NCBI GenBank assembly: GCA_036872755.1
Contig: JAVHNS010000007.1
Span: forward strand, 1,860,001-1,924,000
DNA: 64,000 nucleotides
Source: Orbilia blumenaviensis
Taxonomy: Eukaryota; Ascomycota; Orbiliomycetes; Orbiliales; Orbiliaceae
Reading direction: 5' to 3'
Shown here in pieces: positions 1 to 64,000 of the stretch. Under the pieces are notes generated by a model. It was not told the origin of the DNA, ran no database searches, and was given only the letters and a program-made list of their open reading frames with translations. Within the stretch, counting starts at the first letter, position 1; each line of letters begins with the position of its first letter. A program made the translations under genes and the position numbers.

Positions 1-1
1 T

Positions 2-2935
2 ACGCCCCTCGAGCCTCAGTCTTGCGAAACATGGCTAGAAGTCCCGAGATCGAAGTTTGGGCCATCGAGCTCGAGGTCGAGAAGGTCCACATCATCGATA
101 TTGTCGTCAGTTCCCTCTCTAGACTCGCATTCATCAACATCAGCCTCAAGGTCTGAGAGCTTGGAGGTCTCAACTCCTCCCGAATCCTTTCGCTGGGAAT
201 TTCTCAGCCCGAATGAAGATTTATTCGAAGAGCCCTATGAACACCCGAGCTGCCGGCCTGGGATCATTGCTAAAGACCGTCGAGAGGGATCTAACTGCCT
301 ACTTCGGTCGAAAGGGAGAAAGGTAAGATAAGTTTCAGCTGTCCTTTCAGCTTCTTTACGTCACCCGATGCGTCGACGTCGCACGACAGCTGGCTCTAAC
401 CATTTGAAAATGTATAACTGATAATGTATGGTGAAACATACAGCTTAGTATTCGCATCCCCACGAAGCCGGAACTCGGAAGGCCCATGATGGGCGGTGAC
501 TCATTTGTTGCATCGCCTCAGGATATATACAAAGGTGTAACACCTATAAGGACGTGTTCGTCAGTTTACTCCAATATCGGAGATTCGGACGATTCTTGGT
601 CCGGGCCACTGACCTCGCCAGGACCGGGAGCGGTGAGGTTGAGCCACGATCGGTTTCGGAGTCCAGCCCCTATCCCAGAGGCAAAGTTTGAAGCGAATAT
701 TCATATTGGGGGCTCCTCTGTTACAATCGACACTGATCCTGCACGGGTTCGAGGAGGTGACACTTGTTCAATAAGTGGACCCAACACTCGCACGCAAGTA
801 TTAAGTCGGTTAGGGGCGCAGGCCTGTTTTCCCCGTACCCCATTATCTCGCTACCGGGGTCCTATCCATTCCCCAATCACGCCTAGACTCGATGAGGGAT
901 ATAGCAGCATGCAGCCGACAGGTATTGAAGCGATGGCGTGGAAAGATCACCCAGAATCTGAGGACTCTGATATCGAGACCCCAGAGAGCTTAGGAAGTCC
1001 AGAGAGTCCTAAGGCCGTTAATATATCCCCGCCCCTCATAAATTTAAACTTGCCTCTTTCTTTCGACCCCGAAGATCGCTATTCAGGTTACCGCGAGGAA
1101 AAGGCCGTGAAAATAACAGCCTTATATATCCTAACCCAATACTTCCTACTTCGTGAATATCATTTAAAATCCCAATCAGCTTCTACGACACCGTCTTCTA
1201 AGTCCTCGACCTCTACTGAAGGCTGCACAGATCCCCAGATTGATCCTTGCGAAAACTTGGACAACCAAAATGAGAATGGAGATAGCTCCATAAAAAGTGG
1301 CGAGGGAATAGGTTCTGTGGCTACTGAGTTACAGAATAACCAAACCCAGCAATCAACATCTGGTGGAAATCCCCGAAAGCGCAAGAGAATTGGGAATAGC
1401 CAAGGTGATAAAAATAATGATGACGAGGATGACCGAGATGACCAACAGCCGAATAAAAAGAGAAGTAAACATGTCGACATAAACTCTCTTGGCTCCCGTC
1501 TTGCCTGCCCGTTTTCAAAGGGAAAACCGTCAAGTCATCTATCGTGCGCGTTAATTGGCCGGCAAGATTTGGCTGGTGTTAAGTATGTTATCGCTGCACA
1601 CCATTAACGACTTTAAATTTTCCGGGGGCACCCACAAGCTAATTCAAACTTGTATAGGGAACATCTAAAGCGCAATCATTTTAACAAGAAGCTGCCCCAG
1701 GAGATACGTAACTGTAAAACATGGGAACAAGTATTTCTAGTTTGCAACCCAACCTGGGGCCTAAAAGCCATTCCTAGTCGCTGTAAGTGCAAGCCCCACA
1801 GTTCTCTAACTAGATCTACATTGGTCCCATAAACCAGCCTCTGTAAAGTGGCCCATATAGATGTGATCGATTACTAATTATGGGCCTTAAACCTCCGACT
1901 CTTTAAGTTCTTGATATCGGATATGAACTTGTTCAAATGATTGCCGACATACCATTACCAGAGATCTCACCACTTGATGACGAAACACCCGCAAACCCAA
2001 ATGGTGCCACAAATCCCACAAATGCTGCGGCTTTTAGCAGTATCGGTGCAATGCCTCAGACAACCCTCACGATGGGCCAACAAACGGCTGGTATTGGAGC
2101 TATCCTACCGTCGAATAGCCCACCCCTTGCCCAGGTGCCCCATGGGGAATCTCAAAACATTATCGGGAACACCAACACGCAATACAATATAGAACCAGTA
2201 TACAAACCAATTCGAGGAGACCAGATTCCTACTTCACAAGCATTCAATGAAATGATAAAATCGAGGGCTGTTCCCCATATCATGTGGCCGCCCGGCCCAG
2301 AGTTTGCTGAAGCGTTTGGCGCCGTCCCAGGCCAAATCTTCCAGAACTACGGCGTCAATATGAACTCACCACCCACAGAGGTCTACACCCAGCTTCAGCA
2401 AGACCTAAACACTAACAGCTTTATGCCATATCCTGGTACCTTTCCAAACAACCCGCCACTTCCACTTTATTCACAGAGGGGGAATAACCCTAGTGCGCCA
2501 TCCGTATCCCCCAATTCGTCGATTTACACACCCGCCCTTACTCAAGGGAGGTCAGAGACTTCGATAACGACACCAGTCCATACATTCCCACAACCGATAG
2601 CTGATTTAACCAGCAATGTGTATACCCTTATGGTGGCGAGAAAAAATCCCGCGCCTGATTCTACGGAAGAACCAGGACCCAAGCAATTCGACTTCGACAG
2701 TTATGAAACCTTCAAAACACATTTTGAGCCGTGGATGTCGGCTACATTTACGGATCCACCTTTCTCATGGGAGATGATGGAGTTTCTTGGTGCCGACCCC
2801 AGTGTTACTTCGAGACTTTCAACCATGAACCAAGTTCTAATGGATATAAGAATGTACCATATGCGGTATAGAACAAAAGATGCGACGTTGCATCTTGTGT
2901 GGAAAGACAAGGGGAAACAGAGAATGTCTTTCTAG
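2..2935 (+). CDS. Putative nuclear C2H2-like zinc-finger protein, 5'-partial (tandem copy 1)
   Basis: Exons <2..322, 444..1582, 1658..1782 and 1908..2935, all GT...AG, sum to 871 codons; the frame is open to the left edge, so the start is missing. The N-terminal half is Ser/Pro-rich. Before the finger come basic clusters (RKRKR, KKRSK) that could be nuclear localisation signals. The finger starts near residue 460 of the visible part: a CPF...C pair, then after an intron an EHLKRNHF His pair, and a TWEQVFLVCNP segment. This resembles the fungal family with CPF(x9)C...H(x4)H fingers. The C-terminal half is Asn/Pro-rich and ends with a module containing FTDPPFSWE near residue 809. The neighbour at 4456..7106 has the same layout and intron phases. 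DNA or RNA binding is inferred from the family; no target can be read from the sequence. Confidence 0.75.
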
Positions 2936-4455
2936 CTAGGAGCGACACAAACTATGTGAAGGATTTGGTTTAGAGCACTGTTTCCTGTATATAAAGGCGT
3001 TATTTACTTGAATAGCCACTGATCTATGCATGCATTTACTTAGTAAATTTAGTCTTTGTGAATGCAAGGGTTTTTGGCGGGGTTAAGTTCCACTGCAGAT
3101 ACCAATCACAGCTACCACGGCTATATCTGCATGATATTAACCGACGATGCAGCACTGAAAATATGACAAACCGCCCCGACCGGGGTTATTGCGAGCTAGT
3201 TAAAAAAAATGACCGGTCTCCGAGTGTCCATTATACTGAGATTTTGTAATAATTCCCTACAACAAATAGAGTCGGAAAGTCCGGGGAAGGCTGATCTGAC
3301 CACCTCGGAAAGTCAGTCTAACTAAAACTCCCCAAAAGCACAGCCCTTAGACGTAAGTACATATGTAGGATTCAAGCTTCGGGTTAAGCAATGATGCGGT
3401 GGCGCCCATTTTGTCAGGAAAGCGACAAACGATGCAGTATCCGTGCACTCCTAACAACCTATCTACCTTGAACATAATAAACGAAGGCCAATCATCTATT
3501 CCATAACCGGTTCATAGCGTTGAGGTGCATATGCATGGTTTGCTCGCTCCTAGCAATGTGCTAGTGCTATATAGCTATAACTCAACATGCCATCGCAGAT
3601 AGCGATTTGCTGTCGCAGTCGCACTACCCTTGTTGAAATACGATCCAAAAGATTATTAGCCAAGAAAATAAGTGATATCGTTAAGGAGGAACCACGAGGA
3701 GAGGGGTGCCGGAAGACGTGGTTTTGGTTTTGCATACGTAAAGCAAATACATTCGAAATCCCGTACTACTACTATAGTCTCGTTAACCATACGGCCGCCT
3801 CAGCTATATATTTTTCCCATGCCCCCTTCTCCTTCGAAAGGGTTTCCCGCTTTCGTTCTCCTCTAGTGATACCAGTTCTATAAGTCTAAGGCTTTGTCTC
3901 GTAAACCAGGAGTTTAAGAAGAACCGTACTAAAGAGAACACAACCCCCTGGTTTGCGAGACAGTGCTTGCATTCGTAGTTTTATCCAACGATACCCTCTT
4001 TCTTTTTTGTCAGCCCTATCGGTTCCAACTCGGTCTATACATACCTGACACTTTCAGTTCTCAGAGCCATCAAGCATCATTCATCACCAACAATATATTG
4101 ACAGTTTAACACGAATTCAAATCTGCAGAACGGAAGCCGTTTAGCAGGCAGGCTCAACCCCTTTTGAAATCCTTTGGCCGAAAAAAGAAAGAAAGAAAGA
4201 AAGAAAAGAGGCCCGACGCCTCATTCCAGCAATCGCTAGGTAACGAAGATAAAATGATTCGAGTATCTCGAATACCCCAATCCCCAACAATGCGTCAGAC
4301 AGGCTGGCTGCATGTCTCGCCAACGGAAGCGCTGTCATTTTTAAAATGCCGGTTTGCTAATTGAGGTCAGGACAGGCATTTGGTGTGTTTGAACGTTTTC
4401 CACTTAATATGCTAACATATGATCTAGTTGGAATTAGAAGTATACTTAGTTTAGG
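2936..4455. other. Intergenic gap between tandem paralogues
   Basis: I see no convincing coding region here. The stretch holds a 68-base foldback element (3895..3962) and a pyrimidine-rich zone before the second paralogue (about 4000..4120). An upstream first exon of that paralogue could be hidden around 4164..4364, where a short basic reading frame lies, but no convincing splice joins it. Confidence 0.5.
3895..3962. repeat. Short foldback (MITE-like) element, copy A
   Basis: The ends form an inverted repeat: TGTCTCGTAAACCAGG on the left and CCTGGTTTGCGAGACA on the right, with a single mismatch over 16 bases and about 36 unpaired bases between. The terminal 15 bases are identical to an end of the element at 15831..15913, so this is a dispersed family, not a chance hairpin. 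No target-site duplication or coding capacity is evident. It may be a non-autonomous DNA transposon or a transcribed hairpin. Confidence 0.6.
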
Positions 4456-7106
4456 ATGGCATCAGTGTCTGTCCGATCATCCATGCAGTATCGGGGCTCC
4501 CTTATGCAGACCATTAACGAGTCTCCCCCCCCGGATATTGGGTATATTTCCAAAACTTCCGGGCTTCCGTGTCAAGATACTGGCTTCTCTCCAAAAAGTG
4601 GACCCCTAGGAACCCCCTCCTTTGGAACTATATATAGACATTCGTCTTCCGGATCTCTTTTGGATACTAAAACTGGAAACTGGTTCAAAAATATTAAGGC
4701 TTCAGGTCCTGCTCCCTTATGGAATAATGGCTCCTCTCAACGACTCTGGTCCCTCTATAACCAAGGCTGCGGTCCTTATATTCCTCAGGAGCTATCGCTT
4801 ATTTTCCTACAGGCCCTGGAATCTTCAGATACTGGAACCCCAAGCCCGGCATTTTCGTCGGGCTCTGGGTCTCTCATCACTAGACAACATGGGAACACTT
4901 ATAACATTTCTAGGCCATTAAGTTTATTGGGGATCTCTAAATTAGTCTTCGGGATACATGACCAAGGGCCTTTGAACTCACTCCTAGGAAAGACTACCAG
5001 GCTCAGGCGTAAACGCACAGGTTGTCGCGGTACCCAAGCATCCAGGATATGGATACCAAAACAACATGCTGGCTCCTTCGGAAAACTACTTGGTGCTAAA
5101 TTGAAGGCTTCAAACCCAATTCTTGTGAGACAGAAACCCTTCGCGTTTCTGCCAGCGTTAAACAGGCTGCGTGGCGGCTCGGGAAGCAGCAGCGCAAATG
5201 CAAATGGGTCTGTTCAAAGTCGTAGTGGTGTTAGGCAGAGAGTCTCGAGTAGCGGAAATGCTCATACACAGAAATCGGGGCGGGAAAGCCATAAACGTAA
5301 GCGAAATACAGGCAGTGAAGAGGAAGAAGAAGAAGATTTGAATCGGCGGCCACCACCCTCCAAGCGAGTTAGCAAAAATAACCCAGAGCTTATCCTACCA
5401 CTTGCATGCCCTTTTGCAAAAGCGGCCCCGGACAAATACCCAATGTGTTATGCTATACGAAGGAAAAATTTATCGGGAATCAAGTAAGAATCCAGATCCT
5501 AGCTACACGACTAACGAGCTACGTGATTTGCATCTATAGATCTGGTGACTGACACTAGCTAATTATAGGGAACATCTAAAACGCAGACATTTTGAAGGTA
5601 CACTACCTGACGATATACGACAAGCCAAAACTTGGAATCAAGTATTTGATGTTTGTAATCCTGGGTGGTCACTAGACCAACATCCGAGTCCACGTAAGTC
5701 CTATTATCAACTGGTGCTTATGAGCAAATGTCCGGTCCTTCTAGAGAGAAGCTTGTTTACGTAATTACATGTATGTACATGCATGTGTATGTGCATTATC
5801 TCCAAGATATAATACTATATGCCCTATATGCTGTACGTATATAAGTCATGGCTATAGCTAACGCGGACTATCACATTTACTAGATTTTGAACCTCGGATG
5901 TCTTCGAAGGAAGGGGCAAACAGAGCAATCCAGAAGGAACCCTCTGCCATAACTACGCCTCTAGACCACCAGAAAGCCCAAAGCGGAATCGAGCTTTGTT
6001 CCCCTCCTCTTAGCAACAATGGTCTATCACCGGGAGCCGGGGTTACCCCATACAGGGCCCACCCAAGCCACCAATACCACAATATAGGAGCTTTATCTCC
6101 AACAAGCTGTACAGGCTGCAACTGTGGCTCCAACCGCGGACTACACTCGATACCTGCAGATGATATGACGGAACTTCAATCTGACTCGGGCACCAGGCTG
6201 CCTTCTGCTAGCATCCCGAACGCATCTCTGTGGCCTACAGTAGAGAATTCATTTGGCTCAGATCAGATTTCCTTAATGTCGAGGCACCATTCCATGTCAG
6301 ATCCTAATTGGTTGAATACAAGCAATATCGATGTGGAACCGACAAACCAGCCAAGTTTCTTCTCCAACAGCCTCGGAATTACCAATGATGATGCGCCGGG
6401 GGAGTTCTCTAACACTATCTCTTTCGTTACCTCTTCAAACCAAACTATCAAAACCCCTATAATAGAAAACCCCTTTGAATATCAGGGTTTCCCCTGCAAC
6501 TTGCCCGAGGAAAGCCCAGCACCCTGGTCAGGGGGTAGCTATGGATCATCAGATATAGGAACCTTGGGGCTGAAAACTTCCACCTCTACTGCAATATCGG
6601 GAACAAAAGAAAGTCTTCCACAGTCTATCTCAGATATTGGCATACCACTTCCACTCCAAGCATCCCCAGAATTAAGAAAAGAAGAAGTAAGACAGACGAG
6701 TCAATTACGGCGCGATCGGCCTGGGGAGAAGAAGTATCAACTTATCGTCAAGGGGAAGCCACTCAAAACACCTTCGAAAGAGCCACGGCGCCAACGTCGA
6801 TTCACCTTCGAGGATCTTGATGAGTTTCATCTCGAATTTGACACCTGGCTCCGACAGGAATTTACCGATCCACCTTTCTGCTGGGAGAAGGCTGAGCTTT
6901 TCAACGCAGATTCAGAAGCAAACCTTAGAAGTGTTCAAGAAGTCGCCGATGACATAGAGCATTGGTTCATTCAATTCCGCTCTAAAATTGCTGCTCTATA
7001 TCTTACCCCAAGGCACCCATCAACAGAGCCTGATAGCCCGGTTGAGCTCATTAATACTCATACAAACTCAACCGAGGCGTCGTCACACCGACAGCAACTA
7101 ATATAG
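4456..7106 (+). CDS. Putative nuclear C2H2-like zinc-finger protein (tandem copy 2)
   Basis: Exons 4456..5483, 5569..5693 and 5884..7106 give 791 residues. The middle exon is 125 bases, exactly as in the copy at 2..2935, and the flanking introns have the same phases, so the two are tandem duplicates. The N-terminus is Ser/Gly-rich with a repeated S(D)TGTPS / SGPLGTPS flavour. A basic and acidic stretch (HKRKR, then six Glu and Asp) precedes the finger. The finger begins near residue 318 (CPF...MC, then EHLKRRHF and TWNQVFDVCNP). The C-terminal module near residue 711 contains FTDPPFCWE, shared with copy 1. Outside these blocks the copies hardly align. Start chosen at the first ATG of the long open exon; an upstream exon cannot be excluded. 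Likely nuclear and nucleic-acid binding by family resemblance. Confidence 0.75.
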
Positions 7107-8410
7107 CCTGTAGCAAGATTTTCATCCCAGGCATAACGTGTATAACCATCTTAAGATCGTCTCACATACGCACCCTGCAAAACATTTGTTCTCGTAGTCC
7201 CTTATTCTTGTTCGATATTATACTTTGCATGTACGATTATGATGATCGAAGCTATTTCTTATAGATGTCTGCCCTTATTTTGACGTCTGCATACATAAAA
7301 ACTATAAATTCATCTATTCATCTCATGATGTTTTTTATATGAACTAACATTGCACAGAATTGCACAGTAGCCGGTAGAACTTGTAGTGCTAGTGCCATTA
7401 AGTCTGTTTTTATATTTGGAGGAATTTGTATTCGATCCGGGTATCCATCCAAGTTTAAATTTATCCCCTATATCAGGGCCATAGGCATCGACCAATTAAG
7501 AGCAATCAATACTGTAATACATAACTACCATAATTCATGAATTCATAGATCTAGATTCGCGTGCTTCCTTATATGTCGGTGTTGTCCCCGAAGCATCAAG
7601 ACGAAAAGAAAATATTCCGGCTACTAGTCAGAGCCCTTAGGTTAGACTTTCGTACAGACTTTCGTAGCCGTATGTTTGGAATTGAGTTTATAACGTAAGT
7701 TTCCTTTAAGTAGCCGGCAGGCCGGTATACCTCTGCACACCTGACAACGGCACTAGTACTATCGACAACACATTTCAGCGGGCGGTGATGTTGGGAATGC
7801 GGGTAACACAAAACAAGGACTCCAACCTGCAGGCCAGCTTGCTCCTCACACAGAAACCAAGACGTCGATCCACAGGCTGCGGGCCTCTTAAGTCAGTAGT
7901 CTCGAAGGTACGAACCTGCCCCGCTCTCCTCCTCCGATTATTTCTTCTTCACCAGCCCACAAGCATTGAAGCAGTATCGCGAATTCAAGCCAGGTTGCTC
8001 ACACCCGCGACCGTTCTCATGCCGGCAAAGCCGAGACCAATGTTCCTGGCTCTAACCCTTTTCAACGAGATATCTTTGCTTATCCCGGTTTCCGGAAGTC
8101 ATATGCATACATTCGCTAACCGATGACACACCGCCAGGTTTTAACATTGCTGATATCGCAGAGTGTGACTGCCGATAAACCAATCTTCTGCTGGCGGGAT
8201 TCGGGCAAGTTATCGCATGCGGAGATCCATGAGGAACGGGCACTCCCCCAAAAACACCGAAACTTTCTCAGTATACGTCGAAGGGACGGCAGTACAAATG
8301 GTTTAAGCCGTGAAGGCGAGCTTTATCCAAAAGTAACTTCCGACCCTGCGGATATACCCCTGCAGACTGACAATATCGGATTATCGACGTCATACCCCAG
8401 TACCACAACG
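7107..8410. other. Intergenic region with no convincing gene
   Basis: AT-rich 3' flank of the zinc-finger gene and the leader of the F-box gene. A reading frame at 7788..8126 and an open in-frame extension from 8123 upstream of the F-box start show no recognisable domain. The extension could be coding if translation begins earlier than 8411. Confidence 0.45.
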
Positions 8411-10111
8411 ATGGATGGCAAAAAGGCTACAAACACTGATGGTTCAGCCCTTGATGGGAAAGAGTCGGATACAGAACCCCAGAACTCATGCAAACTTTTG
8501 TCGCTTCCATCAGAGATCCTGCACCAGATCCTCCTATATCTCCCTGCTATCTCGCTATACGCCATTTCGCTAACCTGCCATTCGCTTCAAACACACTCAT
8601 TCACCGATGAACTTTGGGAGAACATTGTTGACTCGCCAGATCTCACTTCTCCCCACCCATATCTTACCTATCGCTCCCTCCATCATGCTCTTGCGCCCCA
8701 TCTCTATCTTAAGCGGAAGATCTTTATCGGGGATCGTCAGTATTTCGGCTCCATCCTTGTCTCCAAGTACATGCCACTATCCGGTACCTTAGAAGCCTTT
8801 AGTTTAACCGGCACACCATCTCGAGATGTATCGGAATTTGCAGTGTGGACGTACGATCCAGATGTCATGATCGGTCCGTTTTCTCCGAAAGTAAATATTC
8901 GAGAGGAACCTGAACTCAAGATTTCACCAAACTCTAAAGCTTCAGAAGACGGCGAAATTCCAGTTTCGCGACGTGGGATACTAGCAACATATTTCCGCGC
9001 TGAAGCAATACTACAACGTGACGTTTACTCTCAAATGGCTGTTTGGCCTCCGAGAACTATCCCCGCGGACACGAGAGTCCGAAACGAAAGCTCTAATGGG
9101 TTCAAAGGTGGCGCGAATTCAAAGCAAAGAGGTCCGTTCATCAGGCTACCGAGCAATATCAGTATCAATGGCACATTCGTGTCTGTAGGCGGATTCAATG
9201 ATGCTATGGGCGCTGCGGTTGATCGGAGCGCTTTTATCATGCCACCAAGCAAGGATATCAAAAGTGAAGACGAAAAATGGAAACTCGATGAGATGAAACA
9301 AAAAAGCGGTTATTTAAGCGAGAAAGCCTTCCGTCTCAGGAGATGGGCGGTTTTAGGGGACAGTACCGGAGATCTCGAAAATCGGTTTCGAATGGGGGAA
9401 AGGGTGGAAACGTTCGCCGAGTTAGATGAAGAGTTATGGACACCAACACTGGAGTATCCATACAGGGGAATATGGGTTGGTAAGTCTTATACAACGTTAA
9501 ACCCAGCCTTTATTCTTAAAGTCTAACGACGCACATCAGGCGACTACGGCCCACATGGGACAGAATTTCTTTTATTTCATCAGCCCACTACAAGTAGCTC
9601 ACAAAAACGTCTTGAAGTCATTAAACTCACTGGCGATCCTAATATTCCTCGAGGTGAATACACCTGGATCATAGATGATTTATCGCAACCCTTAAGGACA
9701 GCTGACGAGGAAGAGACAGAATGGCCAGGCGCCAAGGTATATTCTGCACGTGGCCATGTAGCAGGACACGAGTTCAAGGACGATAAATTTGTTGATGTTC
9801 AAGCTATTCTACCTTCCCCACAAAAGGATTGGGAGGACGCACAAGGACAAAAGGAAACAAAACCATCCGGATTAGGCTCTGAAGATGTCGACGAAAGGGG
9901 GAGAAGCGACGATATTGGAGAAGGATGGGGGGTTGGTAGTCAGGAAAGAGGAGGCCTTGGGGTACGAAACAAGCGGTCCAGTAGTACAAAAAAGACGGAA
10001 AGGCTTCTTGACCAACCATGGGTCCCGATGCGGGTTGCTGTCTATTGGCACGGGTTGGCGGAAATCATCCATCAGTACCACAGAGTTGATATCGCGAAGT
10101 TCTTAGACTGA
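8411..10111 (+). CDS. F-box protein with C-terminal GDYGPHG-type module
   Basis: Exons 8411..9479 and 9540..10111 give 546 residues. An F-box lies at about residues 28-73 (LPSEILHQILLYLPAISL...CHSLQ...LWENIV), so the protein probably serves as a substrate adaptor in an SCF ubiquitin ligase through Skp1. Across the intron, from about residue 357, comes a module starting VGDYGPHGTEFLLF and continuing with LTGDPNIPRGEYTW. This arrangement is known in other eukaryotic F-box proteins, but its ligand is unknown to me. A low-complexity polar stretch precedes the end, WHGLAEIIHQYHRVDIAKFLD. I chose the ATG at 8411 because A is at -3 and the F-box follows soon after; the frame is also open back to 8123. 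The 3' splice restores the frame exactly. Confidence is high for F-box, low for the substrate. Confidence 0.85.
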
Positions 10112-11840
10112 AAGCAATCAAGCATCAGAAGCTGAATTATATGATAGACTGCTCTAAGATGTACTACAGAGGTTCATTCATTGTTTTTGACATAGCTCCT
10201 GTCGCTACGAGGATAGCGGCTTACGAAGACATACCATTCAGGATTGTAGAAATCATTATTAATCAAGCGCTATTACGAGCCGTCTGAGGCCCAAGGATAA
10301 AACACGGACGATCAAAATAGTAGTTATTACCTAGGTACCTACCTATCCATACATGCTTAAGTACCTTAGGCTCGGTGGCCTATACTAATACTTACAGGTT
10401 CCTATAGGTACCCGGCACTTATACGCCTGGTGCCGTGAGATCCGGCCGACAGCTTCAGGCGCAGACGGCCAGCCAACATGACATTGCTGCACCCGGGCTG
10501 ATCTTGAGCGCCACGCAAATATGTCATGAAAAAGACTACAGTCGATCATTTCCCCTAATTACCGAAGATTTCCCACAACATTTGTGTTAGGTTTCACAGT
10601 CACCCGGGTGACAGTATAAGAAATATCAACTGCTCGACCAAAGCAGGCCATATGAGCCACATGTAGCCACATGCACATTTTTGGTGTGGCTTGCCCGTTG
10701 CACTGAAAGTCGGAGATCAAAATGCAACGTCCAACACACAGCGGTCTTAATTAAATTTGAACGGCGGACTAGATATGGCTCTACTCCATCACCTGGTTCG
10801 CCAAACCATATATATAATAATTGTCGCATCAACTTTAGGTTAGGCCCAAAATTTGTCGCATCTAGGTACCTGCAGAGATTTAGAAAGTGCAGTTGAGTAA
10901 CCACAGAAAGAGTTGGTTCGAAATGATCATTAGATAAACTCAAATCACACATTCTCAGAGGGCAATACGTATTTGACAGGCGAATTCGAGCTTCTGGGTC
11001 TAGTATTGCAGTAGAATAGAATCAAAGTTTTAAGCTCGCAATTGAGAAGACTTATACCTGGGTTGCGAGTGCCTAAGTTTCTAGGAACCTGGCAGTCGAA
11101 AATTTTGAGGACCACTTGTGCACCGTTGGCATCGTTCCAGTCCCATAAAATGATACGACCATGACGTCAAACATCCAATGGAGAATTGATATTTTAAGTT
11201 CTCAGTTTAATACTATGATACTAGAGTAAAATCTCTGTAAAAGACCGAAGAGTGCTGCTAACGCTCTCGCACTGTGTGTTCTGGCCAATTGGCAAGGGCA
11301 AACTATAATTCCTAAAGTCCAGTCCCTTACGACTGCTGAGCATCATAACCTGTCGACGCCTCACAACGACAATAATCTTCCTTTCTTCTTTCTTCCTCTC
11401 ATCTACCTCCCAGCACCAGTCACGACTAACATCACGAAAGCATCACCATCTACCCGCCTTTCTTCCCATCACGGAATCTCAAGTAAGTAATCATCATCGT
11501 TTTTTTCATCAAATCATCTTCTCGCTCTGGCTGTTACCTCCTCTTCTAAGTACGTCTAAAACGAGATGATATGATGGTTCAGCTCTGAAACTCGTTGCTG
11601 CGCACACTGCGGGGTCTTCAGCAACGAAATTTCCTAGCTGATTTAAACCACCTCTCGACGCGACTTTCTCCTCGATCTACCTTCTAGTATCCCCCCCCCC
11701 CCCCTCCTTTCACTCATTGACATCGCTTCCCGATCATCACTTCTCCTCTTCTCATCAATCCCTTTGATGCACCCTTTTCTTGAAGCTTATATCGTTTCAT
11801 TCTTCTTTTTCGCAGGAAACCAGTTTCTCAGCTTTCCAAT
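10112..11840. other. Intergenic region and 5' leader of the next gene
   Basis: From 10112 to about 11340 I see no gene, only short direct repeats of the TAGGTACC type (10328..10420). From about 11350 the DNA becomes pyrimidine-rich, as expected for a fungal promoter and leader, and includes a C14 run at 11691..11704. Confidence 0.5.
11483..11815 (+). other. Probable 5'-UTR intron
   Basis: Strong donor GTAAGT at 11483 and a pyrimidine-rich tract ending in TTTTTCGCAG at 11815, 25 bases before the ATG at 11841. The interval contains a C14 run. Splicing here is inferred from the consensus sites only. Confidence 0.5.
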
Positions 11841-13122
11841 ATGCCTTCAGTCGAGATCACCACTGCTGCCAAGCCCGCGACTACTATGTCGTCAATCGGT
11901 AAGTGCCCCCCCTCCCCCCCAAAAAAAAAAACAAATTAACTTGGTAGCCCCATTGGGGCCCCATTACCCTGAGCCCACCGTTGCTAACAGGACGTCCCCC
12001 GGCACGTCAATTGCAGGGGATGCTTGCTTCATCCCAGATTCTAACGCGCCCGAGCCAACTAATGGCACATCAGTTGAGCTTACAGCTTCGGCTGCTGCTC
12101 CTGATGCCTCGCCAGAGGGTCCCACCGGCTATGCAGAGTCGGTCCCTCAACCTACCGCCGTCACGAGCCCTCGATGGGCCGACTATGACGACGATGACGA
12201 TGACTGGGTTCCAGGCATCCTGCTGCCAGAGTCAGCAGACGGGGAGGGGCCAACCCCAGATATGGCCCAAGAAGGAGAGGAGGAGGAGGAGGAGGAGGAG
12301 GAAGAGGAGGAGGAGAGAGAGGAGGAGGAGGAGGAGGACGATAGCTTCTGGTACGACGAGAGGCGGGGGAGCTATATGTTCGGGGAGGAGCCACTCTCCT
12401 ATATCAATGGGGACGTGGTGACTCCCCAGGAGTCGATCAAAGACCCCGATTTCGAGGGGTACTGGAAAGACCGAACCACCGGCAGGGTTCATTTGTACTG
12501 CCGGAACCCATCCGTCGTCGCCGTCTATTCTGACGGCACGAGTAGCTGGCTTCCAGACAGCTACTACTGGGACCGTCATCCGTTGACGGCTCCCATGAGC
12601 AACTACGAGAGACTCACCGCGGAGTTCAACTCGGTTGCTCCGGCATCTGCCCAGCGGGGTAGATGCCTCCCAGCCAAAGCGGTTGGGAAGGCCGTGGCAC
12701 CGGCCACAGAACCCCGCCCCCAAGCCCCAGCCCCAGCTCCAGTCACAGTCGTGGCTCCCGCTCCCGCTCCCGCCCCAATCCCGGTCCTGGCCCCAGCTTC
12801 AGCTCCAGACCCGGTTCCTGCTGCCGCTGCCGCCCCGCCCATGCCCGAAGCGCCATCCCCACCACAACCAGAAGTGGTGGTTCCGTTAACTCCTTTGGAG
12901 TTTTTGATTTCGAGGGGTCTCTCCAGAGACCTGTGCGATACCACTCGTTCCGCCCCCCACCCGCGCCGCGCCGTCGTTGGGCCGATTAGGTCCCGACTTC
13001 AGGACTTTCGGTCGTCCTGGGCCTCAAAGGTGAGGTCTCCGGTCAGGTCGGTGAAGAGGGCCTACCGGAAAGTCGGTGACAAAATCGCCGACAAGTTTAT
13101 GGGGTTGTTCGACGCCTGTTAG
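11841..13122 (+). CDS. Acidic, Pro/Ala-rich protein of unknown function
   Basis: Exons 11841..11898 and 12017..13122 give 387 residues beginning MPSVEITTAAKPATTM. The acceptor after TTGCAG at 12016 is the one that keeps the long frame; the nearer acceptor CTAACAG at 11990 would shift it. The order is: short N-terminus, a DDDDDD stretch, a long Glu tract encoded by GAG/GAA repeats (around 12275..12340), a Trp/Tyr-rich segment (FWYDERRGSYMF...GYWKDRTTGRVHLY), a long Ala-Pro dipeptide region, and a basic Arg/Ser-rich C-terminus. I recognise no domain family. The GAG tract is a microsatellite and could vary in length between strains. The acidic-then-basic layout suggests a disordered nuclear or scaffolding protein, but that is speculation. 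Confidence 0.7.
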
Positions 13123-13146
13123 GCGTCAATCTGGTCACGCTTCTTT

Positions 13147-13178
<32 letters not shown>

Positions 13179-16100
13179 CGTTTTTTTTGTTCTGTTTCGT
13201 TCTCTGTTTCGTTCTGCTTTTATTGATTTATTTATTTTATTCTTTGTCTGCTTTTTGTTCGTTCTGCTGTTTTACGTATTTATATTTATTTATTTTCCTG
13301 TATATTGCATTTCTTGTTCTCTTTCGTTTTGTTTTAATCCTGTTTGTTTCCAATTCCTGTAAATATTTTTTCTTTTAGTGTATATATTATATTTATTTTT
13401 TATATTGTATATTCTATTTCCCCTTACTTCGTAAAGAATTTCCTACCGACCGAGACATCTACCCCGGCTGGGTAGCGAGGCACAGAGCAACTGCCACACC
13501 GCGGCCTAGGAAAAGAAAACTCAAAAGACGGGTCGGGTATCATGTGTAATACGTTGATGTCTGGTGGAGGAGCGCTGGTATAGGAGGTCAGGTAGTGTTG
13601 TTTTGCAGTAAGATACGGGTCGACCGTGTGTGTCATTATGCATTCAAGTCATGCGAGATACCTCGTAAACCCAGCCGCTAATTTGAACAAAATACGAGGG
13701 CTAAGATAGCTACTGGGAGGGTTTCAACGATGCCGTAGTTACCTTACAGTTACTTCAGGCACCCGATGACGTTGGTGGCCTTCGCACACTTCGCTTTCAG
13801 CACCGTTCCTGGTTCAAGGCTACTTTGCCTCGCAGTTACATGAAAATGTGGAACAGCTTTGCCGCATAACTCTCAGGTGAATTCTAGCGACGACACCTGT
13901 GTTCCATCCAATCACGTAACACACACTCGTAGGTATCGGTGACTCCGGAAACACGGTATCTCGATTTGATCCTAGCTGGCCCGCTTCTTAAACTAGCCGC
14001 TCGAGCTGATCCCAGCGACAGTTGAACATTCAGACCACAGGGTTAATCCAAGTATAATCAGTTTGACAGAGGTCGGTATATGCGTGTGTACGCTGCAGCA
14101 GTTCCAACATACCACTCCAACCGACTTCGTTTCGATCCGGTTGTCAAAGTAAATCCTTCCAACAAACGATTGCTAACCGTGGTATTGATAGTTACGCATA
14201 TCCTCAAGACGGAAAACAGTTTATCTCGAAGCAGGTTAGTCGCTATGGGCATCACAGCGATAACATGAGGACCTGGAGATTTTCTTGTGCGTAATATATC
14301 CAGTCAATAGGGCCTTTCGTCGAGTGAAATTGCTATCGACGCTATTGTCGCCTTGGTTTCTTTGGGGAAGATTGCGGGGCTCCAGGACCCTAACGGAACA
14401 CACTTCCGTGGAAAGAAATATCCCAAGTGGCCGGGTCTTTCGCGTACCGCCCGTCCGTCCTAGCAAAACATCCCAACAGGGAATTAATGACCGTAGATGC
14501 ATCGATAAGCTGACCAAGCTGTTGGCTTTTTAACTTTCGGCATAAGTACACATGCGTTATGTCTTACCATCGATCCCCCAAGACAAACTATGGCACTAGC
14601 GACAGCCAACCCAACTTAAGCTCACAACATTACAACGGTTCAGACATGTCTTGCCCGCCAATTATCGATATGCTAGTCAATGCACACCCATTTTTTCAGC
14701 ATTTTCCAACAATCAGATCGATATCTAGTAATAGTGCTCGGCCGTAGACCTTAATTCGATGCCACAACCTTGGTTAGAAATCTATTATATAAGGAAGGCT
14801 CGGATCGCGGGTGTGATGTGGGACTATACCAGGATGAGGTAGTGAGCATTTGTGTTGGAGTTGAGCTTGCTAGCTTGCAAATGCAGGTGGACAAGATTCG
14901 GGAGATCGGGTTGCACAGACCTTTTTTAAGATTTTCCGCTTTGGGATAATTACCTAATCTAGGCGGTGGGTATGGCCCAAATGCGATGACCACGAGCAGG
15001 CAAGCATGGCAATGCCAGCACCACCGATGTTAGATGCTGATACATTCGCCATCAATGAAAGACAAAGATAAAAAATTCGTATGAAAACTGGTGATGGAAA
15101 ATCCCCCAAGCTGGAAGCAATTGCGAGTTACATCGGCCTCTTAGCGTCGCGTTGAACCGGAACCTTCCACAGACCGCCAGGACCCTACCCAATTGAAACC
15201 GCGCTCGCGTTCGGAATCTAGTGCGAAGCAACCCAAGCTTACCGAAACCATTCCAGTTGAGATGGCTCAACTAATTGGCCAATTACAACAGCTGCCAACG
15301 CGCCACCACCCTCGCAACGCATCTCTACGTCTTCCAAACCTTTTCCAACGCCGCGAGGCTTGGTCGGACTCTTCCGAGTCGTTCATTAATAGCTCATTTC
15401 GCCTGGCCCCTGCTATAATATCCAACGACATTAAGGTGGTGTGCTGTGTTCAGCAACAGGTTGGAAATTTGAAGGCGCGATGCTTCTTATCTCTCTTTTA
15501 ACCTATTCTCCCACACCCTCCCATATATCGGCGATCGGGTATAACAAAATTATGAGTTGTTACACCCATGTTATCACATTTTTCAGGTGTGCATGGAATA
15601 ATTATTAACCCTAGTTGGTTTTTGAAGACTATATCCTGGAATAGACACATTTCTCGCTAAAGATGTTGTATTGTATTGGCTATATATATTTCTTATTTTT
15701 ACATCCTTACAATGAAGCTATCGAAAACATGAAAGTTGACCTTGCCATACACAATGTGAAACAAAATTGCAGAGTGTGTGTGGAAATGACAGGCGCCGCC
15801 TTTCTGCTAGAGTACTCCCGTTTTTTCGACAGTTGACTCGTAAGCCAGACTGACATCCTTTGAACCTCTACTCGTCAGAAGTAAAGGATGGCAGTCTGGT
15901 TTACGAGACAACTCCCCCCTGGGAGCCCACCAGAAACAAATATTTTCGCTCCAAAGTAAAAAGAAATATAAAAAAAAATAACCGATTACATATTGAGGGG
16001 GGGGGAGGAATCATATAAACTGCTAAAATACTAAAAAGAAATAAGACCGTTCGCACGGTATCCGCAACAAGACTCCGTATAAAAACTCCAGAGGCAAAAA

Positions 16101-16476
16101 AACTTGGCCAGGGCTTTTCTCCTCATAACGAGGTTTTTATGTACAAGAAGGAGGGTGACGAATTGAATACGCACCAAAGGGGGTAAAGATGAGTTACAAG
16201 ACGGTGATTCGATGAGAAACATCTCACTCAATTGGATCCAATAAACATGTGCGCGACCAGGGTAACTTGACGGGGTTGATTGAAAAGACATTACAAAGGA
16301 AAACGGACAGTGTTGACCTGAACATCGTCCCGATTGATGTGCTAGTAGTTGTATCTGATACATCTCGAATATGCATCAGTTTGGATGGACGAAGGTAATG
16401 TCGGAATGATAGGAGTTGCCGTCGTAGGACATTCCGTCGTAGGCGTCGTCGTCCCTGGACTGGACGATGACTTAGC
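13123..16476. other. Intergenic region with no convincing gene
   Basis: Begins with a T30 run (13149..13178) and T-rich DNA to about 13430. The remainder holds several short open frames without domains or codon-like character, a foldback element (15831..15913) and an A-rich/G9 tract near 15960..16010. I see no RNA gene. Confidence 0.5.
15831..15913. repeat. Foldback (MITE-like) element, copy B
   Basis: An imperfect palindrome of about 31-base arms: the left arm reads AGTTGACTCGTAAGCCAGAC and continues TGACATCCTTT, and the right arm is its complement with three mismatches, ending GTTTACGAGACAACT. The loop is about 21 bases. Its outer bases TGTCTCGTAAACCAG (right end, read inward) are identical to an end of the element at 3895..3962. 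The two copies have different interiors. Confidence 0.65.
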
Positions 16477-16998
16477 TTAGGCCTCAACAGGCTCTGGAAC
16501 CGGCTCCGGTTGACGCTTGTTTTTCTTTGGGCAAGAATTGTAGGGGCACCACGTCGGTTCGGCTTCTGGTGCCGCAACTGGTTCCGGCTCTGCAACTGGT
16601 TCTGGGATGGGTTCTGGGGCGGGTTCTGGCTCACGCTTCTTGTTTTTGGGGCAAGAGTTGTAGGGGCACCAGGTGGGCTCAGGCTCCGCGACTGGTTCTG
16701 GAGCGGGCTCTGGAATTGGAACTGGAGCACGCTTCCTCATCTTCTTTGGGCAGGAGTTATAGGGGCACCAGGTGGGCTCAGCCTCTGGAACCGGCTCTGG
16801 CTCTGCAACTGGGGCTGGAGCTGGAGCTGGAGCTGGAGCTGGCTCCCTCTTCTTGTGAGGGCAGGAGTTGAAGGGGCACCATTTGTGGGTTGGAACTGCC
16901 TCTGGACCTGCGAGAGCGAGAGCCTCAGGGTTGGCAGCTGGCAAAGCCAAGATGGGAGCAGCGAGAGCGGAGAAGAGGATGATAGACTTGAGTTGCAT
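16477..16998 (-). CDS. Alpha-factor-like peptide pheromone precursor with four peptide repeats
   Basis: Single exon, 173 residues. A signal peptide (cleavage likely after ILA at residue 18) is followed by four short peptides: [15 protein letters not shown] (37-51), [15 protein letters not shown] (76-90), [14 protein letters not shown] (109-122) and [14 protein letters not shown] (149-162). Each ends in a KR Kex2 site and has a Cys-x4-Cys pair. The spacers consist only of X-Pro/X-Ala dipeptides (9, 12, 9 and 13 of them), the substrate pattern of Ste13-type dipeptidyl aminopeptidase, and always stop in register just before TH or TW. This is the layout of ascomycete alpha-factor precursors, secreted and sensed by a Ste2-type receptor. 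The core WCPxNSCP differs from alpha peptides I know, so another Kex2-processed secreted peptide is possible. A TATA-like CTATATTATA lies about 95 bases upstream. Confidence 0.85.
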
Positions 16999-19900
16999 TT
17001 TGGAGATGTTGGTAGGTCGGCTTTCAGGTTACTTCAGTAGCTATTAGAAGGTATCGAAAAGAGAATATTGTGCCTTGAGGCGATGAAATCTATAATATAG
17101 AAGAAGAAGATAGCTAGGAGACTCCTGTGTATTGGATCTTCACCGTATTGAAGATTGATGAACCTGATGAGAGAATGGAATGACGATCAGGGGAAGTTGA
17201 GCCAACTTTATAGAAAGCTGGCATCCGCTGAAGCGTGGTCCTTGAGGACATGGGCTATCCTTACGATCATGGAATAGCTGCGGGTAGTATTGTTGTGCCC
17301 TCCTCCAACGTGGGTCCGTTTCTCGTGGCAACTTTGGAAATATTGAATCTTCAGACAATTCGGTTTAGTGCTAGTGCCATGGCCACTCTATCTGCCAACC
17401 AATTCCTCCAGGCCTCCTAACATGGTCCTGGGACAGATAATCCTCATACTGCAAGAATACTGTTTGAAGCGCTCAGCTGAGACCATGTTCGTCTAGAGTT
17501 GCAAGTGCACTGGCCAAAGTTGCAAAAGGTAAAGTTAAGTTATATTTCTTGGCACGAAGGGGGTTGCCGATGTTGGAATACGTACGAATGGAGTATTTCG
17601 AATTACGACTGTGCCTTCTGTCCCGAGCTGGTTGTGGTGCTGTGCCTTGGTCACTATGCCGGAAGTATAGTGGGCACTAAATTGTAATTTACGCGCCCAA
17701 CATCCGTATTCGTCCTAATGTTGTATTATTTTCCCGTAGACAGTGCACTGTAGATGATCTCATCTGGTCTCAAACCACCAAAACTTAGCATCCGTTACAC
17801 TAGCGAAGCGAATCCGAGCAGTCCCGTTGAAGGACACCCACATGAACGAAAGTCTCAGAAAAAAAATAATAATTTTGAACCGGTCCAATTGCTCCCGTCG
17901 TCGCGTGCCGTGCCCATGCCTCACCATCCCTTCTCGAGAAATTAGGAGCGCATTGACGGAAGGATTTGATCGCGCACATTGGATTTTTCTCCCTGAATTA
18001 AACTCGCACCTCATCGCAAAAAAAACAGCAGGTGACAGTGTAGGAATAGCGCTAAGCTGCTCGATACTAGCGCGCCCATTGGTCTGGGCTTGTGCTACGT
18101 TACCGGCTCCACCACTGAGGACCCCGGTTACCCCAGATCAAGATTTTTTTCTTCAAGTCACGGGAAAGAATGTTTCAGAGCTCCTGACAGCATAATAACG
18201 AATCGGCAATTTGTTACTCTCTGGGAGCTGTATTAAAAGGAGCTCGGGCAGCCCCCATAGGTTATCTTACAGAACGTTCGACCCACAACACAAGCGTTTT
18301 CCATTGGGCGTCTTATCGAAGTAGCCTTCCGAAGTCAATCCTAAGATGACCACAAAGCGAGTGGTTAATCCGTGCTTTGTGTTGGGCAAATTAAATTTCA
18401 ATGGTTATTTTCGATCTGACGGTGAGCTAGGTACATGGTTCGAGCGGGTCCTAGAGCAGCCGTGGCATACCGTAACTAGCTTCAAATCTCCCGATATCAC
18501 ATTGCCGTTATGTTATTATTTCGCTATGTTATCGTTTCGCGGTCTAACGCAATTCAATTGCAATTGGTGCACTAAAAATTCGACATTTTTGGCGAAGGGA
18601 AGTTCGGCAATGTTCTTGGAAGCAATATTGTTCTAGTGGGAGCACTCACCGCCCCGGTCTGAAGAATTCTGGGCTGCCGGTCCTGCCGGAAAGGGATAAT
18701 TTGAATCTGGAATACGAGATTAGGCCCAAGTCAGCTGTGATCATCCCACACACACAAAAGTATTGTTCGTTGCAGAATGTTGGGTAGAGTTGGTTCGGGC
18801 AGGCCTCCTTGCGGCTGGCGCACGGCTCGGTTTTCAGGCGATTCCACTCAGCTATCAGAATAAGCGAACGAAGGAGGCTGCACAAGGGCCCTTGGAGGGT
18901 GGGCATAAAAAAAGACTCAGTGGAGCTGTGCAGAAGCATCCTGCATCTGGCAAGTCGAATTCCATGGGTTTCAGAAGGGTGAAATTTCCTCGGTCTTGGT
19001 AGCACCACATCTTTTTTTTTATTTATTTATTTTTTATTTTTCTCGAATTTTTTTTTTGTGGGTGATGGCTTGACAGGGGTAATAAAATTTTCTGCGATGA
19101 GTTATTCGCTTCTACTGCATCTTATTATGCGTCGGCATGCATAGCGGTTTTTAGCTGGGGACATTATTGGCTTTGGCGAGGTATGTGGATACCACAGGGC
19201 TCAGCCGTCTTCGCGTTTCAATTCGAAACTGTCCAGATATCTTCGATTTTTGATTTGTGAGATTTTCTGGAATATTTTTGCGCATGACCAACTCCGTACA
19301 AAGTTTTTCCACCTGCAGTAGCTAGTAGGCGGCTCGTCGTCATCGACCAGTGGGGGTGGGAATTGACCGCGGCCGTTCAACCGATGCTAACGACAATGCA
19401 TTGAATCCAAGCTTTAATTGGTATTTATCTTACCTTGAAGGATATTTAGACTTTTTCCAACACAAAATATGAGGCGTTAGCATGGTCAATTAGCCAGGTA
19501 CCTGGGTATTAGAACTTCGTAGTGGTGTCCTCCTAAGCTGCTATCTGGCGCCCGACATCCTACTTGGAATAAGTCTTCCGATTTAGCCTAGGCAAATTTC
19601 TGCAGAACAGGGGACTTTTCAAGAGAAGCTACGCGAATCGTAAATGTGATTTGGTCTTCCAAGATTCAACAGATCCATGATGGATCATATCAGTCGGTAA
19701 GGCTCTCCCGGCAATGAGCTCCCTGGCTCCACCGTTTCGAAAATCCTAGCTATGGTCCCGGAACTCATAAAACTAGTCGAGACCTATCAGATATTCTAGA
19801 ATTGAGACATACATAAAGGTGAGGCATGTGTCCATATTACAACAGTCCTAGAGAGATCGAGATAGTGTAACCACACAGTCAATACGCACGAGAACGGCAC

Positions 19901-20810
19901 CCGATCCTACACACCACTAAGCGCCGTCTGGAAATACGCCGTCCCCAGACCCTCATTACAATATGAGCCAAGAGGCACCCGCCTCACTATGATCAGGCAC
20001 AGCAGCCTGTGCGGACCGAGAACCTGAGTGTCTTAACCAACGACATCGCGGCATCTAGTCGAGCTGTGGGTCCTGCGCTCGTGCACTCTGAAAATATGAC
20101 ATCTTGAATGTATTCGTCGATCGACGGTTATATCCACATATGTACATTGAAACCAATAGTAGTTGGAGGTAGCACGGAATCTACCAGAAAAGTTTTTTTC
20201 TTTCTCAAATAACTTCGCCGCTCAGAGCTCCAACCCCCCCATCACGCCACTAGGTGCTCCTTACTTGATTCCGTTCGTAGCAATAGCTTCATCGTCATTA
20301 AGGATGTCGAGGTATATTTGCCATTGGGTACTGTTCAGTAGTTCTCCTCGACCCCCTAAGGGGGGCCAGTAATCAAGGCTGAATACATCGGTCAGAGTTG
20401 CTTCAACTCCTTATCATGATGCCGTAGTGCCGTCGTCAGGTTTCACAGAGGCGGGATGTGACGGCTGGGTTCAATTGTCCCTGATAGGAGGGTATCTTAA
20501 GATCCAGGAACGTGGCGATAACATAACGTTTGAGGAAGGTTCGCGGAGACTCGGAGACGGCGAGTTCGAAAAAAGATGTTGAGGATCTTAAACATCCATC
20601 CCATAACCTCAGGCCATGTGTGAACCCTATCGTGGCGAATGGGTGTGCAGTCAGCTTTCACATTCCTCTTTTGGATGAAAGACTCATCTCAACTCCTGGG
20701 GTCCACCCATACCTTATCGAGGGAGGTGCCAGGCCTGTCTCCGTCAGCTGTTGGACCAACAGCCGGGTTCTAGCCTAAAGCGCGGGCTTGCATAGACTGC
20801 CACGCCAGCT
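16999..20810. other. Gene-poor region
   Basis: The first 100 bases are the promoter of the pheromone-like gene. Beyond this I find only short frames without domains, T-rich stretches at 19010..19055, and no RNA gene. Long-range repeats may be present but cannot be resolved by eye. Confidence 0.45.
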
Positions 20811-21026
20811 TCAACAGCTTTTATACAGTTTCTTCAGCCCGAAGCATTGCACTTTATCCAACGTCCCAACAGACATATCCGTAATTTCCTTTCCCTGGTT
20901 GATCACACCCTTCAATGGCTCGCTGTATACCCGCGGCTGTGGTTCTGGGACAGGTGCTGCAAGTATGGGTGCTGCTTGGGACACCAGAAGCAACGTTGCA
21001 CACGTGTATGTTGGTGAAACTTTCAT
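20811..21026 (-). CDS. Small secreted protein candidate, 71 residues
   Basis: The frame is open further upstream, but the ATG at 21026 gives a clean signal peptide: MKVSPTYTCATLLLVSQAAP followed by ILA, with cleavage probably before APVPEPQP. The mature part of about 45 residues has two cysteines (VQCFGLKKLYKSC at the end) and no KR processing site. No family is recognised. The composition fits a small secreted protein or effector-like peptide. No introns are needed. TATA-like DNA lies in the minus-strand upstream region near 21140. Confidence 0.5.
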   Translation of the reverse strand: MKVSPTYTCATLLLVSQAAPILAAPVPEPQPRVYSEPLKGVINQGKEITDMSVGTLDKVQCFGLKKLYKSC

Positions 21027-24000
21027 GATGAAAACGTTTTTTTTTTTAATCTTAATTGATCCTGGACAGGCGGTTACAGATGGAGGTGGGAGCAAATATT
21101 GGGCCAGTTGGAAGAAATAGAAATGGCGAATAGTGTATAAGTAAGTATAGATAACCGTCCTAAATTGAGTTCAGCCCGTTAGCAACTTTTGTTATAACGA
21201 AAATACAACGATTTGGGACGGCTCATCAATACAATACCTATATTTACGTAAGATATCACAACAGATTCTCCCGTGTCGGACTCCGCTTCTAGATAGATTT
21301 GATAACGAATATGCTTAAATGCACAACCTTAATTTTGCGGAGTTGGAGTTGGACAGCTAAACAGTCTCCTGCCGAAGGTGCGTGAATATTGCTATCTGTT
21401 GGTGTCTATATTTGATAGGGTAAAAAAAGCTAACATTGGTTGAAGAAATTTCCTGACTCTTATATTCACATCCTGAGCACACCAGTTGGCGGCTCAGATG
21501 ATATCCGAACAGCTCTCTATGACCTAGCACTTACAAAGCTGATACATGGTCTTCCTTCGAAATTGTGCACCGCAATGCAATTTGCAGGTTTCGAATATCA
21601 AGCGTCGGGCTACTAGAAGACTCAGTTACGCAAGATTAATTTGGGCTTTTCTTGTCGGCGGGTAGGAGCTTCCGCCGGTATAGCTGCCACCTGGCTAGGG
21701 CCATCCTGATAGTCGTCTCTGAGTTCCTTGCCAGGTTAAGGATCAACGTTCAAGTGATCAAAAGTGCCGTCGAGGGCCCCTGGACATGGGTAGAACCCAT
21801 GGCCCTAGCCGTTTGATAGCCCTTGATTTTGCCCGATCCGCCCTCCAAGAGCGAAAATCGATCTTATAGAATTGCGCACACCGAGTTCACCGGTCCGGGT
21901 TTCGAGATATAAAAACAGGACATCGGGTAATCTAACTCCGGTGAAAAACATCGGCCAGGTATTCCTCAGGGCCTAACAATTCCAAGATCGCTTGGTGACG
22001 GTCTTGAGCTCTTGTCGGCGGCTTCTGTGGAGTTCGATGAGATCATGATACCTTGGATGAGAACGTTTTATATTTAGCCTCAATTGCTTTTCAGACAGCC
22101 GGTTTTGAGCCGGCAGCCCTAAGACCATACTTTCTGGTACAAACGTAATTTGGCACTGTATCGGGGAAATAACACGGAAACACTAAAAATCCAATACTTC
22201 ATTTACATCATACCAGAATCTCCGAATAAATCGATCTCGAATTTCGAGGTTTTATTTTTAACTGCAACAATGTCAAACTTCATACTAGCGAAAGGATATG
22301 AGGGGAGAAACAGTTGTGGGATTTTATACGATTCGAAACTATGTTTGTGTTGACAGCGGGTATCGGGGAGAAACAGCCAATTAAGCCGGGCGGTGGTTCG
22401 GAGAATCCACTTTGAACAGCGCCAAGCCATGCAGGTACTCTCACATTGAAAGCTCACAAACACGAAATTTCAGCTGCAGGTAAAAAGGCTAGAGAGAGCA
22501 CACGACTTTGGTGCTGTACTTCCTCAATATAATTGACTTTTGAGCACAATTTTAATTGCAGTCCAGCTCCTTCAGTCTACGAGCCGTATGCAAGAATTGA
22601 TATATGCATTTCAAGTAATATCTGTTGATACATGGTATATAATTTCTCCGTTGAATGCCATTACGTAATGTATATAACTTGATCTTCTTCTTGCTTGAAT
22701 ACAGCGTGCTGCCTGCAACACAAAACATCGACAAGATCCCGTCCTATCTACCTACAGGTTGCCGACACAGTCACATCTGCAACCATTGCTCCGCGTCTAA
22801 ATGTCTGTCCTTAAACCATCCGAATCCCTGTAGAGGGCAAGTGCCACCACTGCCCTGTGTATGTCTACTTTAAACGGAGCCGGGGAAGCGGGTTTCCCCA
22901 GTTTCAATCTGTGCAATTGGGTACCCAAGTAAAGAGCGGGGCACCCGCGACCGCTAATGCAAAGACCACAAAGATGCGCAGATACATCACCACTTTAAAT
23001 TGCATGGTGGCAAATTGATATCGATGTCGTGTTCTGTATCACAGTAAGAATACGATGTTTGCTGGGATGATAAAGGTAACTAGTTTCGGAGTGCCAAGTT
23101 CAAGGGTGGATCCCGTCAAGATTTCGGCTTCACAGGTGGGTAGTTCCGATATATAACTCGAATTATGCCTGTTCTGAGATATAAAATTGTCATTAGAAAG
23201 AGTAATAGAGTTTGGGGAGTTGAGATTCTGCCACGTACAATTGTATAATTCGGCAGACGGAAGAAATATGAGAAGGGATCGAGAATGTTGAACGCCTAGA
23301 ATGCAGACAGGGTACGGCTTGTTTCCGAGCGAGCGAGGAATACCATGGACAGAGATAGATTAAAATTTGCTCGTCGACGGGAGTGGCTACCGGTTATACT
23401 TTATATGCATCCTAGACTAACGCCACGATTTGCTAAAATATTGATGTGACTGCTTCGTGATCTTAGCTAGTAGATCTATCATAAACAGAAGTGTTTGATT
23501 CTGTAAATCGAGATCTTGTCAATTGGTTCAGTAATCAAAATAGCTCAAAATTAATAATAATTTTTTTTTAAAAATAATAATAATAACAGTAATAATAATA
23601 ATAATAATTAGTAACAAATTTCCGAGGTTTCTTGTTTGTAAAAAAAAAATTGGGAACTACCTCCTAGGTAGATGTAAGCCACATTTGGTCTGTCGTGTAC
23701 CAACCCCTGTAGATGCGTTGTGCCCTCTAGTTGGCTTGTCGAAAAGGTGGGTGGTATACATACATTGTAGGGGCAGCGTACGCACCCCATATACCTGCCG
23801 AGAGCTCTCCCGAAACTCTTTTGAGGCCAAAATCTCACTTGTGACTGATAGGGGGAAATAAATTTGGAAATGGGACAGAGATCCACCTTCGAATAGGTGC
23901 GCCTTCGGAGCCGGCTTGAGCCTTCCTTTCCCTCATATCCCTCCACAGATTTGGTCTTTATAATATTATCGGAGTTCTTGGGTTCTCACATTACTTGTTA

Positions 24001-25104
24001 GTATTCTTTGCAATGCAACCCAAAAATGCAGACGCATCTACAGTTTTGGTAGTAATGATCATGAATATTGGATGGGTGATACCGTTAGCAGCAATTTAGC
24101 CGTGAAACCACTCTCACATTATCCAAATTTCGAGGTTTCAAGTTTAGGGTGATATATATCAATTTGTGTTGTTGTCAAAAATCCAACAAAACTGTCCGCT
24201 CCCGATCATGCAAATATTGCAAACCTCAGGACGGGAAATCCGAGGCTACGGTCTCCCGAAGCGTGAACATGTGAAATTTTTTGCCCGATACGTGTGTAGG
24301 GTTTTTATTCCGATGCGCACAGTATGGGCTTATAAATGATAACAGAAGGTCAAAGAATGCGTTCTAAACGCCTTAAGCATATACAAATATATATAGAGAT
24401 AGATATATCTGATTACCAGGTGTCCAGAATTTAGAATGGTTATACATGTATCTTATCGATGCTATTTTCGGCCATTGGCATCATGTTGATCGAAAACTTG
24501 CTTTTCGGGTGCGAAGTTGCTTCGTAAATCAGTAGACATGCGTTAGTTTTGGAGAACGTTCGAACGTTAAGAACCCATCTATACACCCTCGCTATGGCAT
24601 AGCGACATAGGTACTGCTACAAAGCAGGTATACTGGTGGTTACGGTACAGCGGTAGCGCACAAATCCTAGTGTTTGGAGAGGCCAACTCTCATATATAAT
24701 AATAGTACCTAACTTATCATTAAATGAAACGCACTCAGGTACCAGATCCACTGGTATTTTTGAGCAACGTTTGCGTGAATAAAAATATAAACATGGAACG
24801 TAAACGGGCCGGGATATCGCGGGCTCACAATACCCCAGCACCATGGTAGTAATATTAAAACTCCAATGTCCACCAATCAGCACCTCCCGGACAGGTATAG
24901 AATATAAACAAAGCCAAACCAAGTTCGCAAAGAGACACAAGCTGTATAGCTTTGTTGGACGCATCAAATTTCAAAAACAGCAATCTGGAGGACCCCCAGA
25001 CCCTTGTCCCGCGATTGTGTAAATATATACTAACCAAAGGGCTTTGACCAAAGAAACGATAATAAAACGAGGCGCCATACCAATCAATCCGTGGTAACTC
25101 CTGC
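21027..25104. other. Gene-poor region
   Basis: No convincing gene. It contains an AT-rich zone with an AAT microsatellite (23573..23609) and several degenerate short frames. A frame at 23608..23946 (minus) encodes a CPYNVCIPP string that looks like, but lacks the processing context of, the pheromone peptides. Confidence 0.45.
23573..23609. repeat. AAT/TAA microsatellite
   Basis: AATAAT units with one interruption (ACAGT), preceded by a T9 run. Simple sequence in intergenic DNA. Confidence 0.8.
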
Positions 25105-26512
25105 TCAAACTGGGGAGCTTCCTCGCGAAGACTCACGAATATCGGCACCGCCCTTTTCCTTGTCTGCAGATTTTTCATCGCTTTTACCGTCAGCACTTGT
25201 AGAATAAACATCGGTGGTTGCGCCGATCATAGATGGTGCCTTCTTAATGATCAAGGCCCGGATCGCGGGAACGCAGGAACAGATGATAGCGATATACATC
25301 TCAGCCATTCCCCAAATCAACCATTCTGATTGATCTGGTGGAAGCAAGCTCGGGGCTAAGATCTTGTGGAGCGAGTAAAAGCGGAAGCCACATGCAATGC
25401 AGGCCAAAGCGCCGACACCGAATGTAAGCGAGGCAAGGAGGCGTTCGCGGTTACCCTGAGTAATCTTCCAGACTAATGGAAGAGGAATCAGCCAGATAAC
25501 GACATCGGTAACGATATTCAAGGCGCCTGTAACGTCCATAGACTTAAGCCACATATCAGTCTTGCAGGTAGCGGTGAAATATTCCATCCCTATGAAGTCG
25601 TAATTTAGCATCTTTATGGAAAATTGAAATAGAAAATGTGGATTTTCGTACCATCAAAGGAAAGGACAGGACTACAACGGAAGACCCATGTGAAGATCAT
25701 AGCAAGGGAATTGCCCAAAGAAACCACCCAGGTGATACCGACTGCAACGCGGAGGGGCCACCATTGGGTCAATCCCCAGTAGAAAAGCAACAGTGAGGTC
25801 TTGATAAAAAACACTCCAACAGGGTAAAGTACTTCTGATGCCTTGCCGGAGTATTGGTCGTGGATGTAGTCGAGCCATGATCGATCCCAGTTACCCTGAA
25901 AATGAGTTGGGCCATTAAGCACTAGATATACAGTCAGTATTGGTCTGCCTTATGGGCTTCAATTGACGTATTTATGGTTATGGGTGACATACTTGCGGCA
26001 TTCATCGTGCCAAACCCGAAAGCAACAAGTGCAGCAAAAAGTAGCACGTAGTCGTGGCCACGGATGAAACCATTAATTGTTACACGAGAATATATTCTGA
26101 TTGCAATGAATGCAACCATTAAGACCGTGAACATGACGAGAACACCAATGAACTGGATGGAATTGTTGTGAGGGTGGCCAGCCTCGGGCATTACTTGGTT
26201 TACCATATCCACCAAATCCGGGAATGGGATTCCGACGTTCTCGCCAAAGAAGTCGAAGAGGAACTGGGTTCGCTCCTGTGATGTTCCGAGATACGGCGCT
26301 AATTGAGGGGCGGCGAGTGTTTTGTTCTCAATTTCTGGCCTGTTCAAAAATTCGGCAATGCTCAAGGAGAGATCCAAAGATTTTGTTTTCCGCCATTCAT
26401 CGCCTTGCGCTAACCAGGATAATGCACTACAGACATTATTGAGCAAGTTGAAAACGCTGGCGGTGACGTTTGTGGCCGTTAAGATGGCCTCCTCTGACGG
26501 GGATAAAGACAT
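25105..26512 (-). CDS. Fungal rhodopsin-like (PTH11-type) seven-transmembrane protein
   Basis: Exons, in minus-strand order, 26512..25993, 25921..25652 and 25589..25105 give 424 residues. The first 118 residues form a soluble N-terminal domain with NKT/NNS glycosylation sites. Hydrophobic segments follow: about 121-142 (FIGVLVMFTVLMVAFIAIRI), 155-172, a pair in exon 2 around KTSLLLFYWGL and WVVSLGNSLAMIFTWVF, and in exon 3 NIVTDVVIWLIPLPLVWKI, LTFGVGALACIACGFRFY and a last helix at EMYIAIICSCVPAIRAL. The NIVTDVVIWLIPLPLVWK block is the hallmark of the Fung_rhodopsin domain family, which includes PTH11-like receptors. The tail is charged and Ser-rich. No CFEM-like cysteine domain is seen at the N-terminus. 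Ligand and role are unknown. Confidence 0.88.
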
Positions 26513-29353
26513 CCTGTAAGTTTAAACCTCAACTTTAAAGAGAGTGGAAGGGAGCTCGAAAGAATAGTGGATTGATATGAGAGGCGAATCAGATTGGGAA
26601 GATGGTACCTGGATGTCTTGAGGTGAAATTTTGATGTTGAAGCACCGGCTCTTAGAACCTTTATACATCATCGCAAGGTACCTTCTACCCCGCCAGGCCC
26701 AGTGATGACAGGATGCGACTTGATATGTGGGTCTGCCAGCAGCTCGCACATCGTTCTCTATCTTATCGCCCTGATACGCCCTGACTACCGACAGAGCGGT
26801 GCAACCCCTGCAGATGTTTCAACGATTGGGAACCTTTTTGGGATTTTCTTAACATGATATCCAGAACAGAGCCCTTGATTAGCGAGACTAAACCAAACAT
26901 GGGAGCTAGCAGGAGAATACCCAGGATTTAGTACAATATTGTGTGTTACACTATCAACAATGAAAGCAACAAAGTAGATGCCAAGGTGTTTCCTGAAAAG
27001 AGTTAACAATTCTCATGATCTTGTGCAGAAATGGCAAAAGACGGTGGGGAAACATCCCATGACTGTGATTGCTGCTTTAGAGTTTGTAAGATTTTGAATT
27101 TCCATTGTTCCCAAACTCGCGATACTGTTTCAATCGAGTTTAGTCTTGTTTGTGTATACATACAAAGACTATAAGTGAAGTCGAACCCCACCACCATTGT
27201 CGTGAAAACACAATCGAAGCAACCGACTTTCGAAAAAAAAAAAAAGATGTTTTTTCAAAGACCAAACACATATAAGTGCACGACTCGCACCAAGACATTC
27301 CCGCGTTTCAAATGATCGTCTAAATCAATCCAAAATACGCCTCAGGTGCCTTCGGTAAAAACCTTGAGATTCTGACATTTGCAAGTCATGAATGCTATCA
27401 GAACGCCTATCGCACAAGAGATAACCTTCCCACTGTGCAGCATCTGCATTAGTATAGAAAGACCTGGAAATTTCAGACTTGCAAGCTTGTTTGCGACATG
27501 TACGTCGTGCATACTCCTGTGTGCGATATCACCTAATTAAATTTATAAATGCACGGAATATCAATGGTAACTTGCAAGTAATCCTGTTTATACCTGTATC
27601 TGCCACCGGAGCCCAGCAGACTTTATCCGAAATATTATTACTCTCACTGAACATCTTACTCGGGTCTACTATACCGCCTGGATGAGCATTTGAAAGTGTC
27701 TGTCATTTTCATCGATGCGAGTAGAAGGCAGTAGAAGGTAGCGTTAGGCGGAGTGGTCAGAGAATTCGAATATTCAGCCTCTTAGGTTTGATTCTCTGAG
27801 CTAGCTATCGAATAAATTTCATGATACCCCACATCACTTTTCTTGATAACGCACCAGCGACAGGGGTTGGATTATAAAGTTCGCAGAATTGATAATTCCA
27901 AAAAAGCCGAGTCCCGCCGTCAGTAATTTCCAACCCCGAAGAACTCGATGGTGCATGCAGAATTCATGATTCTAGACTTACCCAATAGGATAACCAATCT
28001 GAGAAACAGGCCCCAAAAGCCACTGCCGGCCCCGCCGTTGGAATTTTGTCAATTACATAGATGACGCTGTGCACGTGAAGCGTCGCTGCAAATGCAACGG
28101 CTGGGTGATGATGTGATGCGTTGGGGGGTCATTGCACCTACATCAGTACGTTTCGAATTCTGCTCAAATAGGGGAATAATGGGAGATTTTAAGAACCGAA
28201 AGCTCCGAATTCTTGATTTCTCTGCCCAGCCTACCCGATTCGGGCTGGCCTGAAAGCTTAATTTCAGAGGGACCTGTATGAATGTTCGTCCGATATAACT
28301 TTTGGAATTGAGATGGGAACAAGAAAAGTCAAGGTACGCTGAGGCCCACTCCAATAACTTCGCCATCAAGTCAACTTCGTGCTGCAAAGACATATATCAT
28401 ATCGTTCTTCAACGCTATTATTTCAAAAACTCCACTTTCTCGCATAGTATTAATCGAAGTCTCCACTTCATTGTAGTGGGGTTCTCAATTTTCGTCTACA
28501 TAATCCAATCGGAGCAATCAAGATGAATTCTCATGACGGCTGTCGGTTGAGATCAACGCAGTTGCGGACGGGAAGAACATCCAGCAGCGGTGATCAGGCG
28601 TCGACTCCTAAAGAAACCGCGGGATATACATGTAAAACGAAGAGTATCGCATGCATGCTAAAGCCTCCTTTTCACGTATACTGAATTATTGTTATATATC
28701 CTAGAGCATCGTACAGCCAAACACGATATCCTAGGCTTCGGGACTGGCGCGCAATGTGTGCGGTAGCTATATGTTGCGGGCTATAGAGCGGACTAGAACT
28801 ACGTCTTGCAATATTGCGGTTGTGCGGATCCACCATTAATTATATGGCAATATACCATAGCAAAAAACCAAAATACCAATCTGCAGGCTTTGGCATTGCC
28901 GTTGGAGAAGGAAGACCTATCAGTTCAGAGTGTGCTCTAGATGCCAAGACCCGGTTCGCAGTCGGGCTCGATTCGATATGCTTATCTTGTGCTTGGTGCG
29001 ATCTTGGCAGACAAAGTGAAACCTTTTTTTCGGCACTGAGCGAGGTTTACGTGAAAGGCTGTGAATACCATAATATGTATTTCGAGCTGTCTGCATCCAG
29101 CTAAATAGTGCATGCAATCAATGCAATAACGTAACAATTTTGTGGAAGACGATTTATAGCTTCGAGAAACTCAAAACTCTTTAGGAAGAGCGAGACAGTA
29201 GTTATTGTGTAATAAGGCGGCACAAAGGTGGGCTCCTGAAGTTGTCACAGGGCTTTTTTGATCTCGATCTTGATTGATGCTGGGGGTTTTCTGAATCGAC
29301 CCGCATAACTAACCCCGCCCGGGGTCTTGGAACGATGCTGCCACCATTTTCCT

Positions 29354-29460
29354 GTTTATTTTTTTTTTTGTTTTTATTTTTATTACTTTTTTTTGTTTTT
29401 TTTATCTTTTATTTTTATTTTTATTTATTTATTTTTTTTTTTTTTTGGGGGGGGGGGGGG
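29354..29460. repeat. T-rich tract ending in a T16-G14 junction
   Basis: Nearly pure T with scattered A or G for about 90 bases, then 14 consecutive G (29447..29460). The strand asymmetry is striking and the G run could form unusual structures or be a sequencing weak point. Confidence 0.8.
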
Positions 29461-30983
29461 TTATCATGACTGCCAAAATCGATCACTAATGTAGGAAGAC
29501 TTGAGTACTCAAACTGGGAGCTTTAATTTAATCTGTTATTTCAGCTGTGTCGAGTTCCTTTATTATGTTGATATCACAATACCGACGATAAATCTTACGG
29601 GAGAGGCATCTAGGTCTGAGTAGCTTCTCGCTGGCGGTGAAAGGGATTAGAGAAATGGGGGCTACATATTGGCGGAAATCTTCCCATCCTATCAGAGCCC
29701 GCATCGAGCGAGATGGCCGATTCCCATGCAGTTCTGTCATAAGTGGCGCTTTTGAAACCTCCATGTGGACCCCTGCTGATGTCACCAAATTCGGAAAGAT
29801 GTGCGCAATTTGGAACAATCGTTATCGCGGTGTCGGGAAGCCTGACAGCGAGCCCTCCCATGCATTCTCTTTGCATTTGCACATTTTGATATTTTGCAGG
29901 ACATCATTCCTGAAAACCAAATTAATATTAAATGTCGCTGAAGAGGAAATTTAGAACCTGAGAATAGTCTAGATGTATTGGTTTGTAGCCTAGATAGGTA
30001 GCGTCTATGGGGGACAAATCTGTAGACATAGTAACATGCTGCGCACCCGAGGGTCACAATACTTCGAGTTATAGTAGCGTTCATCGATCCAACACTTGTA
30101 CATTATAGATAATTAACAACCATTTCCCTCGCCGCCCGCCGCCCGCCGTCCACCGCTGAGCCAAGTAAGCGACTCTGTGGAGTGTAAAATCTTAGCGGGC
30201 TATATAGCGCTATGGTGCGTTGTATCCTGCTAATTGCTCGAACTGTGGGGCACTTTTTCAAACATGCAGATGCCGCCCTCTGATAGGCAGTGTTAATCGA
30301 GAAGACGGAGGCTTAGAGTAACCATCACCATTATACAGACAATAACTCCTCGGCCCTCCGCGTCAAGGATATGGTTCCAACTGACCATGGAAAACACTAA
30401 AATGCACGTATGCGAAAACCTGCAGAAACGTTCCCTCTCGGTTGAAGTGTTCTATAAGGCCAGTTTGGAAGGTCGGCCGAGGAAGGTTCGTTTTCAGGAA
30501 CCGGCACCATGGGCGGCCACCATGTTACAGAGTTCGCTGGTATCAATTGTCTAGATCTCACCGCTGACCTTCCGTAACAAGCTAGGTCATTGAAAAGCTT
30601 AAAGACCAATTCGAAATAACGCCTCGCTCAACCAGGAATTTGCAGAGCATTATGGGGACAATCCGGCAGACCAGGGCCCTTGCCCAACCGTGCATTTGGA
30701 CTGCGGTTGCTGGGATTGACATGAACGGTTGTTCATCCCTTCACCTAGCTTCAAGCAACAGTGTAGACGCGGCATATATCATCTAGTTGACCGGTATCTT
30801 GGCATCAATTTGATCATTTGGATGAATGGGATCTAACAATACGAAGCACGGGTCACCGCTTCTTATCGCTTCCCCTTGACAGTGAACGTTGGTGTTTATT
30901 TTCAGGGACCATGTAAATGTTCTCCACTGGTATTAGAGCTAAAGCTCGGATCATAGACTAGGCTCTCTCTATCATGGGAAACC

Positions 30984-30990
30984 TATAAAA
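30984..30990 (+). promoter_or_regulatory. TATA box of the Trp-rich secreted gene
   Basis: TATAAAA at 147 bases before the ATG at 31131, followed by a pyrimidine-rich leader. The best match to a TATA consensus upstream of any gene in the window. Confidence 0.5.
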
Positions 30991-31130
30991 GAGCCCTCTT
31001 CTCCTCCCATTGATCCTTTCTTCAGATCGACAGACGATCCCGGTCCAGCCTCAAGATAGCATCCTCAGAGCTACATAGCTTCATCAGTCTTCTTTTATAA
31101 CTGATATTAGCTAGCTACGCAACCTTCAAG

Positions 31131-32327
31131 ATGATCTTCCAGAATATATTTTCAGCAAGCTCCTTGTTTTTGCTTGCGAGCCAATTGGCTCCGTCTTCTG
31201 CAAACCCTGTCCCCGAACAGGCTGCTGCAGAGCTTTCCCGCAGGTCTTTTTACAATGGCGCTACTTCTGGAGTGCTCGAAGACCACTGGAATGAAATGAG
31301 GGCCCGCGCCCAAGCTCAAAGTGGGCACGGATCATCCGCCGAGGGTGGGCATGTCCAGAGAGACCTCATCCCAGCCACCAAGACCAAGAGAGATATCGAC
31401 TTTAACCCAAGCCGCAACTGGGGCAGTGGCTTTGCTGGCGGATGGGGTAATCAGACCTACTATCATGAAACCGAGTGCGATAATACGCCAAAAAGACGAT
31501 ATTGGTATGGTTTCCTCACCAGGGCCATCACCTACCCAGATCCCTCTATCCCCGGCCGTCAGCGATCTTACTGGACCAATACCACCTGGTGGTGGATCAA
31601 CGATTTACCAGCCAACCAGAACCAGTGCTATCTATACGGTGCTCCAAAGTATGCTCCAGGTACACAGTGTGTCGATAAGATTTGGAACCCAACAGGTAAA
31701 ACCTGGGTTGACCGCAGCAGCTCCAATGCCAATTCCTACTGGACCACAAACAACGCTACATACAAATACCACAAAGTCCGAACTATTTTCGACTGCTTGC
31801 TGAACCGTACTGCTGTTGAATACGGTGATAACGTCGCAGCCTTTGGATTTAAGCCAGTCCAATACGTCCTCGACGATATGAAATACTACAGGTTCTACGA
31901 TAACAACAACTTTGCTTGGTTCGCTGCCTGCCCACCCACCTGGCCAGGAGCCTGGAAGCGTCATGTAGAGGATATTCAGAAGCGTGGAATCCTTGAGAAA
32001 CGCTGCTGGGACTGCAAAGGCATCAACCCCGTCTGGGATTTCTTCCCCCCACAGGCCCGCAATCCACTTGCTGACAAGACCGACATCCATGACTATGCCG
32101 ATAACATCGATTGGCCTGAGGAGTTCACTGAGCAAAGACGTTTCTTGGCCACTTACTGGCCGCCAACTGCCAGCAGACTTGTAGAGGTTGATGGTCATAC
32201 TTGCGTCCAAGCCGCCGTCAGCAGACCAGGTCTTCGTCATTGGACTGTTAGGTTCTTCGATGAGGCTCAGCCTGGGTACGTACAAGCGAAGGATGAGTAT
32301 GAACCACAGGAAACCGACTATTTGTAA
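31131..32327 (+). CDS. Trp/Tyr-rich secreted protein of unknown function
   Basis: Single exon, 398 residues. A signal peptide of about 24 residues (MIFQNIFSASSLFLLASQLA, then PSSA) is followed by a propeptide-like region with a KTKR site near residue 87. The mature part is rich in Trp, Tyr and Asn (NWGSGFAGGWGNQTYYHETE, TNTTWWWINDLP, NNFAWFAACPPTWPGAWK). It has several N-glycosylation sequons (NQT, NTT, NAT, NRT), about eight cysteines and dibasic sites, and ends in an acidic tail. No known domain is recognised. The signal peptide, disulfide potential and glycosylation fit an extracellular or cell-wall protein. The TATA box at 30984 and an ATG in good context support the model. An enzyme fold cannot be excluded. 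Confidence 0.8.
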   Translation: MIFQNIFSASSLFLLASQLAPSSANPVPEQAAAELSRRSFYNGATSGVLEDHWNEMRARAQAQSGHGSSAEGGHVQRDLIPATKTKRDIDFNPSRNWGSGFAGGWGNQTYYHETECDNTPKRRYWYGFLTRAITYPDPSIPGRQRSYWTNTTWWWINDLPANQNQCYLYGAPKYAPGTQCVDKIWNPTGKTWVDRSSSNANSYWTTNNATYKYHKVRTIFDCLLNRTAVEYGDNVAAFGFKPVQYVLDDMKYYRFYDNNNFAWFAACPPTWPGAWKRHVEDIQKRGILEKRCWDCKGINPVWDFFPPQARNPLADKTDIHDYADNIDWPEEFTEQRRFLATYWPPTASRLVEVDGHTCVQAAVSRPGLRHWTVRFFDEAQPGYVQAKDEYEPQETDYL

Positions 32328-33370
32328 ATAAACCCTTCCCGGCTCGAAAGCTTCCGAGTGAATGCCTAAGCCAAACATTTGCCTTCTTTGTATGCACTAT
32401 CTTATCGATAGGCATACCCATTTCCAAATCTTTTTTGAAACCCCGCTGTTTACCTTCTATCTTGTACAGCTTCATGCCCTTTATTATCCATTTCCCAAAC
32501 CTTTAAGTTTGTAGGGCCGGCAGGCCCACGAAGTACTATCAAGGTTGTCATGGTGGTACAAACGGATCAATTATCCATTTGTCTTCATTCCTCATTCCTT
32601 GTCTCTGGCCGCTCAATAATTTTGATCCAGCTGCGCTCTAGTAGCCACGAGACTGCCTCTTTATTATTTGCTCTTTACCACACCCATGCTTTACCCGCAA
32701 TTGAACGGTCCGCCTTCGTGTAATTAGGTCAATCCCCCTGGTATATATAGCTGCAATATAATTTGCATGTATTCTATATAAAATACTAGTCTCGTAATAT
32801 ACGACGCTTCGTTGGCATAAAATACAATATATGTAGTACCTAATCCTAGCTCTATTTATAATAGGCACATCAATACCTAGTAGATTTTACGTTAGCGTCT
32901 CCCTCGGCCCGCAGAGTAGCGCCGAATAATTATGCAAGGCTGTCACGCAAAATGCACAACATCGAGTTGACTCCCTCGGTGGCCAACCAGCCTTAAATAG
33001 GCAGTGTTGGATTTTATGTGTTGTTGGCAAGGCCTGTGGCGTGTTAAGACTAGGACCCCGACCCTGTGCCACCTACTAACCGATTTGGGAAGTCAATCCT
33101 AAATGGGGCTGGATATTCGTCATGAGTTGCACAGCTTGACCCAGGCGCCTAGGTTGCCACGTGTGGATGAATGTGCATGTGTGACGGGCCTGCAGGCTGG
33201 CTTTGCGTAAGCACGATATACTCAATGGGTACCTAGCTGGCCTAGGTAAATATATATATATATCAGGTTGTGATATTTCCTTCTACTTTCATTCCGTTTT
33301 TAACCTTTCCTTTCTAGCTAACAGACTTTCTAGTGCGAGCTCAAGTAATTCTAACCTAAGAACGACCAAG
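32328..33370. other. Intergenic region with a repeat relic
   Basis: No gene. A diverged repeat fragment lies at 32638..32868, related to one at 52414..52638. A (TA) run (33248..33262) lies about 110 bases before the phosphatase start and may act as its core promoter. Confidence 0.45.
32638..32868 (-). mobile_element. Possible decayed retroelement fragment (relative of 52414..52638)
   Basis: Minus-strand DNA here shares an ACRAAGCGTCGTATAYTAYR block followed by AGACTAG with the fragment at 52414..52638 (about 22 of 27 positions), in the same relative order and with a similar upstream TGTATTTT. Differences are mostly C/T and G/A, as expected from repeat-induced point mutation. By itself the reading frame is not recognisable. 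Confidence 0.35.
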
Positions 33371-34019
33371 ATGAATGAACCAATGAACGAGATAATACCA
33401 GGCTTGTACCTGGGAGAGTATGTTGATGCATGACGATGAATATAGCTTGATAATACTCGGGCACATAAGCTAATATTTTTTGTTTTAGCATATTTGCAGC
33501 CCGTAACCCCGGGTACCTTCAAAATCACGGAATATCACACATCTTGACAATTGCCCGAGGTTCACTTGGCTTGTTAAGTTCCACCCTCGAACAAAACGAC
33601 ACAGATGCTGCCTTCAAACACAAGCAAATCGAACTCGACGATTTGCCAGATGAGAAACTGCTCGATCAGCTGGAAAGTGGGGTTCGTTTCATCGACAACG
33701 CCCTTGCAAATGGTGGGTCCCAGGACAATGGCGAAAGACAGGAAGGAAAAATTCTAGTACATTGTCTACAGGGAATGAGTCGAAGTACTAGCTTCGTTGT
33801 AGCATATTGTAAGTTTTATATTGCTTGAAAAAATTATTTTATTTCTGCACAGGCTGACTGCGGCACCGGTCTATCTTAGTGGTCTGGAAAAACACTGTCA
33901 CTGTTGGGAACGCATTGGAAGTTGTTCAAGAAAAAAGAAAGAAAGCTCGACCAAACGCAGGATTCTACAGGCAACTCTTGGAATGGGAAGCCAGATGTAT
34001 ACAGGAGAGAGGCCGATAA
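33371..34019 (+). CDS. Small dual-specificity protein phosphatase
   Basis: Exons 33371..33417, 33489..33808 and 33880..34019 give 168 residues. The protein begins MNEPMNEIIPGLYLGDIFAA, typical of the N-terminus of DSP domains. An Asp pair at 66/67 in IELDDLPDE is the likely general acid. The signature is HCLQGMSRS at 107-115, with catalytic Cys108 and phosphate-binding Arg113. The second intron must end at TATCTTAG (33879): only this acceptor yields VAYLVWKN...NALEVVQEKR, the expected helix after the active site. The domain fills the protein, and the zinc-binding C-terminus of Yvh1/DUSP12 relatives is absent. It should dephosphorylate phospho-Tyr/Ser/Thr; targets are unknown. It is convergent with the Thr-rich secreted gene. 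Confidence 0.88.
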
Positions 34020-34269
34020 CTGTAAATCCATCAGCGAACTAGGATTTAGAAAAGTATTTTACTTGGATATCAGGGTACATTGATAGATGCGAATCAGGGG
34101 TGCGAATTAGATACATCATGTCAAAAAATGACAACTGATTTAGAAACAATAGTGCAAATCTCTGCCTTAGACATTAGCAAAACCATTTGTCAAGATATAT
34201 ATATAATACAATATGGATAAGTGCAATTGTTAGCAATGTGTTATATGGGGCTTCGCACTATTCACCGAT

Positions 34270-34998
34270 TCAGTCTTCCTCTTCATCAACTCCGTATCCC
34301 GGTTGGTAATAAGGTGGTCTAACCTTCGCAGACCACTTTAACGCTTTAGACTCCACAGTTGTAGTTAAAACTTGAGTCGTAGTTCTGACTGTGGTTCTAG
34401 TAGTGACCCTAGTAGAAGTCTTGGTTGCGGTCCTAGTGGAAGAGGTCCTATACGTGGACGTAGCTATAGCCCTGGCCTTAGTCCTAGTTGTAGTTTTGGT
34501 AGGTAGTGGCTTTTTATTGGGCTCAGGTTCAGGGTCCTCGGGCTTTTCAGTGTCTGGAATGCCTGGATACTCGGGGAAAGGTAAAATATGGACCTCATCG
34601 GGATTTCGAGTTGCAGTTGCCCGGGGCCCCACTTTGTTTAAGTAATCTGACCATTTAGGTCCCTTTTTAGGTCTTCTTGTTGGGCGTGGCAATTGCTCAA
34701 TCGTGGTCGTGGTCGTGGTCGTGGTCTTGGTTATAGTTTTAGCAGTGGTAGAAGTGGTAGAAGTGGTATAGTCAACGGGTAGAATATGGATAGGACGCGG
34801 CTCTGGGGCAGGCCCAACGTGGATAGGACGTGGCTCTGGCTTCAGTTTTGGTGTCGTGGCCTCGTAAACGATATCAATGAATGCCAAAGATGGCTCACGT
34901 TTCGCCGGGGTCGATTCATGTCCTGCGAGAGGCCCGGCTGGGTGGGCGAGGGTTCCGCCTAGCGCAGCAAGAATAGAGAGCAAATGAATCCACTGCAT
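34270..34998 (-). CDS. Thr/Pro-rich secreted protein
   Basis: Single exon, 242 residues. A signal peptide of about 18 residues (MQWIHLLSILAALGGTLA) is followed by a possible Kex2 site (PAKREPSL) near residue 34. Two tandem EPRPIH motifs follow (EPRPIHVGPAPEPRPIHILP). Then come long Thr-rich tracts (TTSTTSTTAKTITKTTTT and later RTKARAIATSTYRTSSTRTA), a KWSDYLNKVG segment, a Pro/Glu linker and the tail DEEED. Dense Thr/Ser suggests O-glycosylation and a cell-wall or surface role. I see no GPI-like hydrophobic tail, so the protein is probably released or trapped in the wall. Unknown family. Confidence 0.72.
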   Translation of the reverse strand: MQWIHLLSILAALGGTLAHPAGPLAGHESTPAKREPSLAFIDIVYEATTPKLKPEPRPIHVGPAPEPRPIHILPVDYTTSTTSTTAKTITKTTTTTTTTIEQLPRPTRRPKKGPKWSDYLNKVGPRATATRNPDEVHILPFPEYPGIPDTEKPEDPEPEPNKKPLPTKTTTRTKARAIATSTYRTSSTRTATKTSTRVTTRTTVRTTTQVLTTTVESKALKWSAKVRPPYYQPGYGVDEEED

Positions 34999-36404
34999 TC
35001 TAAAATGAAAATAAACCGTAGAGCGTTTTAAGTAAATATACTGATAGGGTCGAGAACTTTGGAATTTAAAATGGGAAAGAAGCCTGCTTCTCTTGTTTTT
35101 CCGGTAGCGAAAGTGAGCAATATATTAATACCAACGATGGTGTACAAAAAGTAAGGATAGTATATCAGTCAGTTATTCGATGAGGGTAAAGAATATAAGC
35201 AAGTCTATATCATGGAATTAAGGCTTCTTTATAGGTCCAAGCCTGTGAGAATCGTGGTTCTTCCGACTATTGTAGATTGCGGTCTACATTCATGCCGCTA
35301 ATTAACCTCCAAACTCTGTGTTTACTATACGTAAGTAGTAGAAACAAGTTTGTGATACCGTAATATAATAGGAGCATCATCAATATTATGCAGTGGACGG
35401 TATCGATAATCCCTCTCCATATCCAGTAGGTCCTCCGTGCTCCGCATAATTTTCCATAATATGCGGTTTAACTGTAGTGCTGACAGGCCCTGTTGGTGTT
35501 GAGGAGACTGCATCTTTGTTTCATAACCTCGCTTGTCGCCGCAGGCTGACAGGGGCAAGCCTTTCAAGAAAAACGGAAGCCAATTAGCACATCAATGCCA
35601 AAGATAGCCACACCATTTTTATTTGCTGATGAAGCGAGAAAAGATAGAGAAGGCCAAGGGGATTGTTGATATTATCAGTTTCAAAGCTTCGGGGTACGGC
35701 AGGAAATGAGATGTTGCGGGTATGCGGTCATGTGTAAGACAACTCCGTGTTGACGCACAGAATTCAGGAGCTGATATCGATATGTACTGTGTGGTATCGA
35801 TACAGTACCTAACAATCTTGGCAAGCTTGCAATCGGCCATGAAATGGGGACCTATATCCTCTGTATACATTCACTGCCACTAGATTATAATAACCTTAAG
35901 CACTTCTTCAATTACAAATCAAGCTGTAAAAACGTGATCGCTAACACAAAACCTCCGATTTAAAGTACAAACTGATTCCGGATTCCACGACCGTTTTTAA
36001 CTTGGTCAATCAGAACATATGTTATATATAGGGGATACAGGAGTAATATTAAACGCTATAAAGCCTTGGCCGCATAAAAACAATATTGCACCCCAATATT
36101 TACGCGGAGAGCAAGCCGTCGCCAGGACGTCGCCCTAGAACTAGACAAAACATCATATCCTCCAGCTCTGTCGCCATATGTATCTATCCTTGCCATTCTA
36201 GGCACCGAAAAGTCGTGAGTTTGAAGTTGATAATTATATGAGCCTGGCCCCGGAAGATCCGGATATGCACATGTACGGGTGTGCTTGAAATGACCATCGC
36301 TCATTATATGGTTCCAAGTTTAATCATTTGAGTACAAAGGATTGCCGGGCCCCGATGGAACGTCGAATCTGCATGATAACCGCTGCTAGTCTTGGTTCGT
36401 GGAT
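34999..36404. other. Intergenic region
   Basis: Promoter of the Thr-rich gene on the left, the 3' flank of the 52-residue secreted peptide on the right. Short frames lack domains. Nothing else is supported. Confidence 0.4.
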
Positions 36405-36563
36405 TTACAGGTTCTTCGGGGTCACCGTCGGCCCCGGCGCTGGGGTCGGCTTTGGCGGTTCGATAGACAAGCATCTGTTACCGAGGCACAGAATTAGCCC
36501 TGGGATTGGGGCTGCTGTGGCGGCTAAGGCTAGGGCGAGAAGGCTGACGATGTTGAACTTCAT
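36405..36563 (-). CDS. Small secreted peptide with a Cys-x4-Cys loop, 52 residues
   Basis: Reading the minus strand from 36563 gives MKFNIVSLLALALAATAAPI as a clean signal peptide with cleavage near TAA/APIP, then a mature part of about 35 residues that contains the loop CLGNRC and a Pro-rich tail (PPKPTPAPGP) ending before a TAA stop. The Cys-x4-Cys spacing equals that of the pheromone-like peptides, but no KR or dipeptide spacers are present. A TATA-like TATAAAT lies at 36638..36644 (minus). A short secreted peptide is the best reading, but with so few residues chance cannot be excluded. Confidence 0.5.
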   Translation of the reverse strand: MKFNIVSLLALALAATAAPIPGLILCLGNRCLSIEPPKPTPAPGPTVTPKNL

Positions 36564-36637
36564 TTTGGAGTAGAATGAACGTTGAATAATTGTTATTTAT
36601 CCGAACTACAAGTTAGGATGCCATGTGAGTAATCACG

Positions 36638-36644
36638 ATTTATA
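36638..36644 (-). promoter_or_regulatory. TATA-like box of the small secreted peptide
   Basis: TATAAAT on the minus strand, about 75 bases before the ATG at 36563. Confidence 0.35.
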
Positions 36645-39031
36645 AAAAGTATAGGATAGGGATTAGCGCATACAGGCAAAGGTAGATAAATGAATGTATA
36701 AGTAATTATAAAAGATGGACTCTTAAGTTATCGAAGCTAGTATGGTGAAAAAGGAACAAGTAAAGATCTTCAGACAAGAACAAGGTCCTAGGCTCTACTA
36801 TTTATACCCGTTTCTAGAAAACAAGGAGCATATATTCATGCAGCAGGTTGAGACGAAAAATCGGATAAAAACTCGCCTGAAGCCCTAATGGTCCGAACTC
36901 GTGTTCCAATTAAGCGGTGGGATATACGGGAGTCAAGGATAAGCTTGTGTAACACCCTGGGGGTTCTTAATGTTACCTTGATTTTCACTGAAATTCGCAA
37001 CATTCTGGGGTGCTTTAAAACCATCTAATATAGCTCTCGCACTATATCGTTAAATTTTTACGAACTTTTCGTGTACAGGCTAAACACACAAAACAGCCTA
37101 CACGAAAGGCACCAGTCAAAGCGTGCGCGTGGGCGTCGTGAAAAAAATATCACAGGTCTGTGCGTTGCGTATAACATCAAGTTAACGGTTCACTGCATTC
37201 GGATATCTGGGTGCCGGCTCGGCATTCCGTATTGTGCTTGGCCATGGTATGGTGATTTTGATTCAATAATGAAGTGACTATACATATATATTTCGCGTAA
37301 AATCGTCTGCTACATTTTAAAATCCTACAGCAAATTAATATAGTGTTTTTTTTGCCTCTCAAGACATACAATATTGGTTCGGTTTCTCTCCGAGAAATCA
37401 AGCTGTCAACCATAAGTACAATAGGATGCTCCATTGTGAGCCACGGATGGCGGGGTTGGAATACGTTCAAGAATTCTTAAGAACATTGTCTATATTAACA
37501 CGTTTTATTATTGGTGAAACCGGTGGTAGACGCTAGTCATTCCTATTCCCCGGATAATCTTCTTAGGTTGTGGAATCTATCGAATCCCATTCCATTCTGT
37601 GGTCATGTGTGGGTCCAGTCGTGTTACAGATGGACATCAGCTGATGGACACCCGTGGAGGTGGCGTTTTGTTGCATATTCTGTGTTGACTATGAAAATGG
37701 GTGCAACCCCACAGCTGCACAGGTGGGACTTTTCGAAATTTTCGAGAATCGAATTTTAACTTGAGATCCTAGCACTAGAAGACAGGCCCTTGTTAATTAA
37801 ATGGAAAGCAACCTAGGTATCTATCGACTCAATAACCAAGGTCCCCAAGAGCCCAAGACAGATTGATACCAAGATTGCGCGATATCGCAGCCTAACCGAT
37901 TAATAGCTTTCCGAGGACCTGGCAGCTCTCTTGGGTAGCTGGTTGTAAAATTGGCCTCACAGGCCAAGTTACTACAGCATCTATGAATGCAGTCAGGCTG
38001 CCCGTTCTTGCCGTCGATTCCCGCACGGGCTGGGGTCTTTTTGCGGTTCAGCTCGAGCTAAAGCTGTTGGTCCACTGCTGCAGCTTTTAGCCAGCCAATA
38101 CGGCAAGCTCTGTTGTTTCCGGGCATAGCTTTGCCAGATGCTCAAAATTCAAGCGTCTATATGCATGTACCTGCGTAAGCCCCGCTTTTCCTAATGACTT
38201 AACCCCGGATTCTCTAGTCACATCTCCTTTCCCATGTTGCTTCTGTGCATCGTTTTTCGAATTTCTAAGCTTCTTATTGTTGGAACTCGACTGAGCCTGC
38301 CTGCTTTTTTTTTGTACCCCAATCTTGGCACCTTCCCGTTCTAACGTCTGCCAAGCGCAATTACCTGGGATGCCGCGATAAATCTAACCTTGCACCATAA
38401 ACAAACCTCCCCACCTGCATTCCGATGTCGATGGAACCCTTTTTGGAGGCTATCTTCCTTCTTTTTTCCGAACCAGTTGGTCGTCATGCATTGGCACTAG
38501 GCAACTGGAAACACCATTCAGTGTCGCGCGAGTATTGCTGCTCTTTCCAATTCAAGTTATAGCTAAGCAATTCCGAAGCCTTGGCTTATGGGGAAAAACG
38601 AAATAACGATTGCATAATGCAGACGGGTGGCTGCTTTTTGGCTTGTGCGCTTGGGTATCTCGAAATATTGCATATGGACGTAACTTAATAGCACCATCAT
38701 AGCCAGGGCGTACGAGTTATAGTACTAGATACGGCAGACTTTAGACCCCATGCCTTTTAATGTCTCTCTTTCAGCGGACTGGGGGCTTATCTTAAGATCT
38801 TCCAGCGATATCCTTACCCGTCCAACCTATCGACAACTCAGGAAACTGAAATGCTACACCCAAGAACCATGCGGATGACACCGAACCTTCGGTTTTGCGA
38901 ATATAGCTGGTAGCACGACATGCATACGGAAGACTCAATGGAGCATGTATGTAACTAGAGATAACTAGGGGGAGTGATCTTCAGTACATTCCTCGGGTAC
39001 GAAGCCGTGGTCTAGCTAGGAAAGCAAGGAG

Positions 39032-39038
39032 TATAAAG
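39032..39038 (+). promoter_or_regulatory. TATA-like box of the M28 peptidase gene
   Basis: TATAAAG about 118 bases before the ATG at 39150. Confidence 0.4.
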
Positions 39039-39149
39039 AGTGGAGAGGGATCCCCCTTCCTTTGTATTCAACAGGAAATAAATCCCCAGCTTGAGAAGAG
39101 TGAAGGTTTTTTGTTTGTAGTGCCATTCTTTTTTATCTATATTCTAAAT

Positions 39150-40802
39150 ATGAAGGTTTCGACTTTGTCCCTCGCCGCTTTCTTTGCGGTCAGCTGTGTC
39201 GCCACTGAGGAGCTTACCTTGGATAAGGTTGAGGCTGATATCAAGACTGAGAAGTACGTACCTTTTGTCCGTTGAGAACAGAGCCTTTGTCCGTGTGAGG
39301 ATGGGATCGGTCAATGGAACGCTAACTAACCTTTATTTTTGGTCTATAGCCTCCGAAACAACCTTTGGCACTTCCAGAGGATCGCTAAAGAGAATGGCGG
39401 AAATCGCGCCTTCGGCCTGCCCGGCTACAAGGCCTCTCTAGACTTCGTCTACGAGCGTGCCGTTGCTCGATTCGGAAAGCATATGGACACTTGGATCCAG
39501 CCATTCAACCATACCTTCGAGCAGACCCGCAAACTCGAGGTCAAGGGGCCTGATGGCAAGCCTGTTCATGCTATTACTTTGCTATATAACCCTGCTACTC
39601 CAGCTGAGGGTGTTACTGCTCCCTTGTTGAACACCCCAGTCGACGATACTCTCGGTATGTTTTATTACCCTATAGACCAACGGTTGTACAATTGTAAGTA
39701 AGCGAGGGTCAACTAATTCGATAACGTTTTAATAGGTTCAATGTGTCTCCCCGAACAATGGACCGGTGTCGACGCTACTGGAAAGCTCGTCCTCATCAAG
39801 CGTGGTGTCTGCGCCATTGCTGATAAGCTTAAGCTTGCACGAAAGGCCGGTGCTCTCGGTGTCGTTATGTATCATAACATCCCCGGCACTGACTATGGCA
39901 GCGCTACTCTCTCCGCCGCTAACATTGGCCAGCTTGTTCCAGTTGGCCTCATTCCTCTCGAAGTCGGTAGCGCCTGGGCTGCTCGCCTTGCTGCTGGCGA
40001 GAACCTCTCCGCCCATCTCCTCGTCGACAGCGTCTTCGAGACCCGTGAGACTTGGAACTTGATTTCTGAGACCAAGGAGGGTGACCCGAACAACGTTGTC
40101 ATGCTTGGTGCCCATCTTGACGGTGTCCAGGCTGGTCCAGGTATCAACGACGACGGATCTGGCTCCACCGCTCTCCTCGAGATCATGGGATCCTTCAAGA
40201 AGTACAAGGGTTTCAAGAACAAGGTTCGTTTCGCATGGTGGGGTGCTGAAGAATCCGGCCTTGTCGGAAGCTTGTACTACACCAAGAACCTCCCCGAAGA
40301 GGAAGCGGACAAGATCCGATTTTACTTCAACTACGACATGATTGGGTCCCCATACCCGTTCTTCCGCGTCTACCAAGGCCAGAACCCCGGTGATGCCCTT
40401 GGAGCTGCTCCATTGTACGAGTACCTCAGCGAGACTGCCGGTAAGCCAGCTGAGCTTGCACCATTCGGCACATCCTCCGACTATGTCGGTTTCCTTAACA
40501 TTGGTGTTCCAAGCTCTGGATTGTTCACTGGAGCTGGCGCGCCAACCGACCCATGCTACCATCTCAAGTGCGATACCTTGGACAACATTGACTGGTCCGC
40601 GCTCACTGCCAACGCGAAGGCTGCTGCCCGAGCTGCGGCTAAGTTCGCCTTGAGCTTGGAGGGCGTTCCACCAAGAAACAAGACTTCCGTGAACATTAGG
40701 GGACGAGCCAGCATACTAGGTCAGTTCCAGAGATGGGCTAAGATCGAAGATGAGGCCGAGCACAGCCACAGCTGCGCCCACAAGCACCAGAACGTTGTTT
40801 AA
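39150..40802 (+). CDS. Secreted M28 family aminopeptidase with PA domain
   Basis: Exons 39150..39253, 39350..39654 and 39736..40802 give 491 residues. A signal peptide (MKVSTLSLAAFFAVSCVA) precedes an N-terminal region and a protease-associated (PA) insert (GKLVLIKRGVCAIADKLKLA...GVVMYHN). The peptidase M28 core follows, with zinc ligands in order: His of GAHLDG, Asp of NDDGSG, the catalytic and metal Glu pair in WWGAEESG, Asp of NYDMIGSP and His of CYHLKCD. This matches the aminopeptidase Y / leucyl aminopeptidase family, which releases N-terminal residues from peptides outside the cell or in the vacuole. The C-terminus ends in a His-rich tail (AEHSHSCAHKHQNVV), unusual for the family. The signal peptide suggests secretion. 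Confidence 0.93.
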
Positions 40803-43800
40803 ATAATAAACAGTGGTGGTAATGAGTTTATGGAATTTCGGGGAGAAGACGATAGTAATGACGGGTTAGTGGGGAATTATTTTTTAGATACCAGAAGTTT
40901 TGTACAATACCCATTGTTTCGATTCACTTCCTGTATGTACATATTTAGGATAGCGATATACTACTAGATACCAGATTGAGATTAAGACATTTGTTCTTTG
41001 CCTCCCCCGCGTGGAGGGCCTTGAGGGTTGACTAAATTAGTGGTAGTGATCTAACTGCACTTGCTCGAACGCCTGTGGCTACCTAGATGGCTTGATTCGC
41101 GCAAGACATGTCCTACTGCCTTGTGTGTGTTGTTGCAATGTTGCATCAGGATAAGTCCTCGAGCTTACTTGTGAAGGAACACCGATATTGAAAGAGCTCT
41201 GTTCTGTCGGCGGATCAATAGTGCCCCCAATTAATATATTACAATATGCATTGGAAAGATCCCGAAATCATTCACATGCCACGTGGAGGTCAGAAGTTGA
41301 ATCGGTTCAATTCAAAAAGAGACACCAGTGGAACAAGTACAGCGAGCGAGACCGAGGGCGAGAAGTGGCGTCTTTTGTCATAGCAGGACTAGTTTCCTTA
41401 ATGTAAGGACGGGACATTACAGGTTCGTTCGGTCTTCTGCTCTTTTTTGCCTTTGGAAGAACCCGACTTCATGGCCCCCAACAGGCGGCCGGCCGATGCA
41501 TGTCGCCTTGGCGGTGCTGTCACTGTGCAGCCTATTTTGCAAGTGGTGGCCAATGGTAGGAAAGATTGAATACGGAACCTTGGAGTGACAATCAGGCCCA
41601 ATAGAAGGCAACGGCGACACAATAGAGTATACCGGGGGGGAGTGTCGTTGTCCGGGTTGTACCGACGTCTTCTCTTGATAATCAAGCAATGAAGTAGTGA
41701 TATACGTATTGTGAACGTCAAGGCGCATGGGAGTGGTCTATGTTTAAAAAAAGGTAAAATCCCCCGAAATATCGGCGTGAAGGCGCATCTCCTTTCGCGC
41801 AGCAGCTGGCATCGTGACCAGCATCAGGTGCGCAAGGCAGTCTTACCTTTTTTTTTTTTTTCCTTCTCAATCAAGCATAAATTAAAGCACGTCGCCGAAT
41901 TTCATTTCACTTCACTAATGTATCATGTAATGTGTGATGTATGCACACACGATATATCCGCAAGTTTGGTGTTACAGGGTTACAGTTTAGGGAGGACAAT
42001 AAGCTTAAATTTCTCGCTTGCCTCTTGTTCCTCTCATTCTCACACTCTGCCTGTATGACAAGAGGTTCTGACCCGGTGCGGGATACGTGGCGACGATTCA
42101 GTAGATGGTGGTTGCTTCTATCGACATCTTGCGCCTTCCATCCGGTTATGCAAGGTTATACAGAGGGTTCACAGAGTTAACATTGGAACACTAGGTTTTA
42201 TTTCCTTTTCGTTTTTTCGGTTTTTCAGTTTTTGTTTTTCGACGTTTGTTTTTCGACGTTTGTTTTTCGACGTTTGTTTTTCGACTTTCGTTTTTTCGAT
42301 TGTTGGTTTTTGTTTTTTTTGTAGTACTTGTGGATGAGGAATCCAGTTGACCGGTTGGCATGATTGTATGGGGGATGTCCATTCGCTGGCGGGCCGGAAG
42401 CTATTTTGAGGCGAGCAGACCCGGACCTTGTCCGTCTGGAAAGATATCGTATCATATCAGCGCCCCTGGTCTGACCAGGTTTAGGATGGAAAAAAAAAAA
42501 AGGCGAAGAAGAATTCGAGCTGATTAACTACCAGGAACGCAATGGGTTGCAGGAGTACCATCAAGCCGTTCTGGCCTATAGGTTGTGGTTAGCTCCAAAC
42601 CCACCCCATCGAAGGGTTCGTATCTGATAGATATCTCTCTCCACTGTGAAAACTTTTTCTTCTTCGTATCTTTTCGAAAATTTTAAAGGCTCAAATGCTT
42701 AAAAGAGTCTAAAATTTTTTCCTTATATATAACTTTTATTTGTTTTTTTGTTTTTTTGCTTTCGTCTCATCCGTCATTCAATTCCCTCAAATATCTCAAA
42801 GGTCGCGGTCGCCAGAGGGAAAAGCCTTGTAGCCTTCCAGGGACCTGAACAAGGATTCTTATGAGGGTTTAGTAAAAAAAAAAAGAGCTGCTGGAGCTAA
42901 CCCAGGCCGGAGCTAGTGAGCTGCGATACGGGAGAGCTGTGCTATATGGTGGATTATTATATGCGCAAGGCTGTATCGGATTCCAAGTGTCGTCGTCAGT
43001 GACGGTACAATCGTAGAGCTATATGCATCAAGTATACACTAAAACTTACCTGTGATATCCGTAATGCACACCGTAGCCGGGTAGCCTTCTCCGTTTTTGT
43101 TTTGACTTTCTCAGGCATCGCTGGGCATAGAGGGCTAAGAGGTCTTAGAGGTCTTGGGGCCGAGAGGGTCGGTAGAAAGATAGGCTGTGGGTCATCCAAC
43201 TGACAGCGCTTGGTCCCTCTCTAGTCGAGTCTGTCAGGTCTGGTCAGCTTGGGATTGGACCGTATACATCTTCCGCCGTGCTATGAGAAGCGGAAGAGCG
43301 ACAGGTAGCAGGCAAGTTCTCTGCTAGCCCTGATCGATCCAATTTAGCTGGGGTAAAAATTTCCTCCATTGCATCGATTCGACGGGAAATGCGAGATCTA
43401 GAATGAGGTGCTCCCGCCCTTCACTTCTGCCATATACGGAAGGCTCTTTTTTTTACTTGTTTGCCAAATAACCTAGCATAGAACAGGAGCACAGAAAGAA
43501 AAAAAGGCGCAGCCAGTCTTCGGGGAGAAACAAAAAAGAGGTCCCCATGAAGGGAGATATTCGCAATCAATTTTTTTTAAGAAACACTTCAGCGAATATC
43601 ACACTGACATAAAATTTCCGGAGCTAAGCCTTCCATAGCAATTTATTGGTTTTTCTATTGCAAGTATAATGGCAATGTATAATTGAATTTCGACAACTTA
43701 TTTGAACTATGTGTAGAAAGCCTTTATGCCTAGTTGAGCTCTGGGCCGCACGAGACAAGTAGGATACCTTTAATAGAATGCTCGGAAACTACTCGATACA

Positions 43801-46123
43801 AGCATCTTGGTTCCCATTTCAATGGTTATCGATGGGTGGCTAAGCCTCGGGTACGGTTGGGTGGGATGATTAGTTATTTCATCCTATCTCTTTCATTTAT
43901 TTAAGTCTAATTATTTTCACCCTAGTTATTCTTTATCTCCTACATAGTAGTGTACTAGGGCATCAGCGGCCAGATCAGAGTATATTCCTGCCGGGAAGCA
44001 TGAATGATGTATCCGAAATCCGTGCATCAAATTTGAAATCTAATCATTCGAAGATAAGCAAATAAAGCACATAAGAATATGACATAGATAAATACTTTTT
44101 AGCTCGATAATCTATGTATACACTTAGGTACTTATATAGTGTCCCGGATCCGTGTCTAGCTTTGGTTTGCCCGTGTGTTATTTCCTTCTCTTTTCGCCGG
44201 ATCTGCCGCCGGAATTGGTCGACAGATGGTCTATGGATACGGGCAGCCTTAACAGATTCTTCATGAACTTATAGTCGTTTCATTACCATCTATTAGTTCG
44301 TATAGACTCGATGTTAGATAATATATTGGAATTAATATCATCTGGGGATTCACCGCTTGTACAATTGTTTTAGATGATATCCATTGATTGATACAATCGT
44401 TTATCGTTCAGTTACACAGACCGCCATATATGCAGTGACGATGTTTGCATTTGGTAATTCAATATCTTTGTGTATATCATATTAGGCCAAGGGTTTATTG
44501 TCTATTCTAGAAATATAACATGCATATATTGGATAGATACCTTGAAAATTACCTCGGTACTAGTAGTATATATTATAAGCAGTACGCAGGCCAGTAGGCA
44601 GTTAGATAGTTGAGGCAGGTTCGGAGATCTGACATAGCTAGGGCATCAGCCGGGCCCAGGTTAAATCCCAGTCCGGCGCACCAACAATCAACTTGAAGTC
44701 ACAACGTGTTCGCCTTCAGAGAGCCGATGCATACCTAGGTACCTAGGTATGTTATGCACCCTAGTTGGAAAGCTGCAGCTGGGAGCTCCAAAATAAAACG
44801 AGCTGCCTCAGTATATGACTTGGAACGATCCCCCGATAATGTGTTTCAAAGGACTCAAGTGCATGTACCAGGTCAGTACTTAAGAAGCAAGTAGAAGTAG
44901 TCTGGATATCCTTGGTTCTGGACCACATCTCTGCACCAAATTCAACACCAACCAAACGCAGACGCAGCCAACCAAACCAGACTAAACCGCCAACAACGCT
45001 TTTCCACTTCCACCTGCTTCCTCTTCTCCCCCCAGTCTTTCTTCTTCATCGCTCTTCCACCACCTCCACGATCATCACCATCAACCATCATCACCACCAC
45101 TACACGGTCATCATCTCCCCGCCTCATCGTCACTACGAGTCAGTATCATCGCACTGATACTCCTCAGCTTCAGTTTCGGTTTTGGCTTCACGAATTTCGA
45201 AGGCATCGGAAAGGCTTTGCCACCATCCATCCAGCCACAAGTCCTGGCTGCCGCTCTGAAGAACCGCTTGCGCTTCTCTACGTCCTAAGGCGACGTAATC
45301 CCTTGACAAGTTGGAGCCCGTAACCCTTTTTTCTAGTCGTTCTCGGTCCTTCACCGCCACCAAGACGGATTCCATTTCCCAGTCCCGTTTTCTCCTCTTT
45401 CTCAACTCCCTTTTCGAGCCACCCTAACTCGACCTCCGGTGGTTAATTCTGTAGATACCATTCATACTTGTTGCCCACCCGTCAATTTCCTGGAACCACT
45501 GGAGGATCCGAATTCTTAGGTTTTACCAAGAATCAGCACCGAGAAATAGAACGGAAAAAGAGAAAGAGAGAAAGGAAAAGAGAGAAAAATACACAGACTC
45601 AGCTATCCATCTTGTTTTCCCTGCGATTCCTCGGACAACTCTGGGTTTTTTTTTTTTTTTTTTTCCTTGGTCGGTAAGCTGCACAGGACTTGCCGTTAGG
45701 AGATAAGAAAATACCACTTGGACAACCATCGATTCCATTCGCCGACTCCGAGGGACTGGACTCAAGCTTGGCCCCACGTTTTTAGGCAATTTATCACTCT
45801 TGGATCCGGACTCCGAACCATACTCATCGGACGTATACCCAAAAGACCCCGGCCCGTTACTCTTTTTTTTCCCTTTCTCTTTTTAGGTCCCAAGGAGTCT
45901 TTGTCATAGCCTCCCAGCAGAACCGATTTTATCCGCACTTCTACGCACCACCATATTCTGAAAATAGCTTGTGTTCACGAGACACGCACCCGGAGGGTTA
46001 TTACTTCAAACAGGTGTTGTTCATAAGGCCTTGAAATTCCCATCAACTTTCTTCCACTCGTTCGCACATATCTTCATCACGATAGAAACGTCTTAGGTAA
46101 ACGGTACATCGCGGGTTGGAAGT
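40803..46123. other. Long gene-poor region
   Basis: No convincing gene in 5.3 kb. Contents include a 14-base tandem repeat (42235..42290), T-rich tracts, and from about 44900 a pyrimidine-rich zone with CACCAT-type repeats that probably belongs to the long 5' leader and promoter of the phosphatase gene. Many short frames here show no domain. Confidence 0.5.
42235..42290. repeat. 14-base tandem repeat
   Basis: Three perfect TTTTTCGACGTTTG units followed by a degenerate fourth (TTTTTCGACTTTCG), flanked by similar T-rich sequence. Local replication slippage is the simplest explanation. Confidence 0.85.
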
Positions 46124-47962
46124 ATGGGAAACGCGCCTTCGAAGAAAGCGGGCTCCGGCGGGATGCTGGGGAATAATTCTTCAGCATCTCTCCTGAAGGA
46201 TTCCAACGATCAGGATGCCGAAAGCGCATCTACATCCAAGTCGTTGCGTGAGTCTTTGAGGTCGAAGATAGCCGGATCATCGAAGGACAAGGACAGGGAT
46301 AGTAGCAATACCCTCAGTCCGCCTACAGCTGGTACGGCTCTTCCCCTGGACAAGGCCGATAGCGCTTCAATCCGCTCCGCAAAGTCTCAACGTTCGACGG
46401 CAAACCAACAAAACCAAGGTACTCCCGTATCCCCGGTTGCCGCCACTCCCACGGCAGAGAAGTCCTCTACTCCACCCACCTCTCCGACGGACGATTCAAC
46501 ATTAGGTCCAACGTCGCCGGTTAGTGAAGGTGGTAAGGTTCCTTCTCCGCCACCATCTCCTTCCCAGAGCCGGTCCCTAGGGAAAGGTCATCATGCTTTG
46601 GACGAGCCAACGGGAGAGGTTGGTAAGGTTTCCGACAAGCCTGCTGGCCAATCTGGTGCCCATACAGCCTCGGATACTGCCCATCAGGCCCCAAAGGAGC
46701 CCATTCTAATTAGGCCCGCCGGATCGCTCCCTGTTACCCTCGGAAAGGATACCGTGGAGGAAAGCCCTGGAGGTCACTCTCAATTTGGAATGTCAGCTTT
46801 AAATACCTTGGACCTCGATGAAATGATCACTCGCCTTTTAGATGCTGGTTATGCTGGAAAGGTCACCAAGACTGTCTGTCTCAAAAATGCTGAAATCACT
46901 GCAATCTGCTCCGCCGCGCGCCAGGTTTTCCTTAGTCAACCATCTCTTATTGAACTCAAGGCCCCCGTAAAGATTGTTGGTGATGTCCACGGCCAGTACA
47001 CCGACTTGCTAAGAATGTTTGAAATGTGTGGCTTTCCACCTAATGCAAACTTTTTGTTCTTGGGAGATTACGTAGATAGAGGAAAGCAGAGCCTCGAAAC
47101 CATTTTGTTGCTTCTATGTTACAAACTAAAGTATCCGGAAAATTTCTTCCTCTTGAGGGGAAATCACGAATGTGCTAACGTCACAAGAGGTACGATTGGT
47201 TATGATACTCGAACGCCTAAATCTCAAGCTAACTTTCAATTTTCATGATAGTTTACGGCTTCTACGATGAATGTAAACGTCGATGCAATGTCAAGATCTG
47301 GAAAACCTTTGTCGATACCTTCAACACTCTCCCAATTGCCGCTGTCGTTGCTGGAAAGATCTTTTGCGTACACGGAGGTCTATCCCCTTCACTATCCCAT
47401 ATGGACGATATCCGTAATATCGCTCGGCCTACTGATGTACCGGACTATGGGCTACTCAATGACCTACTTTGGTCAGACCCGGCTGATATGCAGAACGATT
47501 GGGAAGAGAATGAACGAGGAGTTAGTTACTGCTTCGGAAAGAAGGTCATTCTTGAATTCCTTCAAAGGCATGATTTTGATCTGGTTTGCCGAGCCCACAT
47601 GGTTGTTGAGGATGGCTACGAGTTCTTCAATGATAGGACACTTGTTACAGTATTTTCGGCTCCAAATGTAAGTATTCGATCTTTTGAACAAACTGCGACA
47701 GCAGAACTAACAACGATTTACAGTATTGTGGGGAATTCGACAATTGGGGCGCCGTTATGGCTGTATCTTCTGAGCTACTGTGTAGCTTTGAGCTTATCAA
47801 GCCCCTAGATTCCGCAGCTCTCAAGAGTCACATCAAGAAAGGCCGAAATAAGAGAAACTCTCTCTACCCCCAGTCTCCTGTAAGCAAACACGCTGAGCCC
47901 ACACATGACTAACGTACTAACGTCATGAACAGCCTGTTACCAGAGGCCCGCAATCATTCTAG
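46124..47962 (+). CDS. PPZ1: PPZ-type serine/threonine protein phosphatase
   Basis: Exons 46124..47189, 47252..47667, 47724..47879 and 47933..47962 give 555 residues. The N-terminus MGNAPSKK is a good N-myristoylation signal. A Ser/Pro-rich, probably disordered region of about 235 residues follows, and then a PP1-like catalytic domain: GDVHGQ near residue 286, GDYVDRG near 314, RGNHEC near 345, and later [21 protein letters not shown], and [16 protein letters not shown] built across an intron. A myristoylated N-terminal extension plus a PP1-like core is diagnostic for the Ppz/Pzl family, which regulates potassium/sodium homeostasis and is inhibited by Hal3 in yeast. The last intron (47880..47932) contains CTAAC branch-like sites and joins a 10-codon end. 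Symbol by analogy with yeast. Confidence 0.95.
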
Positions 47963-49958
47963 ATGCGGTCCTTTTCGCTACTACCACTCGCACTTTTAGC
48001 TTTCCACGTCACTACGACCGATTTTCTCCTATTTCGCTTGCCTTGTACAAGTTTGGGAGCCAGACCTCGGGCAGCTGTTGGGCGAGCCTTGTACCCAGCC
48101 AAAACGCACTTCTAAAAAAATACTCTGCTTTCTAAGATCCTCTAGTGACTCTCTGCTCTTCTCACTAAATTTTACTCACCTGAAGCTGAAGCTCTTCTTT
48201 CCTTGGTACCTCAGCTCCCCTTCCTTAATAAACTATCTGTGTACTGTACGATCTTGCGTACTCCCCTTCTGTCTCCAAAATGGGTAGTCTTCAGTTTTCC
48301 CTTTTTCTTTTCTTGGTCTATTTAACTTTCTTGCAACTAGTTTTCAATATTCCTCGTTCTGGTGCCAGTTTCCTTCATACCCGCTGTCCCGTCAGTGTGT
48401 TGGTTTTCTTGCTACTGGGAGATAACAGGTAACGTCTCCTTTTCCTATCAGTTATTTCTTTGGTACTGGGAGCTAGCCGGCGATTATACTTCAACTTGGT
48501 TGGGTCTCTTTTAAGTTTATATACAGCAATGCGTTTTTCTTCCTTCCCTCGGGCTACTTTTTTCGCTTTTGCTCTTCTCTGACTCTCTATCCCCATTTTC
48601 TTTCTTCTTTATCGTTTAAATTAGCTTTGTGTACTGGAGTAATTCAAAGCGGGGCTTAAACCGGGATTTCCGTTATTTTTCCTTAGGATATGACCGTATG
48701 AATAGCCAACTGGCGGTGGGGGGGTGATTTTCCTGGCGTGCACGGGGGCAGGCTGTTCAGCCAGATTTTATGTTTAACGTCTATTCTTGTCGTTTTATTA
48801 TCCATTCCTTTCCTTACTTGATTTTTGGACCCTTTCCGCAAGTTCTAGATTTTTTGCCGTTTATTTTTTTATATATTATACCTACCCGTAGGTGGCTTGC
48901 ATGTACTTTTGTCCTTTTTATCCTCTCTTCCTCTGTAGCTATCTCTCCCGAACCCCTTTCATCCGATAGACCTCCCATAACTCTTCTTTTTTTCCCTTTC
49001 TTTTTACTTTCTTCTTCTTTTTCTTTTTTTTCCTTTCTAAGTTTCATCTCTTTTATAAAATCTATCTTTATTTATCTCTTCCCTCGAGTCTGCCTCGGTA
49101 ATTAATATTCCGATGAGCTCACGGGAGTTTTCGTCATTACGTACCAATAAGCTCAACACTCGGGCCCACGGAGGCTCGAGGGCAATTATAATCGATAACA
49201 TACGATAATTATCATAACAGCTGCCCAGTAAGGTTGGTGCATTAATCCGGGTCGGGCCTAATCTATACCACACAAACACTCGGAATACCATTATGATCCT
49301 TGTCATTATTATAAATTTGTTTTTTCGTTTGGAATTCTAGAATCGCATTTTATATTATTATATATGCCTATATATATTATGCAGCAGGATATCAAAAAAG
49401 ATAACCAGGGTTTAGGTAGCTCGGGAGCTCTCGAGTTTTTGTGGCGAAACCTATGGCACATGTGCATGCATATATATTTTCTATTCCTCAAGCGTGCCAT
49501 CGAATCGGTGACATTTAAATTTGTTGGACCCTCTCTACTTTGTCCACGTTACGTTATCGCCTCTTAATTGTATCGGTACATATCTTTTATCAACATTAAT
49601 CACATCAACCTAGTCTAAGCCTAAGTAACACAATTACAAAAAAAGGTTCCGACTTGTGCATAGCAAGGAAAAAAGAAAGGGGATGGTACACCCGGGTACC
49701 CTTGTACAGCTCATACCGGCCGTGAAAAATTAACGCCCAGAGAATCATGCGGAGATTTCGAAGGCAGGGCAAAGCGAAAAGCATATTAATCATATCATTC
49801 AACGGTTTCCCACCGACCTTCACCGTCACAAGGATCGATATACTGGGCGGGCTGACACCCGCAGCTTCGAACTACTCCACAGTGCTTGAGTTCCTGCTCC
49901 CCTGGAACAGCGCTCATTTGTACATCGGTTTCTATAGTTTTAAACAAATTGGTAATAG
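47963..49958. other. Intergenic region, T-rich
   Basis: The 3' flank of the phosphatase is strongly T/C-rich to about 49080. From 49100 to 49950 are AT-rich sequences with short frames of no evident function. No gene supported. Confidence 0.45.
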
Positions 49959-51482
49959 TTAGCTTATATATCGTGGTTTACATAAAGTTTCAAGAGCATA
50001 AATAAACATACCATACGGCCAATCATAATGATGAGTAGCCAAATGTCCTCCAACCGGCCCAATCCTATCCCTCGGCATCGGTCCACACCTCACAATAGTA
50101 TAATAAATGGCCATCAAAAAAGCCTCCTCTTTAAGCTTCCCACACCCTTCAAAAACTGCATTTCTGAAATTCGTCCAATAGGCCAGCCCCTCGAGCTTGT
50201 CATCCTTTTCAGACGGTTCTTCGACGTTGGGGCGGCAGTCGTTATCTCTTCGTCCGATGTTTTTGAGTGTGAGCTTTTCGAGGGTATCCCCATGTCTTAG
50301 GATGAAGTGGAGAAGATCGGCTGCTCCGCCGTCGGAGAGCGTTGTTGTGCGTGTGTACCCGTAGATGCTCAGCTCCTTGAGACACGGGAAGATTGGGCCT
50401 TCGGGGCGTGGGAGGAGGAGGGAAGCTGCGGAATCCAAACCTTGATTCTCGAAGGAGTCGCCGCTATTGCAGGATATCGATCTTGTCATGCTTTCATCCC
50501 CTCCTTCTTCTCCGTGATCTATATTCTCCTTACCATCCCTCCACAACTCTCGTGCTGGCTCCCGGTACCCTCTCTTCAATTCCTGTACCCCGCCTTTTTG
50601 CACCCCACCATTGGCCGAATCATCCCAATTCCATGCCATGAACCAACTGTCCAGGCCGTTATCCGGGTTGTCAAGCCTCCACATCCCATGGGCATTAATA
50701 TCCAGCACCTCCAGGGAAAGACACCCCATCGCCGCCAGTGCAAAACGTCGATGGAGTATGCTCGCATCCATATCCCCTATCGTGCAGGAGATATGGATAG
50801 TGAGCTTTCGAACTGAACGGAGAGCCCAGGGACTCAAACTAAGAAAAAAGTCCGAACGATGGAGGTCTTGGAGGTCACTATAAAGCTGGACCGTATCAGA
50901 CCTATCGACAGCCCAGAGACCAACCAATGTCTCGGTTGGTTGCGATGGAGCTCTACACCCTGTTGACAAATCGAGGGTGGTGAATTCTGGCGGGAAGAAT
51001 CCGCTAGTGATGGTCGTGTGGCGGAGGAAGGTGTGCAAAGTCAGGGCATTCCAATTTTGGGAGACCAGGCGGAGGGATAAGATGAACTTTCCAAGTTCAG
51101 GGTCATCAAAACAATTGCCCGTTGGGGCATCGTCAAAGAAGCTCTGTAGGATTATGAATATGATCTCATTGGGGAGGTAGGGAATGTGGGCTGGATACTC
51201 ATCATTCTGCCCGACATTGGCAGAGGATGAGAGCAACGAGTACGAAGATGAGAAGGGGATCTCGGTAATCATCTCGCCAGGATGAAAGGGCTCAATTAGC
51301 ATTGGGGAAAGAAATGCAGGTGGCCGCCCGCTGCTGTTTACGTGTCGAGTATATGCGTCTAGGGCCCAGCCGGATGCGGTGGTAGAGATACCTTGAGATA
51401 GAAACCGCAACCTTTCAAAACCCCGAAGATGTTCATCATGGGGTATCTGCCAAAGGTCACGGTTTTGGACGTCCCAGCGCAT
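49959..51482 (-). CDS. F-box-like protein
   Basis: Single exon, 507 residues. After about 100 residues comes HIPYLPNEIIFIILQSFFDD, an F-box-like start (LPxEIxxxIL), followed by a helical segment ending SLRLVSQNWNALTLHTF. The rest is a long, mostly hydrophilic region with leucine-rich stretches (VRKLTIHISC, LSLEVLDINAHGM, CLKELSIYGY, LEKLTLKNIG), consistent with a diverged repeat surface that could recruit substrates. Many fungal F-box-like proteins with this layout exist; the target is not predictable. The gene is intronless in this reading. Confidence 0.7.
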   Translation of the reverse strand: MRWDVQNRDLWQIPHDEHLRGFERLRFLSQGISTTASGWALDAYTRHVNSSGRPPAFLSPMLIEPFHPGEMITEIPFSSSYSLLSSSANVGQNDEYPAHIPYLPNEIIFIILQSFFDDAPTGNCFDDPELGKFILSLRLVSQNWNALTLHTFLRHTTITSGFFPPEFTTLDLSTGCRAPSQPTETLVGLWAVDRSDTVQLYSDLQDLHRSDFFLSLSPWALRSVRKLTIHISCTIGDMDASILHRRFALAAMGCLSLEVLDINAHGMWRLDNPDNGLDSWFMAWNWDDSANGGVQKGGVQELKRGYREPARELWRDGKENIDHGEEGGDESMTRSISCNSGDSFENQGLDSAASLLLPRPEGPIFPCLKELSIYGYTRTTTLSDGGAADLLHFILRHGDTLEKLTLKNIGRRDNDCRPNVEEPSEKDDKLEGLAYWTNFRNAVFEGCGKLKEEAFLMAIYYTIVRCGPMPRDRIGPVGGHLATHHYDWPYGMFIYALETLCKPRYIS

Positions 51483-52831
51483 TGGTGAAAGTATGAGTGA
51501 GAAATAACCGAATCAGGGAGAGGAGAGAGGTAGATAGTAAACGATAGGTCTGGACGCGAGTCGATGAACTGGTGAGGGGTGGTTGGGGGGAGACGATGGA
51601 AAGATGTTGATGATCTGAGGTTGGTGCTAAGGGAGAGAATTCATATACTCCAATACAGTTGATAGTATGCGTAATGGTGGTAAGTTATGAAGAGGATGTG
51701 ATCTCGGCGCTTTGAAGGAACGAACTAGTCGGCTAATTAATAGCAACGTCTTCACAGAGGGAGGGAGGGATGAGGAAGAAAATACTTAGGCGGAGAGGGA
51801 ACGCATTCCTGGAGAATGGGACTACAGCACGGCCACCCGGGAGAACTATATGGCAAATGGATCGATGGTCTCATAAAAAATGACTGGGATATATATCCCA
51901 AGTTCCGAAGTGCCTCAGTCGGTAATCGGACACCGAGTGGTTGTTGCTGCCTGCAAAGATATGTCGATATATTAGTTCTGGGATATTTCCTAGGGGTCCA
52001 GACTGCCCCACGTATATGCAAGCTACTAACCCGAATGCCTGCAATACAACTAATAGTGTGACCTTTGGATACAACCTCTGCGCTGATAAATTTATAAATA
52101 CGTATGGTTTTTTACGGCTGATTTTGCAGTCTGGTAGATTACCCGATCAACTAGGTATACATACGATCCGCATCATGTTATCACCGGTACCCCCGACTAG
52201 TATTTATCTTCGAACAGCGTTTGAACAAACACAAAATGCTGCTATTTTTCACTTGCTCAGTTAGATGCCTTTAAATTGTAGATTTGAAGACAGCTCTCTT
52301 CATAATTTAGTAAATTTAGTACGCAATTTGGTCAACACAGTTGGTGTTCAAATTGCAACATTCCTTGTGCTACCCTACACATTTGGGCCTAGTTGTATAT
52401 GAGTTGGGCTACGTTAGAATTTGGATGCTGATATATTGCTTGCTAGCCCCGGTACGTATACCCGGCTGATTCTGACAGCTCCGTTATATGTGCTTAAGTG
52501 CCCTGCTCCTAGTCTTATAGTATACGACGCTTTGTTCCTGCTACGCAAAATACACCAGCAACCTGCAACCACTATATTAACCTCGAGTTCCCACGAATAT
52601 AATGGCATTAAGATCCTGGTAGCGATATATCGCTCCAAATTTAAGCGTCAGTCGGATTGGAGCAAAATTCCTTTCCATTTCTTGCTTAATAGCTATTTAA
52701 AACACTCTAACTAGTTATACGCACGTCATAACATCATGTTGGTCTCGGTGTATGTCTTCTCCAAATACGGGACGAATAAAACCTAATCTACAAGGAGTCT
52801 TACTGGGATTTATTATAAACCCTAGTCGTAT
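51483..52831. other. Intergenic region with a repeat relic
   Basis: Promoter of the F-box-like gene on the left. From about 51900 to 52830 the DNA is AT-rich with many stop codons and contains a possible copia relic (52414..52638). No intact gene. Confidence 0.5.
52414..52638 (-). mobile_element. Possible Ty1/copia retroelement fragment (protease region)
   Basis: The 74-codon frame contains GHLSTYNGAVRISRVYVPGL followed by ASNISASKF. In copia polyproteins a G-V-x-I...V-YVPGL-x-N-x-x-S pattern follows the DSGA protease site, and this segment fits it. The DSGA motif, integrase and reverse transcriptase are not visible and surrounding frames are full of stops, so this would be a decayed relic. 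A similar, more mutated fragment lies at 32638..32868. Short match length keeps confidence moderate. Confidence 0.4.
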
Positions 52832-54445
52832 TCAAAACACAGAAACCGCCCCGGAAACCATATCCAAACAGTAGCAAAGAGGCCTATGGACCCAATACGC
52901 CCAAATCATCATAAGGCCGATCACAACCCGCCAACCCACCACTGTCAAATAACACATCAGCCCACTCGAAGCCAGCAAGGAGAGACATAATGCCCAAACC
53001 TTGAGCCCGATGTTCTTCTTATTGGTCATGTTACTAGCCCTTAGCCCAAGTATCACAGACGCTACATTCAAAACAGTCGATTCCATGAAGTAAATACCTC
53101 CGAGCTGAACACTTTCGCGGTTATAGTTGCTATATATGTCCCGAATCATTTGTTGAGTTGGCAAGATGAAGTGGCCGGTCTTGGAGTTGTCTGCAATAAG
53201 AGCAATTCGATCCATTATATCCGTGAGACTGCTCCAGGCCTCAATCAAAACCCTGAGACCGTAGATTAATGCGAAAACAACAGAAGCAGAATATGCGAGC
53301 CGGGTGAAGTAGTATGCCGTTCGACCAATTGGATATAAAGTTGGGATTTTGTAACTAGCAAGCAACAGAAAACTTGCCATGGCGATTTGGAAAATGAGCA
53401 TGGTCGATTCCACGTAAAATGCTTCTGGTGTGGCGATTCCAATACCCATTTCGGTGACGAGTCGTAGTGGCTGTGGCTGGGGAGCTGTGTCGATAATTTC
53501 AATACCGACGGGTTTGCTGGTTTGACGAGTCCCACCGGCCTGATCGATATTGTGGATCTTTTGGGGCATACTCGAATGCTCTACCCATGGCTGAGCTGGG
53601 CTTTTGTCTCCATTAAGTATCCCGATGGCATCCATATCAATTGATATTCCCAGGTTCACAGGGTGAGGAGGATGGGAAGGATAGAAGGGCCTGGGTGCAC
53701 GCAAAGGCCTGGCGCTCGCCCTTGCCGGCCTGAAGAAATTACGGAAATGGGTGACAGCAGAAGGAAATATGGTTTTGCCGGTAAAAGCTACTCCACGTCG
53801 GGAGGGTTCCGGGACCTGGGACGTTGATGTCGTTTTCTGATCAAGGTGCCTCGGCTCATTGCGCTCAGAGGTACCAGGGAGTATTTCGATTCCGGGACTG
53901 GAGCTAACAGCATCTAAGATAAAAACTGTGACATTCCCCGAGGGCTTCCTGCTTAAGCCATGAGTATTATCGACCTGAGAGGTTAACAGGTTAATATTTA
54001 GTATTCAAAAACACGCCATGCGTTATCTGCTACAGAGATTAAAATTACCTGTGTAGTATACTGAACATGGGAGTTAGTCCTCGAGCGCGATGTACGGGTA
54101 CCGGTACTGAAGATGTAAGTGGTAGCGTTCCGGTTCCGCTCCATATTTGCCAGCGGTTTGGGAGATGGCTGAGCTATAGATCGTTGCAGTGGTCGTCTGG
54201 TATATGCGACCAAATTTTCCGGCTGTATGTATGAATAGTAAATCGGTTAGTTAAACAATCAAGCTTTCTAAGGACACCAACCTCTATAGATCTAATAGCA
54301 AGAAGATATTATTGAGAATTAGGTGAGAATAATAGTAAAGGCTTACCCCAGCGGCATTCCAATCAAATTTTGGGGTTTCTATTCGGCGTTGACTTGAGAT
54401 ACAGTGCCCAAGGCTGAAAAACCCGAGGAGATAGGTTAAAAGCAT
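52832..54445 (-). CDS. Multi-pass membrane protein with secretion signal
   Basis: Exons, in minus-strand order, 54445..54347, 54222..54049 and 53974..52832 give 471 residues. The first exon encodes MLLTYLLGFFSLGHCISSQR, a probable signal peptide or anchor. A polar, Ser/Arg-rich extracellular or luminal region of about 210 residues follows. The C-terminal half has roughly five hydrophobic segments: STMLIFQIAMASFLLLASYK, YYFTRLAYSASVVFALIYGL, IYFMESTVLNVASVILGLRA and two near the end (WALCLSLLASSGLMCYLTVV, VVIGLMMIWAYWV). Exon joins are in phase and give complete codons. No family is recognised. A cell-surface or organelle membrane protein is likely, but no function can be assigned. Confidence 0.65.
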
Positions 54446-54916
54446 TTTATGGAGCCCGGATTGAATTAAGGGATAGTAAAGTAGAAGTCGTGCCACTGCA
54501 GTAGGAACTGGATATCGCAGGGTACTATAGTGATTCGTGCTGGGGTTAGTTGCACTCTACCCGATGGCGGCCGGCCAGCCAGGTGCTTTATAAACTTATA
54601 TTCTGCTCTATTTATCGAATAATTTTGTGGGACGTTGATTAAGCCATGATACCACTAATTTTTATAGAGAAATATTTTGTAATAAGGAACCACCACCGAG
54701 CGAAAATGTTGGATTTTGTAATTGCTTGTGTTGGCCTTAGAGACCTATTGGCTCTGAGGAGAGGTTCTCCCGAGATCCATATATCCTGTTAACTCTTTAA
54801 ATTTGGTGATAAATATACACCAAAAAGCTGATATATGTAGGGGTAGTATGTACAAGCTGAATGGTATTCCTACAATGCAAATCTATAGACAAAATAAACG
54901 GGCTGAGTCCTAGTAT
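54446..54916. other. Intergenic gap
   Basis: Promoter of the membrane-protein gene and the 3' flank of the aspartyl-tRNA synthetase gene. Nothing else recognised. Confidence 0.5.
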
Positions 54917-57815
54917 CTACTCGAACTTCTTTGCCTCGTCGTTAACCTTTACGCTTTCGCTTTCGCTGTCACTGTCGCTGTCGCTATCGCTCTCACTATC
55001 CTCTATCTTTTCAGTTGTAACTTCTTCCGGCTTCTCATCCTGCACTTCCAAGATGTCCTCAGTCTTGCTTTCCTCCGACTCCACTTTCAGAGCCTCGGTT
55101 TCCTTTTCTAAGGGTTCTGGCTCCATATTGGGCAATTCAGTGCTCTCTTCCACGGATTCCACCACTACCTCTGCCTGGGCTTCGATGGCGGATTCTGAGG
55201 TATGTGCACTCTCGATAGACAGAGGCTCCTGGACCTGCGTAGTTTCCTGTGCCTCTGCCGGTTCTGCCTGATCCTCTGCTTCAATTTTGTTTGAGGGCAT
55301 GACTGGCTCATCCGGAACGGCGGTCTCCTGAGTCGCACTTGCGGCTAAAGCCTTTTCAGCGCCAATAGTAGTGACGAGGTCTGGCTCTTCTTGGTCCTCT
55401 AAGAGTCCAGTATCTTTCAACATAATACCATATTCATCCAGCTGCTTTTCGGTTACTAATCCAGGGCTTGAAACTACCGGATCCTGTCCCCTGTTGTTTT
55501 TAGGAAACGCGATGACGTCCCTGATGCTATCCGTCCCAGCCAAAGTCGCAATCAATCTATCGAATCCGATCGCCAATCCAGCGTGCGGTGGACATCCAGT
55601 TTGCAACATATCAAGTAAGTGTTGGAACGTCTTCATCTTTTCCTTCGGGACCTTGAGCACATCTTCCAGAATACTACGTTGTAGCTCTGCATCATGGATT
55701 CTAGTGCTCCCACCTCCGAGTTCTACACCGTTGAGTACGATGTCGTAGTGATGACCTAGAGTCTTCCATGGTGACTCCAACAAACTATCGCGGGTGCTGA
55801 CGGTTGGTGCTGTGAACGGGTGATGGGTGGATTTATAGCCAGCGGTACCGGATTGGCCAGGTTCGTTGTCGGATGGGTCTACAGGCGTGAATAAGGGGAA
55901 GTGGGTGACCCAGAGGAATTTCCAGCCGACTAGTTTCTCCATGAACCCCGATTTTATAAGATGCTGGCTAAGAAGTTTGCGAAGTTGGCCAATGTTTGTT
56001 GAGCCACCCTACAGGAGAGCACTAGTTAGCTGATACTGATAAAGGTGTTGATAGGTTAGAATCCTGTGACTTACAGGATTAGACTCCTTCTTCCGTCGGC
56101 CGATAACGATGATACTATCTGTTGGTATGAAGTTTTTGGCTATCAGGCCGCCTATAGCTCTTTCAAGGCCCAGAGCGTCGTCCCTAAGATACGGCGCAAT
56201 GCGACCCAATTGTTTACGAATAACAGAGTAGTCGAGCTCGGGACCAGTTTTGAAAATTACGCATTCTGGATTTGGACCTCGTAAAGGAGCGAAGTCCCCA
56301 TCCATTGGGCTAGCAATATGGCCAGCAATCGCCGATAGCCTAGAAGTGCTGATATTGCAAGGATGTGTCATTATTTCGTATTTCCATTGACTGTGGACTG
56401 GTATCCGAGCGTTCTCGACGTTTTGGTCTATTATTTTTTCAAAAGGGCGGATCTGTAGGTTTGAAAGACAACAGTGTGTTAGTCGCCCCTATCTGGAAAA
56501 ACGGAAAGGCTGAATATCCTTATCTCACCAACATGTTGTATCTAGTATCCGGTTTATCGGATCCGTATGTATGGATTGCCATGTGATAGGTCATAACACG
56601 GAATGCGGGTAACTTCTCCCCGAGAGCTTCATACCAAATCCTTTTCAGCAAGCGCTCAATCGTCTTCTGGACTGTGACCCCATCTGCGAATCCCATCTCC
56701 AAGTCTAATTGGGTGAATTCCGGCTGCCTGTCTGCTCTTAGATCCTCATCACGGAAACACTTGGCAAGCTGGAAGTACTTGAGGATTCCTCCAGCCATTA
56801 GGATCTGCTTGTACTGCTGCGGGCTCTGAGGGAGAGCGTACATCTGACCAGGATTCCTTGTGGGTACCAAGAACTCCCGTGCACCCTCTGGGGTGGATTT
56901 GAATAGCAAGGGTGTCTCAATCTCTAAAAACCCTTCCTCGTCGAGGTGTTTCCGGCAGATTTGTGAGACCTGGTTACGTAGTTGAAGTGCCTTCAGAAGG
57001 CTAGCGTTGGTCCGCATTGATATGTATCGTTTTTCGGCACCATGTGTGGTCCCAGCAATAATAGGTTCCTTCGGAGGGTCGCCTAGTATCCCAATTCGAG
57101 TGACGACGATTTCTAGGGTTTTGTGAAAATGCTCTACGCCTTCTGGGACAATTGCACTGGAGCGGGAACTCCCCGCTGGGGCCCGCTGCTTAGGCTTATA
57201 TTTCAAGATCCCCTCAAGTTCGATCGGTGTGTGCGATCGAAGGGATAGGACCGTCTGGGGTTTTTCAAATCCATTGTTTTGGTCGAAGGTTGCTTGGATA
57301 TATTTGCCTCCTTGGAGGACGCTGGCGAACACGAGTTCCGCATTCGCAGGCCTTGTCGAATATAGCCAACCACGTATCCGGACCGACTTGTTGATATGAT
57401 AGTCGCTTAGACTGTCTATTGTCTGGAAACTATCATCAAGGGGGAACGTCCAGGGTTTAAGGGAGCCTAGCCCCGGATGCAGATCTCGGAACTCTTCGTC
57501 TGTTAATTCAGGATGAGGCTCGGGTTCCAGTACACCAGTTATTTCGCCGGCATATCGAGGTTGAGTCTGCGTGATCACCCTTGGCTTTGGTACTCCTAGT
57601 TGCTCTGTTATATGATCCAAAGTGATTCGAGGACCAGAAGTTGGTTTACTGTTGTTGAAAGGATTGTCGCTATATGCCCGCCTTGGTACCAATCGGCTGG
57701 GTAGCTTGGAGCATTGTCGCCGGATATTTAAAATCGATTGGCTCGGCCGTCTTTTACCAGCTACCTGAAGAATATCGGTCTGGCACCGGATATAGGTGCG
57801 CAGGGGAGTGGCCAT
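54917..57815 (-). CDS. MSD1: Mitochondrial aspartyl-tRNA synthetase with acidic C-terminal tail
   Basis: Exons, in minus-strand order, 57815..56529, 56452..56075 and 56008..54917 give 918 residues. It charges mitochondrial tRNA-Asp. The N-terminus (MATPLRTYIRCQTDILQVAG...) is basic and hydroxylated, typical of a presequence, with RRAYS as a likely cleavage point. An OB-fold anticodon domain precedes the class II core: FRDEDLRADRQPEFTQLDLE (motif 2) from residue 354, and GLAIGFDRL (motif 3) from 699. An insertion domain typical of bacterial-type AspRS lies between. After about residue 757 comes a 160-residue tail rich in Glu, Ala and Ser/Asp (a DSESDSDSDSDSESES-like end), not part of the enzyme family. 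ATG at 57815 is the first in frame; an upstream GTG is ignored. The model replaces earlier short frames in the same region. Confidence 0.92.
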
Positions 57816-60321
57816 ATTCGTATTCAAATACAGAGCCGGTCTTCTCCGTCGTATTCGTCGTCGCTCGAGCACATCCTGCCGCCTTATCTAGATTAACGGA
57901 AGGGAAGAAGAAGTAGAAGGTGGGATGTCGTCTGTTTTGTGTTGTCCGTCGCACACACAAATTTTTAGCAGGGAAAAATTTGGCGGCGCAAAATTCCCTA
58001 TTTAACCTGCATCGACACAATTTCTTCGCTTCTTCTTCTTCTCTTCTTTCTTCATCCTTCCAAGTTTTAAACTGTGAGTGCAACCACCATCACGCCACTG
58101 CCAATTGAGTCCCAGTACTGACATCTAGCCTTTCTTACAGTCATGATGAAAGCCTAGAGTGTATCATATGAGCCTTTCGCGTCACCCACACGAACCCTCC
58201 TCAGAATTCGAGTTCGAAAGGATAAGAAGGACGATGGCTTTGGGATCGGGTGGTTCTTGGCGCGATCGGAATGATATCGGCGTTCGGCACATTCCTTGTT
58301 ACCAACGGACGCGATGAAGGCATCTCTGAGCCATATTATCGATTCTGAACCGGACTCTGGTTCCCATCCTATTTCCTCTTCTTCTGTTGCTCTTTTGCCT
58401 TGTGAATGAACGGGAGGAGAGAAGGAAGTTAGGAAGTAAGGAACTGGCTAGGTCTGGGGAGGTTGAGACAGGCGTGAAACTGGAGGGTGTTTACTGTTCT
58501 GTGTCGCAAGATATATAAGATAATATATCTGACAGGTGATACAGGGAGTGTAATTTGCAGAGTACGATGCTGAAGGGGTGTTTCTGGCGGGGATAGCCTG
58601 TCTAAGACTTTTGTTTGACAGCTGGGTGCCAATATCTTTGATAGTGCGGTTGAGTACCATGAAGCCTGGTCCAACATCACAGGCAGCGAGGTAATTAATT
58701 GATGCACTCCGATACGACTAGCCGGTCTTACAGACCAGAGCTCCAGTCCAGTCCCAGTCCGGACCTTTTCACATATGCATTTGTACCCACTAGCTAACCA
58801 AAATGCACAAACCCCTTCTTTCCTGTTCACCTGACCATGTTTCTATGTATATAAGCAAAGTGGGGCCGTTCAATAAAACTCGAATCGAATTGACTTCTCG
58901 CTAAGGCCGACAGGCGTCACCCTTGATAGGAACGTGGGAAATGTGGATGTGAGACTGGTTCGTAACCTCCTTTGCCGGAGATTGAACTTGCGAACTCGCG
59001 AAATGAAGGGCAAATTCTCACGACATTCATGACCTTTGTTAACTCTGATTTTGTAATCTCCACATAATCCGCCCTCAATCTATCTTGATCAAATGGCAAG
59101 AGCCGCAGCTGCATGCCAGATAGCCGGGTGGATGGCTGCCATGCAACCGGAAAACACCCCCTCCTCCCGGAACATGCCCTAAACGATTTGTCTTTGTTTT
59201 GCAGATACGATGGCTACCCCAGCGCTCTCGTTAGCCTCGAGCTTGGACCGGGTCGTGGAGATGATGAAGAGCAAAACGGCCAGCTGAATCAGATATATGT
59301 AAGGTGTGTCTGGGCAGTTGGTTCCTTTTTTTTTTTTTTTTTTTTTTTGTTAGAAAACAAAAAAAAGGTTTCTCCAACTTCAGGTTTTCCAAATAATCCA
59401 AAGACGCATCGGTACATTCAGAGGAAGGTTGTCGCCTTTGTCTTGGTCGTCTTCACCATCGGCCGTAGAGTACCTACTGTTTCGCGACAATTCCAACCTA
59501 GAACGAGTCGGACCCTTCTGCACCTGTCGATAGATAATCAACACCTGTGCAGTGTAACCTGATATTTCGAAATAGAATTAGGTATCTCCTGGAAGACATA
59601 CCTAAGTACCTGTCGCCTGCCCTCCCTGGACTTTCTGTCATCGACACGTGTACTTGCATCAAAGGGGGTGCAAGCTTGTAGAGGCTCTCCTGGTCGGTCC
59701 TATCTTATAGTAGGAGCAGGGAAAGTCTGACTGTCGACACTGCACTGTGCTACTGCATTGCAGCTGAGCAGAAGTGAGCCAGAATCAGTCTTTGAGGATT
59801 CCAATTTGCCCCTCAAGGGCCACTGGTTGGGCCCAGAATAAAAAAGAACCAAGAGGATATCAAGGCCCTCCGACATGAACCCCACTCTTCCCATCTTCCC
59901 ATCGTCGTCGTCGTCATCATCAGTGTCCCTCCCATCCTTCTTCTCATCATCCTCATCCTCATCGCCTGTGTGATATTCGAACTCGAATCGAATCGAATCG
60001 AATCGTCATTTCTCCTAGTTGGTGCCGGTTTGTTGCGCTGCTACTGCCCTGTAAAGTATAATTGGAGCTTGGGTCGGGCTGCCCAATCAAACAGAAAGGT
60101 CAGTTTCTCCCTGCAGCTTTGCTTTGGGCCACAAACAACCAAACCCAAGACAGCAGTGCAATGCGGGACTTAACTATCCGCTAACAGCATCCGGTATCGT
60201 ATATAGCAAGCATCATCACCGCCGCCATTCTCTCGAGATTCGTTCGTTCGGTTGTTCTTTTTCGTTCATCTCTGGTCTGCGGTTTTCTAACGAAGGCCGG
60301 ATTCGAGTTGGCTGAGGAAGG
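57816..60321. other. Intergenic region between divergent genes
   Basis: A bidirectional promoter for the tRNA synthetase (left). Leader-like pyrimidine DNA with a donor GTGAGT (58074) and acceptor TTACAG (about 58140) suggests a plus-strand transcript, but it leads only to tiny frames, e.g. 58168..58317. The AP180 leader occupies the right end. A CGAAT microsatellite lies at 59984..60005 and a T22 run near 59327..59348. Confidence 0.45.
59984..60005. repeat. CGAAT pentanucleotide microsatellite
   Basis: Four consecutive CGAAT units plus CG, in the presumed leader region of the AP180 gene. Confidence 0.8.
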
Positions 60322-62842
60322 ATGAGTTCCTTCGAGAAGTCCGTCAAGGTCAGTCAGCCAAAGGGTCCCAGTTCTGTTCAACAGCAAATCCTAGCACAAC
60401 GTCATATCCCCGTTTTCTCACATGCCTCCTGACTTCCCCCCTTACCCCCCCCTCATCGCACTCCACCATAGACCACAACCATGCTGACCGAATTATATAG
60501 GGCGCGACTAAAGTCAAGGTACGATAACTTCGATCCAATTCGTCAGCTATGAAGCTTTCCCAGAGCTGCCGATAGAGCCTGTCCGACGGCTGCGGACATC
60601 TCGTATCACAACTGGAACCACAGCTAACCCCTACTCGACAGGTCGCCGCCCCGAAATCGAAATATGTTGAGCACATCCTTATCGCTACACATGCCGGTGA
60701 AGCTGGTATCGCTGAGGTCTTCAGGGCCCTCAACAACCGTATGAAGGATCAGACATGGACGGTACGCTACCCCTATACACAGACGACGCACATACGCACA
60801 TGCACCGGCGACATCGGATAGGATGCTAATGAAAAGCTCTTCAGATTGTTTTCAAGTCACTCATAGTCGTCCATCTCATGATCCGTGAAGGCGAACAGGA
60901 CGTGACTCTCCGGTATCTCCGTAAACACCCTCGTTTAGTTGCTATTAGCAACTATTCGGATGGTAAGACCGGATCTGCGCGCAAAACTATGCTTCAAGCT
61001 TGGGAGTTGATCGAGTTCCACGAGCTGACCGCTCGTAAAGTACAGGAGCAGGGGAAGAACATCCGTAGATACTCGCAGTACCTCGGCGAAAGGGCTAGAA
61101 GCTTTGGAGACGTCAAGGTCGACTTTGTGAGAAACGGACAAGGCCATCTAAGGAGATTAAGTGTCGAAAAGGGACTACTTCGCGAAGTGGAATGCGTCCA
61201 GACGCAGATGAGAGCTTTGCTTCAGTGCAATGTGGGTTCGGGAAGCGTAGGTCTTGGTGGACTGAGGAGGGCTAACTTTTTGATAGTTCCATACCGGAGA
61301 CGTCGACAATGAAATTACACTAACTGCCTTCCGTATGCTCGTCTCGGATCTCTTGGCCTTCTTCCATGTAGTAAATGAAGGAGTAATAAATGTTCTGGGT
61401 AAGTTGGATAGTGGATTCAACCCGGAAGCACCGTGATATATACTGAAAATCTACTAGAGCACTACTTTGAAATGTCGCGATTCGACGCCGAAAGGGCGCT
61501 CGAAATCTACAAGGTCTTTACAAGACAAACTGAAGATACTGTTGAGTTCTTACAGAATGCCCGAAGACTCGAAACGGCCACCAGATTACAAATCCCGAAT
61601 GTCAAGCACGCTCCTACATCTCTTACTAAAGCTCTAGAAGAATATTTGTTAGATCCCGACTTCGATGTCAACAGGAGGCAATACATCGCAACTCAGGACG
61701 CTAAGAAGACGGGTAAGAAAATCCCTACGGCTGACATATTAGCAGCCAACAAGGCTTCAGCGGCAACTGCCAGTGCCACGACTCCAGCTCCACAGGCACC
61801 CGCCGCCGCTGCCGCTCAGCAAGCAGCGGCTCCACCGCAGAAACAAGGGGACCTTATCGACTTCTTCGCTTCCATAGAAAACGAGCAGACTCCAATGTTT
61901 GGCGGTACTCCTACCATTAATGCTCAGCCAACATTTGCACAGCAACCAGTACCAGTAGTAGCCCCCCAAATACAAGTACCAATTATGACAGCCCCTCAGT
62001 TTCCGATCCAGCAGCAGCCTGGCTTCGCAGCTCCTGGACAAATCCCGCAAGTTCAGGTCCCTCAGCAATTCCTACTTCAAAACCCTGTTCCGTTTTCTAT
62101 GCAACAGCCTCTTCAAACGGATTTCACCGGTGCTGGATTTGGAGGATACACACCCGCTCCCCAACCTAATATTGCCACCGTTCCGCAACCTATCATACAG
62201 ACGGCCCCCATGATTACTCCAAACCTCACCGCTTCTGTTCAAACCCCACAAAGTGCACAAAGCTTGCAACCAGCAGCAACCGGAAGCACAAACCCATTCC
62301 GACAATCAATGATGCCAACTGGTTCCAGTGTTGCCTCTCCAATTGCTTCCACAGGCACAGGTGGTTCCACAGGTGCACCGCGTGGAACAAATCCATTTGC
62401 TAGGGCCTCTACTATTCCAGCCGCTGCTCCCCAGGTGGCACCGACATTCTCCTCCAATACGACAGACTACTCACAAAATATTCCACAGCAGGTACAGCCG
62501 CAAGTACAAGCTCCCCTTCGTTCAGCTTCTACTGGCAGCACAAACCCATTCTCGCGTCCAAAGCCGGAAACCACTCTCCCTTCCGTATCTGAGGCCTCAC
62601 ATGGGGCGAATGGCGGTTTTGCCCAAGCTCCAGGCCCCTCCTTCCAACTATCCGGCGGCCTCAATATTGCCCAACCAACTGGCACAAACCCTTTTAGGCA
62701 AAGCAAACTGCCAGCGGATCTCGCACCTCAGATCCCTATGGGTGGGCTCGAGAACTTAGAAACCATCCCAGTTTTCCCAAGATCCGATCAGCAGCAGAAC
62801 CAGCAGCAACCCCAAGGCCAAGGGCAATGGGGCGGTTTCTGA
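60322..62842 (+). CDS. Clathrin coat assembly protein AP180 (ANTH domain)
   Basis: Exons 60322..60348, 60501..60518, 60642..60761, 60845..61231, 61287..61398 and 61458..62842 give 682 residues. Very short first exons encode MSSFEKSVK and GATKVK, matching the conserved start of the ANTH domain. The domain spans about residues 1-280: KSKYVEHILIATHAGEAGIA, a phosphoinositide-binding basic cluster, FKSLIVVHLMIREGEQD and the helices through YKVFTRQTEDTVEFL. The C-terminal half is a Gln/Pro/Ala-rich disordered region with four TNPF motifs near residues 498, 531, 582 and 630, which bind EH-domain endocytic scaffolds such as Ede1/Pan1 homologues. A LIDFF motif near 357 could bind clathrin or AP2. It acts at the plasma membrane in clathrin-mediated endocytosis (yeast YAP1801/2 class). 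Confidence 0.95.
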
Positions 62843-63856
62843 TTGGTTCTGACACACTGATGAACCCTGGGTCGGCTGGAGGATCGCAGGAATGTACTAT
62901 ACTAGCAACTTTTAATACATCCTATCGCGTTGGGAATGACTTCTATTGGCTTCCTTTTAACCAACAGCTCAGTTTTGCGTCTCCCTTCCCTGCCAGCTCC
63001 TTTTTCTCTCTCTTGGCCCCCTTTTTTTGATATGATGCTATGACATGAAACAAGCTTTAGCCAGTGCTTGCTATTTTTTATAATCCAAGAAGAATATATA
63101 TTTTTTTTTTGCTCTCTTCGCTCTAAGACTTTCGGTATGCGGGTTCTTTGATTGTTTTCGCTCTGATTACCCTTTGTTCGATGGTTAACAAGATATCCAA
63201 ATCTACGCCTCGGTCCACCCCGCCAAATTGATATCAATGGTTTTTATAATTCAAGCAGCTAGTTTATAAGATAAACTATTCTTCGGCACCAATTCCCAGC
63301 ACTAAAGGTCTAATGTATCCGGCTATACACCGTCCGGCTACAAGCAGTCCAGTTCGAGTCCTCGTATAACAATATTTTACCACTATTACTCTCTCTAAAT
63401 GATTGCATGGCTCCCACACCTTTCACCACTCGATCCCACCGTCTATAGGAGGTCTCTATCAAAGCTTTGTGTCTACTATGACGTAAATATGAGAGTTTGA
63501 GGTCATTTATATTTACCAAGCTCAAATTCAGCTCACACAATGTACGACGGAAACCTTAAGCTTATAAACTGTTTAACACCCGGGTCGAGATTCACGGCTG
63601 ACAGGGTGCAACTACTGGTCATGACCGATATCAGAATTTTGACCGTACTCCTCTAATGTCCCAGAGGCAGAGGCCACAACAACTCGACGAACTCCAGTGC
63701 CCTGGGCGATTGGTGATCGGGTTGGCTGCACACCTGAATAGGTTAGGCGTCAGCAATCCGACCAATGGGAGTAGGAATAATGACAACAGAGTCAACACAT
63801 AACCGTACAAACACTTTGTGCTCCTGCTCCAAAGACGATAGCCATGAAACCCGATA
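62843..63856. other. Intergenic region
   Basis: 3' flank of AP180 with T-rich tracts (62999..63030, 63091..63110), then about 700 bases without a convincing gene. A minus-strand exon alternative (a VQPTRSPIAQGTGVRRVVVA frame at 63621..63733 after a possible intron 63734..63808) could belong to a gene entering from the right. Confidence 0.4.
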
Positions 63857-64000
63857 TTATGCCGCCTCCGCCCCAGTCCATTTCTTTGCTCCCATCACAT
63901 TTACTGTCTCCAGAACCTCTTCTTCCACGGACCCAGGTAGTGGTGTTACCATCTCACTTAACCTAGCTACCTCCCTCACCGGTGCTGCCCAGCATTCATA
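63857..64000 (-). CDS. Possible C-terminal end of a gene running off the right edge
   Basis: Reading the minus strand from the edge, 47 codons are open and end in TAA: the sequence contains CWAAPVREVARLSEMVTPL and ends KKWTGAEAA. An alternative, overlapping reading in another frame yields a hydrophobic stretch (GGGGIISGFMAIVFGAGAQS) that splices to an exon at 63621..63733. The two cannot both be right. Family not identified. Confidence 0.3.
   Translation of the reverse strand, partial: YECWAAPVREVARLSEMVTPLPGSVEEEVLETVNVMGAKKWTGAEAA

Follow-up and report, generated by a model that had tools for sequence, protein, structure and literature searches.

What does a gene of Orbilia blumenaviensis make when it encodes four short cysteine-bracketed peptides in tandem, and to whom are these peptides addressed? 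The assembly comprises 23 contigs and 42.46 Mb, and the gene lies within its segment C7:1860001-1924000, a stretch of 64,000 nucleotides that we call the window. A sequence-only reading had taken it for a pheromone-like precursor. The architecture of the open reading frame (ORF), the genes for processing enzymes and the single Ste2 of the genome support that reading, and from them we infer the pheromone role itself. We consider it very probable that the gene encodes the precursor of an alpha-factor-type mating pheromone of O. blumenaviensis.

Layout of the precursor

The frame of 173 residues plus stop translates with no internal stop codon (Table 1). By eye, its N-terminus is hydrophobic, with Ala at position -1 of an assumed cleavage site ILA/LP. 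The repeats comprise three identical nine-residue peptides and one 11-residue variant, each followed by KR two to four residues past the core. Beyond the last KR, the remnant runs through four in-phase dipeptides before the register breaks. The open frame of 189 codons on the opposite strand has no comparable layout by eye, and a Pfam search with the 173-residue precursor returned no match above the cut-off.

Table 1. Features of the candidate pheromone precursor gene, in window coordinates.
Feature	Position	Strand	Remarks
Alpha-factor-type precursor ORF (P0002), 173 aa	16477..16998	-	Stop codon 16477-16479; single genome match
Signal-peptide-like N-terminus, 18 residues	16945..16998	-	Read by eye; 4 of 10 trial cleavage sites preserve the register
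Leader, 9 in-phase X-Pro/X-Ala dipeptides	16891..16944	-	No KR ahead of peptide 1
Peptide 1 core, 11 residues	16858..16890	-	THKW start, CPFNSCP
KR site 1	16846..16851	-	Tail HKKR
Spacer, 12 X-Pro/X-Ala dipeptides	16774..16845	-	
Peptide 2 core	16747..16773	-	TWCPYNSCP
KR site 2	16729..16734	-	Tail KKMRKR
Spacer, 9 X-Pro/X-Ala dipeptides	16675..16728	-	
Peptide 3 core	16648..16674	-	TWCPYNSCP
KR site 3	16633..16638	-	Tail KNKKR
Spacer, 13 X-Pro/X-Ala dipeptides	16555..16632	-	
Peptide 4 core	16528..16554	-	TWCPYNSCP
KR site 4	16513..16518	-	Tail KKNKR
C-terminal remnant, 11 residues	16480..16512	-	No peptide after

Dipeptide register and history of the repeats

The sequence-only reading claimed that the four Cys-x4-Cys peptides are preceded by stretches composed of X-Pro or X-Ala dipeptides, in phase. 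With signal cleavage taken as ILA/LP and cuts after every KR, this was confirmed for all 43 dipeptides across the four stretches (9, 12, 9 and 13), each of which ends right before TH or TW. Shuffling residues within each stretch gave chances of a perfect register of 2.1e-4, 2.3e-3, 1.1e-3 and 1.0e-5. The joint value of 5e-15 agrees with the claim that the register is unlikely by chance, but overstates independence, because the spacers may be related by duplication: the shuffling keeps composition and not repeat history, and so measures order rather than the independent origin of spacers. A period of 99 bases over 16649-16827 (1.8 copies, 77% matches; Tandem Repeats Finder) indicates that at least some units look duplicated. 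That the leader, too, is built of phased dipeptides was borne out for the ILA/LP site, although the value of its register hinges on where the signal is cleaved (4 of the 10 sites tried run in register to THKW).

The three copies of TWCPYNSCP differ at five of nine codons, in every case synonymously (about 3e-4 under random change), which supports coding on the minus strand. Such differences fit selection on the peptide; gene conversion can also homogenise copies.

Comparison with known alpha-factors

The layout of alpha-factor precursors published in PMC10569646, in the portion available to us, is that of the Orbilia precursor. We found repeats of a conserved peptide in the 9-14 residue range, XA/XP dipeptides right before each repeat and a Kex2 site behind each. 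The gene resembles ascomycete ppg1-type precursors, here those of Leotiomycetes (PMC10569646, same portion), in its start, signal-like by eye, its tandem short Cys peptides and the XA/XP before and KR after them; it differs from them in a leader that itself consists wholly of in-phase dipeptides. The feature that we did not find is the GQ or PG turn, which the same text places in the 'vast majority' of alpha-factor cores and which neither CPYNSCP nor CPFNSCP contains. Its absence does not exclude membership, since accepted members lack GQ, such as those of Pleosporales with cores of another kind (PYGxPxG; PMC6339444, accessible text). All six Leotiomycete repeats quoted in the available part of PMC10569646 are Cys-x6-Cys with GQ (WCGRPGQPC, CKYVGQGCW, CKYAGQGCW, RCGHPGQPCG, RCGYPGQPCG and RCGARGQGCW), whereas the Orbilia core is Cys-x4-Cys with PYNS or PFNS and has no GQ or PG.

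The Orbilia core may have precedent in another Orbiliomycete. Its description in the sequence-only reading as unlike known alpha-pheromones stands against the Leotiomycete GQ/PG cores with their longer ring, and may not hold beside WCVYNSCP, which Billerbeck et al. (2018) reportedly list in their supplement as the alpha-factor of Dactylellina haptotyla. If that listing is right, the two would share the Cys-x4-Cys ring and the YNSCP end, the Dactylellina peptide having Val for Pro after Cys1. The short ring would then be the ordinary alpha-factor core of Orbiliomycetes, which would lower the novelty of the Orbilia peptide and raise confidence in its function. The main text of that peptide-GPCR study (PMC6265332) contains none of the Orbiliomycete terms looked for, and that of PMC6339444 makes no mention of names in Orbili-, Arthrobotrys, Dactylellina, Drechslerella or nematodes.

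Mating machinery in the genome

The sequence-only reading had also proposed a search for a Ste2-type receptor and for kex2 and ste13 homologues. The genome that carries the precursor holds one Ste2, a Kex2-type gene and a membrane-anchored Ste13-type gene, the two protease types being assigned by eye; all counts from these genome searches are lower bounds. Ste2 was the single match over the cut-off (152.8 bits; L002, C17:66198-66926), and among solved protein chains it matched ones that bear the name pheromone alpha factor receptor, at E 1.5e-17. A public protein of O. blumenaviensis matches it at 98% identity over 90% of its length. Among the 16 other relatives found, six named Orbilia or Arthrobotrys stand at 75-78% and the other ten at 53-61%, the latter comprising Dactylella, Dactylellina, Drechslerella, more Orbilia and Arthrobotrys and one unnamed (the alignment took in 10 of the 17 homologues). 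The STE2 Pfam domain is present in 17 of 17, and eight bear the public name 'Proteasome subunit beta type-5'; our guess is that this naming perhaps reflects transfer of the gene name PRE2.

Ste3 and the P-domain each gave one genome match with one stop inside it, and these stops are probably introns. The frames adjoining the P-domain match are subtilase-like with a membrane tail, by eye of the Kex2 type. The two DPPIV_N genes differ at their N-termini, again by eye: one has a cytoplasmic tail and an N-terminal membrane anchor like Ste13, the other a signal peptide.

The mating-type locus was not located. No MATalpha-box match was found in the genome, and the control genomes gave none either. 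Eight HMG matches were found, none assigned to MAT1-2. An SLA2-type domain lies on C10, and the 25 kb around it contain no HMG motif by regular expression in ORFs of at least 70 aa. The top HMG match (C3:1199577; L029, L037-L038) is an exon that seems to run on into a frame of 553 codons; by eye, we take this gene to be possibly a Ste11/FMF-1-type regulator, and not MAT1-2-1. As with the MAT genes, it counts against the pheromone reading that the Ste12-type motif TGAAACA is absent from the 1 kb upstream of the precursor (the nearest on that side is at 18171-18177), and its nine occurrences in the window are at chance level (11 expected).

Searches for homologues and rival precursors

Searching the genome with the precursor gave one match. 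Against a set of 5.8 billion proteins, 8000 candidates were scored for the whole precursor and six of them reached E <= 10, the best at 0.33; the precursor with its spacers masked as X gave none at E <= 10 among 380 candidates. Neither search yielded a homologue, and hence none of known function, which speaks against the pheromone reading. The precursor itself is absent from this set, in which a self-match would give about 2e-101, so it is probably missing from public annotation. We gauged the negative result with a local scoring control in which filters were switched off and each design was represented by a single artificial sequence. Designs that kept the peptides and changed the spacers reached E values between 1e-23 and 1e-41. 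For a version with WCVYNSCP the masked query gave 9e-20 and the whole one 1e-30, and for a Neurospora-type GQ version the whole query gave 6e-4 and the masked one 2e5. The negative result is therefore strong where annotated relatives would carry identical peptides and weak for diverged ones; the control covers scoring and not the exact-word candidate step, at which a WCVYNSCP relative may have been missed.

At the DNA level, the core pattern had 28 genome matches (20 for the backward control), four of them inside the precursor gene and the remaining 24 single and widely separated. The pattern WCxxxGQxC matched at seven distant places (backward control, one). Translating about 600 bases on each side of all seven revealed no repeated precursor, and thus no rival canonical precursor was seen. 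Text searches of the accessible literature for the peptide motifs of the core and precursor returned nothing relevant, and one for Orbilia with pheromone precursor found nothing; by title, the matches listed in broader literature searches included no report of an Orbiliomycete mating pheromone.

Elsewhere in the window, an F-box/cyclin-D1-binding gene occupies 8.1-10.1 kb. A fungal rhodopsin domain (PF20684; 25105-25653, minus strand) is found some 8 kb away from the precursor, next to a frame without a Pfam match that may be an earlier exon (25934-26521, minus). Three further ORFs without Pfam matches were noted: a small one with a signal-peptide-like start, a PVPEPQP stretch and a KLYKSC end (20811-21170, minus); a secreted-looking one that has a KR site and in which two EPRPIH repeats precede a Thr-rich stretch (34270-35124, minus); and one of 491 codons that contains a long run of Glu as well as a stretch rich in Pro and Ala (11647-13122, plus). 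Scans of the 64-kb window for tRNAs and, at gathering score, for Rfam families found none, one stretch of it had no match in the plasmid collection, and a scan for bacterial-type promoters and terminators was at chance and is uninformative for this fungal DNA.

Proposed processing

On the pheromone reading, the signal peptide would direct the precursor into the secretory pathway and Kex2 would cleave behind every KR. A Ste13-type membrane dipeptidyl aminopeptidase would then remove X-Pro and X-Ala pairwise, halting at T-W or T-H. Because the leader has no KR, peptide 1 would be released by the dipeptidase working from the end left by signal peptidase. Kex1-like trimming, possibly with cleavage at KK, would shape the C-terminus. 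The products would be short peptides in which the Cys residues, separated by four others, are predicted to close a disulfide ring of six residues (W-CPYNSC-P), and they would be sensed by the sole genomic Ste2 on cells of the opposite mating type.

The sequence-only reading had predicted mature peptides trimmed to the same start and built on cores such as TWCPYNSCP; the starts are indeed uniform, but the ends are less certain than it says. Rule-based Kex2/Kex1 digestion yielded starts that are all T-W or T-H and ends in -CPH, -CPKKM, -CPKN and -CPKKN; the ends are uneven because an H, M or N between core and KR halts the trimming of basic residues. By these rules alone, plain TWCPYNSCP needs KK cleavage or another peptidase; the tails may be tolerated, or some of them may be removed through cleavage at KK. 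For alpha-factor precursors, PMC10569646 describes additional residues that separate the repeat from its KEX site, and it counts KK as such a site.

Other readings of the gene

The alternative that survives best, although we regard it as unlikely, is that the gene encodes a Kex2-processed repeat protein (KEP) and that its peptides act, through Ste2 or another GPCR, as an autocrine signal outside mating, for example between hyphae or in responding to prey. The Orbilia precursor shares with KEPs the secreted, Kex2-cut repeats and, with some of them, the STE13 signature, and KEPs form a class without a single function (PMC6339444, accessible text). According to the same text, Basidiomycota have KEPs with STE13 signatures and no alpha-pheromone mating role, whose peptides may be hormones, so the layout alone is no proof of a pheromone. 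Against this stands its statement that in Ascomycota the STE13 signature is generally dedicated to alpha-pheromones; in addition, genome searches with the precursor and with the WCxxxGQxC pattern showed no other candidate precursor for the genome's Ste2, and a dual use would be compatible with a pheromone role.

We give far less credence to a peptide aimed at nematodes that mimics their neuropeptide nematocin, CFLNSCPYRRY-NH2. Orbilia and Arthrobotrys, the names borne by the closest Ste2 relatives, belong to the nematode-trapping group. Equally improbable in our view is the combined idea that one secreted peptide addresses both mates and prey, the Orbilia pheromone core also mimicking nematocin by having, or having been shaped to have, the ring recognised by nematode NTR receptors. 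CPYNSCP and Caenorhabditis elegans nematocin have in common C-x2-N-S-C-P and a six-residue ring, and of the 39 peptides of vasopressin/oxytocin type compared (PMC7181382, Table 1) nematocin alone matches at five of the first seven positions, octopressin at four. With assumed background frequencies, a random ring would match nematocin at two or more of the four inner positions in about 2% of cases. For a match to one or other of the 22 distinct listed rings, a set that excludes the two peptides lacking Pro behind the ring, the figure is about 18%, and the resemblance could well be chance. Nematocin is an animal neuropeptide with a free Cys1 and a C-terminal amide, whereas the Orbilia core has T-W or T-H-K-W ahead of Cys1 and no Gly after it for amidation. 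Of the vasopressin/oxytocin features, an N-terminal Cys1, a C-terminal amide and a neurophysin, the precursor has none; the processing layout points to a pheromone, and the resemblance comes with no evidence of common descent.

The least credible reading is that the gene gives rise to a dikaritin, a ribosomal peptide cyclised in the UstYa manner, to which Kex2-cut repeats with Tyr or Phe in the core would be suited, given that the four genomic UstYa matches lie on C2, C9 and C12 and none on C7, the window's contig, that ten chosen window ORFs contain no UstYa match, and that the STE13 signature is absent from the precursors of toxic cyclic tetrapeptides and epichloecyclins in the accessible text of PMC6339444.

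Implications

An alpha-factor-type mating pheromone precursor thus remains our favoured reading of the gene. For relatives of the nematode-trapping fungi it provides both a candidate mating pheromone and a candidate for its receptor, and it would make Orbiliomycete mating directly testable with synthetic peptides. Its short-ring, GQ-free core would be an addition to the alpha-factors to which Ste2 may respond.
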